Part shown: piece after piece, positions 1 through 64,000 of the stretch
Position numbering within the stretch: position 1 is the first letter of the stretch
Layout of the letters: every line of letters begins with the position of its first letter
NCBI RefSeq assembly: GCF_946892675.1
Contig: NZ_CAMPOV010000001.1
Span: 2,330,033-2,394,032 of the forward strand
Direction of reading: 5' to 3'
Length of the DNA stretch: 64,000 nucleotides
DNA from: Arthrobacter sp. Marseille-P9274
GTDB lineage: Bacteria > Actinomycetota > Actinomycetes > Actinomycetales > Micrococcaceae
Program-made: the position numbers and the translations under genes
Notes under the pieces: generated by a model
What the model saw: only the letters and a program-made list of their open reading frames with translations
What the model was told of the DNA's origin: nothing
The model's database searches: none

Positions 1-2
1 TC

Positions 3-51
3 CTTTCTAAAAATAGTGATACTTGACTTTAGAAAGCCCGATCTGTTATGT
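3..51 (+). promoter_or_regulatory. Putative promoter with overlapping 9-bp inverted repeat
   Basis: A perfect inverted repeat, CTTTCTAAA at 3-11 and TTTAGAAAG at 28-36, lies upstream of the regulator gene. A -35-like TTGACT at 23-28 overlaps its right arm, and a weak -10-like TTATGT follows at 46-51 with a 17-bp spacer. Position and symmetry suggest autoregulation by the downstream HTH protein, or control of a divergent gene beyond the left edge. This is inference from pattern only. Confidence 0.4.
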
Positions 52-84
52 CAATGGTTCTTGTTTTTAGAGTAGGATTTTTCC

Positions 85-750
85 ATGGGACATCGCAGCC
101 ATCCGGACGCCGTCGCGGCCATTGCCGCGCTGGCGGACGCCTCCCGCCGCGCCGTGTACGAGTTCGTCCTCGCCGCGACTGCCCCGGTGAGCCGGGACGA
201 CGTCGCCGGCGGCCTCGGCATGGTGCGCGGCACGGCCGCCTTCCACCTGGACCGGCTGGCGCGCGAAGAACTGCTCACCGTCACCTACCGAAGGCTGACC
301 GGGCGCAGCGGCCCGGGCTCCGGCCGCCCCACCAAGCTCTACGCCCCCACCGTCCGCGAGGTCTCGGTCAGCCTGCCCCAGCGGCACTACGACCTGGCGG
401 CGGAACTGCTGGCTGCGGCGGTGGAGGAATCGACCCGCACCGGCGAGCCCGTGCAGGAGGCCCTCAGCCACGCCGCGGCCCAAGCCGGCCGGGCCATCGG
501 CTCCGAGGGCGAACTGGAGGACGCCCTGGCGCACTACGGGTACCAGCCGGTACGCGAAGAAGACGGCAGCATCATCATGCGCAACTGCCCGTTCCACAGG
601 ATTTCGAAGACGCACACCGCGACTGTCTGCGGCATGAACCTCGACCTGCTCGGCGCCGCCGCAGCCGCGTCCGGCCAGGGCGGCTCCACGGCCGTCCTTG
701 ATCCCGCCCCGGGCCGCTGCTGCGTGCGCATCCTCCCGCCGGCGGACTGA
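85..750 (+). CDS. HTH transcriptional regulator, COG2345/SufR-like
   Basis: 221-residue regulator. A winged helix-turn-helix fills about residues 1-75, followed by the GRPTKLY motif near 80-86 typical of the ArsR/DeoR-like COG2345 group. The C-terminal half carries cysteines at 168, 182, 212 and 213, with His171. In SufR relatives such a cluster binds an iron-sulfur centre, but the spacing here does not match the classical four-Cys pattern, so cofactor binding is inference. The ATG at 85 follows GAGTAGGA at 70-77. The stop region holds GGACTGA three times at exact 25-bp spacing (744, 769, 794). The next gene is convergent. The target is unknown; no suf genes are in the window. Confidence 0.8.
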   Translation: MGHRSHPDAVAAIAALADASRRAVYEFVLAATAPVSRDDVAGGLGMVRGTAAFHLDRLAREELLTVTYRRLTGRSGPGSGRPTKLYAPTVREVSVSLPQRHYDLAAELLAAAVEESTRTGEPVQEALSHAAAQAGRAIGSEGELEDALAHYGYQPVREEDGSIIMRNCPFHRISKTHTATVCGMNLDLLGAAAAASGQGGSTAVLDPAPGRCCVRILPPAD

Positions 751-871
751 GCACCCGCTGGATTCGGCGGACTGAACCTCGGGCCGAGGCAAAGGACTGA
801 GCACGGGGAGAACGCTCTAAGACCAAGGCATCGGCGGACCGAGTGCACGCGGACGAGTCGGCAGTCTCAGG

Positions 872-2389
872 TCAGCCCCGCAGCAGGGCCCGGACGGTCT
901 CCGGCAGGGCGCGGCTGATGTCCGACGCGTTGATTGGCCCTCCTGCGGAGGCTGCGGTTCCCGCGAGCCCGTGGACGGCGGCGGCCATAGCCGCGATGCC
1001 GGCGGTGTGGTCCTGCGGCTCGATGCCGGCCGCCGCCAGGTCCGCCCGGTCCACCGTGGCGGCGAGTGCGCCCAGGATGCCGGCCAACGTATCCCCGGAG
1101 CCAGCGGCGGCCATCCACGGCGTTGCATTGTCCTGGCTGAAGAGCGCGCCGGACGGCGAGGCGATGACCGTCGCCGCTCCCTTGAGCAGGACGGTTGCCC
1201 CGGTCAGGCCGGCGGCGAGCGCGGCAAATTCCGACGGCGCGGCTTCCACCTGCTCGCGTGTGACCTCCACGTTCTGCGCGGCGAGGATCCGGACCAGCTC
1301 GCCGGCGTGCGGCGTCAGCACGACCTGCGGCCCCAGTTCCCCGGGCAGTTCGTCCAGCGCGCTGGCGTCGGCGACCACGGGCAGGCCCGAGGCGAGGGCA
1401 TCCAGCACGCGCTGCGCCTGCTCCGCGTCGGTCCCGGTTCCCGGTCCCACGAGCCACGCCTGCACCCGGCTGTCCGCGACGGAGTCCGAACTGCTGCACA
1501 CCGCCTCCGGCGTGGAAGCGTTCACCAGCCGGCAGACCTCCCGGGGACCGAGGTAGCGGACCATGCCTACCCCGGTAGCCGCGGCGGCTTGGGTGCACAG
1601 CAGCGCGGCGCCCGGATACTGTTCCGAGCCGGCGACGACACCCAGCACCCCGCGGGTGTACTTGTGCGAATCGCGCGCCGGTACCGGCCACAGCCTGCGG
1701 AGATCCGAGGGCTCCATCCGCCTGAGCCCAGGCCGCGGCAGGTGCGGGCCGAGGCCGATGTCGATCGTCTCCACGGCGCCGGCGGCACCCGCGGCCGGTC
1801 CGGTGAGCAGGCCGGCCTTGGTTCCGCCGAAGGTGACCGTGAGGTCGGCGCGGAGCACCGGCTCGAACAGTCCGCCCGTGTCCGCCGACGTGCCGCTGGG
1901 CAGGTCGCAGGCCACCACGAGCGGCGCTCCGGCCTCGGTGATTGCGCGGACCAGGCCGGCGGCCGGGCCGCGCAGGCCTCCGGCCGCGCCGGTGCCGAGG
2001 ATCCCGTCGACCAGCACGTCTGCGCCGGCGCACAGTCCTGCCAGTTCCGCGGTGTTCTCCTCCTGCAGCCGAACGGCACTGCCGCCCGCGGCGGAGAAGG
2101 CGGCCAGGGCGTCCGGGTGGCAGCGCGCCGAGGTGAGCACCGCCGTCGTCCGCACTCCCCTGCGCGCCACCGCGGCTGCGGCATAGAGTGCGTCCCCGCC
2201 GTTGTTGCCGCTGCCGGCGAGGACCACGAGCCGGGCGCCGTAGACCCGTCCGCGGCGAAGGCGCAGCGCCCGCAGCACGGACACGGCCAGGCCGTGGGCA
2301 GCCCGCACCATCAGGGCCGGCCCCTCGCCGGCCTCCAGCAGCGGCCGCTCCGCCTCGCGGACCTGCGCGCCGGTCCAGGCGCGGATCAT
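872..2389 (-). CDS. nnrD: Bifunctional NAD(P)HX epimerase / ADP-dependent NAD(P)HX dehydratase
   Basis: 505-residue enzyme repairing hydrated NADH and NADPH. The N-terminal YjeF_N epimerase domain (about 1-215) shows GSGNNGGDA at 59-67, the family nucleotide-binding loop. The C-terminal carbohydrate-kinase-like dehydratase domain (about 225-505) has GSGDTLAG at 430-437, with the catalytic Asp at 433. Length fits the fused bacterial Nnr form. The chosen ATG gives MIRAWTGAQ; the reading frame stays open upstream but that stretch is the antisense of treZ coding DNA and lacks a conserved domain. It begins 52 bp after treZ and may be cotranscribed with it. In related actinobacteria nnr often follows acpS; here the trehalose operon lies between them. 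Confidence 0.93.
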   Translation of the reverse strand: MIRAWTGAQVREAERPLLEAGEGPALMVRAAHGLAVSVLRALRLRRGRVYGARLVVLAGSGNNGGDALYAAAAVARRGVRTTAVLTSARCHPDALAAFSAAGGSAVRLQEENTAELAGLCAGADVLVDGILGTGAAGGLRGPAAGLVRAITEAGAPLVVACDLPSGTSADTGGLFEPVLRADLTVTFGGTKAGLLTGPAAGAAGAVETIDIGLGPHLPRPGLRRMEPSDLRRLWPVPARDSHKYTRGVLGVVAGSEQYPGAALLCTQAAAATGVGMVRYLGPREVCRLVNASTPEAVCSSSDSVADSRVQAWLVGPGTGTDAEQAQRVLDALASGLPVVADASALDELPGELGPQVVLTPHAGELVRILAAQNVEVTREQVEAAPSEFAALAAGLTGATVLLKGAATVIASPSGALFSQDNATPWMAAAGSGDTLAGILGALAATVDRADLAAAGIEPQDHTAGIAAMAAAVHGLAGTAASAGGPINASDISRALPETVRALLRG

Positions 2390-2441
2390 GCCCGGCCTCC
2401 ACCCGGGTGGAGGCCCCGTCCGCCCGCGCCCGGCAGGCCAG

Positions 2442-4196
2442 TCACGCGGAGCCTTCGCCTTGCCGCCGCAGCACGGCCGCCGACCTGCCCGGCAGCGACA
2501 GAGCGCCGTCGAGCTTCGCGTCCGGGTCCGTCGCGAGCAGCAGCCGTCCCGGTCCGGCCTCGATCCGGCGCTCGTCCTCCGCGAAGTTGAAGGCCACCGT
2601 GACGCGGCCGCGGCGCAGCAGCAGCCAGCGGCGGTCCTCGTCGAAGTCCACGGCGACGGCCTGCAGGTCCGCACTGGTCAGCTCCGGTTCCTGGCGGCGC
2701 AGCCGGATCAGCTCCCGGTACAACTGCAGCAGGCGGGCGTGGTCCCCGTCCTCCACTTCGGACCAGCGCAGCTTCGAGTTGGTGAACGTGCTCTCGTCCT
2801 GCGGGTCCGGCACGGCCGCTGCGTCCCAGCCCATCCGTTCGAACTCGCGCAGCCGGCCCTGCGAGGTGGCCTCGCCGAGCTCCGGCTCCGGGTGCGAGGT
2901 GAAGAACTGCCACGGCGTCGACGCGGCGAACTCCTCCCCCATGAACAGCATGGGCGTGAACGGCGAGGTCAGGTTCAGCACGGCCGCCAGCGCCAGCGAG
3001 CCGTAGTCCAGGGTGGCGGAGAGCCGGTCCCCCGCGGCACGGTTGCCGATCTGGTCATGGTTCTGCGTGCAGACCACCAGCTGCCGCGCCGTCACGTGCT
3101 CCTTATTGATGGGCCGCCCGTGGTGGCGGTGCCGGAACGAGGAGTAGCTGCCGTCGTGGAAGAACCCGCCGGTCAGCACCTTGGCCAGCGCACCGAGGGA
3201 GTCGAAGTCCGCGTAGTAGCCCGAGGTCTCCCCGGTCAGGTTCACGTGCACGGCGTGGTGGAAGTCGTCGCTCCACTGGCCGTCCAGGCCGAGGCCGTTG
3301 CGCGTGCGGGGCTCGATCATCCGCGGGTTGTTCAGGTCCGACTCGGCGACCAGGAACAGCGGCTTGCCCAGTTCCGCGGCGCAGGCTTCCGTGGCGGCGG
3401 AGAGCTCCTCGAGGATGTGCACCGCGCGCTCGTCGTGCAGGGCGTGCACCGCGTCGAGGCGCAGGCCGTCCACGTGGAAGTCGCGGAACCACATCAGCGC
3501 GTTGTCCACGATGTACCGCCGGACCTCGTCCGATTCGGGCCCGTCCAGGTTGATCGAGTCGCCCCAGGGGTTGGCTCCGGCGGCGGCCAGGTACGGGCCG
3601 AACTGCGGCAGGTAGTTGCCACTCGGACCCAGGTGGTTGTACACCACGTCCTGGATCACGCCGATCCCCTGCCGGTGCGCCGCGTCCACGAAGCGCTGGT
3701 ACGCGGCCGGGCCGCCGTAGCTTTCCTGCACCGCGTACCAGAGCACGCCGTCATAGCCCCAGTTGTGGGTGCCGTTGAAGGCGTTGACCGGCAGCAGTTC
3801 CACATGGTCCACGCCGAGCTCGGCGAGGTACTCCAGCTTCTCCGCCGCCGCGTCCAGCGTGCCCTCGGGCGTGAAGGTCCCCACGTGCAGCTCGTAGATC
3901 ACGCCGCCGTTGAGCCCCGGCGAACGCCAGCCGGCGTCCGTCCAGGAGTGCTGCGCCGGATCGAAGGTCCGCGAGAGGCCGTGGACGCCGTCCGGCTGGC
4001 GGCGCGAGCGGGGATCGGCGAGCGGCTTGTCCGCGTTGTCGATCCGGTAGCCGTAGTCCACCTCGCCCTCGGACACGGCGGCGTCCTCCGGCAGCCGCCA
4101 CCAGCCGCCGTCCGCGCGCTGCATGGCATACTGCCGGCCGGCGGCGACCAGTTCCAGCGATTCGGCCCGCGGGGCCCACACATCGAAGCGGCTCAT
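2442..4196 (-). CDS. treZ: Malto-oligosyltrehalose trehalohydrolase TreZ
   Basis: 584-residue cytoplasmic GH13 enzyme that releases trehalose from the maltooligosyl trehalose made by TreY. Visible elements are an N-terminal beta domain (about 1-90), [13 protein letters not shown] at 183-195, the nucleophile in GLRLDAVHA (Asp248), the acid/base in VAESD (Glu285) and the transition-state Asp in QNHDQIGNR (Asp381). Its ATG overlaps the treY stop in an ATGA tetranucleotide, so translation is probably coupled. Length is normal for the family. It is the last of the three trehalose genes. Confidence 0.96.
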
Positions 4197-6496
4197 GCTT
4201 CCTCCTCCCGGACCAGCAGCGCCACCGGCAGGTTCGCGAAGAGCTCGGCGGCCGGCACGGTCCCGGTGCTCTTGTACCAGAGGCCGGTCAGCTCGTCGCG
4301 GTAGCGTCCGGGGGAAAGGACGACGGCGGTGTCCCGCCACCCGCCCGCCCGTTGCAGTCCCAGCGGCAGCCGGGTGACGAGCGTGACCGCGCCGCCCCGG
4401 TCGAAGGCGAACAGGTGGTCCGCCGCCGTCCCTGTGGCCGCGACGGCCCGGTAGCCGGTGAATAGCTCCGGCCGGTCACGGCGCAGCTGCAGCCCTCGGG
4501 AGACCACCAGCATCTTGGCCTCGGCGGTTTCGTCGATGGTGGGAAGGGCGCCGGATTCCTGCCCGTCCAGCGCCTGCTCCCGTGCGGCGAAGTCCACCGG
4601 CCGGCGGTTGTCCGGGTCCACCAGCGAGTGGTCCCAGAATTCGGTGCCCTGGTAGACGTCCGGCACGCCCGGCATGGTCAGCTGCACGAGCTTGGCGGCC
4701 AGGGAGTTGCTCCAGCCGGCGCCCCGGACCTTGTCCGCCAGTTCCTCCAGGATCCCGCGGACCTCCGGGTTGTCGAAGGCCGAGTCCACGGCCGCATGCA
4801 GCCGGCGCTCGAAGTTCCCGTCGGGACGCACCCACGCGGTGGAATTTCCGGCCTCGCGCGAGGCCTTCTCGGCGTACGCGTGGGCCCGTTCCCGGCTCAG
4901 CGGCCAGGCCCCGAGCAGCGCCTGCCAGAGCAGGTCAGCCAGCGGCAGGTCGCCGATGGGTGCGGCCTCCTCGAGCCGGGACAGTGCCGTCGCCCATTCC
5001 CCGGGCAGCTCGGAGAGCACGCTGATCCGCGCACGAGTGTCCTCGCTGCGCTTGGTGTCGTGCGTGGACAGCGCGGTCATGGCGACCGGGGCGTGCAATT
5101 CGCGCCGGAGCAGCCGCTGGTGCAGATCGAACGGTTCCACCGAGAAGATGGACGGGTCCGCGCCGACCTCGTTGAGCGAAGTCAGCCGCGGGTAGCGGTA
5201 GAACGCGGTGTCTTCCACGCCCTTGGCCATCACCATTCCCGAGGTCTGCTGGAACCGCACGGCCAGCTCGGTCAGCCCGTCCTGCGGCGAGAGCAGCCCC
5301 TGCAGGGCAGCAATGGTCGGGGCAAGATCGGGCCGGCGGACCTGCGCGGCGACGGCGGCCTCCTCCAGGTACTCCGCGCCGTCCGGCAGGTAGCTGCGGT
5401 AGACCGGGAAGCACGTCAGCAGCTCGGCCAGCGCGTCCTCCGCCGCGTCCTCGGCCAGGTCCGCCTCCGCAGGAATGAGCCGGGCCAGACGCAGCACCTC
5501 GGAGCGGAGCATGCCGTCCGTGATGGCGCGTTTGGTCCCGTGGATCATCTCCGCGAAGGGCTCCGCGGGCGCGGCCGCTTCCAGTTCCGCCCGGCCGGCC
5601 GGATCGGTGAAGAGCCGGTCAACGTCCGCGAGCGCGTCGTAGCCGGTGGTGCCCTGGCACTGCCAGCGGGCCGGCAGCCGCTCCCCCGGCTCGAGGATCT
5701 TCTCCACCAGCACATAGGCACCGCCGGTCAGCCGGTGCAGGTTCTCAAGGTAGCCCGCGGGGTCCGCCAGCCCGTCCGGGTGGTCGATCCGCAGCCCGTC
5801 CACCAGCGACTCGTCGAACCAGCGCCTTACCTCCGCGTGCGATTCCTCGAACACCCACGGCACTTCCACCCGCACGCCGGCGAGCGTGTTGACGCCGAAG
5901 AACCGGCGGTAGTTCAGCTCCGAATCGGCCCGGCGCCAGTTCACCAGCTCGTAGTGCTGGCGGTCGTGCACCTCGCGGGCCGAGGCGCCGTCCTCGGCGG
6001 TGCCCGCCGCGACCGGGAAGCGGTGGTCGTAGTAGTGCAGCTCGCCCCCGGCCAGCTTGAGCTCGTCCAGCTGGGTGTCGCCGTCGCCCAGGACCGGAAG
6101 CCGGATCCGGCCGCCGGCGGCATCCCAGTCCACGTCGAAGGCCTCGGCATAGCGCGAGCCACGGCCCTCGGCCAGCAGCGACCACCACCAGCGGTTCTGC
6201 GCCGGTGTGGCAACGCCCATGTGGTTCGGCACGATGTCCACCAGCACGCCCATGCCCGCGGCATGCGCGGCATCCGAGAGCGCCTTCAGCCCCTCCGGGC
6301 CGCCGCGGGCCGGGTCCACGGTGGAGAAATCCGTGACGTCGTAGCCGTGGTCCGAGCCCTGTTCGGCGGTGAGGATGGGCGAGAGGTAGACCCAGTCCGC
6401 CCCCAGCCGCCGCAGGTAAGGAACCCGTTCCGCCGCGTCGAACAGCGTGAACGAGGGGCTGATCTGCAGACGGTAGGTGGACAGCGGCGTCCTCAT
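4193..6496 (-). CDS. treY: Maltooligosyl trehalose synthase TreY
   Basis: 767-residue GH13 enzyme converting the reducing end of maltooligosaccharides to an alpha-1,1 linkage by intramolecular transglycosylation. The N-terminal TYRLQ and GADWVYLSP (32-40), DIVPNHMG at 87-94, [11 protein letters not shown] at 233-243 with the nucleophile Asp238, and VEKIL with Glu265 are diagnostic. Open frame continues upstream of [10 protein letters not shown] but only as antisense to glgX coding sequence. Both ends overlap neighbours by ATGA: its start with the glgX stop, and its stop with the treZ start. This indicates a tightly coupled operon. Confidence 0.97.
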
Positions 6497-8682
6497 GCCG
6501 TGTCCTTTCGGCCGCCCTTTTCGTCTGCCAGCACCGCCAGCGAAGCTGCCACCGAGTGGTCCGGTTCCTCCGGCGGCGGAGTGTGGGCCCGCAGCACCAC
6601 CATGGACTTGGCCTGGACCTCGATCTTCTGTCCGGCCGCGATCGGCTCCGAGTCCGCGTACTCGCCGCCGGTGTCGATGACCTCGTCCCACTTCGCCGAG
6701 TAGTCCGGCGAGGGCAGCACAAAGTCCACCGCCTCGTCGTCCGCGTTGAAGTAGATCAGGAAGTTCACGTCCGTGATCGGCTGGCCGCGGTCGTCCCGAC
6801 CCCTGATGCCCTGGCCGTTCATGAAGACGCCGATAAACCGTCCGATGGGCGAGTCCCAGTCCTCCGGCTCCATCGGCGTGCCGTCCTGGGTCAGCCACGC
6901 GATGTCCGGCAGGGCCTCACCCTGGCCGCGGCGGACGGGCCGGCCGTCGAAGAAGCGCCGGCGGCGGAAGATCGGGTGCTCGGACCGCAGCCGGTTCACC
7001 GCGGCGACGAACTCGAGCAGCGGCTGGTCCACCTTGCTCCAGTCGATCCAGGACAGCTCCGAGTCCTGGCAGTAGACGTTGTTGTTGCCCTGCTGGGTCC
7101 GCCCGAGCTCGTCGCCGTGGGCGATCATCGGCACGCCCTGGCTCAGCAGCAGCGTGGCCAGGAAGTTGCGCTGCTGCCGCGCCCGCAGCGCCAGCACGTT
7201 CGGATCGTCCGTGGGCCCCTCCGCACCGCAGTTCCACGAGCGGTTATGGGACTCGCCGTCGTTATTGTCTTCCCCGTTGGCCTCGTTGTGCTTCTCGTTG
7301 TAGGACACCAGGTCCCGCAGGGTGAAGCCGTCGTGCGCGGTGACGAAGTTGATCGAGGCGACCGGGCGCCGGCCGGAGTCCTCGTACAGGTCCGAGGAGC
7401 CGGTGATCCGGGAGGCGAACTCGCCCAGCGTGGCGGGCTCGCCGCGCCAGAAATCGCGCACCGTGTCGCGGTACTTGCCGTTCCACTCCGTCCACAGCGG
7501 CGGGAAGTTGCCCACCTGGTAGCCGCCGGGGCCGATGTCCCACGGCTCGGCGATCAGCTTGGTCTGCGACACCACCGGGTCCTGCTGGCAGAGTTCGAAG
7601 AAGGTGGACAGCCGGTCCACGTCGTAGAACTCGCGGGCCAGGGTGGACGCCAGGTCGAAGCGGAAACCGTCCACGTGCATCTCGGTGGCCCAGTAGCGCA
7701 GCGAGTCCATCAGCAGCTGGAGCGCATGCGGGTGCCGCACGTTCAGCGAGTTGCCGGTACCGGTGTAGTCCATGTAGTACTGCGGCTCGTCCTCCATCAG
7801 GCGGTAGTAGGCCTGGTTATCGAAACCGCGGAAGGACAGCGTGGGACCCAGGTGGTTGCCCTCGGCCGTGTGGTTGTAGACCACGTCCAGGATGACCTCG
7901 ATGCCGGCCAGGTGCAGCTCGCGCACCATCGCCTTGAACTCCTGCACCTGCTGCCCGGCGTCGCCGGTGGAGCAGTAGGTGTTCTGCGGCGCGAAGAAGC
8001 CGATGGTGTTGTAGCCCCAGTAGTTGGACAGGCCCTTGTCCTGCAGGGTGCTGTCGTTGACGAACTGGTGCACCGGCATCAGCTCGATCGCCGTCACGCC
8101 CAGCTTCTGCAGGTGCGCGATCACCGACGGGTGGGCCACGCCGGCGTACGTGCCGCGCTGCTCGTCCGGGACGTCCGGGTGCAGCTCGGTCAGGCCCTTT
8201 ACGTGCGCCTCGTAGATCACCGAGCGGTGGTACGGCGTGCGCGGCTTGCGGTCCCCGTCCCAGTCGAAGAACGGGCTGACCACCACGCCGAGCATCATGT
8301 GCTCGGCGGAGTCCTCGTCGTTGCGCGAGTCCGGGTCGCCGAAGTTGTAGCCGAACAGGGGCTGCGCCCAGTCGATCTCGCCACTGACCGCCTTCGCGTA
8401 CGGGTCCAGCAGCAGCTTGTTCACGTTGCAGCGGACGCCGTTGGCCGGGTCGTACGGCCCGTCGATCCGGTAGCCGTACTTCTGCCCGGGCAGAATCTGC
8501 GGCAGGTAGGCGTGCCACACGTAGCCGTCCACCTCCCGCAGCTGAATCCGGGTCTCCGTGCCGTCGTCGTCGAACAGGCAAAGGTAGACGGCGTCGGCCA
8601 CTTCGCTGAAGATCGCGAAGTTGGTGCCATTGCCGTCATAAGTGGCTCCGAGCGGGTAGGCATCTCCGGGCCATGCTTCCAT
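6493..8682 (-). CDS. glgX: Glycogen debranching enzyme GlgX/TreX
   Basis: 729-residue isoamylase-type GH13 enzyme that trims alpha-1,6 branches from glycogen and feeds linear maltodextrins to TreY. A CBM48-like N-terminal module covers about 1-110. The catalytic core has [16 protein letters not shown] with the acid/base Glu, and TAHDGFTL with the third Asp. The GlgX-typical [16 protein letters not shown] segment follows. The ATG gives [13 protein letters not shown] and is preceded by AGGAG at 8689-8693. First gene of the treX-treY-treZ operon. The divergent lipoprotein gene starts about 206 bp away, so promoters for both lie in 8683-8888; a possible -35/-10 pair there is weak. Confidence 0.95.
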
Positions 8683-8888
8683 CAACTGCTCCTGACATTG
8701 GGGGATTGTCTGTTCCTTTCTTACAGCATCCGGGTGACAGTTTCGTGCAATCCGCCCAACGCGTAACACGTACGACGGCGGCCTGCCGCCCGCCGTCGCA
8801 CGCTTCCGCCCCCGGTGCCGCCTTGCGGACGTGCCCGGGCCGGAGCACACTCAAGCAAAGCGGCGACGGGCCTGCGAGGGGGAAGACC

Positions 8889-9329
8889 ATGGGACGACGG
8901 CTGCAGCTCGGCAGGCAGGCGTGGCTGGCGGCCGCAGCTTGTCTCCTCGTCGGCTGCCAGGCCACGCCGGGCCCGAATGTCATCGACGAGTCCCGCGCCG
9001 ATTCCTCCGCGCCGGAAACGTTCAGGAACCGGGCGGCACTGCCGATGTGCAGGGACGTGGTGCTCGACCAGGGGGGAAGGCTCGGGCCCGAAGCCCTCAG
9101 GTGCCTCGAACGCGGGTACGCAGAGGACGGCGCCGAGCTGGCCGTCGCCTTGCCCACCGTCGAGGGAGACATGCTGGTCAGCCATTATCGGGTCACGCCG
9201 AGGACTCCGTCATTGCAGGTCTTCCATGACGCCACCCGCGACGCGTTCGGCAGCGGAACATGGAACGAGTCGTCCTGTCCCCTTCCCGAGGGGGCGGACA
9301 GCATCGCGGCATGCCTGGGCGTGGCGTAA
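8889..9329 (+). CDS. Putative small lipoprotein
   Basis: 146-residue protein of unknown function. It begins with basic residues (MGRR), a hydrophobic stretch and a lipobox, LVGC, with the modified cysteine at 23, predicting a lipoprotein anchored on the outer face of the membrane. Four more cysteines (LPMC, LRCL, SSCP, AACLG) could form two disulfides. No catalytic motif or known family is recognised. The ATG at 8889 follows GAGGGGGAAG at 8876-8885, an excellent ribosome binding site, so the long upstream in-frame extension is rejected. Divergent from glgX. Confidence 0.75.
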   Translation: MGRRLQLGRQAWLAAAACLLVGCQATPGPNVIDESRADSSAPETFRNRAALPMCRDVVLDQGGRLGPEALRCLERGYAEDGAELAVALPTVEGDMLVSHYRVTPRTPSLQVFHDATRDAFGSGTWNESSCPLPEGADSIAACLGVA

Positions 9330-9370
9330 TACGCGCGAGGGCTGGCGCGGGAGCTCGTCTCAGGTAGAGG

Positions 9371-9658
9371 TCAGCTGGGAATGGGAGCCGTCGGGATTTT
9401 TACCTGTCGTCCCGAGCTTAACGGGCTCCCGGATACGAATGTTGCCGCAGGCGCTAGGTCCTTGGCTGCCGGAACCTGGGCAGCCAGTATCTGTTCCAGT
9501 TCCGATACCGTCAGGCCGCTGGCAGCCTCAACCCGTTCGACAGGGACGCCTGCGGTCATCGCCGCGACAATCTGCTCGTTGCGCACCGAGACGCTTTGGT
9601 CCAGGGCCCATTCGGCAGATTCAACTTCGGCGGACCGGGCAGCGAGCGCATTGAGCAT
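9371..9658 (-). CDS. Small hypothetical protein with HTH-like segment
   Basis: 95-residue protein, not recognised. Residues about 30-60 (TAGVPVERVEAASGLTVSEL) resemble a short helix-turn-helix of the kind found in small actinobacterial DNA-binding proteins, and the rest is Ala-rich with a Pro/Ser-rich tail. The ATG at 9658 is preceded by GGCGGGAG only three bases upstream, so a TTG at 9661 is an alternative start. It lies convergent to the lipoprotein gene. Coding status is likely but rests on the plausible RBS and HTH-like pattern only. Confidence 0.5.
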   Translation of the reverse strand: MLNALAARSAEVESAEWALDQSVSVRNEQIVAAMTAGVPVERVEAASGLTVSELEQILAAQVPAAKDLAPAATFVSGSPLSSGRQVKIPTAPIPS

Positions 9659-9991
9659 CAACTCCCGCCGGGAATCTGGGCCCGCAGGTGCAGGCGGTTG
9701 AGTGCCTGTAGGGGCGGATCGGATTCTGCGCGGTTCTCCGTAGACCGTGGAGTCTAACTGCGCGACGGATAGAGGGAGGGAGTTGCTGTTAAAGGGCTGT
9801 ATGAGTGCCGCCTTGCCGGGGTGTGGAAGCGAAACTAACGGTCGCTAAGCGAAAGAAAAGCCTCGGCGTAAGGGCAGGCCGGTTGACCTACCCGCAAGTA
9901 ACAACCCTATGCGGCCCTGTTGGGATTGGCCAGCGGCAGGAAGGCCGGTGCCGCCTTGCACCAAGAGGACTACTGGCGGCCCGCTCCGGGG
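9659..9991. other. Gene-free stretch between small ORF and acpS
   Basis: No supported gene. A 12-bp direct repeat, GTGCCGCCTTGC, occurs at 9805-9816 and 9948-9959. On the minus strand a GC-rich segment ends in GAGGC followed by TTTTCTTT (about 9855-9890), which may terminate acpS transcription, though its stem is short. Confidence 0.35.
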
Positions 9992-10342
9992 CTACTTCTC
10001 GGCGATGGCCATCGCGGTCGCCAGGTCGCCGTCGTGGCTCATCGACAGGTGCCAGTACTTTACGCCCTTGGCCTCGGACGCCGCCGCGACGGTCCCGGTG
10101 AACTCGGGATACGGGTCTCCGCCGCCGTCGACCCGGATGGTGCAGTCCTGCCAGTTCATGCCTACCGGCGCGCCGATGGCCTTGGCGATCGCCTCCTTAG
10201 CCGCGAACCGCGCGGCCAAGGAACGCGTGTTGAGCTTCCGCTCCTCGGGCGTGAACAGGCGGTCCCGCAGCCCGGGCGTGCGCTCCAGCTGCGCCCGGAA
10301 GCGGGACACCTCGACGACGTCGACGCCGATCCCGATGATCAC
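9992..10342 (-). CDS. acpS: Holo-[acyl-carrier-protein] synthase AcpS
   Basis: 116-residue phosphopantetheinyl transferase that moves the 4'-phosphopantetheine arm of CoA onto apo-ACP. The signature [11 protein letters not shown] (5-15) supplies Asp8 and [10 protein letters not shown] (46-55) supplies Glu50, the magnesium ligands; SMSHDG lies near the C-terminus. Length is typical of the short AcpS class. Start is GTG (MIIGIGVD), nine bases after the glmS stop codon, so it is probably cotranscribed with glmS; the ribosome binding site is weak. Confidence 0.95.
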
Positions 10343-10351
10343 CGAACCGGC

Positions 10352-12268
10352 TTACTCGACCGTGACGGACTTGGCGAGGTTGCGCGGCTGGTCGACGTCG
10401 TAGCCCTTGGCCGTGGCCAGTTCGCAGGCGAAGATCTGCAGCGGCACGGTGGCCAGCAGCGGCGCGAGCAGGGTCGGCGTCTCCGGGATGTAGAAGACGT
10501 GCTCGGCGTAGGCCTTGACCGCTTCGTCGCCCTCTTCGGCGATCACGATGGTGTTGGCGCCGCGGGCGCGGATCTCCTGGATGTTGGAGACGACCTTGGA
10601 GTGCAGCGAGTGCCGGCCGCGCGGGGACGGCACGACGACGAACACCGGCTGGCCCTCTTCGATCAGCGCGATCGGGCCGTGCTTGAGCTCGCCGGCGGCG
10701 AAGCCCTCGGCGTGGATGTAGGCCAGCTCCTTGAGCTTCAGCGCGCCTTCCATCGCGACCGGGAAGCCGACGTGGCGGCCCAGGAACAGCACCGACTTGG
10801 TCTCGGCCATCTCGCGGGCGAGCTTCTTGATCTGGTCCGCGTTGTCCAGGACGGACTGGATCTTCGCCGGGATCGCGGCCAGGTCGGAGAGGATGTCGCG
10901 GATCTCACCCTGGAACTTGATGCCGCGCAGCTGCGCAAGGTACAGGCCCAGCAGGTAGGCGGCGGTGATCTGCGCCAGGAACGCCTTGGTGGAGGCGACG
11001 GCGATTTCCGGGCCGGCGTGCGTGTAGAGCACGGCGTCGGATTCGCGCGGGATGGTGGAGCCGTTGGTGTTGCAGATCGCCAGCGTCTTGGCGCCCTGCT
11101 CCTTGGCGTAGCGCACGGCCATCAGGGTGTCCATGGTCTCGCCGGACTGCGAGATGGACACGATCAGGGTGTTCGCGTCCACGATCGGATCCCGGTAGCG
11201 GAACTCGTGGCTGAGCTCGACCTCGGTGGGGATCCGGACCCAGTGCTCGATGGCGTACTTGGCCACCTGGCCGGCGTAGGCGGAGGTGCCGCAGGCCAGG
11301 ACGATGATCTTGTTGACGCTCTTCAGCAGCTCCGGGTCGATCCGGATCTCGTCCAGCGTCAGCCGGCCGGAGGCATCGGCGCGGCCCAGCAGCGTGTCGC
11401 CGACGGCGGCGGGCTGGTCGTTGATCTCCTTCTCCATGAAGGAGGGGTAGCCGCCCTTTTCCGCGGCGGCCGCGTCCCAGTTGACCTCGAACTCGGTGCC
11501 CTGCGCCGGGTTGCCGTGGAAGTCGGTGATCTCGAAGCTGTCCGGGGTGATCGTGACGATCTGGTCCTGGCCCAGCTCCACCGCGCGGCGGGTGAAGTCG
11601 ATGAACCCTGACACGTCCGAGCCCAGGAAGTTCTCGTTCTCGCCCAGGCCGACCACCAGCGGCGAGTTGCGGCGGGCGGCGACGACGACGTCCGGTTCCT
11701 CGCGGTGGATGGCCAGCAGGGTGAACGCGCCCTCCAGCTTCTGGCAGGCAAGCTGCATCGCCTTGGCCAGCGACGGCTCGCCCTTGGTCGCCAGCGAGCG
11801 GTAGATGTCGCCCAGCAGCACCGCGGCGACCTCGGTGTCCGTCTCGGAGCGGAAGGTGTGGCCCTTGGCCACTAAGGACGCCTTGATCTCGGCGAAGTTC
11901 TCGATGATGCCGTTGTGGATCACGGCCAGCTGGTCATCGTCGGCCAGGTGCGGGTGCGCGTTCTGGTCCGTCGGCCCGCCGTGCGTGGCCCAGCGGGTGT
12001 GGCCGATGCCGGTCAGCGACTGCGGCAGCGGCCGCTCCTCGAGCTCTTCGATGAGGTTGCTCAGCTTGCCGGACTTCTTGCGGGACTCGATGCCGCCGTC
12101 CGCGATGACCGCCACGCCGGCGGAGTCATAGCCGCGGTATTCCAGGCGGCGCAGCCCCTCCAGCACCACGTCCAGGGCGCCGTGGCTGCCAATACCGGGG
12201 GCCAGATCCGAGCCGCCATCGGCGACCAGAACGTCGCGGCGGCCTACATAACCTACGATTCCACACAT
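10352..12268 (-). CDS. glmS: Glutamine-fructose-6-phosphate aminotransferase (isomerizing)
   Basis: 638-residue enzyme making glucosamine-6-phosphate, the first step toward UDP-GlcNAc. The start is fixed by MCGIVGYVG: after Met removal Cys2 is the glutaminase nucleophile. The glutaminase domain has RRLEYRGYDSAG near 40-51 and GHTRWATHG. Two SIS domains follow, with ACGTSAYAG, SQSGETMDT, and the C-terminal DQPRNLAKSVTVE. Residues about 13-29 form a Gly-rich insertion (VLVADGGSDLAPG) between CGIVGYVG and ALDVVLEGL, absent from shorter homologues. Cooperates with glmM, encoded 4 kb to the right. Confidence 0.97.
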   Translation of the reverse strand: MCGIVGYVGRRDVLVADGGSDLAPGIGSHGALDVVLEGLRRLEYRGYDSAGVAVIADGGIESRKKSGKLSNLIEELEERPLPQSLTGIGHTRWATHGGPTDQNAHPHLADDDQLAVIHNGIIENFAEIKASLVAKGHTFRSETDTEVAAVLLGDIYRSLATKGEPSLAKAMQLACQKLEGAFTLLAIHREEPDVVVAARRNSPLVVGLGENENFLGSDVSGFIDFTRRAVELGQDQIVTITPDSFEITDFHGNPAQGTEFEVNWDAAAAEKGGYPSFMEKEINDQPAAVGDTLLGRADASGRLTLDEIRIDPELLKSVNKIIVLACGTSAYAGQVAKYAIEHWVRIPTEVELSHEFRYRDPIVDANTLIVSISQSGETMDTLMAVRYAKEQGAKTLAICNTNGSTIPRESDAVLYTHAGPEIAVASTKAFLAQITAAYLLGLYLAQLRGIKFQGEIRDILSDLAAIPAKIQSVLDNADQIKKLAREMAETKSVLFLGRHVGFPVAMEGALKLKELAYIHAEGFAAGELKHGPIALIEEGQPVFVVVPSPRGRHSLHSKVVSNIQEIRARGANTIVIAEEGDEAVKAYAEHVFYIPETPTLLAPLLATVPLQIFACELATAKGYDVDQPRNLAKSVTVE

Positions 12269-12380
12269 GGCATCAAGCCTACCTGCTGCCGCCGGCACCC
12301 ACGCCGGAGGCCCGCGTGCACGGGCGCCGCGCGCCGTCGTCGTTTTGGGTAATGCCCCGGCCAGCAGGCACAATTCATAG

Positions 12381-13358
12381 GTGATTGATGACGCACCAAA
12401 GGCAGCGCCGTCGAACGGTGAGAGCAACGTCACACCCTTCGTCGAGCTTGACCGCCAGACCTGGTCGCGCCTCTCGAACGAGATCGAGCAGCCGCTGAAC
12501 CAGGACGACGTCGAACGGCTCCGCGGCCTCGGCGAACAGCTGGACATGAACGAGGTCCGCGAGGTCTACCTGCCGCTGTCCCGGCTGCTCAACCTCTATG
12601 TCGGCGCGGCCGGAGAGCTGCACAAGGCCACCACCACCTTCCTCGGCGAGCAGACCCGGCGCGTGCCCTTCGTCATCGGCGTCGCCGGCTCCGTGGCGGT
12701 CGGCAAGTCCACCACCGCCCGCGTGCTGCGCGAGATGCTGCGCCGCTGGGAGGGCACGCCGAACGTGGAGCTGGTGACCACCGACGGCTTCCTCTACCCG
12801 AATGAAGAACTCCTCCGCCGCGGCCTGATGGACCGCAAGGGCTTCCCCGAGTCCTACAACCGCCGCGCGCTGCTCCGTTTCGTCAGCGAGGTCAAGTCCG
12901 GCGCCGAGGAGGTCCGCGCCCCGTACTACTCGCACCTGACCTACAACATCGTGCCGGGCAGGGAGATCGTGGTCCGCCGGCCGGACGTGCTGATCGTCGA
13001 GGGCCTGAACGTGCTGCAGCCGGCGCGCCCGCGCGCGGACGGCCGGTCCGGCCTGGCCCTGAGCGACTTCTTCGACTTCTCCATTTATGTTGACGCGAAG
13101 ACCTCCTTCATCGAAGAGTGGTATGTGACGCGTTTCCAGAAACTGCGCAGCGGCGCGTTCGCCGATCCCGAGTCCTACTTCCACCGCTACGCCTCCCTCA
13201 CGGACGAGGAGGCGCGCGAGACCGCGCTGGGCATCTGGCACCGGATCAACGAGCCGAACCTCGAGCAGAACGTGCTGCCCACCCGCGGGCGTGCACAGCT
13301 GGTCCTCACCAAGGACGCGGACCATTCGGTCCGCCGGATGCTGCTGCGGAAGACCTGA
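12381..13358 (+). CDS. coaA: Pantothenate kinase CoaA, type I
   Basis: 325-residue kinase phosphorylating pantothenate, the first committed step to CoA. The P-loop [12 protein letters not shown] sits near 94-105. Typical type I motifs follow: [31 protein letters not shown] and [12 protein letters not shown]. The GTG at 12381 is the start that avoids overlap with the divergent glmS promoter region. Divergent from glmS across 112 bp. Only one base separates its stop from the start of the following lipoprotein carboxypeptidase. Confidence 0.96.
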
Positions 13359-13359
13359 G

Positions 13360-14223
13360 ATGAATGCCGCCAAGCCCGTTGTCCTCGCCGCCGCCCTGCT
13401 CGGGCTGGCCGGCCTGATGGCGGGCTGCGCGCCCGCCGGGCCGCCCTCCCCCGGTGGAAGTACGACGGCGGCGTCCCCCGGCGGTGCGTCCGCGTCGCCT
13501 TCGGCCTCTGCCGGCGGTTCCCCCTCGCAGGGAGCCGGGACTGAAACGTCCAGCCCGGAGCCGGCGGAGACCACTGCGTCTGCAACGCCGAAGGGGCCGG
13601 AAACCGAAGAACCCCCGGCCCAGGGCGGGCACGACGACCCGGCGCGCATCGACGTCGTCGTTAATAAGCAGCGCCCGCTCCAGCCGCTGGACTACTTCCC
13701 CGCTGACCTGGCCACCCCCGCGCTCACCCCGGGCCCGGGCGGGGACGGCACGCAGCTGCGCGCCGCCACGGCCGACGCCGCCGAGCAGATGTTCGCCGCC
13801 GCGGCCGCCGACGGCGCCTCGATGACCGTGCTCAGCGGCTTCCGCTCCTACGAAACCCAGATCTCGACCTACCAGCACTGGGTCGACGTGAACGGGAGGG
13901 CCGGCGCGGACCGCGTCTCGGCCCGGCCCGGCTTCTCGGAGCACCAGACCGGCCTGTCCCTGGACATCGGCGACGCCTCCGGCTCATGCCGGCTCGAGGC
14001 CTGCTTCGCCGATACCCCGGCCGGCAGCTGGGCGGCGCAGAACGCACACCGCTTCGGCTTCGTGGTCCGCTACCAGCCCGGCCAGGAGTCCGTCACCGGC
14101 TACTCCCCCGAGCCGTGGCACCTGCGCTACGTCGGGACCAGGGACGCCGGCGCCATGTTCAGCAGCGGCACGAAGGCGCTGGAAACCTACTACGGCCTGC
14201 CCGCCGCGCCGGATTATCGCTGA
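13360..14223 (+). CDS. VanY-like D-Ala-D-Ala carboxypeptidase lipoprotein
   Basis: 287-residue secreted lipoprotein. The signal peptide ends in the lipobox LMAGC near residues 16-20, followed by a roughly 70-residue Ser/Thr/Pro/Gly linker, as in surface-tethered actinobacterial enzymes. The VanY/M15B peptidase domain shows GFRSYETQ, the zinc-binding GFSEHQTGLSLDIG (His and Asp ligands) and EPWHLRYVG (third ligand). It should trim D-Ala from peptidoglycan stems. It starts immediately after coaA and is probably cotranscribed; the coaA reading frame covers its start region. Confidence 0.9.
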   Translation: MNAAKPVVLAAALLGLAGLMAGCAPAGPPSPGGSTTAASPGGASASPSASAGGSPSQGAGTETSSPEPAETTASATPKGPETEEPPAQGGHDDPARIDVVVNKQRPLQPLDYFPADLATPALTPGPGGDGTQLRAATADAAEQMFAAAAADGASMTVLSGFRSYETQISTYQHWVDVNGRAGADRVSARPGFSEHQTGLSLDIGDASGSCRLEACFADTPAGSWAAQNAHRFGFVVRYQPGQESVTGYSPEPWHLRYVGTRDAGAMFSSGTKALETYYGLPAAPDYR

Positions 14224-14288
14224 GCTGTTCACCGCTTGTTCGCCGCGGCTCCGGCCACCCGGAAAGCGGCGCGTGTAGATTTAGCGCC

Positions 14289-14681
14289 ATGCTCAAGGGA
14301 TTCAGAGATTTCGTCATGAAGGGCAACGTCATCGACCTTGCCACGGCCGTTATCATCGGCACGGCCTTCAGTGCCGTCGTCAATGCTCTCGTGACGAACG
14401 TCCTGATGCCGTTTATCGCCGGCCTGGTCGGCTCCCCCAACTTCGACGACTTCGCGGTCTGGAACTTCAACGGCAACCTCGTCCAGTTCGGCGTCCTGTT
14501 GACAGCCATCGTCAACTTCCTGCTCATTGCCGCCTCCGTCTACTTCGTCATCATCGTCCCCATGAACCACATCATCGAACGCCGCAACCGCGTGCTGGGC
14601 ATCACCCCGGGACAGGAGGCAGTGGATCCGCAGATCGCGCTGCTGACCGAAATCCGCGATTCCCTGCGCACGCACCAGTAG
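14289..14681 (+). CDS. mscL: Large-conductance mechanosensitive channel MscL
   Basis: 130-residue membrane protein opening under hypo-osmotic shock. Hallmarks are the N-terminal amphipathic LKGFRDFVMKGNVIDLA, pore-lining helix TM1 (about 12-40) with AVIIGTAFSAVV, a periplasmic loop, and TM2 (about 65-95). A charged C-terminal helix follows. The ATG at 14289 matches the family start. It follows the carboxypeptidase gene by 65 bp and is closed by a strong terminator. Confidence 0.96.
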   Translation: MLKGFRDFVMKGNVIDLATAVIIGTAFSAVVNALVTNVLMPFIAGLVGSPNFDDFAVWNFNGNLVQFGVLLTAIVNFLLIAASVYFVIIVPMNHIIERRNRVLGITPGQEAVDPQIALLTEIRDSLRTHQ

Positions 14682-14703
14682 CCCCGGCGCCCGACCCGCT
14701 CAA

Positions 14704-14744
14704 CGCCAGGAGGCCCTCCCGAACTTCGGGAGGGCCTTCTGGCG
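14704..14744 (+). terminator. Rho-independent-type terminator after mscL
   Basis: CGCCAG at 14704-14709 and the complementary CTGGCG at 14739-14744 flank a nearly perfect inner stem, GGCCCTCCCGAA against TTCGGGAGGGCC, with one unpaired loop base at 14724. It lies 22 bp after the mscL stop. The following T-tract is weak (ATTTAAG). Confidence 0.8.
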
Positions 14745-15042
14745 ATTTAAGCCGCAGATGGTTTGAGGGCCGGGCTAGACGTCCCGCTCCCGGCGCGGCG
14801 TGCCGCCGGTTGGTGTGCCTGCGGCGGGCGCCCCCGGCCCCGGTGGCCCCTGTCTCGGCGGCATCCGTCGCGGCGGCGTATGCCTGCTCCTTCGAATGTC
14901 CCACCGGGCGCCCGCCGGCACCACAAAAGGGCCCGATTCTGTGCTGTCTGCACCTGTCCGCCCCAGCGCCCCGCGCGTAAAATGGGCGGCAGCACCAGGG
15001 GCCCGCCTCGGTGACTCCTGGTCCAATCCGGACGGAGACACC
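14745..15042. other. Intergenic region upstream of beta-propeller gene
   Basis: About 300 bp between the mscL terminator and the next gene. Several overlapping ORFs exist on both strands but none shows a domain or ribosome binding site. It presumably holds the promoter of the secreted protein; no convincing -35/-10 pair is visible. Confidence 0.4.
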
Positions 15043-16023
15043 GTGCAACCCCAACCAGCAACTCGTTCCGCATTGCGCCCGCGCCTCGGCCGTACCGCCG
15101 CAGGTCTGCTGGGTGCAGCCGCGCTCCTCGCGTCAGCCGGTTCCGCGCCGGCCTTATCCAATAACGACGGCAACCGCTCCGAGACCATCGAGCTCCCCGG
15201 CGCATCCTCGGCCGAGGGGATCACCGCTGAAGACGACGGCACGTTCTACGCCGGTGACCTGTTCAAAGGCGACATCTACCTCGGCGACCTGGCTCTCGGC
15301 ACCGCCGAGCAGTTCATCGACGCCCCCTCGGGCAGGATGGCGGTCGGCATGGACCTCGACACCCGCAGCGGCATCCTCGCCGTGGCCGGAGGCACCGCCG
15401 GCGACGCCTACTTCTACGACGTCGACGACGGCGACACGGTCGCGACCATGGCCCTCACCAAGGACGCCAACGCCTTCATCAACGACGTCATCTTCTCCGG
15501 CGGCGGCGCCTGGTTCACCAACTCGGTCAAGGGCGAGCTGTACTTCGTCCCGGTTGACCGCGACGGCGGCATCGGGGACGTCGAAACGCTCGACCTGAGC
15601 GGGCCGGCCGGCGACGTCACCGGCGACTTCAACCTCAACGGCATCGCCGCGACCGACGACGATGACACCCTGATCGTCGCCCACACCGCCCGCAAGGCGG
15701 TCTACACCGTGGACACCGACGACGGCGAAAGCCAGGTCATTGCGGACGTCAACGTTCCCTACGTTGACGGCATCGAGCTCGACGGCCGGAATCTCTGGAC
15801 CGTGCAGAACTTCGACAATAAGATCGCCCGCTGGCGGCTCGACTCAGACCTCGAGAGCGGCGAGCTGCGGGACACCATCACCGACAAGGCCTTCCAGGTC
15901 CCCACCACGGCGGCCGGCGTCGGCGACCAGCTGCTGGCCGTCAACGCCAAGTTCGACACCGGCCTGCCGCCCAAGGCCAAGAAGTTCGAAGTCGTCGTCG
16001 TCGACGCCTTCGGCAACGACTGA
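15043..16023 (+). CDS. Secreted SMP-30/gluconolactonase-like beta-propeller protein
   Basis: 326-residue exported protein. The GTG start follows CGGAGA at 15033-15038. A Sec signal peptide with basic residues (RPRLGR), an Ala/Leu core and a likely cleavage after SAPA (near 38) precedes the mature chain. The rest is built of repeating strand-turn units rich in Asp-Asp-Gly (e.g. DVDDGDTVATMAL, DLDTRSGILAVAGG, VDGIELDGRNLW), the pattern of a six-bladed SMP-30/gluconolactonase or NHL-like propeller. Substrate and catalytic role are unknown. The upstream extension in the same frame has no RBS and is not used. Confidence 0.75.
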   Translation: MQPQPATRSALRPRLGRTAAGLLGAAALLASAGSAPALSNNDGNRSETIELPGASSAEGITAEDDGTFYAGDLFKGDIYLGDLALGTAEQFIDAPSGRMAVGMDLDTRSGILAVAGGTAGDAYFYDVDDGDTVATMALTKDANAFINDVIFSGGGAWFTNSVKGELYFVPVDRDGGIGDVETLDLSGPAGDVTGDFNLNGIAATDDDDTLIVAHTARKAVYTVDTDDGESQVIADVNVPYVDGIELDGRNLWTVQNFDNKIARWRLDSDLESGELRDTITDKAFQVPTTAAGVGDQLLAVNAKFDTGLPPKAKKFEVVVVDAFGND

Positions 16024-16036
16024 CACCCGGATGTGG

Positions 16037-16067
16037 CGCAGCCCGGGCCGTCATGGCCCGGGCTGCG
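16037..16067. terminator. Bidirectional terminator between propeller gene and glmM
   Basis: Perfect 13-bp stem CGCAGCCCGGGCC (16037-16049) and its complement at 16055-16067 around a GTCAT loop. It lies between convergent genes and can serve both. Confidence 0.78.
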
Positions 16068-16091
16068 TTCATACTGTTACTGCGTCGGCAG

Positions 16092-17471
16092 TCAGCTGGC
16101 CGCCGGTTCGGCGGCCTGAGCCGGCTTGAGGGCGAGGTGCTGCTTGACCGCGTCCGCGAGGCGTTCGGCGGTGGCCTTGGCGGTGTCCATGTCGGCGGCT
16201 TCGACCATCACGCGGACCACGGGCTCGGTGCCGGAGGGGCGAAGCAGCACGCGTCCGGTCTCGCCAAGCTCGCGGGAGGCCTCCTCGACGGCCAGCTGCA
16301 GGTCGACGTTGGTCTTCACCGCGGCCTTGTCGACGCCCTTGACGTTGATCAGCACCTGCGGCAGCCGGGTCATCGCCTGGGCCAGGGCCGAGAGCGGCCG
16401 GCCGGTCTTGGCGATCTGCGCCGCCAGCTGCAGGCCGGTCAGGACGCCGTCGCCGGTGGTGGCGTGGTCGGAGAAGATCACGTGACCGGACTGTTCCCCG
16501 CCGAGCGAGTAGCCGTGGGCGCGCATGCTCTCGAGCACGTAGCGGTCCCCGACCGCGGTCTCTTCGATCCGGATCCCGGCCTCGCGCAGCGCGAGCTTCA
16601 TGCCCAGGTTGCTCATCACGGTCGCGACGAGCACGTTGTCCTTGAGCTTGCCCGCGTCCTTCAGGGCCAGGGCGAGGATGGTCATGATCTGGTCGCCGTC
16701 GACCACGGTGCCCTGCTCGTCCACCGCCAGGCAGCGGTCGGCGTCGCCGTCGTGCGCGATGCCGAGGTTCGCGCCGTGCTTGACCACGGCCTCCTGCAGC
16801 TTCTCCAGGTGGGTCGAGCCCACGCCGTCGTTGATGTTCAGCCCGTCCGGCTCCGCGCCGATCACGATGACCTGCGCGCCGGCGTCCGCGAACACCTGGG
16901 GCGAGCAACCGCTGGCGGCACCGTGGGCGCAGTCCAGCACGATCTTCAGCCCGTCCAGGCGGGCCGGCAGGGTCTGCAGCAGGTGCACGATGTAGCGGTC
17001 CTCGGCGTCCGAGAAACGCTGGATCCGGCCGACCTCGGCACCGGTCGGGCGGCGTCGCTCGGCCTTCATCTCGGCCTCGATCGCGTCCTCGACCTCGTCC
17101 GGCAGCTTGTGGCCGCCGCGCGCGAAGAACTTGATTCCGTTATCCGGCGCCGGATTGTGCGAGGCGGAGATCATCACGCCGAAGTCCGCGCCCAGGTCCG
17201 CGACGAGATAGGCCGCTGCAGGCGTCGGCAACACCCCGGCGTCGAACACGTCCACACCGGCACTGGCCAGGCCGGCCGAGACCGCCGCGCTGATGAACTC
17301 GCCGCTGGCCCGCGGGTCCCGCGCCACCACGGCGACCGGCCGCTTGCCCTCGGGAACCTGCTCGTGGCCCAACACCACGGCAGCAGCCTGGGAAACCTCC
17401 ATGGACAGCTCGGCGGTAATCAAACCATTGGCCAAACCGCGGACACCATCGGTACCAAATAATCTAGACAT
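16092..17471 (-). CDS. glmM: Phosphoglucosamine mutase GlmM
   Basis: 459-residue mutase converting glucosamine-6-phosphate to glucosamine-1-phosphate for UDP-GlcNAc and peptidoglycan. [12 protein letters not shown] marks the start. The active-site serine loop reads [15 protein letters not shown] near residue 105. The metal loop DGDADRC and the C-terminal phosphate loop [14 protein letters not shown] are intact. It works directly after GlmS. In most relatives it is next to rpsI; here about 3.3 kb of accessory DNA separates the two. Confidence 0.97.
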
Positions 17472-17800
17472 CGCTAGCCATTTTACGGGAGCACGGGGCC
17501 GGAAACTGACATGTCCCCGACCGCCGCGGCGTTTGCACGCTCCAATCCCCGCCAGCACTGGACAGTGGTTTGCTACACACAAGGACGCCGCTGCCGTGTG
17601 ATCTGGGCTCGAGCTTTACGCTCTGGGGCAGGCGCACGTGGCACGGCGTTGCCCCTTATCGGTGGTGTGCTATTACTGATCCTATGCAGATGGGGCCGTG
17701 ACGGCCGAAACGGCAACGCTGGCGACCCCAGCCCGAAATTGTACGAGCCGCGTTCTGGTTGGCCACAAGCGCCGTTACTCGGCGACTTCCTTCGGCCGCT
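17472..17800. other. Gene-free stretch upstream of glmM
   Basis: No supported gene on either strand. It should hold the glmM promoter on the minus strand and the downstream end of the accessory cassette. Open frames here on the plus strand have no RBS or domain. Confidence 0.4.
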
Positions 17801-18022
17801 TCACGTCTTTGAGCTGGCGCCGTGCTCGTTGACCCAGTCGTCCCAACCGTTGCTCTCGCCACCGATAATCGTGGACGACGCACCGGATGGGGTTGCGAAG
17901 GTGTGGTTCTTTGCGAACCTCAGCTTCCCGTCGGATCCCGTTCCCCGCGCCACTTCTTTGGGCGCTTTGTCAGTACGCTTAGTGGTGGCCGCCGTGGTGC
18001 TACTTGGTTCCTGCTTGCTTCT
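17801..18022 (-). pseudogene. DUF4357-domain C-terminal module, out of frame with upstream gene
   Basis: A 73-codon open stretch without an ATG. After a Thr/Lys/Ala-rich linker it encodes GKLRFAKNHTFATPSGASS followed by TIIGGESNGWDDWVNEHG, which matches the DUF4357 pattern (aromatic strand, PSaAA helix, GxxxNGWxxW). It lies one frame off the end of the 66-residue ORF: skipping one base at the TAG (18000-18002) would fuse the coiled-coil protein to this domain through a natural-looking linker. A GTG at 17953 could start a 50-residue version but has no proper RBS. A single-base indel, a sequencing error or a programmed +1 shift are all possible. Confidence 0.6.
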
Positions 18023-18200
18023 TTAGCTCCACGATCTCGGCGGCCAGCTTTCCGATGACGTCGTGGTATTGGTCATACTTGGTATCTATTCCTAGGTCGC
18101 TGAGCGCGGCTTCTCGGCGCTGGCTATCTCGGAGAGTCTCTGCAACTCCGCTCAGGAATGCTCTCGCCATTGACTTCATCTTGTCGCGCGGATCGCCCAT
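18000..18200 (-). CDS. 66-residue protein, possibly truncated N-part of a DUF4357 protein
   Basis: Small protein, not recognised as any family. It is highly charged and predicted helical; residues about 45-62 (VIGKLAAEIVELKKQAG) look like a short coiled coil. ATG at 18200 is preceded by AGAAGAGAA, an acceptable RBS. It ends in TAG directly before a DUF4357-like segment in the +1 frame, so it may be the remaining half of a two-part protein. Third gene of an apparent operon after the HIRAN gene and the membrane protein, 58 bp after the latter. Base composition is more AT-rich than the flanking core genes. Confidence 0.6.
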   Translation of the reverse strand: MGDPRDKMKSMARAFLSGVAETLRDSQRREAALSDLGIDTKYDQYHDVIGKLAAEIVELKKQAGTK

Positions 18201-18258
18201 TCGTTCTCTTCTTTCGTGCTTTTGGCTCCGTTACCCACTGGGACCTGTGCATAAGTGA

Positions 18259-18846
18259 TCAGCCTGCTGAACGAGCTGGGGCCCTTTCAGCCGAGTCCTG
18301 CGGTTGCGTGCCCTCCAGGTACCGCTGCATGCGCCAATGTTGGTAGAAGTAGTTGATCGACCACTTTGGTGCGGATACGGCATCGAGGAGAATTGACACT
18401 GGCTTTGCCCCTTGTCTGCCAACCATCCAGTGAGGAGCGTCGAAATCGCACGCACCGTGGATATAGCCGGCCGTCGAGGCGATCATCCTCTTCGTAGTGC
18501 GTGTCAATCGATGTTCGAGCACGACGGCCGAAAACTGGATGGCATCTGCAGCCACGACCAACTTCGCGCGCGCTGCTGCCGCTCGCTCGTGCAGCTGCGA
18601 ACTGGCCTTGTCCTGCTCGGAAAGCCGCATCTGGTTGCAGGCCGCTGTCATAGATTGCAGTGTGCGTACCAGTTGAAGGTGATCGTTCGCGCGCATCTTG
18701 AACAGTTCGTTGCGTACCTCTAATCGCGGCCTTACCCACCAATCGAAAAGCAGCGTGACGACGACCGTGATTATGACGGTGAGTATCAGGCTTTCTAGAT
18801 CCGGGCCGCTGGTGCCGCCGTCTTGTGTCGCTTGCGTGAAGAGCAT
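18259..18846 (-). CDS. Membrane-anchored helical protein of unknown function
   Basis: 195-residue protein. A short N-terminal segment is followed by one strong transmembrane helix at about 18-37 (SLILTVIITVVVTLLFDWWV) and a Lys/Arg-rich junction (RPRLEVRNE), predicting a cytoplasmic C-terminal domain. That domain is largely helical with coiled-coil character around 55-110 and a Cys/Trp-containing tail. No known domain recognised. The ATG at 18846 and a TTG at 18849 are both possible; GAGGA lies about 12 bases upstream of the ATG, immediately after the stop of the HIRAN gene. Tight spacing with the HIRAN gene suggests a functional pair. Confidence 0.7.
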   Translation of the reverse strand: MLFTQATQDGGTSGPDLESLILTVIITVVVTLLFDWWVRPRLEVRNELFKMRANDHLQLVRTLQSMTAACNQMRLSEQDKASSQLHERAAAARAKLVVAADAIQFSAVVLEHRLTRTTKRMIASTAGYIHGACDFDAPHWMVGRQGAKPVSILLDAVSAPKWSINYFYQHWRMQRYLEGTQPQDSAERAPARSAG

Positions 18847-18861
18847 CAAACCAACCCGTCC

Positions 18862-20094
18862 TCACGCATGATCGACACGCTTCTCAGCCTGCAGCGCGTT
18901 GGCGACGCGAAACTTGAGCACGTTCACATAAATGCCGAACGCGAGCAACCCCAGCCCCAGCACTGGTCCGAGCAACGGAATGGCGGCTAAGAACAAACCG
19001 ATGACGACGGTGAGAACAATCATCGAGATCCCAGACGCCTTGTGCATTCCAGGCGAGTGCACCCGGTCCTTGTCCGTGACTGTCACGAAGTGCTTTCCCA
19101 CCCGCACTCGTGTGGCTCCCTGCGCAGCATCGCGGCCAGTAGGTTGGTGAGTTCCAGCTTCCCGTGTCTGAGAAGCGGGCGGCAGTGCCCCAGCGCCAGC
19201 ATTCTGCTGCCGTGTCCGGCTGGCCCGTTCAGCTTCGGTGTATGCCGGCGGGACTGAGTAAGACAGGGCTTCATCAACCAAGGGCGGGAAAGCGGGCATC
19301 GTCCGCAGCCACCCGTCACTGAGGTCAGCCGCCCTCGCCCCTTGGATGATCAAGTCGGCGGCGAGTCCCGAACCCTTGATTTTTGCCCAGACGCCGAGTT
19401 GCTTCCCCAAGTCCTCTACGTGGCGAATTGTGGGGAGGTAGTGGGCCGACGTTGTGGCGGTCAATTGGCCTACGCGTTCACCATCAAGCCTGACTTCGAC
19501 GAGTTCTTTTTCAGTACTGTTCTTGAGAACGTGCACCAATCGATGCATGGTCAGGATGACCATGCCCTCTCCCGACGTGGGCACGTAGTTAAACAGGTGG
19601 TCGAAGTGTTTGTCTTCTCCCGTGACCTGCAACGCGCCGCCCCACGGCAGTATGGCAGCGTCTGAAAGGCTGGCGTTATTCAGCGGGATAATCTGGTCTG
19701 CGGCAGGAAGGGCTACTCGGATGTTTGCATGGAACCGGGTCGAGTCTCTCCCCGTCTCCCAGTCCCGCTGCTTCCGACGGACGGCCCAGATCGACGCTTT
19801 GGTGGTGGCCACGGCTCCGGAGGCCGTAATCCGGTGGATGACATCTCGGTATTCGGCAGCCACGGGCCGCCCGAGATAGCCGACAACGTGTCCGCCAATG
19901 CGGACGGAGATCGCATTGGCATCGAAGGGATTGTCCGGCTCCGGGATCAGAACCGCTTCGAACTCTTCGCTGACCTGCTCGTCGAGCCTGGGCTTCCTGC
20001 CCAGCGCCGCGAGGATCTGAGCCTCTCGATAGTACTCACCGACGATTTCGTAATTGGCCCAGTTCAAATTGCCTGGTAAGAAATACCTCTCCAT
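18862..20094 (-). CDS. HIRAN-domain protein with two C-terminal membrane helices
   Basis: 410-residue protein. Residues about 14-110 form a HIRAN domain: VVGEYY.. EIVGEYYREA, FEAVLIPEPDNPFDANAISV and GGHVVGYLGRPVAAEY match its core pattern. HIRAN binds DNA ends or single-stranded DNA in Rad5/HLTF-type proteins. A second region (about 170-270: VEVRLDGERVGQLT) repeats the strand order and may be a diverged copy. A Thr/Gln/Ala-rich linker leads to two hydrophobic segments near 350-395 (ISMIVLTVVIGLFLAAIPLL), so the sensor domain would be tethered to the membrane. ATG at 20094 follows GGGGGA. No helicase or nuclease is fused. First gene of the accessory operon; function unknown. Confidence 0.8.
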   Translation of the reverse strand: MERYFLPGNLNWANYEIVGEYYREAQILAALGRKPRLDEQVSEEFEAVLIPEPDNPFDANAISVRIGGHVVGYLGRPVAAEYRDVIHRITASGAVATTKASIWAVRRKQRDWETGRDSTRFHANIRVALPAADQIIPLNNASLSDAAILPWGGALQVTGEDKHFDHLFNYVPTSGEGMVILTMHRLVHVLKNSTEKELVEVRLDGERVGQLTATTSAHYLPTIRHVEDLGKQLGVWAKIKGSGLAADLIIQGARAADLSDGWLRTMPAFPPLVDEALSYSVPPAYTEAERASRTRQQNAGAGALPPASQTREAGTHQPTGRDAAQGATRVRVGKHFVTVTDKDRVHSPGMHKASGISMIVLTVVIGLFLAAIPLLGPVLGLGLLAFGIYVNVLKFRVANALQAEKRVDHA

Positions 20095-20664
20095 TTGTCC
20101 CCCATTTTTGATTCGGATCTCCGAGCGAGCTGCTCCGGTGGTGGTAGCTCATAGCCGCAGTCGATTAACCGATTCAGTGCCCCCACACCTTAAAGACTAG
20201 CGGGAAGGACCGACAGAAAAAGACTCCCTGCCCGGCGCGAACCACGACAGGGGGCTTTCTTGTGTCCCAAGTTCCCATCCGCTGGGGGCGCAGCGGCCGC
20301 ACAGGACATAGAGGAACGCGCTCTTAGATCCCTCTTGGAACCGGAAAGTGCCCATCCGACGCGTGTCATCCGCATGTTGCTCCGGCGTCAGTCTGGCACG
20401 GCTTGAAGCAGGCCGGGCTGGACGTAAGTCTTTTGGGAAGTCATGCCGTCCTGGGGTTCTGCTGGGTCTGTACCTCGTAGAGTTCAGCGGCTTTGACGCG
20501 TGGAACTGGACCGCCGCTGCGGAGTTCCGGGTGCAGGTCATCGACTTCGCGGAGTAAGGATGCGCCAAAGTGCGGCAGTCGCCCGAATATATCCCGAGCC
20601 AGATAACTTCGCTGTCGTTCGTGACATGTGCCAAAGGTACGTTGGTCACGTTAGTCTCTCCATA
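20095..20664. other. Unassigned region between accessory operon and rpsI
   Basis: About 570 bp with no confident gene. On the minus strand 20650-20441 is open for 69 codons with coding-like composition (LLREVDDLHPELRSGG, VKAAELYEVQ) but no ATG or GTG start, so it looks like a gene remnant. Its TGA overlaps an ATG for an 18-codon ORF. A 7-bp stem CTCCCTG/CAGGGGG near 20224-20255 followed by CTTTCTT may be a terminator. The promoter of the HIRAN gene should lie in 20100-20200, where GTCGATTAACCGATTC shows partial dyad symmetry. Confidence 0.35.
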
Positions 20665-20715
20665 TTCCTCCCGTGTTCCTCCGTGGTTCCTGTATTGGTT
20701 CCTGTCTTGGTTCCT
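20665..20715. repeat. Five helically phased TTCCT (AGGAA) repeats
   Basis: TTCCT occurs at 20665, 20676, 20687, 20699 and 20711, with periods 11, 11, 12 and 12. The surrounding bases are partly conserved: TTCCTGTATTGG and TTCCTGTCTTGG are near-identical. Spacing close to one helical turn suggests a multimeric protein-binding site, or an iteron or integrase-arm remnant. It lies about 35 bp beyond the rpsI terminator. Confidence 0.7.
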
Positions 20716-20750
20716 CGGAGGGGGTAGTCGTTCTTCACGTTAAAGCGGAA

Positions 20751-20784
20751 CACCCCGCCCGGTGGAAAACCACGGGACGGGGTG
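20751..20784 (-). terminator. Terminator after rpsI
   Basis: A 15-position stem (CACCCCGTCCCGTGG on the minus strand) with one mismatch and a TTTT loop, 36 bp after the rpsI stop and followed by TTCCGCTTT. It closes the rplM-rpsI unit. Confidence 0.78.
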
Positions 20785-20819
20785 CCACTGCAGTCCGGGA
20801 CGAGCCCGGCGAAGCAGGT

Positions 20820-21317
20820 TTAGCGCTTCGAGTACTGCGGAGCCTTGCGGGCCTTCTTGAGACCGGCCTTCTTACGCTCGATGATGCGAGCGTCGCGGGT
20901 CAGGAAGCCGGCCTTCTTCAGGGTCGGACGGTTGTTTTCCCGGTCGATCTCGTTCAGCGCACGGGCAACGCCCAGGCGCAGCGCACCGGCCTGGCCGGAG
21001 GGGCCGCCGCCGTGGATGCGGGCGATGACGTCGTAAGCGCCTTCCAGTTCCAGGATCTTGAACGGATCGTTCACTTCCTGCTGGTGCAGCTTGTTCGGGA
21101 AGTAGTTGGCCAGCTCGCGGTCGTTGATGGTCCACTTGCCCGAACCCGGGACAACGCGGACACGGGCAACGGCTTCCTTGCGGCGGCCGACGGCGGAGCC
21201 GGCAACGGTCAGGGCCGGGCGCTCCTTGGCAACGGTCTCGGAGGCGGGAGCGCTCTCCGAGGTGTAGCTGGTGAGGGTCTCGCCCTCGTTGTTCAGCTCT
21301 TCAGTATTCTGAGCCAC
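20820..21317 (-). CDS. rpsI: 30S ribosomal protein S9
   Basis: 165 residues. The conserved S9 core begins near residue 40 ([15 protein letters not shown]) and ends in the invariant C-terminal tail [12 protein letters not shown] that reaches the ribosomal P site. An acidic, Thr/Ser-rich N-terminal extension of about 38 residues is typical of actinobacterial S9. GTG start with AAGGAG five bases upstream. Follows rplM by 39 bp in the usual rplM-rpsI operon. Confidence 0.97.
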
Positions 21318-21356
21318 GGTTCTCCTTGAATGAATTCTTTAGCTTGGTGGCCAGGA

Positions 21357-21800
21357 CTACTGGGCGACCTGGGTGATTTCGAAGGACTTCGGCTGCTGGG
21401 CAGCATGCGGGTGCTCAGGACCCGCGTAGACCTTCAGCTTGCTCAGCTGCTGGGCAGCCAGGGAGTTCTTCGGCAGCATGCCCTTGATGGCCTTCTCAAC
21501 TGCGCGCACCGGGTTCTTTTCCAGCAGCTCGGCGTAGTTGACGGAGGACAGGCCACCCGGGTAACCGGAGTGGCGGTAGGCACGCTTCTGTTCGAGCTTG
21601 GCGCCGGTCAGGGCGACCTTCTCAGCGTTGATGATGATGACGAAATCGCCCATGTCCATATGAGGAGCAAAGGTCGGCTTGTGCTTTCCGCGCAGCAGTG
21701 TTGCGGTCTGGCTGGCAAGACGACCCAGGACAACGTCGGTGGCGTCAATGACGTGCCACTGGCGGTTGATATCGCCGGGCTTCGGAGTGTACGTACGCAC
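21357..21800 (-). CDS. rplM: 50S ribosomal protein L13
   Basis: 147 residues at the GTG start ([19 protein letters not shown]). The L13 core shows [35 protein letters not shown] and [10 protein letters not shown]. The upstream in-frame extension to 21860 is Cys-rich, unlike L13, and is not used; CGAAGG lies about eight bases before the GTG. First gene of the rplM-rpsI unit and divergent from the Flp pilus locus. Confidence 0.95.
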
Positions 21801-22337
21801 GGTTTTGGCCTTCGTTTCTTGTTTGCAAGTAGCGGCGCACCCAGTCGGGCACGCACACAAGTTCTCTCATGCGCTACCGGAATCTCAGGTGAGGACTGAA
21901 ATGTAACCAGTGGTCCAGAGGGCCTCGGCCACGTCCGCGGATCAGGTAGCCCTGCAACTGGGCAAACGCGCGGATATGGACGCATCGAGGTTGGACACGC
22001 ACAACGACTACCAAGGATATCGCGCCGCACCATCAGAGGTCAAAGGGAGCTCCGCTGGCCCCTCTTCCAAGCCGGCAAAGTCCGGCCCCCAAACTCCCGC
22101 ATCGATCCAGACACGCCGAAGGTCGCGGCCTCCGATAACATTTTGATAACAACGGAAAGAAGGACTTGGTTAAACCTTGTACTTTCCGCTTACTATGGAT
22201 TTCGGTTTGGGGGCCAAAATCAACTCCTTCGAGACTTCCCTCTCGAATAGTTGGGGGCATTTCTGCGGTATCTCCCTGCCATCAGTAATGAATCCGAATG
22301 ACCCCAACGGTCATTCTCACTTCAGGAGTTGAATCTT
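21801..22337. other. Divergent regulatory region between rplM and flp
   Basis: About 540 bp without a supported gene. The right half is clearly more AT-rich than core DNA. It should hold the rplM promoter on the minus strand and the Flp/Tad promoter on the plus strand. A possible plus-strand pair, TTGGTT near 22168 and TACTAT near 22193, has a long spacer and is weak. Confidence 0.35.
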
Positions 22338-22598
22338 ATGCTCGGTCTGTACATGAACGTGCGCAATTTCGTCACCAGCCGCCTTGCCCGCGAAGAAAAG
22401 GGCGCCACCGCCGTCGAATACGGCATCATGGTCGCTCTCATCGCCGTCGCCATCATCGCCGCCGTCACCCTTCTCGGAGGAACGGTTACTCAGAAGTTTT
22501 CTGAGGCGCAGTGTGCGATTTCCGGTAAGACTTACAGTGCGGCTACGGTCGCTGGCGAGGGCGGGGCGACCGTTACAGCCGCTGCTAAGTGCGCGTGA
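22338..22598 (+). CDS. flp: Flp/Fap-family pilin
   Basis: 86-residue major pilin. A class III leader ends in EEKG, with predicted prepilin peptidase cleavage after Gly22; the mature N-terminus is ATAVEYG with the required Glu at +5 and Tyr at +6. A hydrophobic helix (IMVALIAVAIIAAVTLLGG) follows and packs into the fibre. Two cysteines in the C-terminal part (QCAIS and KCA) could form a disulfide. ATG at 22338 has AGGAG nine bases upstream; a TTG at 22329 is a less likely start. First gene of the tad locus, separated from tadE by a hairpin. Confidence 0.93.
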   Translation: MLGLYMNVRNFVTSRLAREEKGATAVEYGIMVALIAVAIIAAVTLLGGTVTQKFSEAQCAISGKTYSAATVAGEGGATVTAAAKCA

Positions 22599-22619
22599 CG
22601 CTGACCATCCGCTAACTGG

Positions 22620-22658
22620 TTGTGGGCTAGATGGTGGCTTCCACCCTCCAGCCCACAA
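22620..22658 (+). terminator. Hairpin between flp and tadE, possible attenuator
   Basis: TTGTGGGCT (22620-22628) pairs with AGCCCACAA (22650-22658), and an inner GGTGG/CCACC stem closes on a CTT loop. No T-run follows, so partial termination or 3'-end protection of the pilin mRNA is more likely than a full stop. It covers the alternative start at 22631 of the next ORF. Confidence 0.55.
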
Positions 22659-22678
22659 CTTCGTCGTTCGAGCTGCTG

Positions 22679-23083
22679 ATGTTTAGACCATCCAAAGAAC
22701 GAGGCGCTGCGGCCGTGGAGTTTGCATTGGTTGTACCGCTCTTACTCGTGCTCCTGCTCGGCATTCTAGAGTTCGGCCGGGTGTACAATGCCCAAATCAC
22801 CCTCGCACAAGCAGCGAGGGAAGGGGCGCGCGTCATGGCCATCGAAAATAACGAGGCTCAAGCCAAATCCTCAATTATTCAGGCAGCCGCGGCTTTGGAT
22901 CCAGCCCACCTTTCTATCCAAATTGAATCGAGTGATCCCTCTATGAGTGGTCCCGTGTTTGTGGATAGGTGCCTTTCCGGCCACCAGGTGACAGTCAGAA
23001 TCACATATTCCCTCAGTACCATTACGGGGTTCTTCGGACCGACCAGTCTGAGTGGGCGGGGCGCCATGAGGTGTGGCGGTTGA
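22679..23083 (+). CDS. TadE-like minor pseudopilin
   Basis: 134-residue TadE-family protein. The sequence RGAAAVEFALVVPLLLVLLL shows a cleavage site after Gly9 with Glu at +5 and a hydrophobic helix, followed by EFGRVYNAQITLAQAAREGAR, the characteristic TadE continuation. ATG at 22679 is chosen because it puts few residues before the cleavage site; the upstream ATG at 22631 lies in the hairpin. The ribosome binding site is weak. Its stop overlaps the TTG start of the next gene. Confidence 0.87.
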   Translation: MFRPSKERGAAAVEFALVVPLLLVLLLGILEFGRVYNAQITLAQAAREGARVMAIENNEAQAKSSIIQAAAALDPAHLSIQIESSDPSMSGPVFVDRCLSGHQVTVRITYSLSTITGFFGPTSLSGRGAMRCGG

Positions 23084-24099
23084 AACGAGTCAAGGACGAG
23101 CAAGGCGCTACTGCTGTCCTGGTGTCGATCCTCTTAGTCGTGCTCCTGGGGTTCGCCGCCCTGGTCGTCGATATGGGACGGCTCTACTCAGAAAAGGCGC
23201 AGCTACAAAACGCCGCCGACGCGGTGGCACTCTCATTGGCCAAGTCGTGTGCCGACAAGCCTAGCGGCGTTGCCTGCACTACACCGGCTGCGCACGCCCT
23301 GGCTTTGGCCGGGGCGAATCTTGATGATGGGACCGTTCGGATCATCGAGGCAGACACCTCTATCAAGAATCGCGTCAAAGTGACTACCGGAACGCGCGAT
23401 GAAGCGGGCCGTGACTCCTTGCCGTACCTCCTGGCTCCGATACTCGGCATTACTGACACTGACGTTCGTGCCTCTGCGGCGGTGGCTTTCGGCGGCATCT
23501 CGGCAGGGCCCGCGGCTTTCCCTCTGGCATTCTCCGAATGCCAGTTCACACTTACTGGCGGAATCCAGCTAGTGGCCAGTAAGGGTGTCACAATGCCGGG
23601 TTGCACCTCGAGCAGCGGAAACCTGATTCCTGGGGGCTTCGGATACCTGAAATCCTCAGATTCCACGAAGTGTGACGTTTACGCTCAGGCATCGGCAACC
23701 ATCGGAGTACCGAGCGCCACGGGCAATGACGAACCTTCGGTCTGCAAGGCCCTGCTTGAACAATGGATGGCTACCTTGCAACAGACAGGCAGCGAAGTGA
23801 TAGTCCTGCTTCCGGTATTCCATAAGACTGAAGGAACCGGTAACGGCGGGCAATACTTCATTAAACAATTTGCCGCGTTCAGTGTTATGGGTTGGAAGTT
23901 TACTGGCGGAAATTGGAACGCTTCTCAACCCACAAAAGATCCGTACGTCTACAAGAATTCAGAGTTTACTGGGCAGAAGTGCACCGGTGACTGCCGAGGA
24001 ATCATCGGCAAGTTTATTCGATTCGCCACACTCGATGAGGACTTCAAACTTGGGGGCACCAGCGAACTGGGTGCCAGCTTGATCTATTTCACCGAGTGA
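23080..24099 (+). CDS. TadG-like Flp pilus assembly protein
   Basis: 339-residue protein with the N-terminal Tad motif (DEQGATAVLVSILLVVLLGF) and the helix continuation VDMGRLYSEKAQLQNAADA found in TadE/TadG. Position +5 after Gly9 is Leu, not Glu, so processing by prepilin peptidase is doubtful, as expected for TadG. The large extracytoplasmic part has several cysteines (ADKP.. SGVAC, SECQF, MPGC, KCDVY, SVCKA, KCTGDC). The TTG at 23080 overlaps the preceding TGA and follows AGGTG at 23069-23073. Composition is more AT-rich than the downstream tad ATPase genes. Confidence 0.82.
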   Translation: MKRVKDEQGATAVLVSILLVVLLGFAALVVDMGRLYSEKAQLQNAADAVALSLAKSCADKPSGVACTTPAAHALALAGANLDDGTVRIIEADTSIKNRVKVTTGTRDEAGRDSLPYLLAPILGITDTDVRASAAVAFGGISAGPAAFPLAFSECQFTLTGGIQLVASKGVTMPGCTSSSGNLIPGGFGYLKSSDSTKCDVYAQASATIGVPSATGNDEPSVCKALLEQWMATLQQTGSEVIVLLPVFHKTEGTGNGGQYFIKQFAAFSVMGWKFTGGNWNASQPTKDPYVYKNSEFTGQKCTGDCRGIIGKFIRFATLDEDFKLGGTSELGASLIYFTE

Positions 24100-24120
24100 C
24101 GAACCCAGATTGGGGACAGA

Positions 24121-24861
24121 ATGAAGTCGCGTTTAGTGGCTGCCATAGCCGCGACAGTGTTAGCTGTTGTCGGGGCGCTACTGGTCTTTGCATATGTTGG
24201 CAACGCCGACACCCGAGCCATGGCTGACATGCAACCTGCCTCTGTCCTCCTCGTAAAAACCGCTGTACCGGCCGGCACTCCTGCTGAAGCCCTAAATGCT
24301 TCGGTGGCTTCTACAAGCCTTCCAGCATCAGCAATTGCTCCCACTGCGTTAACAGACCTGTCCCAAAGCGCTGGAAAGGTCACTGCTGTCGATCTAGTGC
24401 CAGGCGAACAACTACTAACAGAGAGACTCGTGGCTCCTGAAGAAGTCCAAGCCGCCGGAGCGGTTGATGTCCCGAAAGGGCTGCAGGAAGTCAGCTTTCA
24501 GTTAGAACCGCAGCGAGTTGTGGGAGGGCGTCTTGTGGCCGGCGAGCATGTGGGTGTCTTTATCTCGATGGATAAGGGCGGCATCGAATCCAGTCCAGAG
24601 AAGGAAACGACACAACTCGTAGTCAGGAAAGCGCTTTTGACGGCAATCCAGCGTGCACCCCAGCCTGTGACTGAGGAGGGCGAGGCCGATTCCCAAGCGT
24701 TACCGGAGGGGTCGATGCTCGTCACCGTGGCAGTGGACGATAAAGCGGCACAGAAAATTGTGTTCGCTGCAGAATTTGCAAAAATCTGGCTGAGCAAAGA
24801 GCCGAAGGACGCGAAGGAAAGCAAGCCCACCGTTGTCCAGCGGTCCGAGGTCTACCGATGA
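24121..24861 (+). CDS. cpaB: CpaB/RcpC-like Flp pilus assembly protein
   Basis: 246-residue protein with an N-terminal membrane helix (about 5-26) and an SAF-like domain near 40-110 (VLLVKTAVPAGTPAE, VTAVDLVPGEQLLTERL), followed by a second beta-rich part. CpaB proteins stabilise or gate the pilus channel on the outer face of the membrane; Gram-positive versions act without a secretin. ATG follows GGGGACAGA. Its last four bases overlap the cpaE start (ATGA). Confidence 0.85.
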   Translation: MKSRLVAAIAATVLAVVGALLVFAYVGNADTRAMADMQPASVLLVKTAVPAGTPAEALNASVASTSLPASAIAPTALTDLSQSAGKVTAVDLVPGEQLLTERLVAPEEVQAAGAVDVPKGLQEVSFQLEPQRVVGGRLVAGEHVGVFISMDKGGIESSPEKETTQLVVRKALLTAIQRAPQPVTEEGEADSQALPEGSMLVTVAVDDKAAQKIVFAAEFAKIWLSKEPKDAKESKPTVVQRSEVYR

Positions 24862-26054
24862 GCCGGTTCATTTTCATCGGTTCTGACAAGGCGTTTGAAG
24901 AGAAGCTCCGACTGGCTGTGGCTGGCGGGTTGCCAGGAGAAGTCACGACATTCGCACCGGACGCTGCAGCGATGCAGCCGAGGGAACTACTGTCATTCAT
25001 TACCGGCGAGCGGCCCGAAGTCCTGATCTTGGGGCCGGGGCTGCCTGTCGATGATGCCCTTCGCCTAGCGACCGTATTCGACGTCCAGTTTCCGGAGATC
25101 AGCACGGTCCTCGTTGCCGAAGGTAATCCGGATCTGATCCTCCAGGCCATGCGCTCCGGAATCCGCGATCTGCTCAGCCCGATGGCTGACATCGCTTCGA
25201 TCCGCGTTCTATTGGAGCGCGCCTGCCAGGTCTTCGCCAGCCGATTCCGGTTGGAACAGCCGAATGCCGCGCAGCCGCGCGAGCAGGGACTGGTCATAGG
25301 CGTGATTTCCCCTAAGGGCGGAGTCGGCAAGACAACCGTCGCCACGAACGTCGCGGTGGGGCTGGGCAAGATGGCGCCCATGAGCGTGGTGCTCGTTGAC
25401 CTCGATCTTCAGTTCGGCGACATTGCATCGAGCCTCTACCTGAACCCCGAGCACACCATTCTGGATGCCGTCTCGAACCCGGCCAGCCAGGATTCCCTGG
25501 TGCTCAAGGCGTTCCTGACGGTGCATCCGGCCAACATCTACGCCTTGTGTGCCCCTATGGATCCGGTCGCGGCAGACTTCGTCTCCGCCAACCAGGTGAC
25601 CCACCTCCTGCAGCAGCTGACCGCGCAGTTCCGGTACGTCGTCGTCGACACTGGCCCGGGTCTGACCGAACACACGCTTGCCGCCTTGGAGCAGTGCACC
25701 GACGCAATCTGGGTGGCAGGCATGGATGTCTCGAGCGTCCGCAGCCTGCGGATGGGCACTGACGTACTCCGCAGGCTGGAATTGCTGCCGGAGCATCGGC
25801 ACGTTGTGCTCAACTTTGCGGACACAAAATCCGGACTGGCAGTCCAAGACGTCGAAGCAAGCCTGAACGCTCCGGTCGACGTCGCGCTCCCCCGGTCGAA
25901 GGCACTGAGCTATGCGACGAACCGCGGCATTCCTGTTCTGCAAGAAGACGTTAAGGATCCTGCCACCAAGGGGCTGAAGTCCCTCGTTGAACGGTTCGAC
26001 CCGGCGTGGCGGGAGAAGCGGCGGAGCCTTCACCGCAGGGCGGTGCTGCAGTGA
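24858..26054 (+). CDS. cpaE: CpaE/TadZ-like MinD-family ATPase
   Basis: 398-residue protein placing the pilus machine at the cell pole or membrane. Residues 1-125 form a receiver-like domain (VLILGPGLPVDDAL, GIRDLLSP) and about 145-380 a MinD/ParA ATPase with the deviant Walker A SPKGGVGKTT at 151-160, VVLVDLDLQFGD (Walker A' region) and VVVDTGPGL. The phosphorylatable Asp of true receivers is not evident. Translation is coupled on both sides: ATGA overlap with cpaB and GTGA overlap with cpaF. Confidence 0.92.
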   Translation: MSRFIFIGSDKAFEEKLRLAVAGGLPGEVTTFAPDAAAMQPRELLSFITGERPEVLILGPGLPVDDALRLATVFDVQFPEISTVLVAEGNPDLILQAMRSGIRDLLSPMADIASIRVLLERACQVFASRFRLEQPNAAQPREQGLVIGVISPKGGVGKTTVATNVAVGLGKMAPMSVVLVDLDLQFGDIASSLYLNPEHTILDAVSNPASQDSLVLKAFLTVHPANIYALCAPMDPVAADFVSANQVTHLLQQLTAQFRYVVVDTGPGLTEHTLAALEQCTDAIWVAGMDVSSVRSLRMGTDVLRRLELLPEHRHVVLNFADTKSGLAVQDVEASLNAPVDVALPRSKALSYATNRGIPVLQEDVKDPATKGLKSLVERFDPAWREKRRSLHRRAVLQ

Positions 26055-27484
26055 AGCTCTCCGAACGGTTCGGCGCCCTGGCCCAGAATGCTCAGGAAAC
26101 GCCGTCGACACCAGCAGTGGTTCCTGCACGAGTTCCTGCAGCGGAAGCCAGGCCCAAGCCTGCTCCAACTGCTGTGGAATCGGTGGTCGCGCCAGTCGAT
26201 GCGCTGGCCGGGCTGAAGCAGCGGGCTGCGACCGCGTTGTTCGACCGCATGGGTGCCAGGATCAGCGATACCACGATGACCGAAGAGGACCTTCGGGCGA
26301 TGGCCCGCGAGGAGCTCGGCCAGATCATCGACGAGGAACAGGTGCCGTTGTCGGCCGAAGAACGCCGGCGCCTGATCCGCGATGTGGCCGACGACGTCAT
26401 GGGATACGGACCGCTGCAGCGGTTCCTCGATGATGAGAGCGTCACCGAAATCATGGTGAACCGGATGGACCAGATCTACGTCGAACGGAAGGGCCACGTC
26501 ACGTTGACGGACGCCCGTTTTGGTTCCGAGGAACATCTGCGCAAGGTCATCGAACGGATCGTGTCCAAGGTGGGACGCCGGATCGACGAATCATCACCGC
26601 TGGTGGACGCCCGTTTGGAGGACGGCTCGCGCGTCAACGCGGTTATTCCGCCGCTGGCCGTCAACGGCTCATCGCTGACGATCCGAAAGTTCAGCAAGGT
26701 TCCGCTGACGGTGCAGAACCTGATCAACTTCGGGACGATGACTCCCGAGATGGCCGAGCTGCTCGATGCCTGCGTCAAGGCCAAGCTCAACATCATCGTC
26801 TCGGGCGGAACCGGTACCGGTAAGACCACGCTGCTCAATGTGCTCTCGTCCTTCCTCCCGGAATCCGACCGGATCGTCACCATCGAGGATGCCGTCGAAC
26901 TTCAGCTTCAACAGCAGCACATCGTACGGCTGGAGAGCCGGCCGCCGAACACCGAGGGCAAGGGCGCGGTTACGATCCGGGACCTGCTGCGGAACTCGCT
27001 GCGTATGCGACCCGACCGCATTGTGGTCGGCGAGGTCCGCGGCGGCGAATCGCTGGACATGCTCCAGGCGATGAATACCGGCCACGACGGCTCTCTCTCG
27101 ACAGTTCACGCCAACTCGCCGCGCGACGCCGTGGCCCGTCTGGAGACCCTGGTGCTCATGGCCGGCATGGACCTTCCGCTACGCGCCATTCGCGAACAGA
27201 TCGCCTCCGCGGTCGACCTCATCATCCAGATCGCCCGTCTGCGCGACGGCACGCGCCGGATCACCCATGTCACCGAGGTCCAAGGCATGGAGGGCGACGT
27301 CGTCACGCTCCAAGACGCGTTCATTTTCGACTACTCGGCGGGCGTTGGTCCCGATGGGCGCTTCTTGGGCCGACCGGTACCGACGGGCATCCGTCCGCGC
27401 TTCATTGAGAAGTTCGAGGACATGGGCATCGCGGTTTCCCCCGCCGTCTTCGGCCAGCAGTCACGGTTGGGCGGGCGGCACTAG
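26051..27484 (+). CDS. cpaF: CpaF/TadA-family secretion ATPase
   Basis: 477-residue hexameric ATPase powering Flp pilus assembly. An N-terminal Pro/Ala-rich leader (about 15-55) precedes the all-helical domain and [14 protein letters not shown]. The motor domain has Walker [10 protein letters not shown] at 252-260, [12 protein letters not shown] (Asp box), [11 protein letters not shown] (Walker B) and [16 protein letters not shown] (His box). GTG at 26051 overlaps the cpaE stop. Length and motifs are complete, so the locus is probably functional. Confidence 0.95.
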
Positions 27485-27486
27485 CC

Positions 27487-28422
27487 ATGCATCTGCTACT
27501 CGTGCTTGGCATCGTGCTGGTATTGGCAGGGATCGTCATTGGGTTCACCGCCCTGCAGCCGCACGCAGCCGCATTGCCGCGTGACCGCCGTCGTCCGTTT
27601 GAGGAAGAATCCACTTCCCAGCTCTCTCGCTTCGCGGGTGCCGCGGTACGTCTGCTGGAAGAGCGGCTGAAGCGGCGGCCGACCCGGATCTATCGGCGCG
27701 AACTGCTGGAACTGGCCGGCCTCAGGCTAAGTCAGGCGGACTACATCATCCTGGTCATCGCTGGGACGCTCGTCGCCGGCGCTGTCGGGACCATGCTGCG
27801 CGGCTTTGGACTTGGCCTGCTGTTCGCACTGGTGTCGCCGTTTCTTGGGCACTTGGTGCTGGTGCTCCTCATCAGCCAGCGCCGCGCGAAGTTCGATTCG
27901 CAGATGGGCGACCTCCTGCAGTTGCTGAGCGGCGGTCTGCGGGCCGGCCACAGTATCCTGCGCGCCATCGATGCCGCCGCGGCGGAGGCCGATGCTCCGA
28001 CCTCCGAGGAGATGCGGCGCGTCATCACCGAGACAAGCCTGGGCAAGGACCTGCTGGAGTCTCTGATGGACACGGCGCAGCGGATGGAGAGCGAGGACTT
28101 CACGTGGATAGCCCAGGCGATCCAAATCAACCGCGAGGTCGGCGGCGACCTCGCCGAGGTGTTGGACCAAGTTGGTGGGACGATTCGGGAACGCGCCGAG
28201 ATTAAGGGCCAGATCAAGGCTCTCGCGGCTGAAGGGAAGTTCTCCGCCTACATCCTGATGGCGCTGCCGATCGGCATTGTGGTGATGCTGAGTGTCGTGA
28301 ACCCCGGCTACATCGGCGTCCTCTTTACCGAGCCGCTGGGCTGGGTCATGATCGGCGTCTCCATCGTCCTGATGATCATCGGCGGTCTGTGGCTGCGCAA
28401 GATCATCGACCTGAAGTTCTAA
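27487..28422 (+). CDS. tadB: TadB-like type II secretion F-family protein
   Basis: 311-residue inner-membrane platform protein for the Flp pilus. Transmembrane segments are near 3-20, 80-125 (two) and 250-305 (two); the cytoplasmic GspF domain has SGGLRAGHSILRAID, EMRRVITETSLGKDLLESL and INREVGGDLAEVLDQVGGTI, the family signature. Starts three bases after cpaF. Works with TadC. Confidence 0.92.
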   Translation: MHLLLVLGIVLVLAGIVIGFTALQPHAAALPRDRRRPFEEESTSQLSRFAGAAVRLLEERLKRRPTRIYRRELLELAGLRLSQADYIILVIAGTLVAGAVGTMLRGFGLGLLFALVSPFLGHLVLVLLISQRRAKFDSQMGDLLQLLSGGLRAGHSILRAIDAAAAEADAPTSEEMRRVITETSLGKDLLESLMDTAQRMESEDFTWIAQAIQINREVGGDLAEVLDQVGGTIRERAEIKGQIKALAAEGKFSAYILMALPIGIVVMLSVVNPGYIGVLFTEPLGWVMIGVSIVLMIIGGLWLRKIIDLKF

Positions 28423-28435
28423 GAGGGGCTGGCTT

Positions 28436-29320
28436 ATGAGTCCAACGGTCCTTCTGGGAACGCTGCTACTGGGCGGGTCCCTCGGCTATCTGGCCTGGCT
28501 GCTGCTGTCGAACGATAAGAAGGGCCGCCGAGCGGTCCAGCAGAACCTGCAAAGAGGGTTCGAATCCGGCGATGGCGGCAAACAGCGCGAACTGGGGATT
28601 TTCTACCGGCTGGGCTGGCGACTGACGCCTGCCGGGTACGTGCAGAAGCTCGACCGTCTGCTGGCCTTGGCAGGCCGGCCGGCGTCGATGCCGCTGGACA
28701 AATTGCTGGCGATCAAGCTGCCCATGGCACTCACAGCCGGGTTTGCCTGGGCGCTTCTCTTCTCCGTCCGACCGTCATCGACACTATTCTTAGCCGCATT
28801 ATTCTTCACTGTGATGACCTACTTCATGCCTGACCTCCTCCTCTATAGCAAGGGGCAGGAACGCCAGCAGAAACTTCAATTGGAACTGGCCAACACTTTG
28901 GACCAGATGCTTATCTCGGTGGAAGCGGGTCTGGGCTTCGAGGCGGCCATGGCACGGGCGGGGGCGAACGGCAAGGGTCCGCTGGCCGATGAATTGGTGC
29001 GCACGCTGCAGGACATGCAGGTGGGCCGGAGCCGCCGCGAGTCCTACCTCGCCCTGGCTGACCGCACGAACGTTCCCGAATTGCGTAGCTTCGTGAAGGC
29101 GATTGTGCAGGCCGACGCCTATGGCATTGCTCTGAGCGGCGTCCTGCGGACACAGGCGAAGGTCATGCGCGTGAAGCGGCGGCAGCGGGCCGAGGAGAAG
29201 GCGATGAAGCTGCCGGTGAAGGTGCTCTTCCCGTTGCTGTTCTTCATCTTCCCGGTGCTGTTCATTGCGATTCTGGGGCCGGCCGTCATCAACGCGATCA
29301 ACACCTTCAGCGGCCAGTAG
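28436..29320 (+). CDS. tadC: TadC-like type II secretion F-family protein
   Basis: 294-residue second platform protein. Membrane helices lie near 5-22, 95-130 (two) and 265-290. The GspF domain reads NTLDQMLISVEAGLGFEAAM and ADAYGIALSGVLRTQAKVMR followed by the RAEEKAMKLPVKVLFPLLFF membrane re-entry typical of TadC. AGAGGGG lies a few bases before the ATG. Forms the base of the machine with TadB and the CpaF ATPase. Confidence 0.92.
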   Translation: MSPTVLLGTLLLGGSLGYLAWLLLSNDKKGRRAVQQNLQRGFESGDGGKQRELGIFYRLGWRLTPAGYVQKLDRLLALAGRPASMPLDKLLAIKLPMALTAGFAWALLFSVRPSSTLFLAALFFTVMTYFMPDLLLYSKGQERQQKLQLELANTLDQMLISVEAGLGFEAAMARAGANGKGPLADELVRTLQDMQVGRSRRESYLALADRTNVPELRSFVKAIVQADAYGIALSGVLRTQAKVMRVKRRQRAEEKAMKLPVKVLFPLLFFIFPVLFIAILGPAVINAINTFSGQ

Positions 29321-29339
29321 ACCCACGTAGGCTCGGACC

Positions 29340-29966
29340 GTGGACGTGATTGTCGTGGGTGCTGCTGCCCTGCTCGGAGCGGGAGCTGGGTGGTTCGTCT
29401 TTCCGCTGGCGCAGCGGGAGGAGCGGACGGCGGTGCCGCGGAACTGGCGAGTGCCGATGGCGGTACTGACTGGATTCCTGTGCGGGCTGATGGCGTGGGT
29501 CTTTGGGGTCAGTGCGCTGTTGCCGGCGTTCTGTTATTTGGTGGTGATGGGCGTGCTGCTGGGCGCGATCGACGCTCGGCACCAGCTGCTGCCGAACCGG
29601 CTGGTGCTGCCGTTCCTGGTCGGAGCGCTGGTCCTGCTCGGGTTGGCCACAGTGGTGTCCGGCGCGTGGCTGCATCTGCTGGGCGGGTTGCTTGGCGGTG
29701 CCGTGCTGTTTGCCCTGTACCTGGCGATGGCGCTGATCAAGCCGGGCGGGATCGGCTTGGGCGATGTGAAGCTGGCGGCGGTGGTGGGGCTGTACGCGGG
29801 TTACTTGGGCCTGAACGCCTGGCTGTTGGTGCTGCTGGGGGCGTTCCTGCTGAATGCGGTGGCGATCCTGGTGCTGATGCTGGCGCGGGTACTCAACCGA
29901 AACTCGGACATTCCGTTCGGACCGGCGATGATTGCGGCCACTTTGCTGGCGCCGCTGGTGGCCTGA
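29340..29966 (+). CDS. Prepilin peptidase, A24 family (TadV-like)
   Basis: 208-residue polytopic membrane aspartic protease that should cleave the Flp and TadE leaders. The two catalytic aspartates are in GAIDARHQLLPN (Asp78) and GIGLGDVKLAA (Asp142, GxGD motif). The N-methylase domain of full-length PilD enzymes is absent, as in TadV/CpaA. GTG start at 29340, 19 bases after the tadC stop, with only a weak RBS. It completes the set of genes needed for a Flp pilus. It is convergent with truA. Confidence 0.92.
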   Translation: MDVIVVGAAALLGAGAGWFVFPLAQREERTAVPRNWRVPMAVLTGFLCGLMAWVFGVSALLPAFCYLVVMGVLLGAIDARHQLLPNRLVLPFLVGALVLLGLATVVSGAWLHLLGGLLGGAVLFALYLAMALIKPGGIGLGDVKLAAVVGLYAGYLGLNAWLLVLLGAFLLNAVAILVLMLARVLNRNSDIPFGPAMIAATLLAPLVA

Positions 29967-30032
29967 AATTTTTGTAAGTTTGCGGAAGTGGCTGGCAGCG
30001 GAAGCGGTAGCAAGCGCGAAGCCTGCGCGCGC

Positions 30033-30962
30033 CTACTCGGATTCTGTGGTCCGCATGGCGCGGGTCTGCTCGGCGCGTTCGAGCAGGGAGCTGGCTGGCG
30101 GGTAGGCGACTTCCTCGAGGACCAGGGGGTGCGGGGGCGCGAGCTTGGTCTTGGAGTCGCGGACCTTGGCGGCGAGTCGTTCGGCGAGCCAGGCCGGTTC
30201 CTGCTCCCCCGAGCCGACCATGATCGAGGCGCCGACCAAGGCCCTCACCATGTTGTGGCAGAAGGCGTCCGCCTGCACGGAGGCCGAGATGACGCCGTCG
30301 TCTCCGCGCCGGAATTCGAAGTGCTGGAGCTCGCGGATGGTGGTGGAAAACTCCCGCGGCTTGCAGAAGGACAGGTAGTCGTTGACGCCCAGGATCCGGC
30401 TCCCGGCATCGTTCAGGAGGTCGACATCCAGCGCGTGCTTGTGCCAGAGAGTGATGTTGCGCATGAGCGGGTCCCAGTTCGCGGGGCGGTCGGCAATCCG
30501 GTAGCTGTAGCGGCGCCAGAGCGCGGAGAAGCGGGCGTCGAATCCTTCGGGAGCCAGCCCGGCTGTGTGGACTTCGATGGCGCCGGCGAGGTCGCGGTAT
30601 GGGACCGGGGCGCCGACCCGGCCGCCGAGGACCTTCGCCAGCACGCCGCGGAGCCGGCGGACCAGGGAGGCTGCGGGGTCGATGTCGCGGACCCGTGCCA
30701 GCGCCTCCCACTCCCCCGGCTCCAGGTCGAAGTGCACCACCTGGCCGCGGGCGTGGACTCCCGCATCCGTGCGTCCGGCGACGGTCAGCCGGACCGGGCG
30801 CCGAATCAGGATGGCGAGGGCTTCCTCGACGGCCCCCTGCACGGTCAGCAGACCGGGCTGCACGGCCCACCCGCTGAACGCCCCGCCGTCGTACGCCAGA
30901 TCCATCCGGACACGCAGAAGCCCGCCGTCCGGATTGGGGACGGCGGGCTTCTGTGAGGTCAT
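30033..30962 (-). CDS. truA: tRNA pseudouridine synthase TruA
   Basis: 309-residue enzyme isomerising U38-U40 in tRNA anticodon arms. The catalytic loop is VAGRTDAGVHARGQVVHF with Asp66; RRYSYRI and FCHNMVRALVG are also typical. The ATG at 30962 has GGAGG only two bases upstream, too close for an ideal start; ATG at 30905 (MDLAYDGG) is an alternative that removes 19 poorly conserved residues. Those codons are mostly one perfect hairpin (30915-30953). Follows rplQ by 27 bp. Confidence 0.93.
   Translation of the reverse strand: MTSQKPAVPNPDGGLLRVRMDLAYDGGAFSGWAVQPGLLTVQGAVEEALAILIRRPVRLTVAGRTDAGVHARGQVVHFDLEPGEWEALARVRDIDPAASLVRRLRGVLAKVLGGRVGAPVPYRDLAGAIEVHTAGLAPEGFDARFSALWRRYSYRIADRPANWDPLMRNITLWHKHALDVDLLNDAGSRILGVNDYLSFCKPREFSTTIRELQHFEFRRGDDGVISASVQADAFCHNMVRALVGASIMVGSGEQEPAWLAERLAAKVRDSKTKLAPPHPLVLEEVAYPPASSLLERAEQTRAMRTTESE
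30915..30953 (-). terminator. Perfect 16-bp hairpin inside the 5' end of truA
   Basis: CAGAAGCCCGCCGTCC at 30915-30930 is exactly complementary to 30938-30953 with a 7-base loop. It lies 36 bp after the rplQ stop, the expected place for the operon terminator, yet inside truA codons 4-16. No T-run follows. It may act as a partial terminator or block ribosome access to truA. Confidence 0.6.
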
Positions 30963-30989
30963 ACCCTCCAGTTTAGAGGGAAGGAGAAG

Positions 30990-31541
30990 CTACTTCTTCT
31001 CCTCGGCCTCCGGGGCTTCCTCGGCGGATTCGGCCGACGGAGCGGACTCTGCCGATTCGGCAGACTCAGCGGACTCGGCGGATTCCGGCGACTCGGTCTC
31101 GGCGGCTTCCTCAGCAACCGGAGCCGGAGCGGCGGTCTCGGCAGCCTTCTCGGCTTCCTTGACTACAGCCTGCTTCGGGGACAGCGGCTCGAGCACCAGT
31201 TCGATGACGGCCATGGGGGCGTTGTCGCCCTTACGGTTGCCGATCTTGGTGATGCGGGTGTAGCCGCCTTCGCGGTTCTCCACTGCCGGGGCGATGCCGG
31301 TGAACAGCTCGTGGACGATGCCCTTGTCGCTGATCGTGGCGAGCACGCGGCGGCGGGCAGCCAGGTCTCCGCGCTTGGCGAAGGTGATCAGGCGCTCGGC
31401 GTAGGGGCGCAGGCGCTTGGCCTTGGTGACGGTGGTGGTGATCCGCTTGTGCTCGAAGAGCGCTGCTGCCAGGTTGGCGAGCATCAGGCGTTCGTGAGCC
31501 GGACCGCCTCCGAGGCGCGGACCCTTAGGGGGGGTAGGCAT
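30990..31541 (-). CDS. rplQ: 50S ribosomal protein L17
   Basis: 183 residues. The L17 core (about 1-120) has [20 protein letters not shown] and [20 protein letters not shown]. It is extended by some 60 acidic residues dominated by Ser-Ala-Glu repeats ([11 protein letters not shown]) ending in EEKK, a low-complexity tail common in this group. ATG preceded by GAGGAGATAAAGAA. Follows rpoA as in the alpha operon. Confidence 0.97.
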
Positions 31542-31606
31542 TTCTTTATCTCCTCAAATGGTGCCGTTGGGCGCTACCTAGCACCACGACGGCGAATTCC
31601 TGCGTT

Positions 31607-32617
31607 TTAGAGTTCGTCCTCGCCGAAGGCTTCTTCGTCCTCTTCGATGGCGGCAGCGCGGGCGGCCAGGTCGAATCCTGGAGGGGAATCCTTCAGGGAC
31701 AGACCCAGTTCGACAAGCTTTGCCTTGACCTCGTCGATGGACTTGGCACCGAAGTTCCGGATGTCCATCAGGTCGGCCTCGGAGCGGGCAACGAGCTCAC
31801 CCACGGTGTGGATGCCCTCACGCTTGAGGCAGTTATAGGAACGCACGGTCAGCTCGAGGTCCTCGATGGGCAGAGCCATGTCGGCAGCCAGGGCGGCGTC
31901 CGTCGGGCTCGGGCCGATCTCGATACCTTCAGCCTGCGTGTTCAGCTCGCGGGCCAGGCCGAACAGCTCGACCAGGGTGGTTCCGGCAGAGGCGACGGCG
32001 TCGCGCGGTGCGATGGAATCCTTGGTTTCGACGTCGACGATCAGACGGTCGAAGTCGGTGCGCTGCTCAACACGGGTCGCCTCAACCTTGAAGGTGACCT
32101 TCATGACCGGCGAGTAGATGGAGTCGACCGGGATGCGGCCAATCTCCGAGTCGCCGGCCTTGTTCTGGGCCGCGGAAACATAACCGCGGCCGCGCTCGAT
32201 GGTCAGCTCGAGCTCGAACTTGCCCTTTTCGTTCAGGGTGGCGATGTGCAGGTCCGGGTTGTGGAATTCCACGCCGGCCGGCGGGGCAATGTCCGCAGCG
32301 GTGACGACGCCGGGGCCCTGCTTGCGCAGGTAGGCCACGACGGGCTCGTCATGCTCGGAGGAAACTGCCAGGTTCTTGATGTTCAGGATGATCTCGGTGA
32401 CATCTTCCTTGACACCCGGAACGGTGGTGAACTCGTGCAGGACCCCGTCGATCCGGATGCTGGTAACGGCGGCACCGGGGATCGAGGACAGCAGGGTACG
32501 GCGGAGCGAGTTCCCAAGGGTGTAGCCGAAGCCCGGCTCCAGCGGCTCGATGACGAACCGGGAGCGGCTGTCCGCTACTACTTCTTCGGTAAGAGTTGGG
32601 CGCTGTGCAATGAGCAC
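31607..32617 (-). CDS. rpoA: DNA-directed RNA polymerase subunit alpha
   Basis: 336 residues. The N-terminal domain (about 1-230) carries [21 protein letters not shown] for dimerisation and contacts with beta subunits. The C-terminal domain (about 255-320) has [18 protein letters not shown] and [12 protein letters not shown] for UP-element and activator binding. Acidic tail [15 protein letters not shown] start with AAGGAA upstream. rpsD, which precedes rpoA in many bacteria, is absent here. Confidence 0.98.
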
Positions 32618-32699
32618 TTAGATTTCCTTTCAGCGAGCGTCCGCTATATGACGCAACACGAATTGGTGGAAAAGGGCGGCTAGTCAGCCGGAAGTGGCC

Positions 32700-32751
32700 C
32701 CTTCGGCCGCTGCCCGGATCCCCGCGAGGGAACCCGGCCAGCGGCCGAGGG
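32700..32751 (-). terminator. Strong hairpin between rpsK and rpoA
   Basis: CCTTCGGCCGCTG at 32700-32712 pairs with 32739-32751 (one G-T pair), enclosing further GC-rich complementarity. It fills the gap where rpsD usually sits. No T-run, so it may be an attenuator or mRNA processing signal. Confidence 0.5.
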
Positions 32752-32768
32752 AACGACGAAACGGCTAA

Positions 32769-33170
32769 TTAGACGCGGCGGCGCTTCGGGGGACGGCATC
32801 CGTTGTGGGCGCTGGGGGTGACGTCCTGGATGGAGCCGACCTCAAGGCCAGCGGCCTGCAGCGAACGGATGGCGGTTTCGCGTCCGGAGCCCGGGCCCTT
32901 CACGAAGACGTCGACCTTCTTCAGGCCGTGCTCCTGGGCACGCTTTGCAGCGGACTCAGCAGCCATCTGCGCGGCGAACGGGGTGGACTTGCGGGAGCCC
33001 TTGAAGCCAACCTCGCCGGCCGAAGCCCAGGAGATGACGGCACCGGTCGGGTCCGTGATGGACACGATGGTGTTGTTGAAGGTGCTCTTGATGTGCGCCT
33101 GTCCAAGCGCAATATTCTTCTTATCCTTGCGACGCGGCTTACGCACCGCTCCACGAGTCTTGGGGGGCAT
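32769..33170 (-). CDS. rpsK: 30S ribosomal protein S11
   Basis: 133 residues of the platform protein S11. The basic N-terminus, [38 protein letters not shown], and the C-terminal [18 protein letters not shown] are all intact. AGGAG lies 7-8 bases before the ATG. Located between rpsM and rpoA. Confidence 0.98.
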
Positions 33171-33215
33171 GTATTTCTCCTACAAAGGTTGTTTGGTAGC
33201 TAGAGGGCCAGCTGT

Positions 33216-33590
33216 TTAGCGGGTCTTCTTCTTGCCGGCGACGGTGCGCTTCGGGCCCTTGCGGGTGCGAGCGTTGGTCTTGGTGCGCTGTCCGCGGACG
33301 GGCAGGCCACGGCGGTGGCGGATACCTTCGTAGCTGCCGATCTCGACCTTGCGGCGGATGTCGGCGGCGACCTCGCGGCGGAGGTCACCTTCTACCTTGT
33401 AGTTGCCCTCGATGTAGTCACGCAGCTGCACGAGCTCCGCGTCGGTGAGGTCCTTTACGCGGGTGTCCGGGTTGATCCCGGTCTCCGCGATGGTCTGCTC
33501 TGCACGGGTCTTACCCACGCCGTAGATGTAAGTCAGGGCGATGATTACCCGCTTTTCGCGGGGAATATCTACGCCAGCGAGACGAGCCAT
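33216..33590 (-). CDS. rpsM: 30S ribosomal protein S13
   Basis: 124 residues. [31 protein letters not shown], and the C-terminal [20 protein letters not shown] tail that contacts tRNA are present. GGAGAA upstream of the ATG. Preceded by a structured leader after rpmJ. Confidence 0.98.
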
Positions 33591-33626
33591 ATTGGCGGTT
33601 CTCCTTGTTGTATCCGGAGGTCTGAA

Positions 33627-33695
33627 GCAGCACCTTCCTGTGTCCAGGTCCCCGGCCTCCGTACCGGGGGTGTGCAGGTTTCCCTGCGGTGCTGC
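33627..33695 (-). ncRNA. Structured leader between rpmJ and rpsM
   Basis: GCAGCACC (33627-33634) pairs with GGTGCTGC (33688-33695), enclosing CCCCGG/CCGGGG (33650-33655, 33664-33669) and further short complementary segments. This predicts a branched RNA element about 70 nt long upstream of rpsM. It could be an r-protein binding leader or an attenuator. Not matched to a known class. Confidence 0.4.
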
Positions 33696-33742
33696 CTTAT
33701 TGAGTTACTACGCGCGGGAGCGCCCCTGCCGAAGCAGGGAGC

Positions 33743-33856
33743 TTAGCCCTGGCGCTGCTTGTGGCGCGGGTTCTCGCAGATCACGATGACGTTACCCTTG
33801 CGACGAATCACCTGGCACTTGTCACAAATCCGCTTGACGCTCGGCTGGACCTTCAT
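33743..33856 (-). CDS. rpmJ: 50S ribosomal protein L36
   Basis: 37 residues: [20 protein letters not shown] then [17 protein letters not shown]. The zinc ligands Cys11, Cys14, Cys27 and His32 are present, so this is the zinc-binding C+ paralogue. ATG at 33856. Lies between infA and rpsM as is usual. Confidence 0.97.
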
Positions 33857-33931
33857 GGTTTTCCTTTGCGTTATTTGCAGTTGTTGCTTGCGTAACTACC
33901 TCGCCCCGCAGTTGCCCGCGGGAGTTGGCCT

Positions 33932-34153
33932 TTACTTGTAGCGGTAGACGATACGGCCCCGCGAGAGGTCGTACGGGCTGAGTTCCACTACGACCCGGTC
34001 CTCGGGGAGGATCCGGATGTAGTGCTGACGCATCTTTCCTGAGATGTGAGCAAGCACAACGTGTCCGTTAGTCAGCTCAACGCGGAACATCGCGTTGGGC
34101 AGAGCTTCCTGCACAGTGCCTTCAATCTCAATGACACCGTCTTTCTTAGCCAT
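33932..34153 (-). CDS. infA: Translation initiation factor IF-1
   Basis: 73-residue S1-like OB-fold protein blocking the ribosomal A site during initiation. [37 protein letters not shown] and [16 protein letters not shown] cover the whole family. GGAGGAT lies just upstream of the ATG. About 160 bp separate it from the S58 peptidase gene; a short CCGCCG/CGGCGG hairpin at 34234-34249 and TTGAAA lie there, so infA may have its own promoter. Confidence 0.98.
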
Positions 34154-34315
34154 ATCCTCCGCTAACGTCAGTAACCACCACAGTGTGGGGCTGGAATTTT
34201 TGGGTTTGTTCGCCTCGAGGCTTTCAACGAAAGCCGCCGTTTCCGGCGGTTCCGGGCCCGGAACTGGGCATGAAAACAGAGACAACCAACAGACAACTGT
34301 ACCCCAGAGGGTCGT

Positions 34316-35329
34316 TTAAGTTAAATCCGGATGCTTTGCAAGTACGACGGCGGGTGTTTCCACCGCTTCGGCACTCGCCACGGCGTCCGCTATTGCCAGG
34401 CGGACCGCCTCGGCCGCGAGGATCTGCAGGTCCATCCGCGGATCGCCGTCCGTGCCGGCGGCCAGCTCGCGCCGGCAGGTGGCCAGCGCGAAGATGACGT
34501 CGCCGTCGGCCAGCGTGTGCGAGGGGCTCAGCGCACGGGCCAGACCCGCGTGGGCGGCCGACGCCGTCCGCTTGGCCTGCGCCGGATCCAGCACCGCGTT
34601 GGTTGCCACCACGCACAGCGTCGTGTTCAGCGGACCGCGCTGCCCCGTAACGTGGCCGGCTCCCGGTGGCGTCCTGTCCGGGACTCCGGCCACCGTTCCG
34701 GTTCCGCCCGGGCCCGCCTGGGCCTCAAGAGCGACGGGGCGTGACAGCCCGGTCGGGGCGCCGGCGGCGTTGACCACCGCGAGGGCGCCCACCACAATGT
34801 CCGCGTTGTCCTCCCCCATCCGCAGCGAGGCCGTCCCCACTCCCCCTTTGTAGCGGCGCTGATCCACGGCCGCGCCGGTCCCCGCGCCGACGTTGCCCCG
34901 CCGCACCGCGGCAAACTCCCGCGAGTCACCCGCGGCCGCTGCGGCGTCGTACCCCATTTGCTCCGTGGGCCGCGCCGCGACGTCCCCGCCCCGACCCAGG
35001 TCGTAGATCGCCGCCGCCGGGACGATCGGCACCACGGCCTCGCGGGTGCGGAACCCCCGGCCCTGCTCCTCGCACCAGCGCTGGGCCCCGTGCGCCGCGA
35101 TCAGACCGAACGCGCTGCCGCCGGTCAGCACCACCGCGTCGACCTCCGGCACGAGCGTCGTCGGGTCCAAAGCGTCGGTCTCGTGCGTCGCCGGCCCTCC
35201 CCCGCGCACGTCCACGGAGCCGACGGTCCCCGGCGGCGGCAGCACCACCGTCACGCCCGTCAGCCAGCCGTCGCCGATCCGCTCGACCTGGCCCACTCGG
35301 ATCCCCGGCACGTCCGTTATGGAAGACAT
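34316..35329 (-). CDS. P1/DmpA-type peptidase (family S58)
   Basis: 337-residue self-processing N-terminal nucleophile hydrolase. VLTGGSAFGL, GVGTASLRMGEDNADIVVGA and RGPLNTTLCVVATNA match the S58/DmpA family; cleavage is expected before a Thr in the NTT motif, which then acts as nucleophile, as in the mycobacterial homologue. Family members are aminopeptidases or amidases with often unknown substrates. The gene lies between map and infA, 41 bp after map, an unusual guest in a ribosomal operon; with methionine aminopeptidase as neighbour a peptide-turnover role is possible. Confidence 0.85.
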   Translation of the reverse strand: MSSITDVPGIRVGQVERIGDGWLTGVTVVLPPPGTVGSVDVRGGGPATHETDALDPTTLVPEVDAVVLTGGSAFGLIAAHGAQRWCEEQGRGFRTREAVVPIVPAAAIYDLGRGGDVAARPTEQMGYDAAAAAGDSREFAAVRRGNVGAGTGAAVDQRRYKGGVGTASLRMGEDNADIVVGALAVVNAAGAPTGLSRPVALEAQAGPGGTGTVAGVPDRTPPGAGHVTGQRGPLNTTLCVVATNAVLDPAQAKRTASAAHAGLARALSPSHTLADGDVIFALATCRRELAAGTDGDPRMDLQILAAEAVRLAIADAVASAEAVETPAVVLAKHPDLT

Positions 35330-35370
35330 GGCCTCATCCTGCCACGCGTAGACGCCTGCCGGCGCCGGGC

Positions 35371-36198
35371 TCAGTCGAGGGCGACGGGGGTGACGCCGAG
35401 CGGCGCGAGCTTGGCGACGCCGCCGTCCTCCGCGGTGAGCACCCAGATGCCGCGCTCGTGCACGGCGACGGTGTGCTCCCACTGGCAGGAGCGGGAGCCG
35501 TCGGTGGTGACGACGGTCCAGTCGTCGTCGAGGGTCTTCGTCTCGATGTCGCCGCGGACCAGCATGGGTTCGATGGCGAGGCACAGCCCGGGGCGGATCT
35601 TCGGGCCGCGGTGCTTGGTGCGATAGTTGAGCACGTCCGGGGCCTGGTGCATGGCGGTGCCGATACCGTGGCCGACGTAGTCCTCGAGGATGCCCAGCGG
35701 CTTGCCGGGGACGCTGCTGACGTAGTCATCGATGGCGTTGCCGATGTCGCCGACGCGGGAGCCGTTGGCCAGGGCCGCGATGCCGCGCCACATGGCTTCC
35801 TCGGTGACGTCGGAGAGGCGCTGGTCCTCCGGGTCCGCCGTGCCTACGATCACGCCGCGGGCCGAGTCGCCGTGCCAGCCGTCGACGCTGCAGCCGCCGT
35901 CGATGGAGAGGATGTCGCCGTCCTGCAGGACCTTGCCGCCCGGAATCCCGTGGACCACCTCCTCGTTCACGGAGACGCAGACCGTCGCGGGGAAGCCGTG
36001 GTAGCCCTTGAAGTTGCTCTTGGCTCCTTCGGCGTCGAGCACAGCTTCGAAGGCGGCGTCGATGTCCGCGGTGGTGGCGCCGACGACGGCGGCTGCCTGG
36101 GCGGCGTCGAGGGCGCGGCTGACCACGAGGCCGGCTTTGCGCATCCGGCGGATCTGCTCGGTGGTCTTGTATTCGATGCTGGGCTGGCCGAATGCCAT
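35371..36198 (-). CDS. map: Methionine aminopeptidase, type I
   Basis: 275-residue metalloprotease removing initiator Met from nascent proteins. The five metal ligands are in DGDILSIDGG, WHGDSARG, VGHGIGTAMH, LAIEPM and CQWEHTV; EEVVHGIPGG carries the substrate His. AAGGAA upstream of the ATG at 36198. It follows adk in the secY-adk-map order. Confidence 0.97.
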   Translation of the reverse strand: MAFGQPSIEYKTTEQIRRMRKAGLVVSRALDAAQAAAVVGATTADIDAAFEAVLDAEGAKSNFKGYHGFPATVCVSVNEEVVHGIPGGKVLQDGDILSIDGGCSVDGWHGDSARGVIVGTADPEDQRLSDVTEEAMWRGIAALANGSRVGDIGNAIDDYVSSVPGKPLGILEDYVGHGIGTAMHQAPDVLNYRTKHRGPKIRPGLCLAIEPMLVRGDIETKTLDDDWTVVTTDGSRSCQWEHTVAVHERGIWVLTAEDGGVAKLAPLGVTPVALD

Positions 36199-36278
36199 GT
36201 GCGGGGTTCCTTCTGTTCCTGCTAAGGCCGCAGGCCCTGTCCGGAAGAACAGGGCCTGCGGTTAAGGTTCATGCCTGG

Positions 36279-36854
36279 TTAGGCGGTGACGCTCTTGAGC
36301 GCGTCCATAATGCGGTCGGTGACCTCGTCGATCGGCCCGATGCCGTCGACCTTGGTCAGGATGCCGCGCTCGGCGTACCGGGACACGACGGCCTCGGTCT
36401 GCTCGTGGTAGAGGTCCAGGCGGTGCCGGATGACCGTCTCGTTGTCATCGGCGCGGCCTTCCAGCTCCGCGCGGCTGAGGAGGCGCTTGACCAGCTCCTC
36501 GTCGTCGGCGGTCAGCTGCAGGACCACGTCCAGCGACTCTTCGCCATCGGCCAGGATGCTGTCCAGCTCCTCCACCTGCGCAGTGGTGCGCGGGTAACCG
36601 TCGAGCAGGAAGCCGGGCTCGACGTCGTCCTGCTTCAGGCGGTCGCGCACCATGTTGTTGGTGACGCTGTCGGGGACGAAGTCTCCCTTGTCGATGTACT
36701 TCTTGGCCTCGATGCCCAGCGGCGTCTCTTCCTTCACGTTGGCGCGGAAGATGTCACCGGTAGAAATCGCAACGATGCCCAGCCGCTCGGAAATGCGGGA
36801 GGCCTGGGTTCCTTTGCCCGAACCGGGCGGGCCAATAATGAGCATCTTCGTCAT
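36279..36854 (-). CDS. adk: Adenylate kinase
   Basis: 191-residue short-lid enzyme interconverting ATP, ADP and AMP. P-loop GPPGSGKGTQ at 8-17; FLLDGYPRTTAQVEEL and GRADDNETVIRHRL are the AMP-binding and lid-hinge regions. The length and the absence of a zinc-binding lid are normal for actinobacteria. Its ATG overlaps the secY stop by four bases. Confidence 0.97.
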   Translation of the reverse strand: MTKMLIIGPPGSGKGTQASRISERLGIVAISTGDIFRANVKEETPLGIEAKKYIDKGDFVPDSVTNNMVRDRLKQDDVEPGFLLDGYPRTTAQVEELDSILADGEESLDVVLQLTADDEELVKRLLSRAELEGRADDNETVIRHRLDLYHEQTEAVVSRYAERGILTKVDGIGPIDEVTDRIMDALKSVTA

Positions 36855-38164
36855 CGCAATAGTCCTTCGTAGTGGCGTTGCTGTAGCTGGGCATTGATCT
36901 GCTTGACCGTCTCAAGACCCACACCCACCATGATGAGGATCGAGGTTCCGCCAAACGGGAAGTTCTGGTTCGCGTTGATCAGCACCAGGGCGATCAGCGG
37001 AATCAGGGCCACGAGGCCGAGGTAGAGGGCACCCGGCAGCGTGATCCGGGCAAGCACGTAGGAGAGGTACTCCTCCGTGGGGCGGCCGGCACGGATGCCC
37101 GGGATGAAGCCGCCGTACTTCTTCATGTTGTCCGCCGTCTCCTGCGGGTTGAACGTGATGGAGACGTAGAAGTAGGTGAAGAAGACGATCAGCAGGAAGT
37201 AGACCACCATGTAGAGCGGATGGTCCCCGCTGACCAAGTAGGTGTTGATCCAGTTGACCCACTCCGGCGGCGCCGTGGTGCCGTCCGTGGGCGTGTTGAA
37301 CTGGGCAATCAGGGTGGGCAGGTAGAGCATCGACGACGCGAAGATCACCGGGATGACGCCGGCCATGTTGACCTTGATCGGGATGTAGGTACTGGTGCCG
37401 CCGACGGTCCGGCGGCCGACCATGCGCTTGGCGTACTGCACCGGGATGCGGCGCTGCGACTGCTCCACGAAGATGACGGCGGCGACCACGAACAGGCCGA
37501 TGATGATCACGCCGATGAAGATGTTCACGCCCTGGGCGCGGAGGATCTCGCCGAGCGAGGACGGGAAGCCGGCGGCGATCGAGATGAAGATCAGGATCGA
37601 CATGCCGTTGCCGACGCCCTTTTCCGTCACCAGCTCGCCCATCCACATGATCAGGCCGGTACCGGCGGTCAGCGTGATGATGAGCAGGATGATCGTGACC
37701 AGGCTGTCGTCCGGGATGATCGGCACCGGGCAGTTGCCCAGCAGGGCGCCGCTGCGGGCCAGCGAGACCAGCGTGGTCGCGTTGAGCAGGCCGAGGGCGA
37801 TGGTCAGGTAGCGCGTGTACTGGGTCAGCTTGGACTGGCCCTGCGCGCCTTCCTGGTGCAGTTCCTGGAAGCGCGGAATCACCACGCGCAGCAGCTGCAC
37901 GATGATGCTCGCCGTGATGTACGGCATGATGCCGAGGGCGAAGATGGACACCTGCAGCAGCGCGCCGCCGCTGAAGAGGTTCACGAACTGGTAGAGCCCG
38001 CCCGTGGTGTTACCCAACGCCAAACATTGCTGAACGTTGCCGTAATCAACACCGGGTGCCGGGATGAAGGCACCCATGCGGTAGATGGTGATGATACCGA
38101 GCGTGAACAACAACTTGCGTCGCAGGTCAGGCGTCCGGAATACCCGGCCAATTGCGCTAAGCAA
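36851..38164 (-). CDS. secY: Preprotein translocase subunit SecY
   Basis: 437-residue channel of the Sec translocon with ten predicted membrane helices. FTLGIITIYRMGAFIPAPGVD, the plug region, IMPYITASIIVQLL and RRIPVQYAKRMVGR are diagnostic. The start is TTG at 38164 with CAGGAGG four bases upstream. It has its own upstream region following the rplO terminator, so it heads a separate secY-adk-map unit. Confidence 0.97.
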   Translation of the reverse strand: MLSAIGRVFRTPDLRRKLLFTLGIITIYRMGAFIPAPGVDYGNVQQCLALGNTTGGLYQFVNLFSGGALLQVSIFALGIMPYITASIIVQLLRVVIPRFQELHQEGAQGQSKLTQYTRYLTIALGLLNATTLVSLARSGALLGNCPVPIIPDDSLVTIILLIITLTAGTGLIMWMGELVTEKGVGNGMSILIFISIAAGFPSSLGEILRAQGVNIFIGVIIIGLFVVAAVIFVEQSQRRIPVQYAKRMVGRRTVGGTSTYIPIKVNMAGVIPVIFASSMLYLPTLIAQFNTPTDGTTAPPEWVNWINTYLVSGDHPLYMVVYFLLIVFFTYFYVSITFNPQETADNMKKYGGFIPGIRAGRPTEEYLSYVLARITLPGALYLGLVALIPLIALVLINANQNFPFGGTSILIMVGVGLETVKQINAQLQQRHYEGLLR

Positions 38165-38216
38165 GCGTCCTCCTGAAAGTCATTCGATGCCGTCGAGCGG
38201 CATTACACAAGAACCG

Positions 38217-38246
38217 AGTCTATCGGTTCAGCATGGACCGGCTGAA
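38217..38246 (-). promoter_or_regulatory. Possible secY promoter
   Basis: On the minus strand TTCAGC (38241-38246) and TAGACT (38217-38222) are 18 bp apart, about 50 bp upstream of secY and downstream of the rplO terminator. The -35 is poor; the call depends on context. Confidence 0.3.
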
Positions 38247-38280
38247 CTCACGCCGGTGAATACGGGCTTTTAACGAAAAG

Positions 38281-38320
38281 AAACTCTTGGTGGCCGGATA
38301 AAACCGGCCACCAAGAGTTT
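38281..38320 (-). terminator. Terminator after rplO
   Basis: Perfect 17-bp stem, AAACTCTTGGTGGCCGG and its complement, around a 6-base loop, followed on the minus strand by TTTCTTTTCG. Ends the spc operon at rplO and separates it from secY. Confidence 0.87.
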
Positions 38321-38354
38321 ACTCATGGCTGTGGATGACCACTACCGACGGGAT

Positions 38355-38807
38355 TTAGAGCTCCGTGATGGAGCCGCCGGCGGCAGCAATCTTCTCAGCG
38401 GCACTGGCGGAGAAGGCGTGAGCCTTCACATCGACCTTGACGGTGATGTCGCCGGTACCCAGAACCTTTACAGGCTGGTTCTTGCGGACCGCGCCCTTGG
38501 CCACCAGCGTCTCCACGGTGACCTCGCCGCCCTCGGGGAACAGCTCGTTGAGCTTGTCCAGGTTCACGACCTGGAACTCCACCTTGAACGGGTTCTTGAA
38601 ACCGCGCAGCTTCGGCAGGCGCATGTGCAGCGGCAGCTGGCCACCGGCAAAGCCTGCCTTGACCTGGTAACGGGCCTTGGTGCCCTTGGTACCACGGCCA
38701 GCGGTCTTGCCCTTGGAGCCTTCACCACGACCAACACGGGTCTTGGCGGTCTTGGCACCGGGGGCAGGACGCAGGTGGTGGACCTTCAGAGTCTTCTCTT
38801 CTGCCAT
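38355..38807 (-). CDS. rplO: 50S ribosomal protein L15
   Basis: 150 residues. [20 protein letters not shown], the Gly/Lys-rich [17 protein letters not shown] and FEGGQ-like [18 protein letters not shown] are the L15 signature. The start is two bases after the rpmD stop. Last gene of the spc operon before a strong terminator. Confidence 0.97.
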
Positions 38808-38809
38808 TC

Positions 38810-39025
38810 CTACTTCGCCTCCTCAACCTTTACCAGGTGAGAAACAGTGTTGACCATGCCCACGGTCACGGCGTCGGCGTTGCGGACAACGGTGTGTCCG
38901 ATCCGCTTCAGGCCCAGTGAACGCAGCGTGTCGCGCTGATTCTGCTTGCCGCCAATGACGGACTTGATCTGGGTGATTTCCAACTGTCCTTCGGACGGAG
39001 TCAGATTCTTCGGGGTCGTCTGCAT
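38810..39025 (-). CDS. rpmD: 50S ribosomal protein L30
   Basis: 71 residues. [20 protein letters not shown] and [20 protein letters not shown] define L30, with a short acidic end. ATG at 39025; the longer upstream frame is antisense-like sequence inside rpsE. Starts two bases after rpsE. Confidence 0.96.
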
Positions 39026-39027
39026 GA

Positions 39028-39738
39028 TTAGACACCTGCCTTCTGCTGGAGGCTGCGGAGCAGCACCGGCGGAACGACCTCGTCCATGGGCAGCCCGCGG
39101 CGGGCAGCCACGGCCTGCGGCTCTTCGAGGCGACGCAGTGCATCCACAGTGGCGTGGACGATGTTGATCGCGTTGGAGGAGCCGAGCGACTTCGACAGCA
39201 CGTCGTGGACACCGGCGCACTCGAGTACGGCGCGGACCGGGCCACCGGCGATAACACCGGTACCGGCGGATGCCGGACGGAGCATGACGACGCCTGCGGC
39301 TGCCTCACCCTGAACGCGGTGCGGCACAGTGCCGGCCACGATCGGAACGCGGAAGAAGGACTTCTTGGCCTCTTCCACACCCTTGGCGATAGCGGCCGGA
39401 ACTTCCTTGGCCTTGCCGTAGCCGACACCGACCAGGCCGTTGCCGTCGCCGACAACCACCAGAGCGGTGAAGCTGAAGCGGCGTCCGCCCTTGACTACCT
39501 TGGCGACGCGGTTGATGGTGACGACGCGCTCGAGGTACTTGTCCTTCTCGGCGTCGCGGGCGTTGTCGCGGCCACCACGGCCGCCACGGTCCCCGCGTCC
39601 GCCGCGATCGCTGCGCTCACCACGACGGCCGCCGCGGCGGTCGTCCTGGGTCGAAGCTTTCTCGGCGGTACCTGCGGTCGCGGTGGTCTCAGTTGCTTCA
39701 GTCACCTGAGTTTCCTTTTCGTTATTCTCAGCGGTCAC
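39028..39738 (-). CDS. rpsE: 30S ribosomal protein S5
   Basis: 236 residues. The S5 core starts near 65 ([20 protein letters not shown]) and contains [19 protein letters not shown]. The first 64 residues are an unusual low-complexity extension: Thr/Ala/Glu-rich, then an Arg-Gly-Asp-rich block ([20 protein letters not shown]). The GTG start overlaps the rplR stop in GTGA. Such RGG-like tracts often bind RNA; the role here is unknown. Confidence 0.96.
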
Positions 39739-40106
39739 AGTGCCAGCCCACCTTCGCGTGCGCCGTCGGCCACTGCCGCGATGCGGCCGTGGTACCGGTT
39801 GCCGCCGCGGTCGAAGACAACGGCCTCGACGCCGGCAGCCTTGGCACGCTCGGCGACGAGCTCGCCGACGCGCTTGGACTTGGCGGTCTTGTCGCCGTCG
39901 AACGAACGCAGGTCGGCTTCCATGGTGGAAGCCGAAGCGACGGTGATGCCCTTGCTGTCATCGACAACCTGGACGAACACGTGGCGCGCGGAGCGGTTGA
40001 CCACCAGGCGCGGACGGACCGCGCTGCCGGTGATGCGCTTACGGACCCGCAGGTGGCGGCGGCCGCGTGCGGCAGACTTGCTCTTACCCTTAATTCCGAT
40101 AGCCAT
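39735..40106 (-). CDS. rplR: 50S ribosomal protein L18
   Basis: 123 residues. [35 protein letters not shown] and [20 protein letters not shown] are typical of the 5S rRNA-binding protein L18. Coupled to rpsE by a 4-base overlap. Confidence 0.97.
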
Positions 40107-40108
40107 GA

Positions 40109-40645
40109 TTACTTACCAGCCTTTCCGACCTTGCGGCGGATCTGCTCGCCTGCGTAACGGATGCCCTTGCCCTTGTAGGGGTCCGGCTTCCGCAGCTTGC
40201 GGATGTTGGCAGCAACCTCGCCGACCTGCTGCTTGTTGATTCCCGATACAGAGAGCTTGGTCGGACCCTCTACTGCAAAGGTGATGCCCTCGGGAGCCTT
40301 GACGGGAACCGGGTGGCTGTAGCCCAGGGCGAACTCGAGGTCCGAGCCCTTGGCCTGCACGCGGTAACCGGTGCCGACGATTTCGAGGCTCTTCTTGTAG
40401 CCCTCGGTCACGCCAACGATCATGTTGTTGATCAGCGTGCGGGTCAGGCCGTGGAGGGACCGCGATTCGCGCTCGTCGTTCGGGCGGCTAACGGTAAGGG
40501 TGCTCTCCTCCAGGGAAACCTGGATCGGGGAAGCGACCGTGTGGGTCAGTTCGCCCTTGGAGCCCTTGACGGAAACTACGTTGCCGTCAACCTTGACCTC
40601 GACGCCGGAGGGAACGGTGATGGGGAGACGTCCAATACGTGACAT
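40109..40645 (-). CDS. rplF: 50S ribosomal protein L6
   Basis: 178 residues in two repeats of the L6 fold. [35 protein letters not shown] and the C-terminal [19 protein letters not shown] are conserved. Starts two bases before rplR's ATG region in the spc operon order. Confidence 0.98.
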
Positions 40646-40663
40646 TATTCTCTTTCCTTCCCG

Positions 40664-41062
40664 TTACCAGACGTAGGCGAGGACTTCGCCGCCCACGCCC
40701 TTCTTGCCGGCCTGACGATCAGTCATCAGTCCGGAAGAGGTGGACAGGATAGCGATGCCCAGGCCACCCAGCACGTGCGGCAGGTTGGTGGACTTTGCGT
40801 AAACGCGCAGACCGGGCTTGGAGATGCGGCGGACACCGGCGAGCGAACGCTCGCGGTTGGGGCCGAACTTGAGGTCGATGGTCAGCTTCTTGCCGACCTC
40901 TGCCTCTTCTTCCTTCCAGCCGGCGATGTAGCCTTCGGCCTTCAGGATGTCGGCAACGCGTGCCTTGAGCTTGCTGTACGGCATCGACACGGTTTCGTGG
41001 TACGCCGAGTTTGCATTGCGCAGACGAGTCAGCATGTCTGCGACAGGATCTGTCATTGTCAT
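40664..41062 (-). CDS. rpsH: 30S ribosomal protein S8
   Basis: 132 residues. [19 protein letters not shown] and the C-terminal [19 protein letters not shown] are the S8 signature. S8 usually represses the spc operon by binding its mRNA. rpsN, normally between rplE and rpsH, is absent. The start may be either of two nearby ATGs (41062 or 41056). Confidence 0.97.
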
Positions 41063-41123
41063 GGTGGGCTCTTGCCCTTCCCCGTAACGGTTTCCGTCGG
41101 TACGGACCTGTTACGTAGTTGGT

Positions 41124-41693
41124 TTAGTCTTCGGTCTGGAACGGGAAGCCCAGCGCCTTGAGCAGCGCGCGGCCTTCCGCGTCGGTCTTGGCGGTGGTGA
41201 CTACGGTGATGTCCATACCGCGTACACGGTCAATCTTGTCCTGATTGATCTCGTGGAACATGGACTGTTCGGTCAGACCGAAGGTGTAGTTGCCGTTGCC
41301 GTCGAACTGCTTGCCGTTGAGGCCGCGGAAGTCGCGGATACGGGGCAGGGCGAGGGTGACCAGGCGGTCGATGAATTCCCACATGCGGTCGCCGCGCAGC
41401 GTAGCGTGCGCACCGATCGGCATGCCTTCGCGCAGCTTGAACTGTGCGATGGACTTGCGGGCCTTGGTGACCTGCGGCTTCTGGCCGGTGATCTGGGTCA
41501 GATCGCGGACGGCGCCGTCGATGAGCTTGGAGTCCTTGGCGGCATCTCCAACACCCATGTTGACGACAACCTTGACCAGGCCGGGGACCTGCATCACGTT
41601 GGGGTAGTTGAACTCGTCCTGCAGGGCCTTCTTGATCTCGCTGGCGTAGCGAGTCTTCAGACGGGGAACGATCTTCGTGACAGTCTCAGTCAT
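41124..41693 (-). CDS. rplE: 50S ribosomal protein L5
   Basis: 189 residues of the 5S rRNA-binding protein L5. [40 protein letters not shown] and [18 protein letters not shown] are conserved. Its ATG shares one base with the rplX stop (TAATG). Confidence 0.98.
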
Positions 41694-42058
41694 TAGAGGT
41701 CCTTCCCGGAGCCCTTGGCAACGCGGACGCGCACAGTGCGCTCCCGGCCATTGCGCTCGACGGTTTCGGTGCGGTAGCCAACACGGGTCGGCTTCTTGGT
41801 TTCGGGATCGACAACGGCCACGTTGGAGATGTGGATCGGGGCCTCGACAGTCTCGATGCCGCCGGTCTTCGTGCCGCGCTGCGACTGGCCGACCTTGGTG
41901 TGCTTGGTGACGCGGTTGATGCCTTCAACCAGCACGCGGTTGGTCTCCGTGTAAACCTTCAGGACCTTGCCCTGCTTGCCGCGGTCGCCGCCGCGGTCCT
42001 GCTTGGCGCCGGTGATGACCTGGACCAGGTCACCCTTCTTGATCTTGAACTTAGCCAT
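41693..42058 (-). CDS. rplX: 50S ribosomal protein L24
   Basis: 121 residues with the KOW motif near the start ([20 protein letters not shown]) and [20 protein letters not shown]. Acts as an early 23S rRNA assembly initiator. Starts three bases after rplN ends. Confidence 0.97.
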
Positions 42059-42061
42059 GGG

Positions 42062-42430
42062 TTAGAGCACCTCCGGAGCAAGCGAGATGATCTTCATGAA
42101 CTTCTTGTCGCGAAGCTCACGGCCCACCGGGCCGAAGATACGGGTACCGCGGGGGTCGCCGTCGTTCTTCAGGATCACTGCAGCGTTCTCATCGAACTTG
42201 ATGTAGGAACCGTCCGCGCGGCGGCGTTCCTTCTTGGTACGAACGATGACAGCCTTAACGACGTCACCCTTCTTGACGTTGCCGCCGGGAATTGCGTCCT
42301 TGACGGTGGCAACGATAACGTCGCCAATGCCTGCGTAGCGACGTCCCGATCCACCGAGAACGCGGATGGTCAGGATTTCCTTGGCACCCGTGTTGTCGGC
42401 GACCTTCAGTCGCGACTCCTGCTGAATCAC
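42062..42430 (-). CDS. rplN: 50S ribosomal protein L14
   Basis: 122 residues, nearly invariant: [40 protein letters not shown] and [23 protein letters not shown] start with CAGGAG eight bases upstream. First gene of the spc unit, after a 384-bp gap and terminator that separate it from rpsQ. Confidence 0.98.
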
Positions 42431-42764
42431 TTATAACTCCTGTCGTCGCGCCGGTTCTCATGAAAATGAGCCTTGCGGAACGGATATGGGATACCCCGCA
42501 CCGGGCTCCCCCTGCCCGCGCGTGAGCGCAAAGCCGAAGGCGGTTGCGGGAATTTGCCTATTCTGTCCATGCGGAAAGGTGGATAGTCTTCCCAAACGGC
42601 ACAGGCAAGATTACTAGTTTATTACCAAGACACCCCGGACGCGAAATTCAGCTGAATCTGCGGCCAGGGGCTCGTACTTTTCAAGGGGATCGCTCCCCTT
42701 CAAACCCATCCCCGGTCAGCTCGCCGGCTGCTGCCGGAACGTGACCGAGGCGGGAAACCTAAGG
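42431..42764 (-). other. Gene-free leader of the spc operon
   Basis: About 330 bp without a gene between the rpsQ terminator and rplN. It should contain the spc promoter. Candidate minus-strand hexamers such as TTGCCT with TATCCA 17 bp downstream (near 42600-42580) are weak. The sequence is clearly more AT-rich than the flanking genes. Confidence 0.4.
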
Positions 42765-42799
42765 GGTCGGACCCGCCCGCCGTGCGGGCGGGTCCGACC
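42765..42799 (-). terminator. Terminator after rpsQ
   Basis: Perfect 16-bp stem GGTCGGACCCGCCCGC with complement at 42784-42799 and a 3-base loop, 16 bp after the rpsQ stop. Splits the S10 operon from the spc operon. Confidence 0.83.
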
Positions 42800-42814
42800 T
42801 GCAGGAACCAGGTC

Positions 42815-43105
42815 CTACTTAGCCTTTTCGATGATCTCGACCAGGCGCCACCGCTTGGTGGCGGAGAGCGGACGAGTCTCGGCCAGCAGAACCAGGTCGC
42901 CGATGCCGGCGGTGTTCTGCTCGTCATGGGCCTTCACCTTGGTGTTGCGGCGCATGACCTTGCCGTAGAGGGCGTGCTTCTTGCGGTCTTCGATGTCGAC
43001 GACGATGGTCTTGTCCATCTTGTCGGAGACCACGTAACCGCGGGCGGTCTTCCGGTTGCCGCGAACCTGTGCTGCTTCAGTCACAGATGCTTCCTTCTCA
43101 CTCAT
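42815..43105 (-). CDS. rpsQ: 30S ribosomal protein S17
   Basis: 96 residues. [20 protein letters not shown] and [20 protein letters not shown] with [20 protein letters not shown] match S17. Overlaps rpmC by four bases (ATGA). Last gene of the S10 unit. Confidence 0.97.
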
Positions 43106-43431
43106 TTGGCATCATCCTCGGCGGCCGGGGTCTCGGCGGCTTCCGCGGACTCGGCCTTCTTGGACTTCTTTGCCTTCTTCTCAGCCGGAGCTTCCTCGGA
43201 AGCTACAACCTCGGGCCGGATACCCAGCTCGCGCTCGCGCAGCACCGTGTAGATGCGCGCGATGTCACGCTTGACAGCCTTCAGGCGGCCGTGGTTTTCC
43301 AGCTGACCGGTGGCGGACTGGAAACGGAGGTTGAACAGCTCCTCCTTGGACTTGCGCAGCTCCTCGACGAGACGGTCCTTGTCGAAAGTCTCGAGCTGAT
43401 CGGTTGCGAGTTCCTTCGAACCAACTGCCAT
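43102..43431 (-). CDS. rpmC: 50S ribosomal protein L29
   Basis: 109 residues. The L29 core is about 10-75 ([38 protein letters not shown]). It is extended by about 30 residues rich in Ala, Glu and Lys ([20 protein letters not shown]), making it longer than the usual 60-70 residues. Two bases after rplP. Confidence 0.96.
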
Positions 43432-43433
43432 TT

Positions 43434-43850
43434 CTATTCACCACCTTCGCGACGCACGATGCGTGCCTTCAACGGCAGCTTGTGGATCGCCAGGCGAAGG
43501 GCCTCGCGAGCTACCTCTTCATTGACACCGGAGAGTTCAAACAGAACCCGGCCCGGCTTGACGTTGGCTACCCACCACTCCGGCGAACCCTTACCGGAAC
43601 CCATGCGGGTTTCGGCCGGCTTCTTGGTCAGCGGGCGGTCCGGATAGATGTTGATCCAGACCTTGCCGCCACGCTTGATGTGGCGGGTCATGGCGATACG
43701 GGCCGCTTCGATCTGGCGGTTGGTGACGTACGCAGGCGTCAAAGCCTGGATGCCCCACTCGCCGAAGCTGACCTGGGTGCCGCCGGTAGCGTTGCCCGTG
43801 CGGGACGGGTGGTGCTGCTTGCGGTGCTTGACTCGACGTGGGATAAGCAT
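43434..43850 (-). CDS. rplP: 50S ribosomal protein L16
   Basis: 138 residues. [35 protein letters not shown] and [20 protein letters not shown] are conserved L16 motifs near the peptidyl transferase centre. Directly abuts the rpsC stop (TAAATG). Confidence 0.98.
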
Positions 43851-44678
43851 TTAAGCCTCTCCTCCTTCTGCAGCCGGAGCGGCTGCTTCCGCAGCGGGAG
43901 CCTCGGCCTTGGGGGCCTCGGCAGCTGCAGAGCGGTCAGTACGACGGCGGCGGTCACCACGGTCTGCCGGGCCACGGCCCGGACGGTCGCCACGGCCGCG
44001 CGAGGACGGAGCTGCGGCCTGCTGGGCAGCCAGTTCCTTCGCCGTCACGTCGCCCTTGTAGATCCAGACCTTCACGCCGATGCGGCCGAAGGTGGTCTTG
44101 GCCTCGAAGAAACCGAAGTCGATGTTCGCGCGCAGGGTGTGCAGGGGCACACGGCCTTCGCGGTAGAACTCCGACCGGCTCATTTCGGCGCCGCCCAGAC
44201 GGCCGGAGCACTGGACACGGATGCCCTTGGCGCCGGCGCGGGTTGCGGACTGCATGGCCTTCTTCATCGCGCGGCGGAAAGCCACGCGGGAAGTCAGCTG
44301 CTCGGCGATGCCCTGGGCAACCAGCTGCGCCTCGATCTCGGGGTTCTTGACCTCGAGGATGTTCAGCTGCACCTGCTTGCCGGTCAGCTTCTCCAGCTCG
44401 CCGCGGATGCGGTCTGCTTCGGCGCCGCGGCGGCCGATCACAATGCCCGGACGGGCAGTGTGAATGTCCACGCGAACGCGGTCACGGGTGCGCTCGATTT
44501 CAACCTTGGCGATACCTGCACGCTCCATGCCGGTGGACATGAGCTGGCGGATCTTGACGTCCTCGCGAACGAAGTCCTTGTAGCGCTGGCCGGCCTTGTT
44601 GCTGTCAGCGAACCAGTGGGAGACGTGGTCGGTGGTGATACCGAGGCGGAATCCGTGCGGGTTTACTTTCTGTCCCAC
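43851..44678 (-). CDS. rpsC: 30S ribosomal protein S3
   Basis: 275 residues. [20 protein letters not shown], the KH domain around 60-100 ([20 protein letters not shown]) and [20 protein letters not shown] are typical. About 55 C-terminal residues form an Arg/Gly/Asp then Ala/Glu-rich tail ([19 protein letters not shown]). GTG start directly after the rplV stop. Confidence 0.97.
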
Positions 44679-45044
44679 TTACTGGTCCTCCTCTTTCTCC
44701 GGGGTAGCGACAACAACCGTGATGTGGCTGGTCCGCTTCTTGATGCGGTAGGCGCGGCCCTGGGCCCGCGGCTGGAACCGCTTCATCGTCGGGCCCTCAT
44801 CGACAAAGGCCTCGCTGATGTAGAGGTCGCTCTCATCGAAGGCGACGCCGTCACGGTCCGCGAGAACGCGGGCGTTGGCGACTGCCGATGCGAGTACCTT
44901 CGAAACCGGCTCCGAAGCTGCCTGCGGGGCAAACTTCAGAATTGCCAGAGCCTCATTCGCCTGCTTGCCACGAACAAGGTTGACGACGCGCCGGGCCTTC
45001 ATAGGCGTTACGCGGATGTGGCGCGCAATAGCCTTGGCTTCCAT
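44679..45044 (-). CDS. rplV: 50S ribosomal protein L22
   Basis: 121 residues. [20 protein letters not shown] and the exit-tunnel loop region [20 protein letters not shown] are conserved; mutations in that loop give macrolide resistance in other bacteria. Ends directly at the rpsC GTG. Confidence 0.98.
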
Positions 45045-45083
45045 TGCTTTCCTTCTCTCGTCTTCTGCCGTACGAGCGAGCGC

Positions 45084-45365
45084 CTAGCGGCGCTTGCCCT
45101 TACGGTCGTCCTTCACATGGCCGCGGAAAGTCCGCGTCGGGGCGAATTCGCCGAGCTTGTGCCCGACCATCGACTCGGTGACAAACACCGGAATGTGCTT
45201 GCGTCCGTCGTGTACGGCGATCGTGTGCCCGAGCATGTCGGGGATGATCATCGAACGGCGGGACCACGTCTTGATGACGTTCTTGGTGCCCTTTTCGTTC
45301 TCTGCAGCTACCTTCACGAAGAGGTGCTGATCGACGAAGGGGCCTTTCTTCAGGCTGCGTGGCAT
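45084..45365 (-). CDS. rpsS: 30S ribosomal protein S19
   Basis: 93 residues. [39 protein letters not shown] and [20 protein letters not shown] define S19. Twelve bases after rplB. Confidence 0.98.
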
Positions 45366-45377
45366 GTTCCCAGGCTC

Positions 45378-46217
<840 letters not shown>

Positions 46218-46247
46218 AATTTATTTCCTCGTTAAAGTGGTCTCCGC

Positions 46248-46553
46248 TTAGGAAAGCGGACCGCCGAAGATGTCGATTGTGCCTTCCTTCAGGGTGACAA
46301 TCGCGCGCTTGGTGTTCTTGCGCTGTCCCCATCCGAAACGGGTGCGCTTGCGCTTCCCGGCACGGTTGATGGTGTTGATCGAGTCGACCTTGACGGAGAA
46401 AATCTTCTCCACGGCCAGCTTGATCTCGGTCTTGTTCGAGCGCGGGTCGACCAGGAAGGTGTACTTACCTTCGTCGATCAGGCCGTAGCTCTTTTCCGAA
46501 ACGACGGGTGCAATGACGACGTCGCGGGGGTCCTTAGCGGTGGTCGCGCTCAC
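46248..46553 (-). CDS. rplW: 50S ribosomal protein L23
   Basis: 101 residues. [40 protein letters not shown] and [20 protein letters not shown] fit L23, the docking site for trigger factor and SRP. GTG start overlapping the rplD stop (GTGA). Confidence 0.97.
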
Positions 46554-47152
46554 TTGGCGTCCTCCTTGTTCACAAATGCCTCGTAGGCAGCCTGGGTGAA
46601 GACCACGTCGTCGGAAACGAGCACGTCGTAGGTGTTCAGCTGATCCACGTAAATGGTGTGAACTTCCTCGATGTTGCGCAGGCTCAGGGCCGCCACATCG
46701 TTGGCACGCTCGATAACGACAAGCAGGTTCTTACGGTCGGAAACCGAACGCAGTGCCTCGATGGCGCCCTTGGTGGACGGCTTCTCGCCGGACACCAGTG
46801 CGTCGAGGACGTGGATACGGCCGTTGCGGGCCCGATCCGACAGGGCGCCGCGCAGGGCAGCAGCCTTCATCTTCTTCGGGGTGCGCTGGCTGTAATCGCG
46901 CGGGGTCGGACCGTGGACAACGCCACCGCCGGTCATGTGAGGCGCACGGATCGAACCCTGGCGGGCGCGGCCGGTGCCCTTCTGCTTGAACGGCTTGCGG
47001 CCTGCACCGGAAACCTCGGCGCGGGTCTTGGTCTTGTGGGTGCCCTGGCGGGCAGCAGCGAGCTGGGCGACGACGACCTGGTGCAGCAGCGGCACGTTGG
47101 TCTGGACGTCGAAGATCTCTGCCGGCAGGTCAACCTTTACAGTGTTAGCCAT
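46550..47152 (-). CDS. rplD: 50S ribosomal protein L4
   Basis: 200 residues. [40 protein letters not shown] and [20 protein letters not shown] form the tunnel loop. L4 autoregulates the S10 operon in E. coli; no such leader is identified here. Starts four bases after rplC. Confidence 0.97.
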
Positions 47153-47156
47153 TGGA

Positions 47157-47810
47157 CTAGGCTCCCTTCACAGCGGAACGGACGAGAACGACCGACCCGC
47201 GGGCACCGGGGACGGCACCCTTGATCAAGAGCAGCGACTTCTCGGTGTCAACAGCGTGAACGGTCAGGTTCAGCGTGGTGTGGCGGACGGCGCCCATGCG
47301 GCCGGCCATGCGCAGACCCTTGAAGACGCGGCCCGGAGTGGAGGCGCCACCAATGGAACCCGGCTTGCGGTGGTTCTTGTGGGCACCGTGGGAAGCGCCG
47401 ACACCGGAGAAGCCGTGACGCTTCATAACACCGGCGAAACCCTTACCCTTGGAGGTTCCGACGACGTCGATCTTCTGACCGGCTTCGAAGGTTTCCACGG
47501 AGAGTTCCTGGCCGAGCTCGTAGGACTCGGCGTCCGAGGTGCGCAGCTCAACGAGGTGGCGGCGGGGGGTGACACCGGCCTTCTCAAAGTGTCCGGCCAG
47601 CGGCTTGGTCACCTTGCGGGGGTCGATCTGGCCGTAGCCGATCTGGACGGCGGTGTAACCGTCAGCATCTGCATTGCGCAGCTGAGTGACGACGTTGGAG
47701 TCGGCCTGGACGACGGTCACCGGCACAAGGCGGTTGTTCTCGTCCCAAACCTGGGTCATGCCGAGCTTGGTACCCAGCAGTCCCTTTACCTGGCGTGTAG
47801 TGGTAGACAT
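47157..47810 (-). CDS. rplC: 50S ribosomal protein L3
   Basis: 217 residues from ATG 47810 ([20 protein letters not shown]). The loop [20 protein letters not shown] reaching the peptidyl transferase centre and [20 protein letters not shown] are conserved. A GTG at 47822 would add four residues, but GGGGAG sits right before it, a better distance for the ATG. Confidence 0.96.
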
Positions 47811-47826
47811 AATAATCCGCACTCCC

Positions 47827-48135
47827 CTACAGCTTGATTTCGATGTTCACGTCTGCAGGCAGGTCAAGACGCATGAGCGAGTCAACGGCCTTCGGCGTGG
47901 GGTCAATAATGTCGATCAGACGCTTGTGAGTACGCATTTCAAAGTGCTCACGGCTGTCCTTGTACTTGTGCGGCGAACGAATAACGCAGTACACGTTCTT
48001 CTCGGTGGGCAGCGGCACGGGGCCTACTACCGTTGCGCCTGCACGCGTGACCGTCTCAACGATCTTCCGTGCTGAAACATCAATGACCTCATGGTCATAT
48101 GACTTCAGACGGATGCGGATTTTCTGTCCCGCCAT
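47827..48135 (-). CDS. rpsJ: 30S ribosomal protein S10
   Basis: 102 residues. [39 protein letters not shown] and [20 protein letters not shown] define S10, also known as NusE. First gene of the S10 operon, with a long upstream region. Confidence 0.98.
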
Positions 48136-48659
48136 GGCGTCTCCGCTCTCTTTCTCAGTGCTGCTCTGTTAATTTCCAGTTCTGCGCCCCCGGAAGGCCC
48201 GCACGGGCTTACCTGGCGCGCCTCCAACAGGCTGAATCCGGAAATTTCCGGGTTCCTCACCCTGCCGAGGCTCCGACCCCCGCGCTCGGGCGTGTCGCAT
48301 GCATTCTGCACAGCTTCGCCCGGCAAGATTGGGGTGGGTTATATTTGGGCTCCTCGCTCCATGGAACCTGCCCCTGCACCGGGCATTATCCCGGTCGGGA
48401 CGCAGTCGCGCATGAAGACACACGGAAGCGCTTGAACAACTCATCTAGTGTGGCAGATATCGTCACGAAACGCGAATCGAGGGCTGATTGCCGTGGTCGT
48501 CCATCCTTTGCGGCTAGAATCCGGCGGCGTTGGCTCGCACATCGGCCGGAGGGCCGGTAAGGGATGCTGCAGACGGGACCGTGACTAGTGTACCCCGAGG
48601 TGAGATGCTACTTGCTACCGGCCAGGGTGCGCCGGTCCAGTGAGCGCAAGGACCAGTCG
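48136..48659. promoter_or_regulatory. Divergent regulatory region of rpsJ and the GH1 gene, with LacI-like operator
   Basis: About 520 bp without a gene. GGAAGCGCTTGA at 48424-48435 contains the perfect palindrome AAGCGCTT (48426-48433), the core of LacI-family operators such as those of sugar-uptake and beta-glucosidase genes in actinobacteria. It lies about 230 bp before the GH1 start. A -10-like TAGAAT on the plus strand at 48515-48520 lacks a clear -35. Confidence 0.35.
48338..48367 (-). promoter_or_regulatory. Possible S10 operon promoter
   Basis: On the minus strand GTTCCA (48362-48367) and TATAAC (48338-48343) are separated by 18 bp, in an AT-rich spot of the leader, giving a transcript start about 195 bp before rpsJ. 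The -35 is poor. Confidence 0.33.
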
Positions 48660-50132
48660 ATGGGTATCTCACCCGAAAGCCTGGCGGCCATGATTCCGCC
48701 GGATTTCACGCTCGGGGTCGCCACTGCGGCCTTCCAGATCGAAGGCGCGCTGGCTGAGGACGGCCGCGGCCCCTCCGGCTGGGACGCTTTTGCCGCGGAA
48801 CCGGGCCGCATCGTCAACGGCGATACCGCCGATGCCGCCTGCGACCACTACCACCGGATGGTCGACGACGTGCGGCTCATCCACGCGCTCGGCGTCGACT
48901 CCTACCGGTTTTCCCTCTCCTGGCCGCGGATCCAGCCGGATGGGCGCGGCCCCGCCAATCCCGCCGGCCTCGACTTCTATGACCGGCTGATCGACGAACT
49001 CCTCGAACGCGGCATCTCTCCGATGTGCACGCTCTACCACTGGGACACACCGCTGCCGCTCGAGCGGGCCGGGGGCTGGCTGAACCGCGAGACCGCCTAC
49101 CGGCTGGCGGACTTCGCCGAGATCGCCGCGTCCGCCTTCGGCGACCGGGTGCACCGCTGGGTCACGATCAACGAACCGACGACCGTTGCGCTGAACGGCT
49201 ACGGGCTCGGCATCCACGCACCGGGCCGCCCCGGACTCTTCGACGCTGTGCCGGCCGCGCACCACCTGGTGCTCGCCCACGGGCTGAGCCTCGAGGCGCT
49301 GCGCGGCGCGAACGTGCCCGGGGAAATCGGCATCACCAACGTCTACTCCCCCGTCGTTCCCGCACGCGGCGGCTTCATCAACGACCGGTTGGTCGAACTG
49401 TTCGACATCCTGCACAACGGCATGTTCTCGGATCCGGTCCTGCTCGGCCGCTACTCCGATATCAACCCGCTGCTGATGCCGTTCCTCCACTACCTGACCG
49501 AGGTCAGCGACGAGGACCTGGCGATCATGTCCCGGCCCCTGGACTTCTACGGACTGAACTACTACTTCCCCACCAGGATCGCGCCAGGTCCCGGACCGAG
49601 CACGGGGCCGGACGCCATTCCGGAGGGATTGCCGGAGCATAAGCTCGACGACACACCCGACCTGCCCTTCCACATCACCGGCTGGGCCCGGTATGAGCGC
49701 ACCGGATTCGGCTGGCCCGTGGCTCCTGATTACCTGGCGGTGGCCCTCACCGAAATGGCCCGGCGCTACCCCGGGCTCCCACCGGTCTTCATCACCGAGG
49801 GCGGCGCCAGTTTCCAGGACGTCGTGGTCCGGGACGCGCTCACCGGCGAGCCCCACATCGCCGACGTCCAGCGCATCAATTACCTGGCCGACCATATCGC
49901 GTCGGCCATCGGGGCGACCTCGCCCGGCGGGCCCGCGGAAGCCATCGACCTGCGCGGCTACTACGTGTGGACGCTGATGGACAATTTCGAATGGGCGGCA
50001 GGCTACAGCCAGCGGTTCGGCCTGGTCTATGTCGACTTCGAGACGCAGCAGCGGATCCCCAAGTCCTCCTACCGGTGGCTGCAGGACGTTACGTCCCTGC
50101 GGGCCGAGGACGCCAGCGTTGCCTCCCGCTGA
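48660..50132 (+). CDS. Beta-glucosidase, glycoside hydrolase family 1
   Basis: 490-residue GH1 enzyme cleaving beta-linked glucosides, probably cytoplasmic because no signal peptide is visible. FTLGVATAAFQIEGA, SLSWPRIQPDGRG, YHWDTPLPL, the acid/base in TINEPTTVALNGYG (Glu172) and the nucleophile in FITEGGASF (Glu380) are present. The nucleophile motif is TEGG instead of the usual TENG, a conservative but uncommon change. The ATG at 48660 has AAGGA nine bases upstream; the earlier in-frame extension lacks homology. A LacI-type operator lies upstream, but no sugar transporter gene is nearby. Confidence 0.93.
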   Translation: MGISPESLAAMIPPDFTLGVATAAFQIEGALAEDGRGPSGWDAFAAEPGRIVNGDTADAACDHYHRMVDDVRLIHALGVDSYRFSLSWPRIQPDGRGPANPAGLDFYDRLIDELLERGISPMCTLYHWDTPLPLERAGGWLNRETAYRLADFAEIAASAFGDRVHRWVTINEPTTVALNGYGLGIHAPGRPGLFDAVPAAHHLVLAHGLSLEALRGANVPGEIGITNVYSPVVPARGGFINDRLVELFDILHNGMFSDPVLLGRYSDINPLLMPFLHYLTEVSDEDLAIMSRPLDFYGLNYYFPTRIAPGPGPSTGPDAIPEGLPEHKLDDTPDLPFHITGWARYERTGFGWPVAPDYLAVALTEMARRYPGLPPVFITEGGASFQDVVVRDALTGEPHIADVQRINYLADHIASAIGATSPGGPAEAIDLRGYYVWTLMDNFEWAAGYSQRFGLVYVDFETQQRIPKSSYRWLQDVTSLRAEDASVASR

Positions 50133-50162
50133 CCTCGGCGGTGCCAGGCCTTAGTGCCCGAC

Positions 50163-50303
50163 CTACTGCTGGCCGTAGTCGTTGGCCCGGCGGATCCGCT
50201 TGGCCCGTTCAATCTCGTGCCGGAAATAGCGCCGGCCCCACATCACCGTGCCGGCGATGGCGACTACCACGCCGATGACAATCCAGAATACGATCCACTC
50301 CAT
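50163..50303 (-). CDS. 46-residue single-pass membrane protein
   Basis: A short gene encoding MEWIVFWIVIGVVVAIAGTV followed by MWGRRYFRHEIERAKRIRRA and a short polar end. One N-terminal membrane helix (about 3-22) and a strongly basic amphipathic tail predict an inner-membrane protein with cytoplasmic C-terminus. AGGA lies about eight bases upstream of the ATG. No family recognised. Convergent with the GH1 gene and divergent from the VOC gene. Confidence 0.6.
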   Translation of the reverse strand: MEWIVFWIVIGVVVAIAGTVMWGRRYFRHEIERAKRIRRANDYGQQ

Positions 50304-50450
50304 GCTCCGATCCTACTGCCGTCCCGATCCCGCAGCGGCGGAAGTCCGGAGCCGGCCGGGGCCAAATTTGTGCCGATTCCACAGGTTCGGGCGGTCCGGA
50401 CGAGACTACTGTGGATAGTGTCCGAATGCTGCAAGAGGGAGCTGGACTTC

Positions 50451-50834
50451 ATGCTCACCACAACGAAAATGACTACGGTCCTGCCGGTCAAGGACATGGA
50501 CCGCGCGCGCGAATTCTACGAGAAGTCTTTGGGCCTGAAAGCCAAGGGACTCCTCGATGCGGATACCTTCATCTTCACCAGCGATGGCAACACCGCGCTC
50601 GAACTGCTGCGCCGTCCGGACCTTCCGGCGTCGGAGCATACGGCCGTCAGCTTCGAAGTCGCCGACCTGGATGCGGAAATGAAGGATCTGGAGGGCCACG
50701 GCGTCAGGTTCGAGGACTACGACCTGCCCGGGCTGAAGACTGAGAACCACATCGCCACCTCCGACCACGATCGGTGCGCCTGGTTCACCGATACGGAAGG
50801 AAACATCCTCTGCCTGCATCAGAACCTGATGTAG
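50451..50834 (+). CDS. VOC/glyoxalase-bleomycin resistance family protein
   Basis: 127-residue protein with the paired beta-alpha-beta-beta-beta modules of the vicinal oxygen chelate fold: TTVLPVKDMDRAREFYEKSL starts the first module, HTAVSFEVADLDAEMKDLEG the second, and WFTDTEGNILCLHQ supplies the terminal metal-ligand strand. Substrate cannot be inferred. AGAGGGAG is about nine bases before the ATG at 50451. Closed by a strong terminator shared with tuf. Confidence 0.87.
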   Translation: MLTTTKMTTVLPVKDMDRAREFYEKSLGLKAKGLLDADTFIFTSDGNTALELLRRPDLPASEHTAVSFEVADLDAEMKDLEGHGVRFEDYDLPGLKTENHIATSDHDRCAWFTDTEGNILCLHQNLM

Positions 50835-50848
50835 CCGGCATTAAAAAC

Positions 50849-50881
50849 AGGAAGCCCCGCTGCACTGCAGCGGGGCTTCCT
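50849..50881. terminator. Bidirectional terminator between VOC gene and tuf
   Basis: Perfect 16-bp palindrome, AGGAAGCCCCGCTGCA and its complement around one base, with AAAAAC on the left flank giving a T-tract on the minus strand. Serves the convergent VOC and tuf genes. Confidence 0.88.
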
Positions 50882-50939
50882 TAGTTCGATCCGGCTCCGT
50901 CAGGACCGCATGGCGGCCGGCGGAGCCTACGAAACCAAG

Positions 50940-52130
50940 TTACTTGGTGATCTTGGTAACGCGGCCCGAACCAACGGTGCGGCCACCCTCACGGATAGCG
51001 AAGCCGAGGCCCTCTTCCATGGCGATCGGCTGGATCAGCTCGACGCTCATCTCGGTGTTGTCGCCCGGCATAACCATTTCCGTGCCTTCCGGCAGGGTGA
51101 TAACGCCGGTGACGTCCGTGGTCCGGAAGTAGAACTGCGGACGGTAGTTCGAGTAGAACGGGTTGTGGCGGCCGCCTTCATCCTTGGACAGGATGTAGAC
51201 GTTGGCCTCGAAGTCGGTGTGCGGGGTGATGGAACCCGGCTTCACGACGACCTGGCCGCGCTCTACGTCTTCGCGCTTGATACCGCGGAGCAGCAGACCA
51301 CAGTTCTCGCCAGCCCATGCTTCGTCGAGCTGCTTGTGGAACATCTCGATACCGGTAACCGTGGTCTTCTGGATCGGACGGATACCGACGATCTCGACCT
51401 CGGAGTTGATGGCGAGGGTGCCACGCTCGGCGCGGCCGGTAACAACGGTACCGCGGCCGGTGATGGTGAAGACGTCCTCGATGGGCATCAGGAACGGCTT
51501 GTCCTTGTCGCGGACCGGGTCCGGGATGGACTCGTCCACAGCATCCATCAGGTCCTCAACGGACTTGACCCACTGGGGGTCGCCCTCGAGGGCCTTCAGG
51601 CCGGAAACGCGGATGACGGGAGCGTTGTCGCCGTCGAACTCCTGGGAGCTGAGCAGCTCGCGGACTTCCATTTCGACGAGGTCGAGGAGTTCCTCGTCCT
51701 CAACCATGTCAGCCTTGTTCAGCGCGACCAGCAGGTAGGGAACACCAACCTGGCGGGCGAGCAGAACGTGCTCGCGGGTCTGGGCCATCGGACCGTCGGT
51801 AGCGGCAACCACGAGGATCGCGCCGTCCATCTGAGCTGCACCAGTGATCATGTTCTTGATGTAGTCAGCGTGGCCGGGAGCGTCAACGTGTGCGTAGTGA
51901 CGCTTCTCGGTCTGGTACTCGATGTGCGAGATGTTGATGGTGATACCGCGCTGGCGCTCTTCCGGGGCAGAGTCGATAGCTGCGAAGTCACGCTGCTCGT
52001 TGAGATCGGGGTACTTGTCAGCAAGCACCTTGGAAATGGCAGCGGTCAACGTGGTCTTACCGTGGTCAACGTGACCGATGGTACCGATGTTGACGTGCGG
52101 CTTAGTCCGCTCGAACTTTGCCTTCGCCAC
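50940..52130 (-). CDS. tuf: Elongation factor Tu
   Basis: 396 residues delivering aminoacyl-tRNA to the ribosome. G1 GHVDHGKTT at 19-27, the switch region [14 protein letters not shown]3 [13 protein letters not shown]4 LNKADMVED, and domain II/III motifs are all intact. GTG start after a perfect AGGAGG. Separated from fusA by a terminator and a 230-bp gap, so it has its own promoter; a TAGACT -10-like box lies at 52200-52205. Confidence 0.98.
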
Positions 52131-52323
52131 GGGTTCCTCCTAGGACGTTTTGAAAAGACATGCTCTCCGGCAACGCTTCTCGCTGCCGAAACCTGAACAA
52201 GTCTACTTCGGGCTTGGATATTTGGGGAAATTACAGAATCCGCCGGCTGCGCACAGTACCTGCGCGCCCCGTCAGCCTGTGTGCAGTCCTTAGGCCGCGG
52301 CTCGGCCGCACGGACTGCGAGGT

Positions 52324-52355
52324 GGTTGCCGTCCCGGCGGACCGGGACGGCAACC
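52324..52355 (-). terminator. Terminator after fusA
   Basis: Perfect 14-bp stem GGTTGCCGTCCCGG with complement at 52342-52355 around a 4-base loop, six bases after the fusA stop. Separates the str operon from tuf. Confidence 0.82.
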
Positions 52356-52360
52356 GGAGA

Positions 52361-54463
52361 TTACTCGCCGCGGGTCTTCTGGATGATCTCGTCGGCTACT
52401 GCCTTCGGGACCTCCGAGTAGCTGTCGAACTGCATCGAGTACACCGCGCGGCCCTGGGTCTTGGACCGCAGGTCGCCGATGTAACCGAACATCTCGGACA
52501 GCGGAACGTTGGCGCGCACGACCTTCACGCCCGAGGCATCTTCCATGGACTGGATCATGCCGCGGCGGGAGTTCAGGTCACCGATGACGTCACCCATGTA
52601 TTCCTCAGGGGTACGCACCTCGACGGCCATCAGCGGTTCGAGCAGGATCGGGTTGGCGCGACGAACGCCTTCCTTCAGGACCTGGGAACCGGCGATCTTG
52701 AACGCCATTTCCGAAGAGTCGACGTCGTGGTAGGCGCCGTCGAGCAGGATGGCCTTGACGCCCACCATCGGGTAGCCCGCGAGGACACCCAGGCGCAGTG
52801 CGTCCTGGATACCGGCATCCACCGAGGGGATGTATTCGCGCGGGATACGGCCGCCGGTGACCTTGTTCTCGAACTCGTAGAAGGTACCGCCGGCGGTGTC
52901 CAGGGGCTCGAAGGAGACCTGGACCTTTGCGAACTGGCCGGATCCACCCGTCTGCTTCTTGTGGGTGTAGTCGACCTTTTCGACGGTCTTCTTGATGGTT
53001 TCGCGGTAGGCCACCTGCGGCTTGCCGACGTTGGCTTCAACCTTGAACTCGCGGCGCATGCGGTCCACCAGGATGTCCAGGTGGAGCTCGCCCATGCCGC
53101 CGATTTCGGTCTGGCCGGTCTCGTCGTTGAGGGAGACGGTGAACGTCGGGTCCTCATCGGAGAGTTTCTGGATAGCGGTCGACAGCTTCTCCTGGTCACC
53201 CTTGGTCTTCGGCTCGATGGCCACGAAGATCACGGGCTCCGGGAAGCTCATCGATTCGAGCACGATCGGGTTCGCCGGGTCGCACAGGGTGTCGCCGGTG
53301 GTCACGTCCTTGAGGCCGATGGCCGCGTAGATGTGTCCGGTGGTGACTTCGTCAACCGGGTTCTCCTTGTTGGCGTGCATCTGGAAGAGCTTGCCGATGC
53401 GCTCCTTCTTGCCCTTGGTGGAGTTGATCACCTGGGCGCCGGAGGAAGCCTTGCCGGAGTAGACGCGGATGTAGGTCAGGCGGCCGAAGAAGGGGTGCGT
53501 GACGACCTTGAACGCGAGGGCCGAGAACGGCGCGCTGGCGTCAGCCTGGCGCTCCAGGACCTTCTCCTCGTCGTTGACTGCGTGGCCCTGGATGCTGGGA
53601 ACGTCCAGCGGGGACGGCAGGAAGTCGATCACGGCGTCGAGCATGGGCTGGACGCCCTTGTTCTTGAACGCGGAACCGCAGTAGACCGGGTAGATCTCGG
53701 AGTTGATCGTCATCTTGCGGATGCCGGCCTTGAGTTCCTCGATGCTGGGCTCTTCGCCCTCGAGGTACTTCTCCATGAGCTCTTCGGAGGACTCGGCAAC
53801 GGCCTCGACCAGCTGCGCGCGGTATTCCTCGGCCTTGGCCTGCAGGTCCGCCGGGATCTCTTCGATCTCGTAGTCCGCGCCCATCGTGACCTCGCCGCGC
53901 CAGGTGAAGGCCTTCATGGTCAGCAGGTCGACAACGCCCTCGAAGTCGCTCTCGGCGCCGATCGGCAGCTGCATGACCAGCGGCTTTGCACCGAGGCGGT
54001 TGATGATGGTGTCAACGGTGAAGTAGAAGTCGGCTCCGAGCTTGTCCATCTTGTTGACGAAGCAGATGCGCGGCACGTCGTACTTGTCCGCCTGGCGCCA
54101 GACGGTCTCCGACTGCGGCTCAACGCCCTCCTTGCCGTCGAAGACGGCTACGGCGCCGTCGAGGACGCGCAGGGAGCGCTCAACCTCGACCGTGAAGTCC
54201 ACGTGACCGGGAGTGTCGATGATGTTGATCTGGTTGTCGTTCCAGTAGCAGGTGGTAGCCGCGGAGGTAATGGTGATACCGCGTTCCTGCTCCTGTGCCA
54301 TCCAGTCCATGGTTGCGGCACCGTCGTGCGTCTCACCGATCTTGTGGTTGACACCGGTGTAGAAGAGGATGCGCTCAGTAGTGGTGGTCTTACCGGCATC
54401 GATGTGGGCCATGATGCCGATGTTGCGGACCTTCTTGAGGTCGGTAAGCACGTCGAGTGCCAC
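52361..54463 (-). CDS. fusA: Elongation factor G
   Basis: 700-residue translocation GTPase. G1 [15 protein letters not shown] near 19, [47 protein letters not shown] and domain IV/V motifs (SGGSGQF.. [10 protein letters not shown]) are present over the full length. GTG start with GGGAGAA. 68 bp after rpsG in the str operon. Confidence 0.98.
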
Positions 54464-54531
54464 AGTTTCTCCCTTTTTAGGTGAGCAATTGGCGACGGCG
54501 GCGGATCACCGCCGTCGCCGGTCAAGCTCTG

Positions 54532-55002
54532 TTACCAGCGGTAGTGGGCGAAGGCCTTGTTGGACTCGGCCATCTTGTGGGTGTCTTCGCGACGCTTCAC
54601 AGCGGCACCGAGACCGTTCGATGCGTCCAGGATCTCGTTCATGAGACGCTCGGTCATGGTCTTCTCGCGGCGGGCCTTGGAGTAACCGACCAGCCAGCGG
54701 AGGGCGAGGGCCGTGGAGCGGCCCGGCTTGACCTCAACGGGAACCTGGTAAGTTGCGCCACCGACACGGCGGGAGCGGACCTCAAGGGCGGGGCGGACGT
54801 TGTCCATGGCCTTCTTCAGGGCGGCCACGGGATCGTTGCCGGTCTTGGTGCGGGCACCTTCGAGGGCACCGTAGACGATGCGCTCGGCGGTGGACTTCTT
54901 ACCGTCAACCAGAACCTTGTTGATCAGCTGGGTAACCAGCGGGGATCCGTAAACCGGATCTACGACGAGCGGCCGCTTGGGGGCCGGACCCTTGCGGGGC
55001 AT
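54532..55002 (-). CDS. rpsG: 30S ribosomal protein S7
   Basis: 156 residues from [40 protein letters not shown] and [20 protein letters not shown] are conserved. The upstream in-frame extension lies within rpsL and is not used. One base after the rpsL stop. Confidence 0.98.
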
Positions 55003-55003
55003 A

Positions 55004-55378
55004 TTACTTCTTCTCCATCTTCGCGCCGTAGCGGCTGCGAGCCTGCTTGCGGTTCTTGACACCCTGGGTATCGAGAGCGCCACGGACGATCTTGTAACGG
55101 ACACCCGGCAGGTCCTTCACACGGCCGCCGCGCACCAGCACGATGGAGTGTTCCTGCAGGTTGTGGCCCACACCGGGGATGTAGGCGGTAACTTCGATGC
55201 CGCCGCTGAGGCGGACACGGGCCACCTTCCGGAGAGCCGAGTTCGGCTTCTTCGGAGTGGTGGTGTAGACGCGGGTGCAGACGCCGCGCTTCATGGGGCT
55301 GCCCTTAAGCGCGGGCGCCTTGGTCTTATTGACCTTCGGTGAGCGGCCCTTGCGGACCAGCTGGTTAATCGTAGGCAC
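55004..55378 (-). CDS. rpsL: 30S ribosomal protein S12
   Basis: 124 residues. [20 protein letters not shown] carries the lysine (near 43) whose substitution gives streptomycin resistance; [20 protein letters not shown] and [10 protein letters not shown] follow. The wild-type Lys is present in PKKPNS and [11 protein letters not shown] start. First gene of the str operon; its promoter must lie in 55379-55640, where no clear boxes are seen. Confidence 0.98.
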
Positions 55379-55644
55379 TTACGTGATCTCCGTTTATCTA
55401 GGCTTTGCCTCGCCGGCTTTTTCGCGAGGCCAGGCACTGTCGGTCGTCTTCGCAGCTGCGGTGTACGACCCTAGGCATGCAAAGGTGTGGCATTCACCGC
55501 GCAAGAACCCCGCGGACCGGAAACAGGCTCCGCCTCCGCCACGCCAGAGCGGGGGAAGCGGCCTTCATCCACTGCCACACAAAACAATCGAGTAACAGTC
55601 TATCAGAGAATCGCCGGCGCCCCTCATTCGCGGTCGCCCCGCCC

Positions 55645-57735
55645 TCACGCACGGTCGCCCATGCGCTTGAGCAGCCGCTCCTCCAGCGTGGGGACGAGCG
55701 TGCGCATGTAGGTCCGGGTGATGTGGTTCTGGTCCGCGTAGATGAGGACATTGCCGATGACCGCCGGGCACGTGGTGTCTCCGCAGAAGGCGTCCGTGAA
55801 GTCGAGGACCCGCGCCTTCGGTGCCAGCTCAGCCGCCTCCTGGGTCAGGTCCTCGCCGGTCAGCCCCTCCTTGCGCGGCTGCCCGCAGTCCTGGGGCTCG
55901 CCATAGTTTAGGGCCACGCAGTCGCGGGCCAGCCCGCCCTCGCGGCGGGGCGAGGGCGTGCCGACGATCGGATAGACGTCCACGCCGGCCTCGGCGAGTT
56001 CGTTCCAGTACTCGGCGAATCCTGCCGCCCCCGGACGGTGGCCGGTCTCGGAATTCACGAAGTTGGCGCTGGCGTAGTAGGAGGTGATCACCGCGTCCAC
56101 GTCTCCCCCGCCGGTGAGCCGTTCCATGGTCTTCTCGTTCGGTTCGGTGCAGGCCAGGTTTCCGTCCCGCTCCGCCAGCCGCATTTCCGGGTTGAACGGG
56201 CAGGAGTTGTGCAGGTAGGTCAGCAGCCGCCAGCCGCGCTCCTTCGCGATCGGTTCCAGCGCGGCGAACCACTGGGCGGCGTGGGAATCCCCCACGAGCG
56301 CGACGGTGAAGTCCGAGTCCTTGTCCCCGAAGGTGCATTCCCGCGTCTCCGGCGAGTCCGCCGGACTGGCGCAATCGCCGACGTCGAAATTGTCCTCGGC
56401 CGCCAGGCCGGGGTCCGGGACGATCACCTGGCTGTCCGCGGTGAACGTGCGGTCCGCCGCCCGGGTCATGGCGCCCACCCCGAGGTCAGCGGGCGGATCT
56501 GCCAGCAGAGCCTTGCCCTGCTCCGCCCGCTCGGCGAGGATGCGCTCCTGCTGGTTGCCCGGCACGAACGCGAGGGTCCCGACCAGGGCGGTGGCGGCGG
56601 CGCCGGCCGCCAGCGGGCGCCAGGCCCGGACGTTGAGCCAGCCGAACTTCCGTATCGGCGTCTCCACCCAGTAGAAGCTGATGGCCGCCAGGGCGAACGA
56701 GGCCGCGAGCAGCAGCAGGCTGGGCGCCGGGCCCGGCTCCTTGCCGGCCAGGGTCTTGTAGAAGACGATCAGCGGCCAGTGCCACAGGTAGAGCGAGTAG
56801 GAGATGTTGCCGGTCCACTGCACCGGCTTGAGGTCCACGAGGCGGTGCAGCGAAAGCGTGCCAGAGGTGCGTCCCGCGGCGATGACGGCCATGGTACCGA
56901 GGACCGGCAGTAGGGCGGCTGCCCCCGGGAACGGGTCCGCGCCGTCGAGCAGGAAGGCTGCCGCGGCAATCGTCACCAGGCCCGCCAGGGCCAATAGGCT
57001 GCGCAGCTCCTGCCAACGCTCCGTGTAGCTCAGCCCCGCGGCCAGCAGGCCGCCAAGGCCGAGTTCCCAGATCCGCGTGGGGGTGATGAAGTAGGCGGCC
57101 GGGTTTCCGGTGTAGGTGAACCAGAGCGCGAAGGCCAGCGAGGCCGCCGTCACCAGAGCAAAAAACACGACGGCGAGCCGTGCCGGCGAAGGTCCGGAGT
57201 GCCGTGCGGGGGACCTGAAGGTGCTGCGCCGCTTGCGGATGACGGCGATGGCCAGCAGGACCAGCAGCGGCCAGAACAGGTAGAACTGCTCCTCCACCGC
57301 CAGCGACCAGAAATGCTGCAACGCGGTCGCCGAGTCGGCGGCGGCCAGGTAATCCACCGAATCCGCGGCCAGTACCCAGTTCTGCAGGTAGAACGTGGAG
57401 GCCAGTGCCTGCGTGCCGACCTGGGCCCACTGGGTCATCGGGGCGAGCAGCAACGTCGCGGCGAGCACCACGACGATGGTCAGCAGGGCCGCGGGAAGGA
57501 TGCGGCGCACGCGTGCCGCCCAGAAGTTGCGCAGCGACAGGGTTCCGCTGCATTCGACCTCGCGGAGCATGTGGCCGGTGATCAGGAAACCCGAGATAAC
57601 AAAGAAGACGTCCACGCCGACGAAGCCGCCCGGCAGCCAGCGCGGCTCCAGATGGTAGGCCACCACCATGAGCACCGCGAGGGCGCGCAAGGCTTGGATT
57701 TCGGGCAGGAACTTGCGCCGGGCCTTCAATCGCAT
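55645..57735 (-). CDS. Membrane acyltransferase with SGNH domain (OafA family), copy 1
   Basis: 696-residue protein. An acyltransferase_3 domain with about ten membrane helices spans 10-380, with LRALAVLMVVAYHLEP (catalytic His28), FFVISGFLITGHML and WSLAVEEQFYLFWPLLVL. A C-terminal extracytoplasmic SGNH domain begins near 455: ALVGDSHAAQWF holds the Ser, and YADQNHITRTY the Asp/His. Such fusions O-acetylate cell-wall or surface polysaccharides. Paralogue of the next gene, 71 bp downstream of it. Cysteines in the SGNH part are shared, suggesting disulfides. Confidence 0.9.
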   Translation of the reverse strand: MRLKARRKFLPEIQALRALAVLMVVAYHLEPRWLPGGFVGVDVFFVISGFLITGHMLREVECSGTLSLRNFWAARVRRILPAALLTIVVVLAATLLLAPMTQWAQVGTQALASTFYLQNWVLAADSVDYLAAADSATALQHFWSLAVEEQFYLFWPLLVLLAIAVIRKRRSTFRSPARHSGPSPARLAVVFFALVTAASLAFALWFTYTGNPAAYFITPTRIWELGLGGLLAAGLSYTERWQELRSLLALAGLVTIAAAAFLLDGADPFPGAAALLPVLGTMAVIAAGRTSGTLSLHRLVDLKPVQWTGNISYSLYLWHWPLIVFYKTLAGKEPGPAPSLLLLAASFALAAISFYWVETPIRKFGWLNVRAWRPLAAGAAATALVGTLAFVPGNQQERILAERAEQGKALLADPPADLGVGAMTRAADRTFTADSQVIVPDPGLAAEDNFDVGDCASPADSPETRECTFGDKDSDFTVALVGDSHAAQWFAALEPIAKERGWRLLTYLHNSCPFNPEMRLAERDGNLACTEPNEKTMERLTGGGDVDAVITSYYASANFVNSETGHRPGAAGFAEYWNELAEAGVDVYPIVGTPSPRREGGLARDCVALNYGEPQDCGQPRKEGLTGEDLTQEAAELAPKARVLDFTDAFCGDTTCPAVIGNVLIYADQNHITRTYMRTLVPTLEERLLKRMGDRA

Positions 57736-57806
57736 GTCTTGCAGTCAGTCATGTCCAGGTAAACAGCGGGTTGATACGACATGAACGCGACACGGCCGGG
57801 ACCGGC

Positions 57807-59909
57807 TCAGCGGGTCTGCTTGGCCGCCACGAGCGCGCTTTCCAGCTGGTCCGCGAGCGTGAGGATGTAGGTCCGAGTGACGTGGTCGCGGTCGCGGTAG
57901 ATCATGACGTTCCCGATCACCATGGGGCAGGAGTCGGCGCCGCAGAATTCGTCGGAGAGGTCCACCACCCGTGCCTGCGGCGCAAGCTTGGACGCCTCCG
58001 GGGTCAGGTCCTGCCCGTCGAAGGCAGCCGAGCGCGGTTGGCTGCATTGCGCGGGGTCGTCATAGTTCAGGTCCACGCAGTCGCGCGGGTCCGCCCCTGC
58101 CCGCGGCGTGGGTGTGTCCGCGATCGGGTAGACGTCGATTCCGGCGTCGGCGAGCCTGTTCCAGTACTCGGCGAAGCCCGCGGCGCCCGGCCGGTGCCCC
58201 GTGCCTGTGTCCTCGAACTCGGAGGACGCCGAGTAGGAGGTGATGACGGCGTCGACATCTCCGCGCTCGAGCAGCCGCTCCATGGTTTCGCGGTTCGGTT
58301 CGGTGCACTGCAGGTCGCCCTCGATTTCCAGCGTGCGCGGCTCCGGGTTGAACGGGCAGGAGTTGTGGATGTAGGTCAGCAGCTTCCAGCCGCGCTCCTT
58401 GGCAATCGCGTCCAGGGCCGGCGTCCACTGTCCGGCGTGCGAGTCGCCCACCACCGCCACCGTCGGCGCATCGGCATCTCCGCCGCTGTGGTCGAAGATG
58501 CATTCCGGGGTCTTGGCATCCGGCTTCTGGGCCACGCAGTCGCCGAAGGCGAATTCGTCGTCGACGGCGACGTTCGGGTCGGGGACGATCACCTTCTCCG
58601 GTGCGGCGAAGCTGCGGTCCGCTTCCGGGTCCATGGCGTCCGCGCCGAACCGGGCCGGCGGCGCGTCCAGCAGCTGCTGCGTGTGCGCCGCCCGCTCAGC
58701 CACCAACTGGTCGCGCTGCTGCATCGGAGCCATGGCCAGCAGCCCGACGACGCCCATCGCCACGACGCCGGCCGCGATCGGCCGCCTGGCCTGCCCACGC
58801 AGCCAGCCGGCCCGGCGCACCGGCGTTTCCACGAAGTAGTAGCTCAGGGCGGCCAGGCCCACCGAGGCGGCGACCAGCAACAGGCTCGCCAGGGGCCCTG
58901 GGGCACGGTCGGCCAGCGTGCGGTAGTACACGAGGACGGGCCAGTGCCACAGGTACAAAGAGTAAGAGATGTTGCCGAGCCACTGGACGGGCCGCGCGTC
59001 CGAAAGCCGATGCAGCGAAAAGGCGCCCTCGGTGCGTCCCGCTGCGATCACCGCGATGGCGCCCAGGACCGGCAGCAGGGCGGCCGTGCCGGGGAAGATG
59101 GTGGCGCCGTCGAGCAGGAGCGCCGCCGCCAGGATGGCCGCAATACCGCCCAGCGCCAGGAGCTTCCGCAGCCGCGGGTGCGCGGAGGCGTCCCTGAGCA
59201 CCACCGCCAGGACGCCGCCGAGCGCCAGCTCCCAGATCCGGGTCGGGGTGATGAAGTAGGCGGCCGGGTTGCCGGAATAGCTGAACCAGATGCCGAAGGC
59301 GAGCGATGCCGCCGCGACGATGGCCAGGGCGGGAAGGATGCCGCGGGCGATATTCCGTCCGGCACTGCGGGCCAGCACGGCCGCGGCCAGGACCAGCAGC
59401 GGCCAGAACAGGTAGAACTGCTCCTCCACCGCCAGCGACCAGAAATGCTGCAGCCCGGTGGCGCTGCTGGCCGAAGCCATGTAGTCGACCGACTCCCCCG
59501 CCAGCACCCAGTTCTGCACATAGAAGGTGGAGGCCAGCGCCTGGGAGCCGATTCGCTCCCATTGCGTCATCGGGCTTAACACGAAGGTCGCGAGGCAGAC
59601 GACGGCGATGGTCACCAGCGAGGCCGGCAGGATCCGGCGCGCGCGGGCGGCCCAGAAGGCACCGAGCGAGACCCGGCCGGTGTCCCGCAGCTCACGCAGC
59701 AGGTGCCCGGTGATCAGGAAACCGGAGATGACGAAGAAGACGTCCACGCCGACGAAGCCGCCGGGGAGCAGCCCCGGCTGGAAGTGGTAGACAACGACCA
59801 GCAGCACGGCCAGGGCCCGCAACGCCTGCACCTCGGGCAGGAACTTCCGGGGCTTGCGGCCCGGGCTCTCCTTCGGGCGTGCGGCATCTGGGCTCGCGGT
59901 CGACAGCAT
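57807..59909 (-). CDS. Membrane acyltransferase with SGNH domain (OafA family), copy 2
   Basis: 700-residue paralogue of the neighbouring gene with the same order: acyltransferase_3 domain with LRALAVLLVVVYHFQPG (His42) and WSLAVEEQFYLFWPLLVL, then an SGNH domain with VAVVGDSHAGQW and YRDRDHVTRTY. Long identical segments show a tandem duplication. The ATG at 59909 (MLSTASPDAA) has no ribosome binding site but lies about eight bases after a TTATAT box, so the mRNA may be leaderless; the upstream frame to 59990 would then be untranscribed. Substrate unknown. Confidence 0.88.
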   Translation of the reverse strand: MLSTASPDAARPKESPGRKPRKFLPEVQALRALAVLLVVVYHFQPGLLPGGFVGVDVFFVISGFLITGHLLRELRDTGRVSLGAFWAARARRILPASLVTIAVVCLATFVLSPMTQWERIGSQALASTFYVQNWVLAGESVDYMASASSATGLQHFWSLAVEEQFYLFWPLLVLAAAVLARSAGRNIARGILPALAIVAAASLAFGIWFSYSGNPAAYFITPTRIWELALGGVLAVVLRDASAHPRLRKLLALGGIAAILAAALLLDGATIFPGTAALLPVLGAIAVIAAGRTEGAFSLHRLSDARPVQWLGNISYSLYLWHWPVLVYYRTLADRAPGPLASLLLVAASVGLAALSYYFVETPVRRAGWLRGQARRPIAAGVVAMGVVGLLAMAPMQQRDQLVAERAAHTQQLLDAPPARFGADAMDPEADRSFAAPEKVIVPDPNVAVDDEFAFGDCVAQKPDAKTPECIFDHSGGDADAPTVAVVGDSHAGQWTPALDAIAKERGWKLLTYIHNSCPFNPEPRTLEIEGDLQCTEPNRETMERLLERGDVDAVITSYSASSEFEDTGTGHRPGAAGFAEYWNRLADAGIDVYPIADTPTPRAGADPRDCVDLNYDDPAQCSQPRSAAFDGQDLTPEASKLAPQARVVDLSDEFCGADSCPMVIGNVMIYRDRDHVTRTYILTLADQLESALVAAKQTR

Positions 59910-59917
59910 GCCCGCAA

Positions 59918-59947
59918 ATATAACAAAAAGATAACAGGAAGGTCGAA
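59918..59947 (-). promoter_or_regulatory. Possible leaderless promoter of acyltransferase copy 2
   Basis: Minus-strand TTCGAC (59942-59947) and TTATAT (59918-59923) with an 18-bp spacer. The expected start point falls at or within three bases of the ATG at 59909. The region is strikingly AT-rich for this genome. Confidence 0.4.
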
Positions 59948-60014
59948 AGCCGCCCAGTGCCGGGCGCGACCGCCCCGGCTTGTGAGGCACTGGGCGCGGA
60001 GCGGCCCGGCCGAC

Positions 60015-60806
60015 CTAGTGCTGGGCGCGGAGCGCGTCGGTCACCTTGGCCGACGCGGCCTGGAGTTTTGGCAGGGCCGTCGCGACGGCCGCCTCGAGGT
60101 CCACGGTGCTGTCCGCCAGCGAGGCCTGCATCGACATGTTCAGCGCGGCGGCGAGGCTGCCGTCCGGATTCAGGATCGGCACGGCGACCGAGCGCAGCCC
60201 GTTCTCCAATTCCTGGTCCACCAGGGACCAGCCCTGCCGGCGGACCTTGTCCAGTTCGGTCCGCAGTGCGTCGACGGTGCCGATGGTCTTGGCGGTCAGC
60301 GGCCGCAGGTCGACCTTCGCGAGGTACTCCTCGAGCTCCTGCTCCGACAGGCCGGCCAGCAGGACCCGCCCCATCGAGGTGGCGTAGGCCGGGAACCGCG
60401 TGCCGACGCTGATGCCCACGGTCATGATCCGGCGCGTGTGGATGCGCGCGATGTAAACGATTTCGCCGCCGTCGAGAATGGACGCGGACGTGGACTCGTG
60501 CAGCTCGGCGGAGAGTTCCTCGAGCACCGGCTGCACCAGTTGGGGAAGGGACTGACCCGCCAGGTACGAGTACCCGAGCTGCAGCACCAAGGCGGTCAGC
60601 TCGAAGACCCGCCCGTCCGTCCTGACATACCCCAGGTCGACCAGGGTATGCAGGAAGCGGCGGGCGGTGGCACGGGTCAGTCCCGTTCGTTTCGAGACCT
60701 CGCTGAGGGTCATGCTGATGTTGTCGGCATCAAAGGCCCGGATGACGGCCAGGCCGCGGGCCAGCGACTGGACGAACTGGTCGCCCGGCAGTTTGGTCTC
60801 GGTCAT
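60015..60806 (-). CDS. pcaR: IclR-family regulator, PcaR/PobR-like
   Basis: 263 residues. The N-terminal winged HTH (about 10-75) reads VQSLARGLAVIRAFDADN and SKRTGLTRATARRFLHTLVD; the C-terminal effector domain (about 90-255) has LRPLTAKTIGTVDALRTEL and GLRSVAVPILNPDGSLAAAL. This matches the beta-ketoadipate subgroup of IclR regulators. GGGGAAC precedes the ATG. Last gene of the pca operon, 35 bp after pcaJ; likely binds the dyad at 63542-63556. Confidence 0.87.
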   Translation of the reverse strand: MTETKLPGDQFVQSLARGLAVIRAFDADNISMTLSEVSKRTGLTRATARRFLHTLVDLGYVRTDGRVFELTALVLQLGYSYLAGQSLPQLVQPVLEELSAELHESTSASILDGGEIVYIARIHTRRIMTVGISVGTRFPAYATSMGRVLLAGLSEQELEEYLAKVDLRPLTAKTIGTVDALRTELDKVRRQGWSLVDQELENGLRSVAVPILNPDGSLAAALNMSMQASLADSTVDLEAAVATALPKLQAASAKVTDALRAQH

Positions 60807-60841
60807 GTTCCCCTGCTGCAGTCGAAGGACGTGCTGTCCGG

Positions 60842-61483
60842 CTACTGGGCCGGAAGCAGCTTCACGTCCATCTTGGACTGCAGTTCCTCAATAGTGGTTC
60901 CGAAGGTCTCGCGCACGCGGACGCCGTCTTCGCCAATCAGGAAGACAGCCTCATTAGTGTATACGCGGGTTACACAGTCCACACCGGTCAACGGGTACGT
61001 GCATTCGGGCACCAGCTTGGACTTGCCGTCCTTGGTGAACAGGGACATCATCACGTAGACGTCCTTGGCGCCGGTGGCCAGGTCCATCGCACCGCCGACG
61101 GCGGGAATGGCGTCGGGCGCGCCGGTGTGCCAGTTCGCGAGGTCGCCGGTGGCGGAGACCTGGAAGGCCCCGAGCACGCAGACGTCCAGGTGGCCGCCGC
61201 GCATCATCGCGAAGGAGTCGGCGTGGTGGAAGTAGGACGCGCCGGGCAGCTCCGTCACCGGAATCTTGCCCGCGTTGATCAGGTCCTCATCGATCTCGTC
61301 GTCCTTGGCCTGCGGGCCCATCCCGAGCATCCCGTTCTCGGTGTGCAGGGTGACATCCTGCTCCGCGGTCAGGTAGTTCGAAACCAGGGTGGGCTGGCCG
61401 ATGCCCAGGTTGACGAAGGATCCGGGGGCAATGTCCTTGGCGACGAGCCGGGCCAGCTCGTCCTTGGTCAGCTTCTCGCTCAC
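60842..61483 (-). CDS. pcaJ: 3-oxoadipate CoA-transferase subunit B
   Basis: 213 residues. The family-I CoA-transferase beta-subunit active site is HTENGMLGMGP with catalytic Glu49; GGHLDVCVLGAFQVSATGD and TGVDCVTRVYTNEAVF are conserved. With PcaI it transfers CoA from succinyl-CoA to 3-oxoadipate. GTG start overlapping the pcaI stop in GTGA. Confidence 0.92.
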   Translation of the reverse strand: MSEKLTKDELARLVAKDIAPGSFVNLGIGQPTLVSNYLTAEQDVTLHTENGMLGMGPQAKDDEIDEDLINAGKIPVTELPGASYFHHADSFAMMRGGHLDVCVLGAFQVSATGDLANWHTGAPDAIPAVGGAMDLATGAKDVYVMMSLFTKDGKSKLVPECTYPLTGVDCVTRVYTNEAVFLIGEDGVRVRETFGTTIEELQSKMDVKLLPAQ

Positions 61484-62178
61484 TGGTTCACCTCATGTTC
61501 CGTAACAGCCGGGGTCTTCCCATCGATCTTCACGACGGTGTCCACGTAGATGCCCGGGGTCACGATGACCTCGGGATCCAGCGCCCCGGTTTCGACGATC
61601 TCGTTGACCTGGACGATGGCGTGCTTGGCCGCGGCCGCCATGATCGGACCGAAGTTGCGGGCCGTCTTGCGGTACACCAGGTTGCCGGTCTTGTCCGACT
61701 TCAGGGCCTTGATCAGCGCGAAGTCGGCGTAGATCGGCGACTCGAGCACGTAGCCCTTGCCGTCGATGACGCGGGTCTCCTTGCCCTCGGCCAGCATGGT
61801 GCCGTAGCCGGTGGGCGTGAAGAAGCCGCCGATGCCGGCGCCGGCGGCGCGGATCCGTTCGGCGAGGTTGCCCTGCGGCACCAGCTCCAGCTCGATCTCG
61901 CCGGCCCGGTAGGCGGCATCGAAGTGCCACGAGTCGGACTGCCGCGGGAACGAGCAGATGATCTTCTTGACCTTGCGCTCCTTGATCAGCAGCGCCAGGC
62001 CGGCGTCGGCCTGTCCGGCGTTGTTGTTGACCACGGTCAGGTCCTTGGCGCCGCAGGCGAGCAGCGCGTCGATCAGCTCCATCGGCTGGCCGGCGTTGCC
62101 GAAGCCGCCGATCAGCACCGTGGCGCCGTCATGGATTTCGGCTACTGCTTCCTGAGCCGATTTGGCAATCGTGAGCAT
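61480..62178 (-). CDS. pcaI: 3-oxoadipate CoA-transferase subunit A
   Basis: 232 residues. The alpha-subunit signature GATVLIGGFGNAGQPMELID and SDSWHFDAAYRAGEIELELV are clear, with PTGYGTMLAEGKETRVIDG further on. Partner of PcaJ. Fifteen bases after the pcaF stop. Acetoacetate CoA-transferase is an alternative, but the pca context decides. Confidence 0.92.
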   Translation of the reverse strand: MLTIAKSAQEAVAEIHDGATVLIGGFGNAGQPMELIDALLACGAKDLTVVNNNAGQADAGLALLIKERKVKKIICSFPRQSDSWHFDAAYRAGEIELELVPQGNLAERIRAAGAGIGGFFTPTGYGTMLAEGKETRVIDGKGYVLESPIYADFALIKALKSDKTGNLVYRKTARNFGPIMAAAAKHAIVQVNEIVETGALDPEVIVTPGIYVDTVVKIDGKTPAVTEHEVNQ

Positions 62179-62193
62179 ACGCTCCGTGCCTCC

Positions 62194-63405
62194 TTACTTC
62201 TTGGTTGCGTTGACGTTTTCGAGCACGACGGCGAGGCCCTGGCCGACGCCGATGCAGATGGCAGCGACGCCCCAGCGGTCGCCGCTGGCCTCGAGCCGGC
62301 GGGCGAGCGTGGCGAGGATTCGGATGCCCGAGGCGCCCAGCGGGTGGCCGATGGCGACGGCGCCGCCCCAGGCGTTGACGATCGCCGGGTCGATGTCCCA
62401 GTTGTCGATGCAGGCCAGCGACTGCGCGGCGAAGGCCTCGTTGAGTTCGACGGCGGCCACGTCGGCCCAGCTGATGCCGGCGCGCTTGACGGCCTGGTTG
62501 GCGGCCTCGACCGGGGCGAAGCCGAAGAACTGCGGCTCCAGCGCGGCGGCGCCGCGGCCGGCGATGCGGGCCAAGGGCTGCAGGCCGAGCTCGGCGCCGG
62601 CCGCCTCGCTGCCCAGCAGCGCGGCGGAGGCACCGTCGCTCAGCGGGGAGGCGTTGCCGGCGGTGACGGTGCCGCCCTCGGGGCCGTCGGAGACGGCACG
62701 GAAGACGGTCTTGAGCCCGGCGAGCTTTTCGGCGGAGCTGTTCGGGCGGATGGTCTCGTCACGCGTGAGTTCGGTGCCCGGGACGGTGACGATCTGGTTG
62801 TCGTACTTGCCCTCGTTCCAGGCGGCGTCGGCGAGGTTGTGCGAGTTCGCGGCGAACTCGTCCTGGCGCATCCGGGAGATGCCGTGCCGCTCGCGCAGCT
62901 GCTCGGTGGCCTCGCCCAGGGAGACGGTCCACTCCTTCGGCATCTTCTTGTTGACCAGGCGCCAGCCGAGGGTGGTGGAGGCCAGCGTCATGTCGCCGGC
63001 CGGGTACGGCTTCTCGGTCTTGGGCAGCACCCACGGGGCACGGCTCATGGACTCGACGCCGCCGATAAGGATCATGTCCGCGTCGCCGGTGTTGATCTGG
63101 CGCGAGGCGATGATCGCGGCGTCCAGGCTGGAGCCGCAGAGGCGGTTGACGGTAGTGCCCGGGATCGAGGTGGGCAGGCCGGCCAGCAGGGTCGCCATGC
63201 GGGCGACGTTCCGGTTCTCCTCGCCGGCGCCGTTGGCGTTGCCGAAGATGACCTCGTCGATGCGGGCCGGGTCCAGCCCCGGGGCGCGCGCAACCGAGGC
63301 CTTGAGGACCTCGGCGGCCAGATCGTCAGGCCGCACGCCTGCCAATCCTCCGCCGAACTTTCCAAACGGGGTGCGGATAGCGTCATAAACGTACGCCTGG
63401 TTCAC
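62194..63405 (-). CDS. pcaF: 3-oxoadipyl-CoA thiolase
   Basis: 403 residues. Catalytic cysteine in VNRLCGSSLDAA (Cys90), NEAFAAQSLACI, GGAVAIGHPLGASGIR (His) and CIGVGQGLAVVLE (second Cys) are all present. Cleaves 3-oxoadipyl-CoA to succinyl-CoA and acetyl-CoA, the last step of the beta-ketoadipate pathway. The GTG at 63405 has GAAGGAG six bases upstream and is preferred to the start 21 bases earlier. It heads the pcaF-pcaI-pcaJ-pcaR unit with a 5' leader of about 160 nt. Confidence 0.94.
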   Translation of the reverse strand: MNQAYVYDAIRTPFGKFGGGLAGVRPDDLAAEVLKASVARAPGLDPARIDEVIFGNANGAGEENRNVARMATLLAGLPTSIPGTTVNRLCGSSLDAAIIASRQINTGDADMILIGGVESMSRAPWVLPKTEKPYPAGDMTLASTTLGWRLVNKKMPKEWTVSLGEATEQLRERHGISRMRQDEFAANSHNLADAAWNEGKYDNQIVTVPGTELTRDETIRPNSSAEKLAGLKTVFRAVSDGPEGGTVTAGNASPLSDGASAALLGSEAAGAELGLQPLARIAGRGAAALEPQFFGFAPVEAANQAVKRAGISWADVAAVELNEAFAAQSLACIDNWDIDPAIVNAWGGAVAIGHPLGASGIRILATLARRLEASGDRWGVAAICIGVGQGLAVVLENVNATKK

Positions 63406-63451
63406 TAAGGACTCCTTCGACCGCACCTCGTCCGGGCGCGGGCTCTGCTCC

Positions 63452-63487
63452 GGTGCGGCCGCGGCGTTCTACAGCCGCGGCCGCACC
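63452..63487 (-). promoter_or_regulatory. GC-rich hairpin in the pcaF leader
   Basis: GGTGCGGCCGCGGC (63452-63465) pairs perfectly with 63474-63487 around an 8-base loop. It lies in the 5' leader about 50 nt before the pcaF start, so it could attenuate transcription or shape translation. No T-run. Confidence 0.5.
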
Positions 63488-63541
63488 ACTGGAAATGCTC
63501 GTCATGCCGCACTCTGGTCCGCCAACCGGAAGCCCTTCAAG

Positions 63542-63556
63542 GTTCGTATCACGAAC
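63542..63556. promoter_or_regulatory. Candidate PcaR (IclR-type) operator
   Basis: GTTCGTATCACGAAC is a 6-3-6 perfect inverted repeat. It keeps GTTCG at one end and AC at the other as in the 15-bp site described for Pseudomonas putida PcaR. It lies about +11 to +25 relative to the predicted pcaF start point. Confidence 0.55.
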
Positions 63557-63573
63557 ACCTGTGCGACATAAGA

Positions 63574-63603
63574 ACTATAGCTAGTCCGTTCCGGCCTCGT
63601 CAA
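63574..63603 (-). promoter_or_regulatory. pcaF promoter
   Basis: Minus-strand TTGACG (63598-63603) and TATAGT (63574-63579) with an 18-bp spacer, the best sigma-70-type match in the window. The -35 lies in the last codons of pcaC and the spacer contains the pcaC stop. Predicted start near 63567. Confidence 0.65.
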
Positions 63604-63997
63604 GGGTGGCAAAGACGCCCTGGGCAACTTTGAAGGCCACGTTGGCGGCCGGCACGCTGCAGTAGATGGCCGACTGCAGGATGACTTCCTTGATCTCGTC
63701 CCGGGTCATCCCGTTGGTCAGCGCCGCGCGGACGTGCATGGCCAGTTCTTCCCAGTACCCGTTCGCGATCATCGCGGTGAGGGTGATGGCGCTGCGGGTG
63801 GTGCGGGGCAGGCCCGGGCGGGTCCAGATGGTGCCCCAGGCGTACCGAGTAATCAGCTCCTGGAAGTCCTGGGTGAAGTCGTCGATCCCCGCGTTCGCGC
63901 GGTCGACGTGGGCGGCCCCGAGAACCTCGCGGCGGACGGCCATACCGTCGTCGTATACGTCCTGCTGGGTCTTGGCCGGATCGAAAGTCCGGGTCAT
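63581..63997 (-). CDS. pcaC: 4-carboxymuconolactone decarboxylase
   Basis: 138 residues. RREVLGAAHVDRANAGIDDF, WGTIWTRPGLPRTTRSAITL and MTRDEIKEVILQSAIYCSVP match the CMD family, which turns 4-carboxymuconolactone into 3-oxoadipate enol-lactone. ATG at 63997 is three bases from the window edge. In many actinobacteria this domain is fused behind the enol-lactonase PcaD (PcaL); an in-frame upstream part cannot be excluded. Confidence 0.9.
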   Translation of the reverse strand: MTRTFDPAKTQQDVYDDGMAVRREVLGAAHVDRANAGIDDFTQDFQELITRYAWGTIWTRPGLPRTTRSAITLTAMIANGYWEELAMHVRAALTNGMTRDEIKEVILQSAIYCSVPAANVAFKVAQGVFATLDEAGTD

Positions 63998-64000
63998 TTC

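Follow-up and report, generated by a model that had tools for sequence, protein, structure and literature searches.

Genes that are expressed in the lysogen and exclude other phages classically sit next to the repressor, as those of Rex, CarolAnn and Ltp do (PMC6426606, PMC3952083). In the Gordonia phage CarolAnn, gp43 and gp44 are cotranscribed with the repressor, and their part in exclusion, by a Rex-like mechanism, is proven (PMC6426606). HIRAN domains (PF08797), present in HLTF, Rad5 and lp_0118, also occur in mobile and defence contexts such as HIRAN-HipA and HIRAN-diDNase operons (PMC11706625, PMC8262856).

Here we describe two adjacent genes, A and B, in the window, by which we mean the whole 64,000-nucleotide stretch of DNA, from a soil actinobacterium of the Micrococcaceae, that was analysed; the nearest named relative of A is in Arthrobacter crystallopoietes BAB-32. 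Both repeats of A match the HIRAN fold, and repeat 1 keeps an NNPYD-type loop. Unlike HLTF, Rad5 and lp_0118, A has two tandem copies, no helicase or nuclease, and a membrane anchor. It also differs from the HIRAN-HipA and HIRAN-diDNase operons in having no adjoining HipA kinase or nuclease, a distinction drawn from the descriptions of those operons rather than from comparison of the proteins. Relatives of A occupy the same repressor-to-peptidase slot as CarolAnn gp43/gp44 and lambda RexAB (PMC6426606), and one of them adjoins a homologous pair; A and B themselves, however, are not homologous to these proteins, and A has a HIRAN domain and its own anchor. The membrane protein of CarolAnn and RexAB has four helices, whereas B has one membrane helix and the window copy lies outside a prophage. 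With the exclusion protein Ltp (Sie), A shares a membrane anchor, a spacer and a repeat domain, and the phage relatives of A, not the window copy, share its place in the lysogeny module; in contrast, Ltp, a lipoprotein, lies outside the membrane and its repeats are unrelated to those of A (PMC3952083), and A is predicted to face the cytoplasm.

The insert between glmM and rpsI

The spacing between glmM and rpsI is 3.3 kb in the window and about 130–370 bp in all nine other genomes of the genus, each of which lacks the insert (9/9). Homology to the sister genome, G122, whose flanking genes encode proteins 97–98% identical to those of the window, ends at 17597 and restarts at 20739, and the insert has replaced about 100 bp of G122-type sequence. 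The location and the insertion, both proposed in the initial annotation, are thus borne out. Its claim that the composition is unlike that of both sides applies to one side: the G+C content of the insert (0.56–0.63) is below that of glmM (0.68–0.71) and within the range of rplM and the genes beyond (0.52–0.63). A search for direct repeats bracketing the window insert gave nothing convincing. Beyond rplM, on the opposite strand, putative Flp-pilin-like and TadE/TadG-like genes lie at 22329–24099.

On sequence comparison, the insert is a mosaic whose pieces have their nearest relatives at different places. Positions 17605–17931 are 80% identical in DNA to BAB-32 sequence that spans the last part of a GIY-YIG-DUF4357 gene and the spacer leading to hsdM/hsdS, positions 18001–18216 are 75% identical to a small gene in another genome, G136, and positions 18689–20229 are 75% identical to BAB-32 DNA with genes A and B.

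Table 1. Features of the insert and its flanks in the window
Feature	Position	Strand	Description	Basis
Whole insert	17598–20738		3.14 kb, between glmM and rpsI	Homology to G122 breaks
glmM	Start ~17474	−	Flank of insert	
Decayed 3′ end of GIY-YIG-DUF4357 gene	17605–17953	−	With downstream spacer	80% DNA identity to BAB-32 next to hsdM; Pfam
Gene C	18000–18200	−	66-aa soluble protein, separate cassette	75% DNA identity over 215 bp to G136
Gene B	18259–18849	−	196 aa; single-pass membrane protein, helical cytoplasmic domain (predicted)	ORF, hydropathy, AF2
Gene A	18862–20094	−	410 aa; tandem HIRAN-like protein, C-terminal membrane anchor (predicted)	ORF, Pfam HIRAN
Hydrophobic hairpin of A	18889–19035	−	Two helices, about residues 354–402	Hydropathy, AF2 helices
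HIRAN-like repeat 2 of A	19300–19665	−	Residues 144–265, EPDNP loop lost	hhalign, VIA-align
HIRAN repeat 1 of A	19687–20094	−	Residues 1–136, conserved EPDNP loop	VIA-align
rpsI	20820–21317	−	Other flank of insert	

The DUF4357 module of the initial annotation is a remnant. Its open reading frame, ORF D (17801–17953), matches Pfam DUF4357 (E 7e-12) and is 86% identical to an intact 286-aa BAB-32 protein over 43 aa in one frame, after which the frame changes, so we rejected an active module in favour of a decayed 3′ gene end. The BAB-32 protein has both domains, with GIY-YIG just under its cut-off, and its gene sits beside a type I R-M locus, immediately ahead of hsdM and hsdS and in their orientation (L078:320-4061). 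Its C-terminal domain matches the PADLOC candidate family PDC-S14; ORF D shares that match, whereas the window lacks the GIY-YIG catalytic domain and retains 43 in-frame C-terminal residues.

Gene C is probably not part of a unit with A and B: its only relative, in G136, has neither gene near it, and C is missing beside the A–B pair of BAB-32. Because the frame of ORF D is open across the end of C, we considered the two as a single frameshifted gene and rejected this, because D aligns with the GIY-YIG protein, whereas the match of C is an intact 66-aa gene with no relation to it. In G136 (L087:8500-11100), the relative of C stands among small unassigned genes, just before one for a 202-aa putative single-pass membrane protein; three of its neighbours there gave no Pfam match.

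Architecture and pairing of genes A and B

Against the Pfam HIRAN profile, A scores 23.8 bits (E 3.9e-5), just missing the cut-off of 24.7, and its relatives L010, L119, L157 and E6 gp33 score above it. The fold is backed by structural comparison. Although the AF2 model of A, built from six sequences, has a pLDDT of only 69, strands and helices follow in the same order in both halves, and the top 12 PDB matches of this model in Foldseek are all HLTF HIRAN chains. In VIA-align, residues 6–136 match 3k2y (lp_0118), which we take to be a bacterial HIRAN structure, with Z 9.0 and HLTF HIRAN with Z about 7, and the EPDNP loop of this repeat aligns with the NNPYD loop of HLTF. The second repeat, which has no such loop, matches Kluyveromyces lactis Rad5 (Z 6.8 over residues 150–253) and HLTF HIRAN (Z 5.7 over residues 144–265). 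Aligned with each other by hhalign, the two repeats are homologous (Prob 81, E 1.2e-5); the second had been missed in the initial annotation. Neither A nor B matches a helicase domain (SWI2/SNF2).

After the repeats come a spacer of low complexity and then a hydrophobic hairpin, flanked by basic residues on either side, in which AF2 places helices at residues 348–370 and 376–409. We called membrane helices by hydropathy, and neither sequence nor hydropathy revealed an N-terminal signal or helix in A. Because the C-terminal hairpin has basic flanks, the repeats are predicted to be cytoplasmic. These computations show A, as modelled, to be a tandem HIRAN-like protein with a membrane anchor, in keeping with the HIRAN domain and two C-terminal membrane helices originally annotated, and its fold suggests that it may bind DNA ends.

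Gene B, too, is predicted to be what had been annotated, a single-pass membrane protein with a helical domain: hydropathy gives one transmembrane segment (residues 21–39), and the remainder is all-helical in an AF2 model with a pLDDT of 77. A fold search with B returned no significant structural match, no relative of B was found in viral contigs, and the plasmids searched for A or B yielded no match.

B starts 12 bases after the stop of A, directly downstream, in both the window and BAB-32, with identical gap lengths; between the two, A is 79% and B 45% identical. The BAB-32 pair lies at another site, between an alcohol dehydrogenase gene and gntR, bracketed by a 45-nt direct repeat (91%; L002:405-449 / 2584-2628) that duplicates the 3′ end of gntR. 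As read from the sequence, the matching site in the window's own genome and in G122 holds a DinB-like gene and no A–B pair. Because the BAB-32 site differs and carries a duplicated gntR end, A and B are a real pair that moved together and recurs beside different genes. The pairing, on which a role for B rests, is clear in two genomes: of the 395 genomes searched, 90 have an A match and just 2 of these also have B beside it, and clear relatives of B are found in just one other genome. At the BAB-32 locus we also observed a weaker repeat (L002:300-325 / 2478-2503), and no integrase is present there.

Distribution of gene A and its relatives in phage lysogeny modules

The A family is present in 90 of 395 Micrococcaceae genomes; the class-wide search used a single-sequence query, so distant members may be missed. 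Within the window's genus, A is found in only 2 of 10 genomes, at different places. Between the window and BAB-32, dS is 1.5 for A, against 0.2 for rpsI and 0.48 for glmM, the flanking core genes. Because the value for A is far above these, the two copies were acquired separately, and the computation shows A to be horizontally acquired. Its dN/dS is 0.08 (0.04 in the repeat region), indicating strong purifying selection and hence a protein that is used. For B the ratio is 0.23, on saturated dS; B would be the faster-evolving of the two.

In two genera, g3 and g6, the family is universal and single-copy (32 of 32 and 25 of 25 good genomes, respectively; for example, L046 and L050), and several of its loci there are flanked by pepN on one side and an ABC1 kinase gene on the other. 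In the tree, these fixed copies form a separate long-branch clade, and phage and non-phage copies are interleaved around the window A, which clusters with three of the former (clade support 90/76). Architectures vary: the anchor is N-terminal in E6 gp33 and L157, L010–L015 have DUF4236 and a membrane helix, and L016 and L017 have DUF2510 and no predicted helix.

Relatives of A occur in the lysogeny modules of temperate actinophages, between the repressor and an M78 (ImmA/IrrE-like) peptidase or integrase. We found these loci by a conserved-motif scan of IMG/VR, with mechanical gene calls; across all 40 viral HIRAN loci, a survey by regex picked up M78 genes but lacked the sensitivity to detect integrases. 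In prophage contigs L117, L118, L119, L120 and L157, A stands beside an HTH repressor-like gene, an M78 peptidase, an integrase or a combination of these, and in the isolated Propionibacterium phage E6 the A relative gp33 directly follows the repressor gp34. In L121, L122 and L134 this slot is taken by anchored HIRAN proteins of shorter length, and the integrase of L134 is Bacteroidota-type. A position beside the repressor itself is seen in L117–L119 and E6; the copies in the window and BAB-32 and the fixed copies have neither repressor nor peptidase nearby, and the window copy is not in a prophage. We rejected ORF28 of Arthrobacter phage Vulpecula (PMC10927666) as a relative: it has a HIRAN-like motif, but no membrane helix and a layout unlike that of A.

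In a chromosomal island, L034, the genes that come after A encode an M78 peptidase and homologues of two proteins of the Gordonia phage DumpsterDude, gp44 (E 5e-20) and gp43 (E 3e-27). The first of these phage proteins, gp44, itself has a homologue in CarolAnn gp44 (E 3e-7). L034 is the only locus with homologues of the CarolAnn-type pair beside A. In L119, proteins of 306 and 164 aa adjoin A in a layout like CarolAnn's, and neither has a clear homologue. The 3′ ends of the repressor and A genes of L119 (5891-5989 and 7345-7443) share 88 of 99 bases, and both proteins have the same tail; a chromosomal A in G014 (L008), where no repressor was seen nearby, ends in a similar tail.

Proposed exclusion and competing roles for the A–B pair

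We lean, with modest confidence, towards the view that A–B is an exclusion cassette of the prophage type, left stranded in the chromosome within a small defence mosaic, the defence setting being suggested by the adjoining decayed R-M-associated gene. A would be expressed in the uninfected or lysogenic cell, like other genes of its slot, and would shut out superinfecting phages. Tethered to the inner membrane and facing the cytoplasm, the HIRAN pair would bind linear phage DNA by its free ends as it comes in, and by holding these would block complete entry, circularisation or replication. B would act as a partner that positions A or relays a signal. Several observations count against exclusion. 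Universality in two genera suggests a cellular role for some members, which the fixed chromosomal copies may have; several island copies lie away from phage genes, and relatives of B are clear in one other genome only. Moreover, A is predicted to face inward, unlike known Sie proteins such as Ltp, which are located outside the membrane, and repeat 2 has no binding loop.

The same gene neighbourhoods could reflect sensing of prophage induction, in which the HIRAN pair would detect broken or single-stranded DNA and signal the M78 peptidase to inactivate the repressor, leaving the window copy as a relic. Several phages do have A next to the repressor as well as the M78 peptidase, and HIRAN domains are tied to DNA damage (PMC11706625). 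We nevertheless consider such a sensor quite improbable, since copies persist away from repressor and peptidase, A is under purifying selection, it is not obvious what a sensor of chromosomal damage would gain from a membrane anchor, and CarolAnn carries the same peptidase with no HIRAN gene. Exclusion is favoured over induction sensing by where the gene lies, by its place next to a homologous exclusion pair, by anchoring at the site where DNA enters the cell, and by its survival apart from the rest of the lysogeny module. The fixed, single-copy loci beside pepN would fit a housekeeping membrane anchor for DNA, tethering for example replication forks or damaged chromosome ends, in a gene that phages and islands merely acquired. 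The patchy placement and high dS of A in the window's genus, and the separate clade formed by the fixed copies, make this unlikely. The proposal of the initial annotation, a three-gene defence system of A, B and C with a DUF4357 module, draws on the shared strand and close spacing of the genes. It is largely refuted by the sequence comparisons and seems to us very improbable: the nearest relatives of the pieces are scattered, that of C lying away from A and B, B accompanies A too seldom for a recurring trio, and ORF D is a frame-broken fragment. What stands of that annotation is the idea that a DNA-binding protein fixed to the membrane acts in defence together with a second membrane protein; it gains support from A relatives in the repressor-to-integrase slot of proven exclusion genes and from A–B beside different genes.

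Beyond exclusion by A–B itself, we suggest tentatively, as a less probable extension, that tandem HIRAN proteins tethered to the membrane make up a prophage exclusion class of their own, so far undescribed, which catches incoming phage DNA by its free ends at the inner membrane; such proteins would have moved repeatedly between lysogeny modules and defence mosaics and become fixed in two genera. Our literature search found no paper linking HIRAN with exclusion. Actinophage exclusion genes are diverse and mostly unassigned, and a DNA-end-binding fold on the membrane offers a concrete, testable mechanism. If true, it would give HIRAN a bacterial role beyond helicases and help to account for a gene, fixed in two Micrococcaceae genera, that carries no annotated function. 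Carriers are at hand in the isolated phage E6 and the named strain BAB-32.
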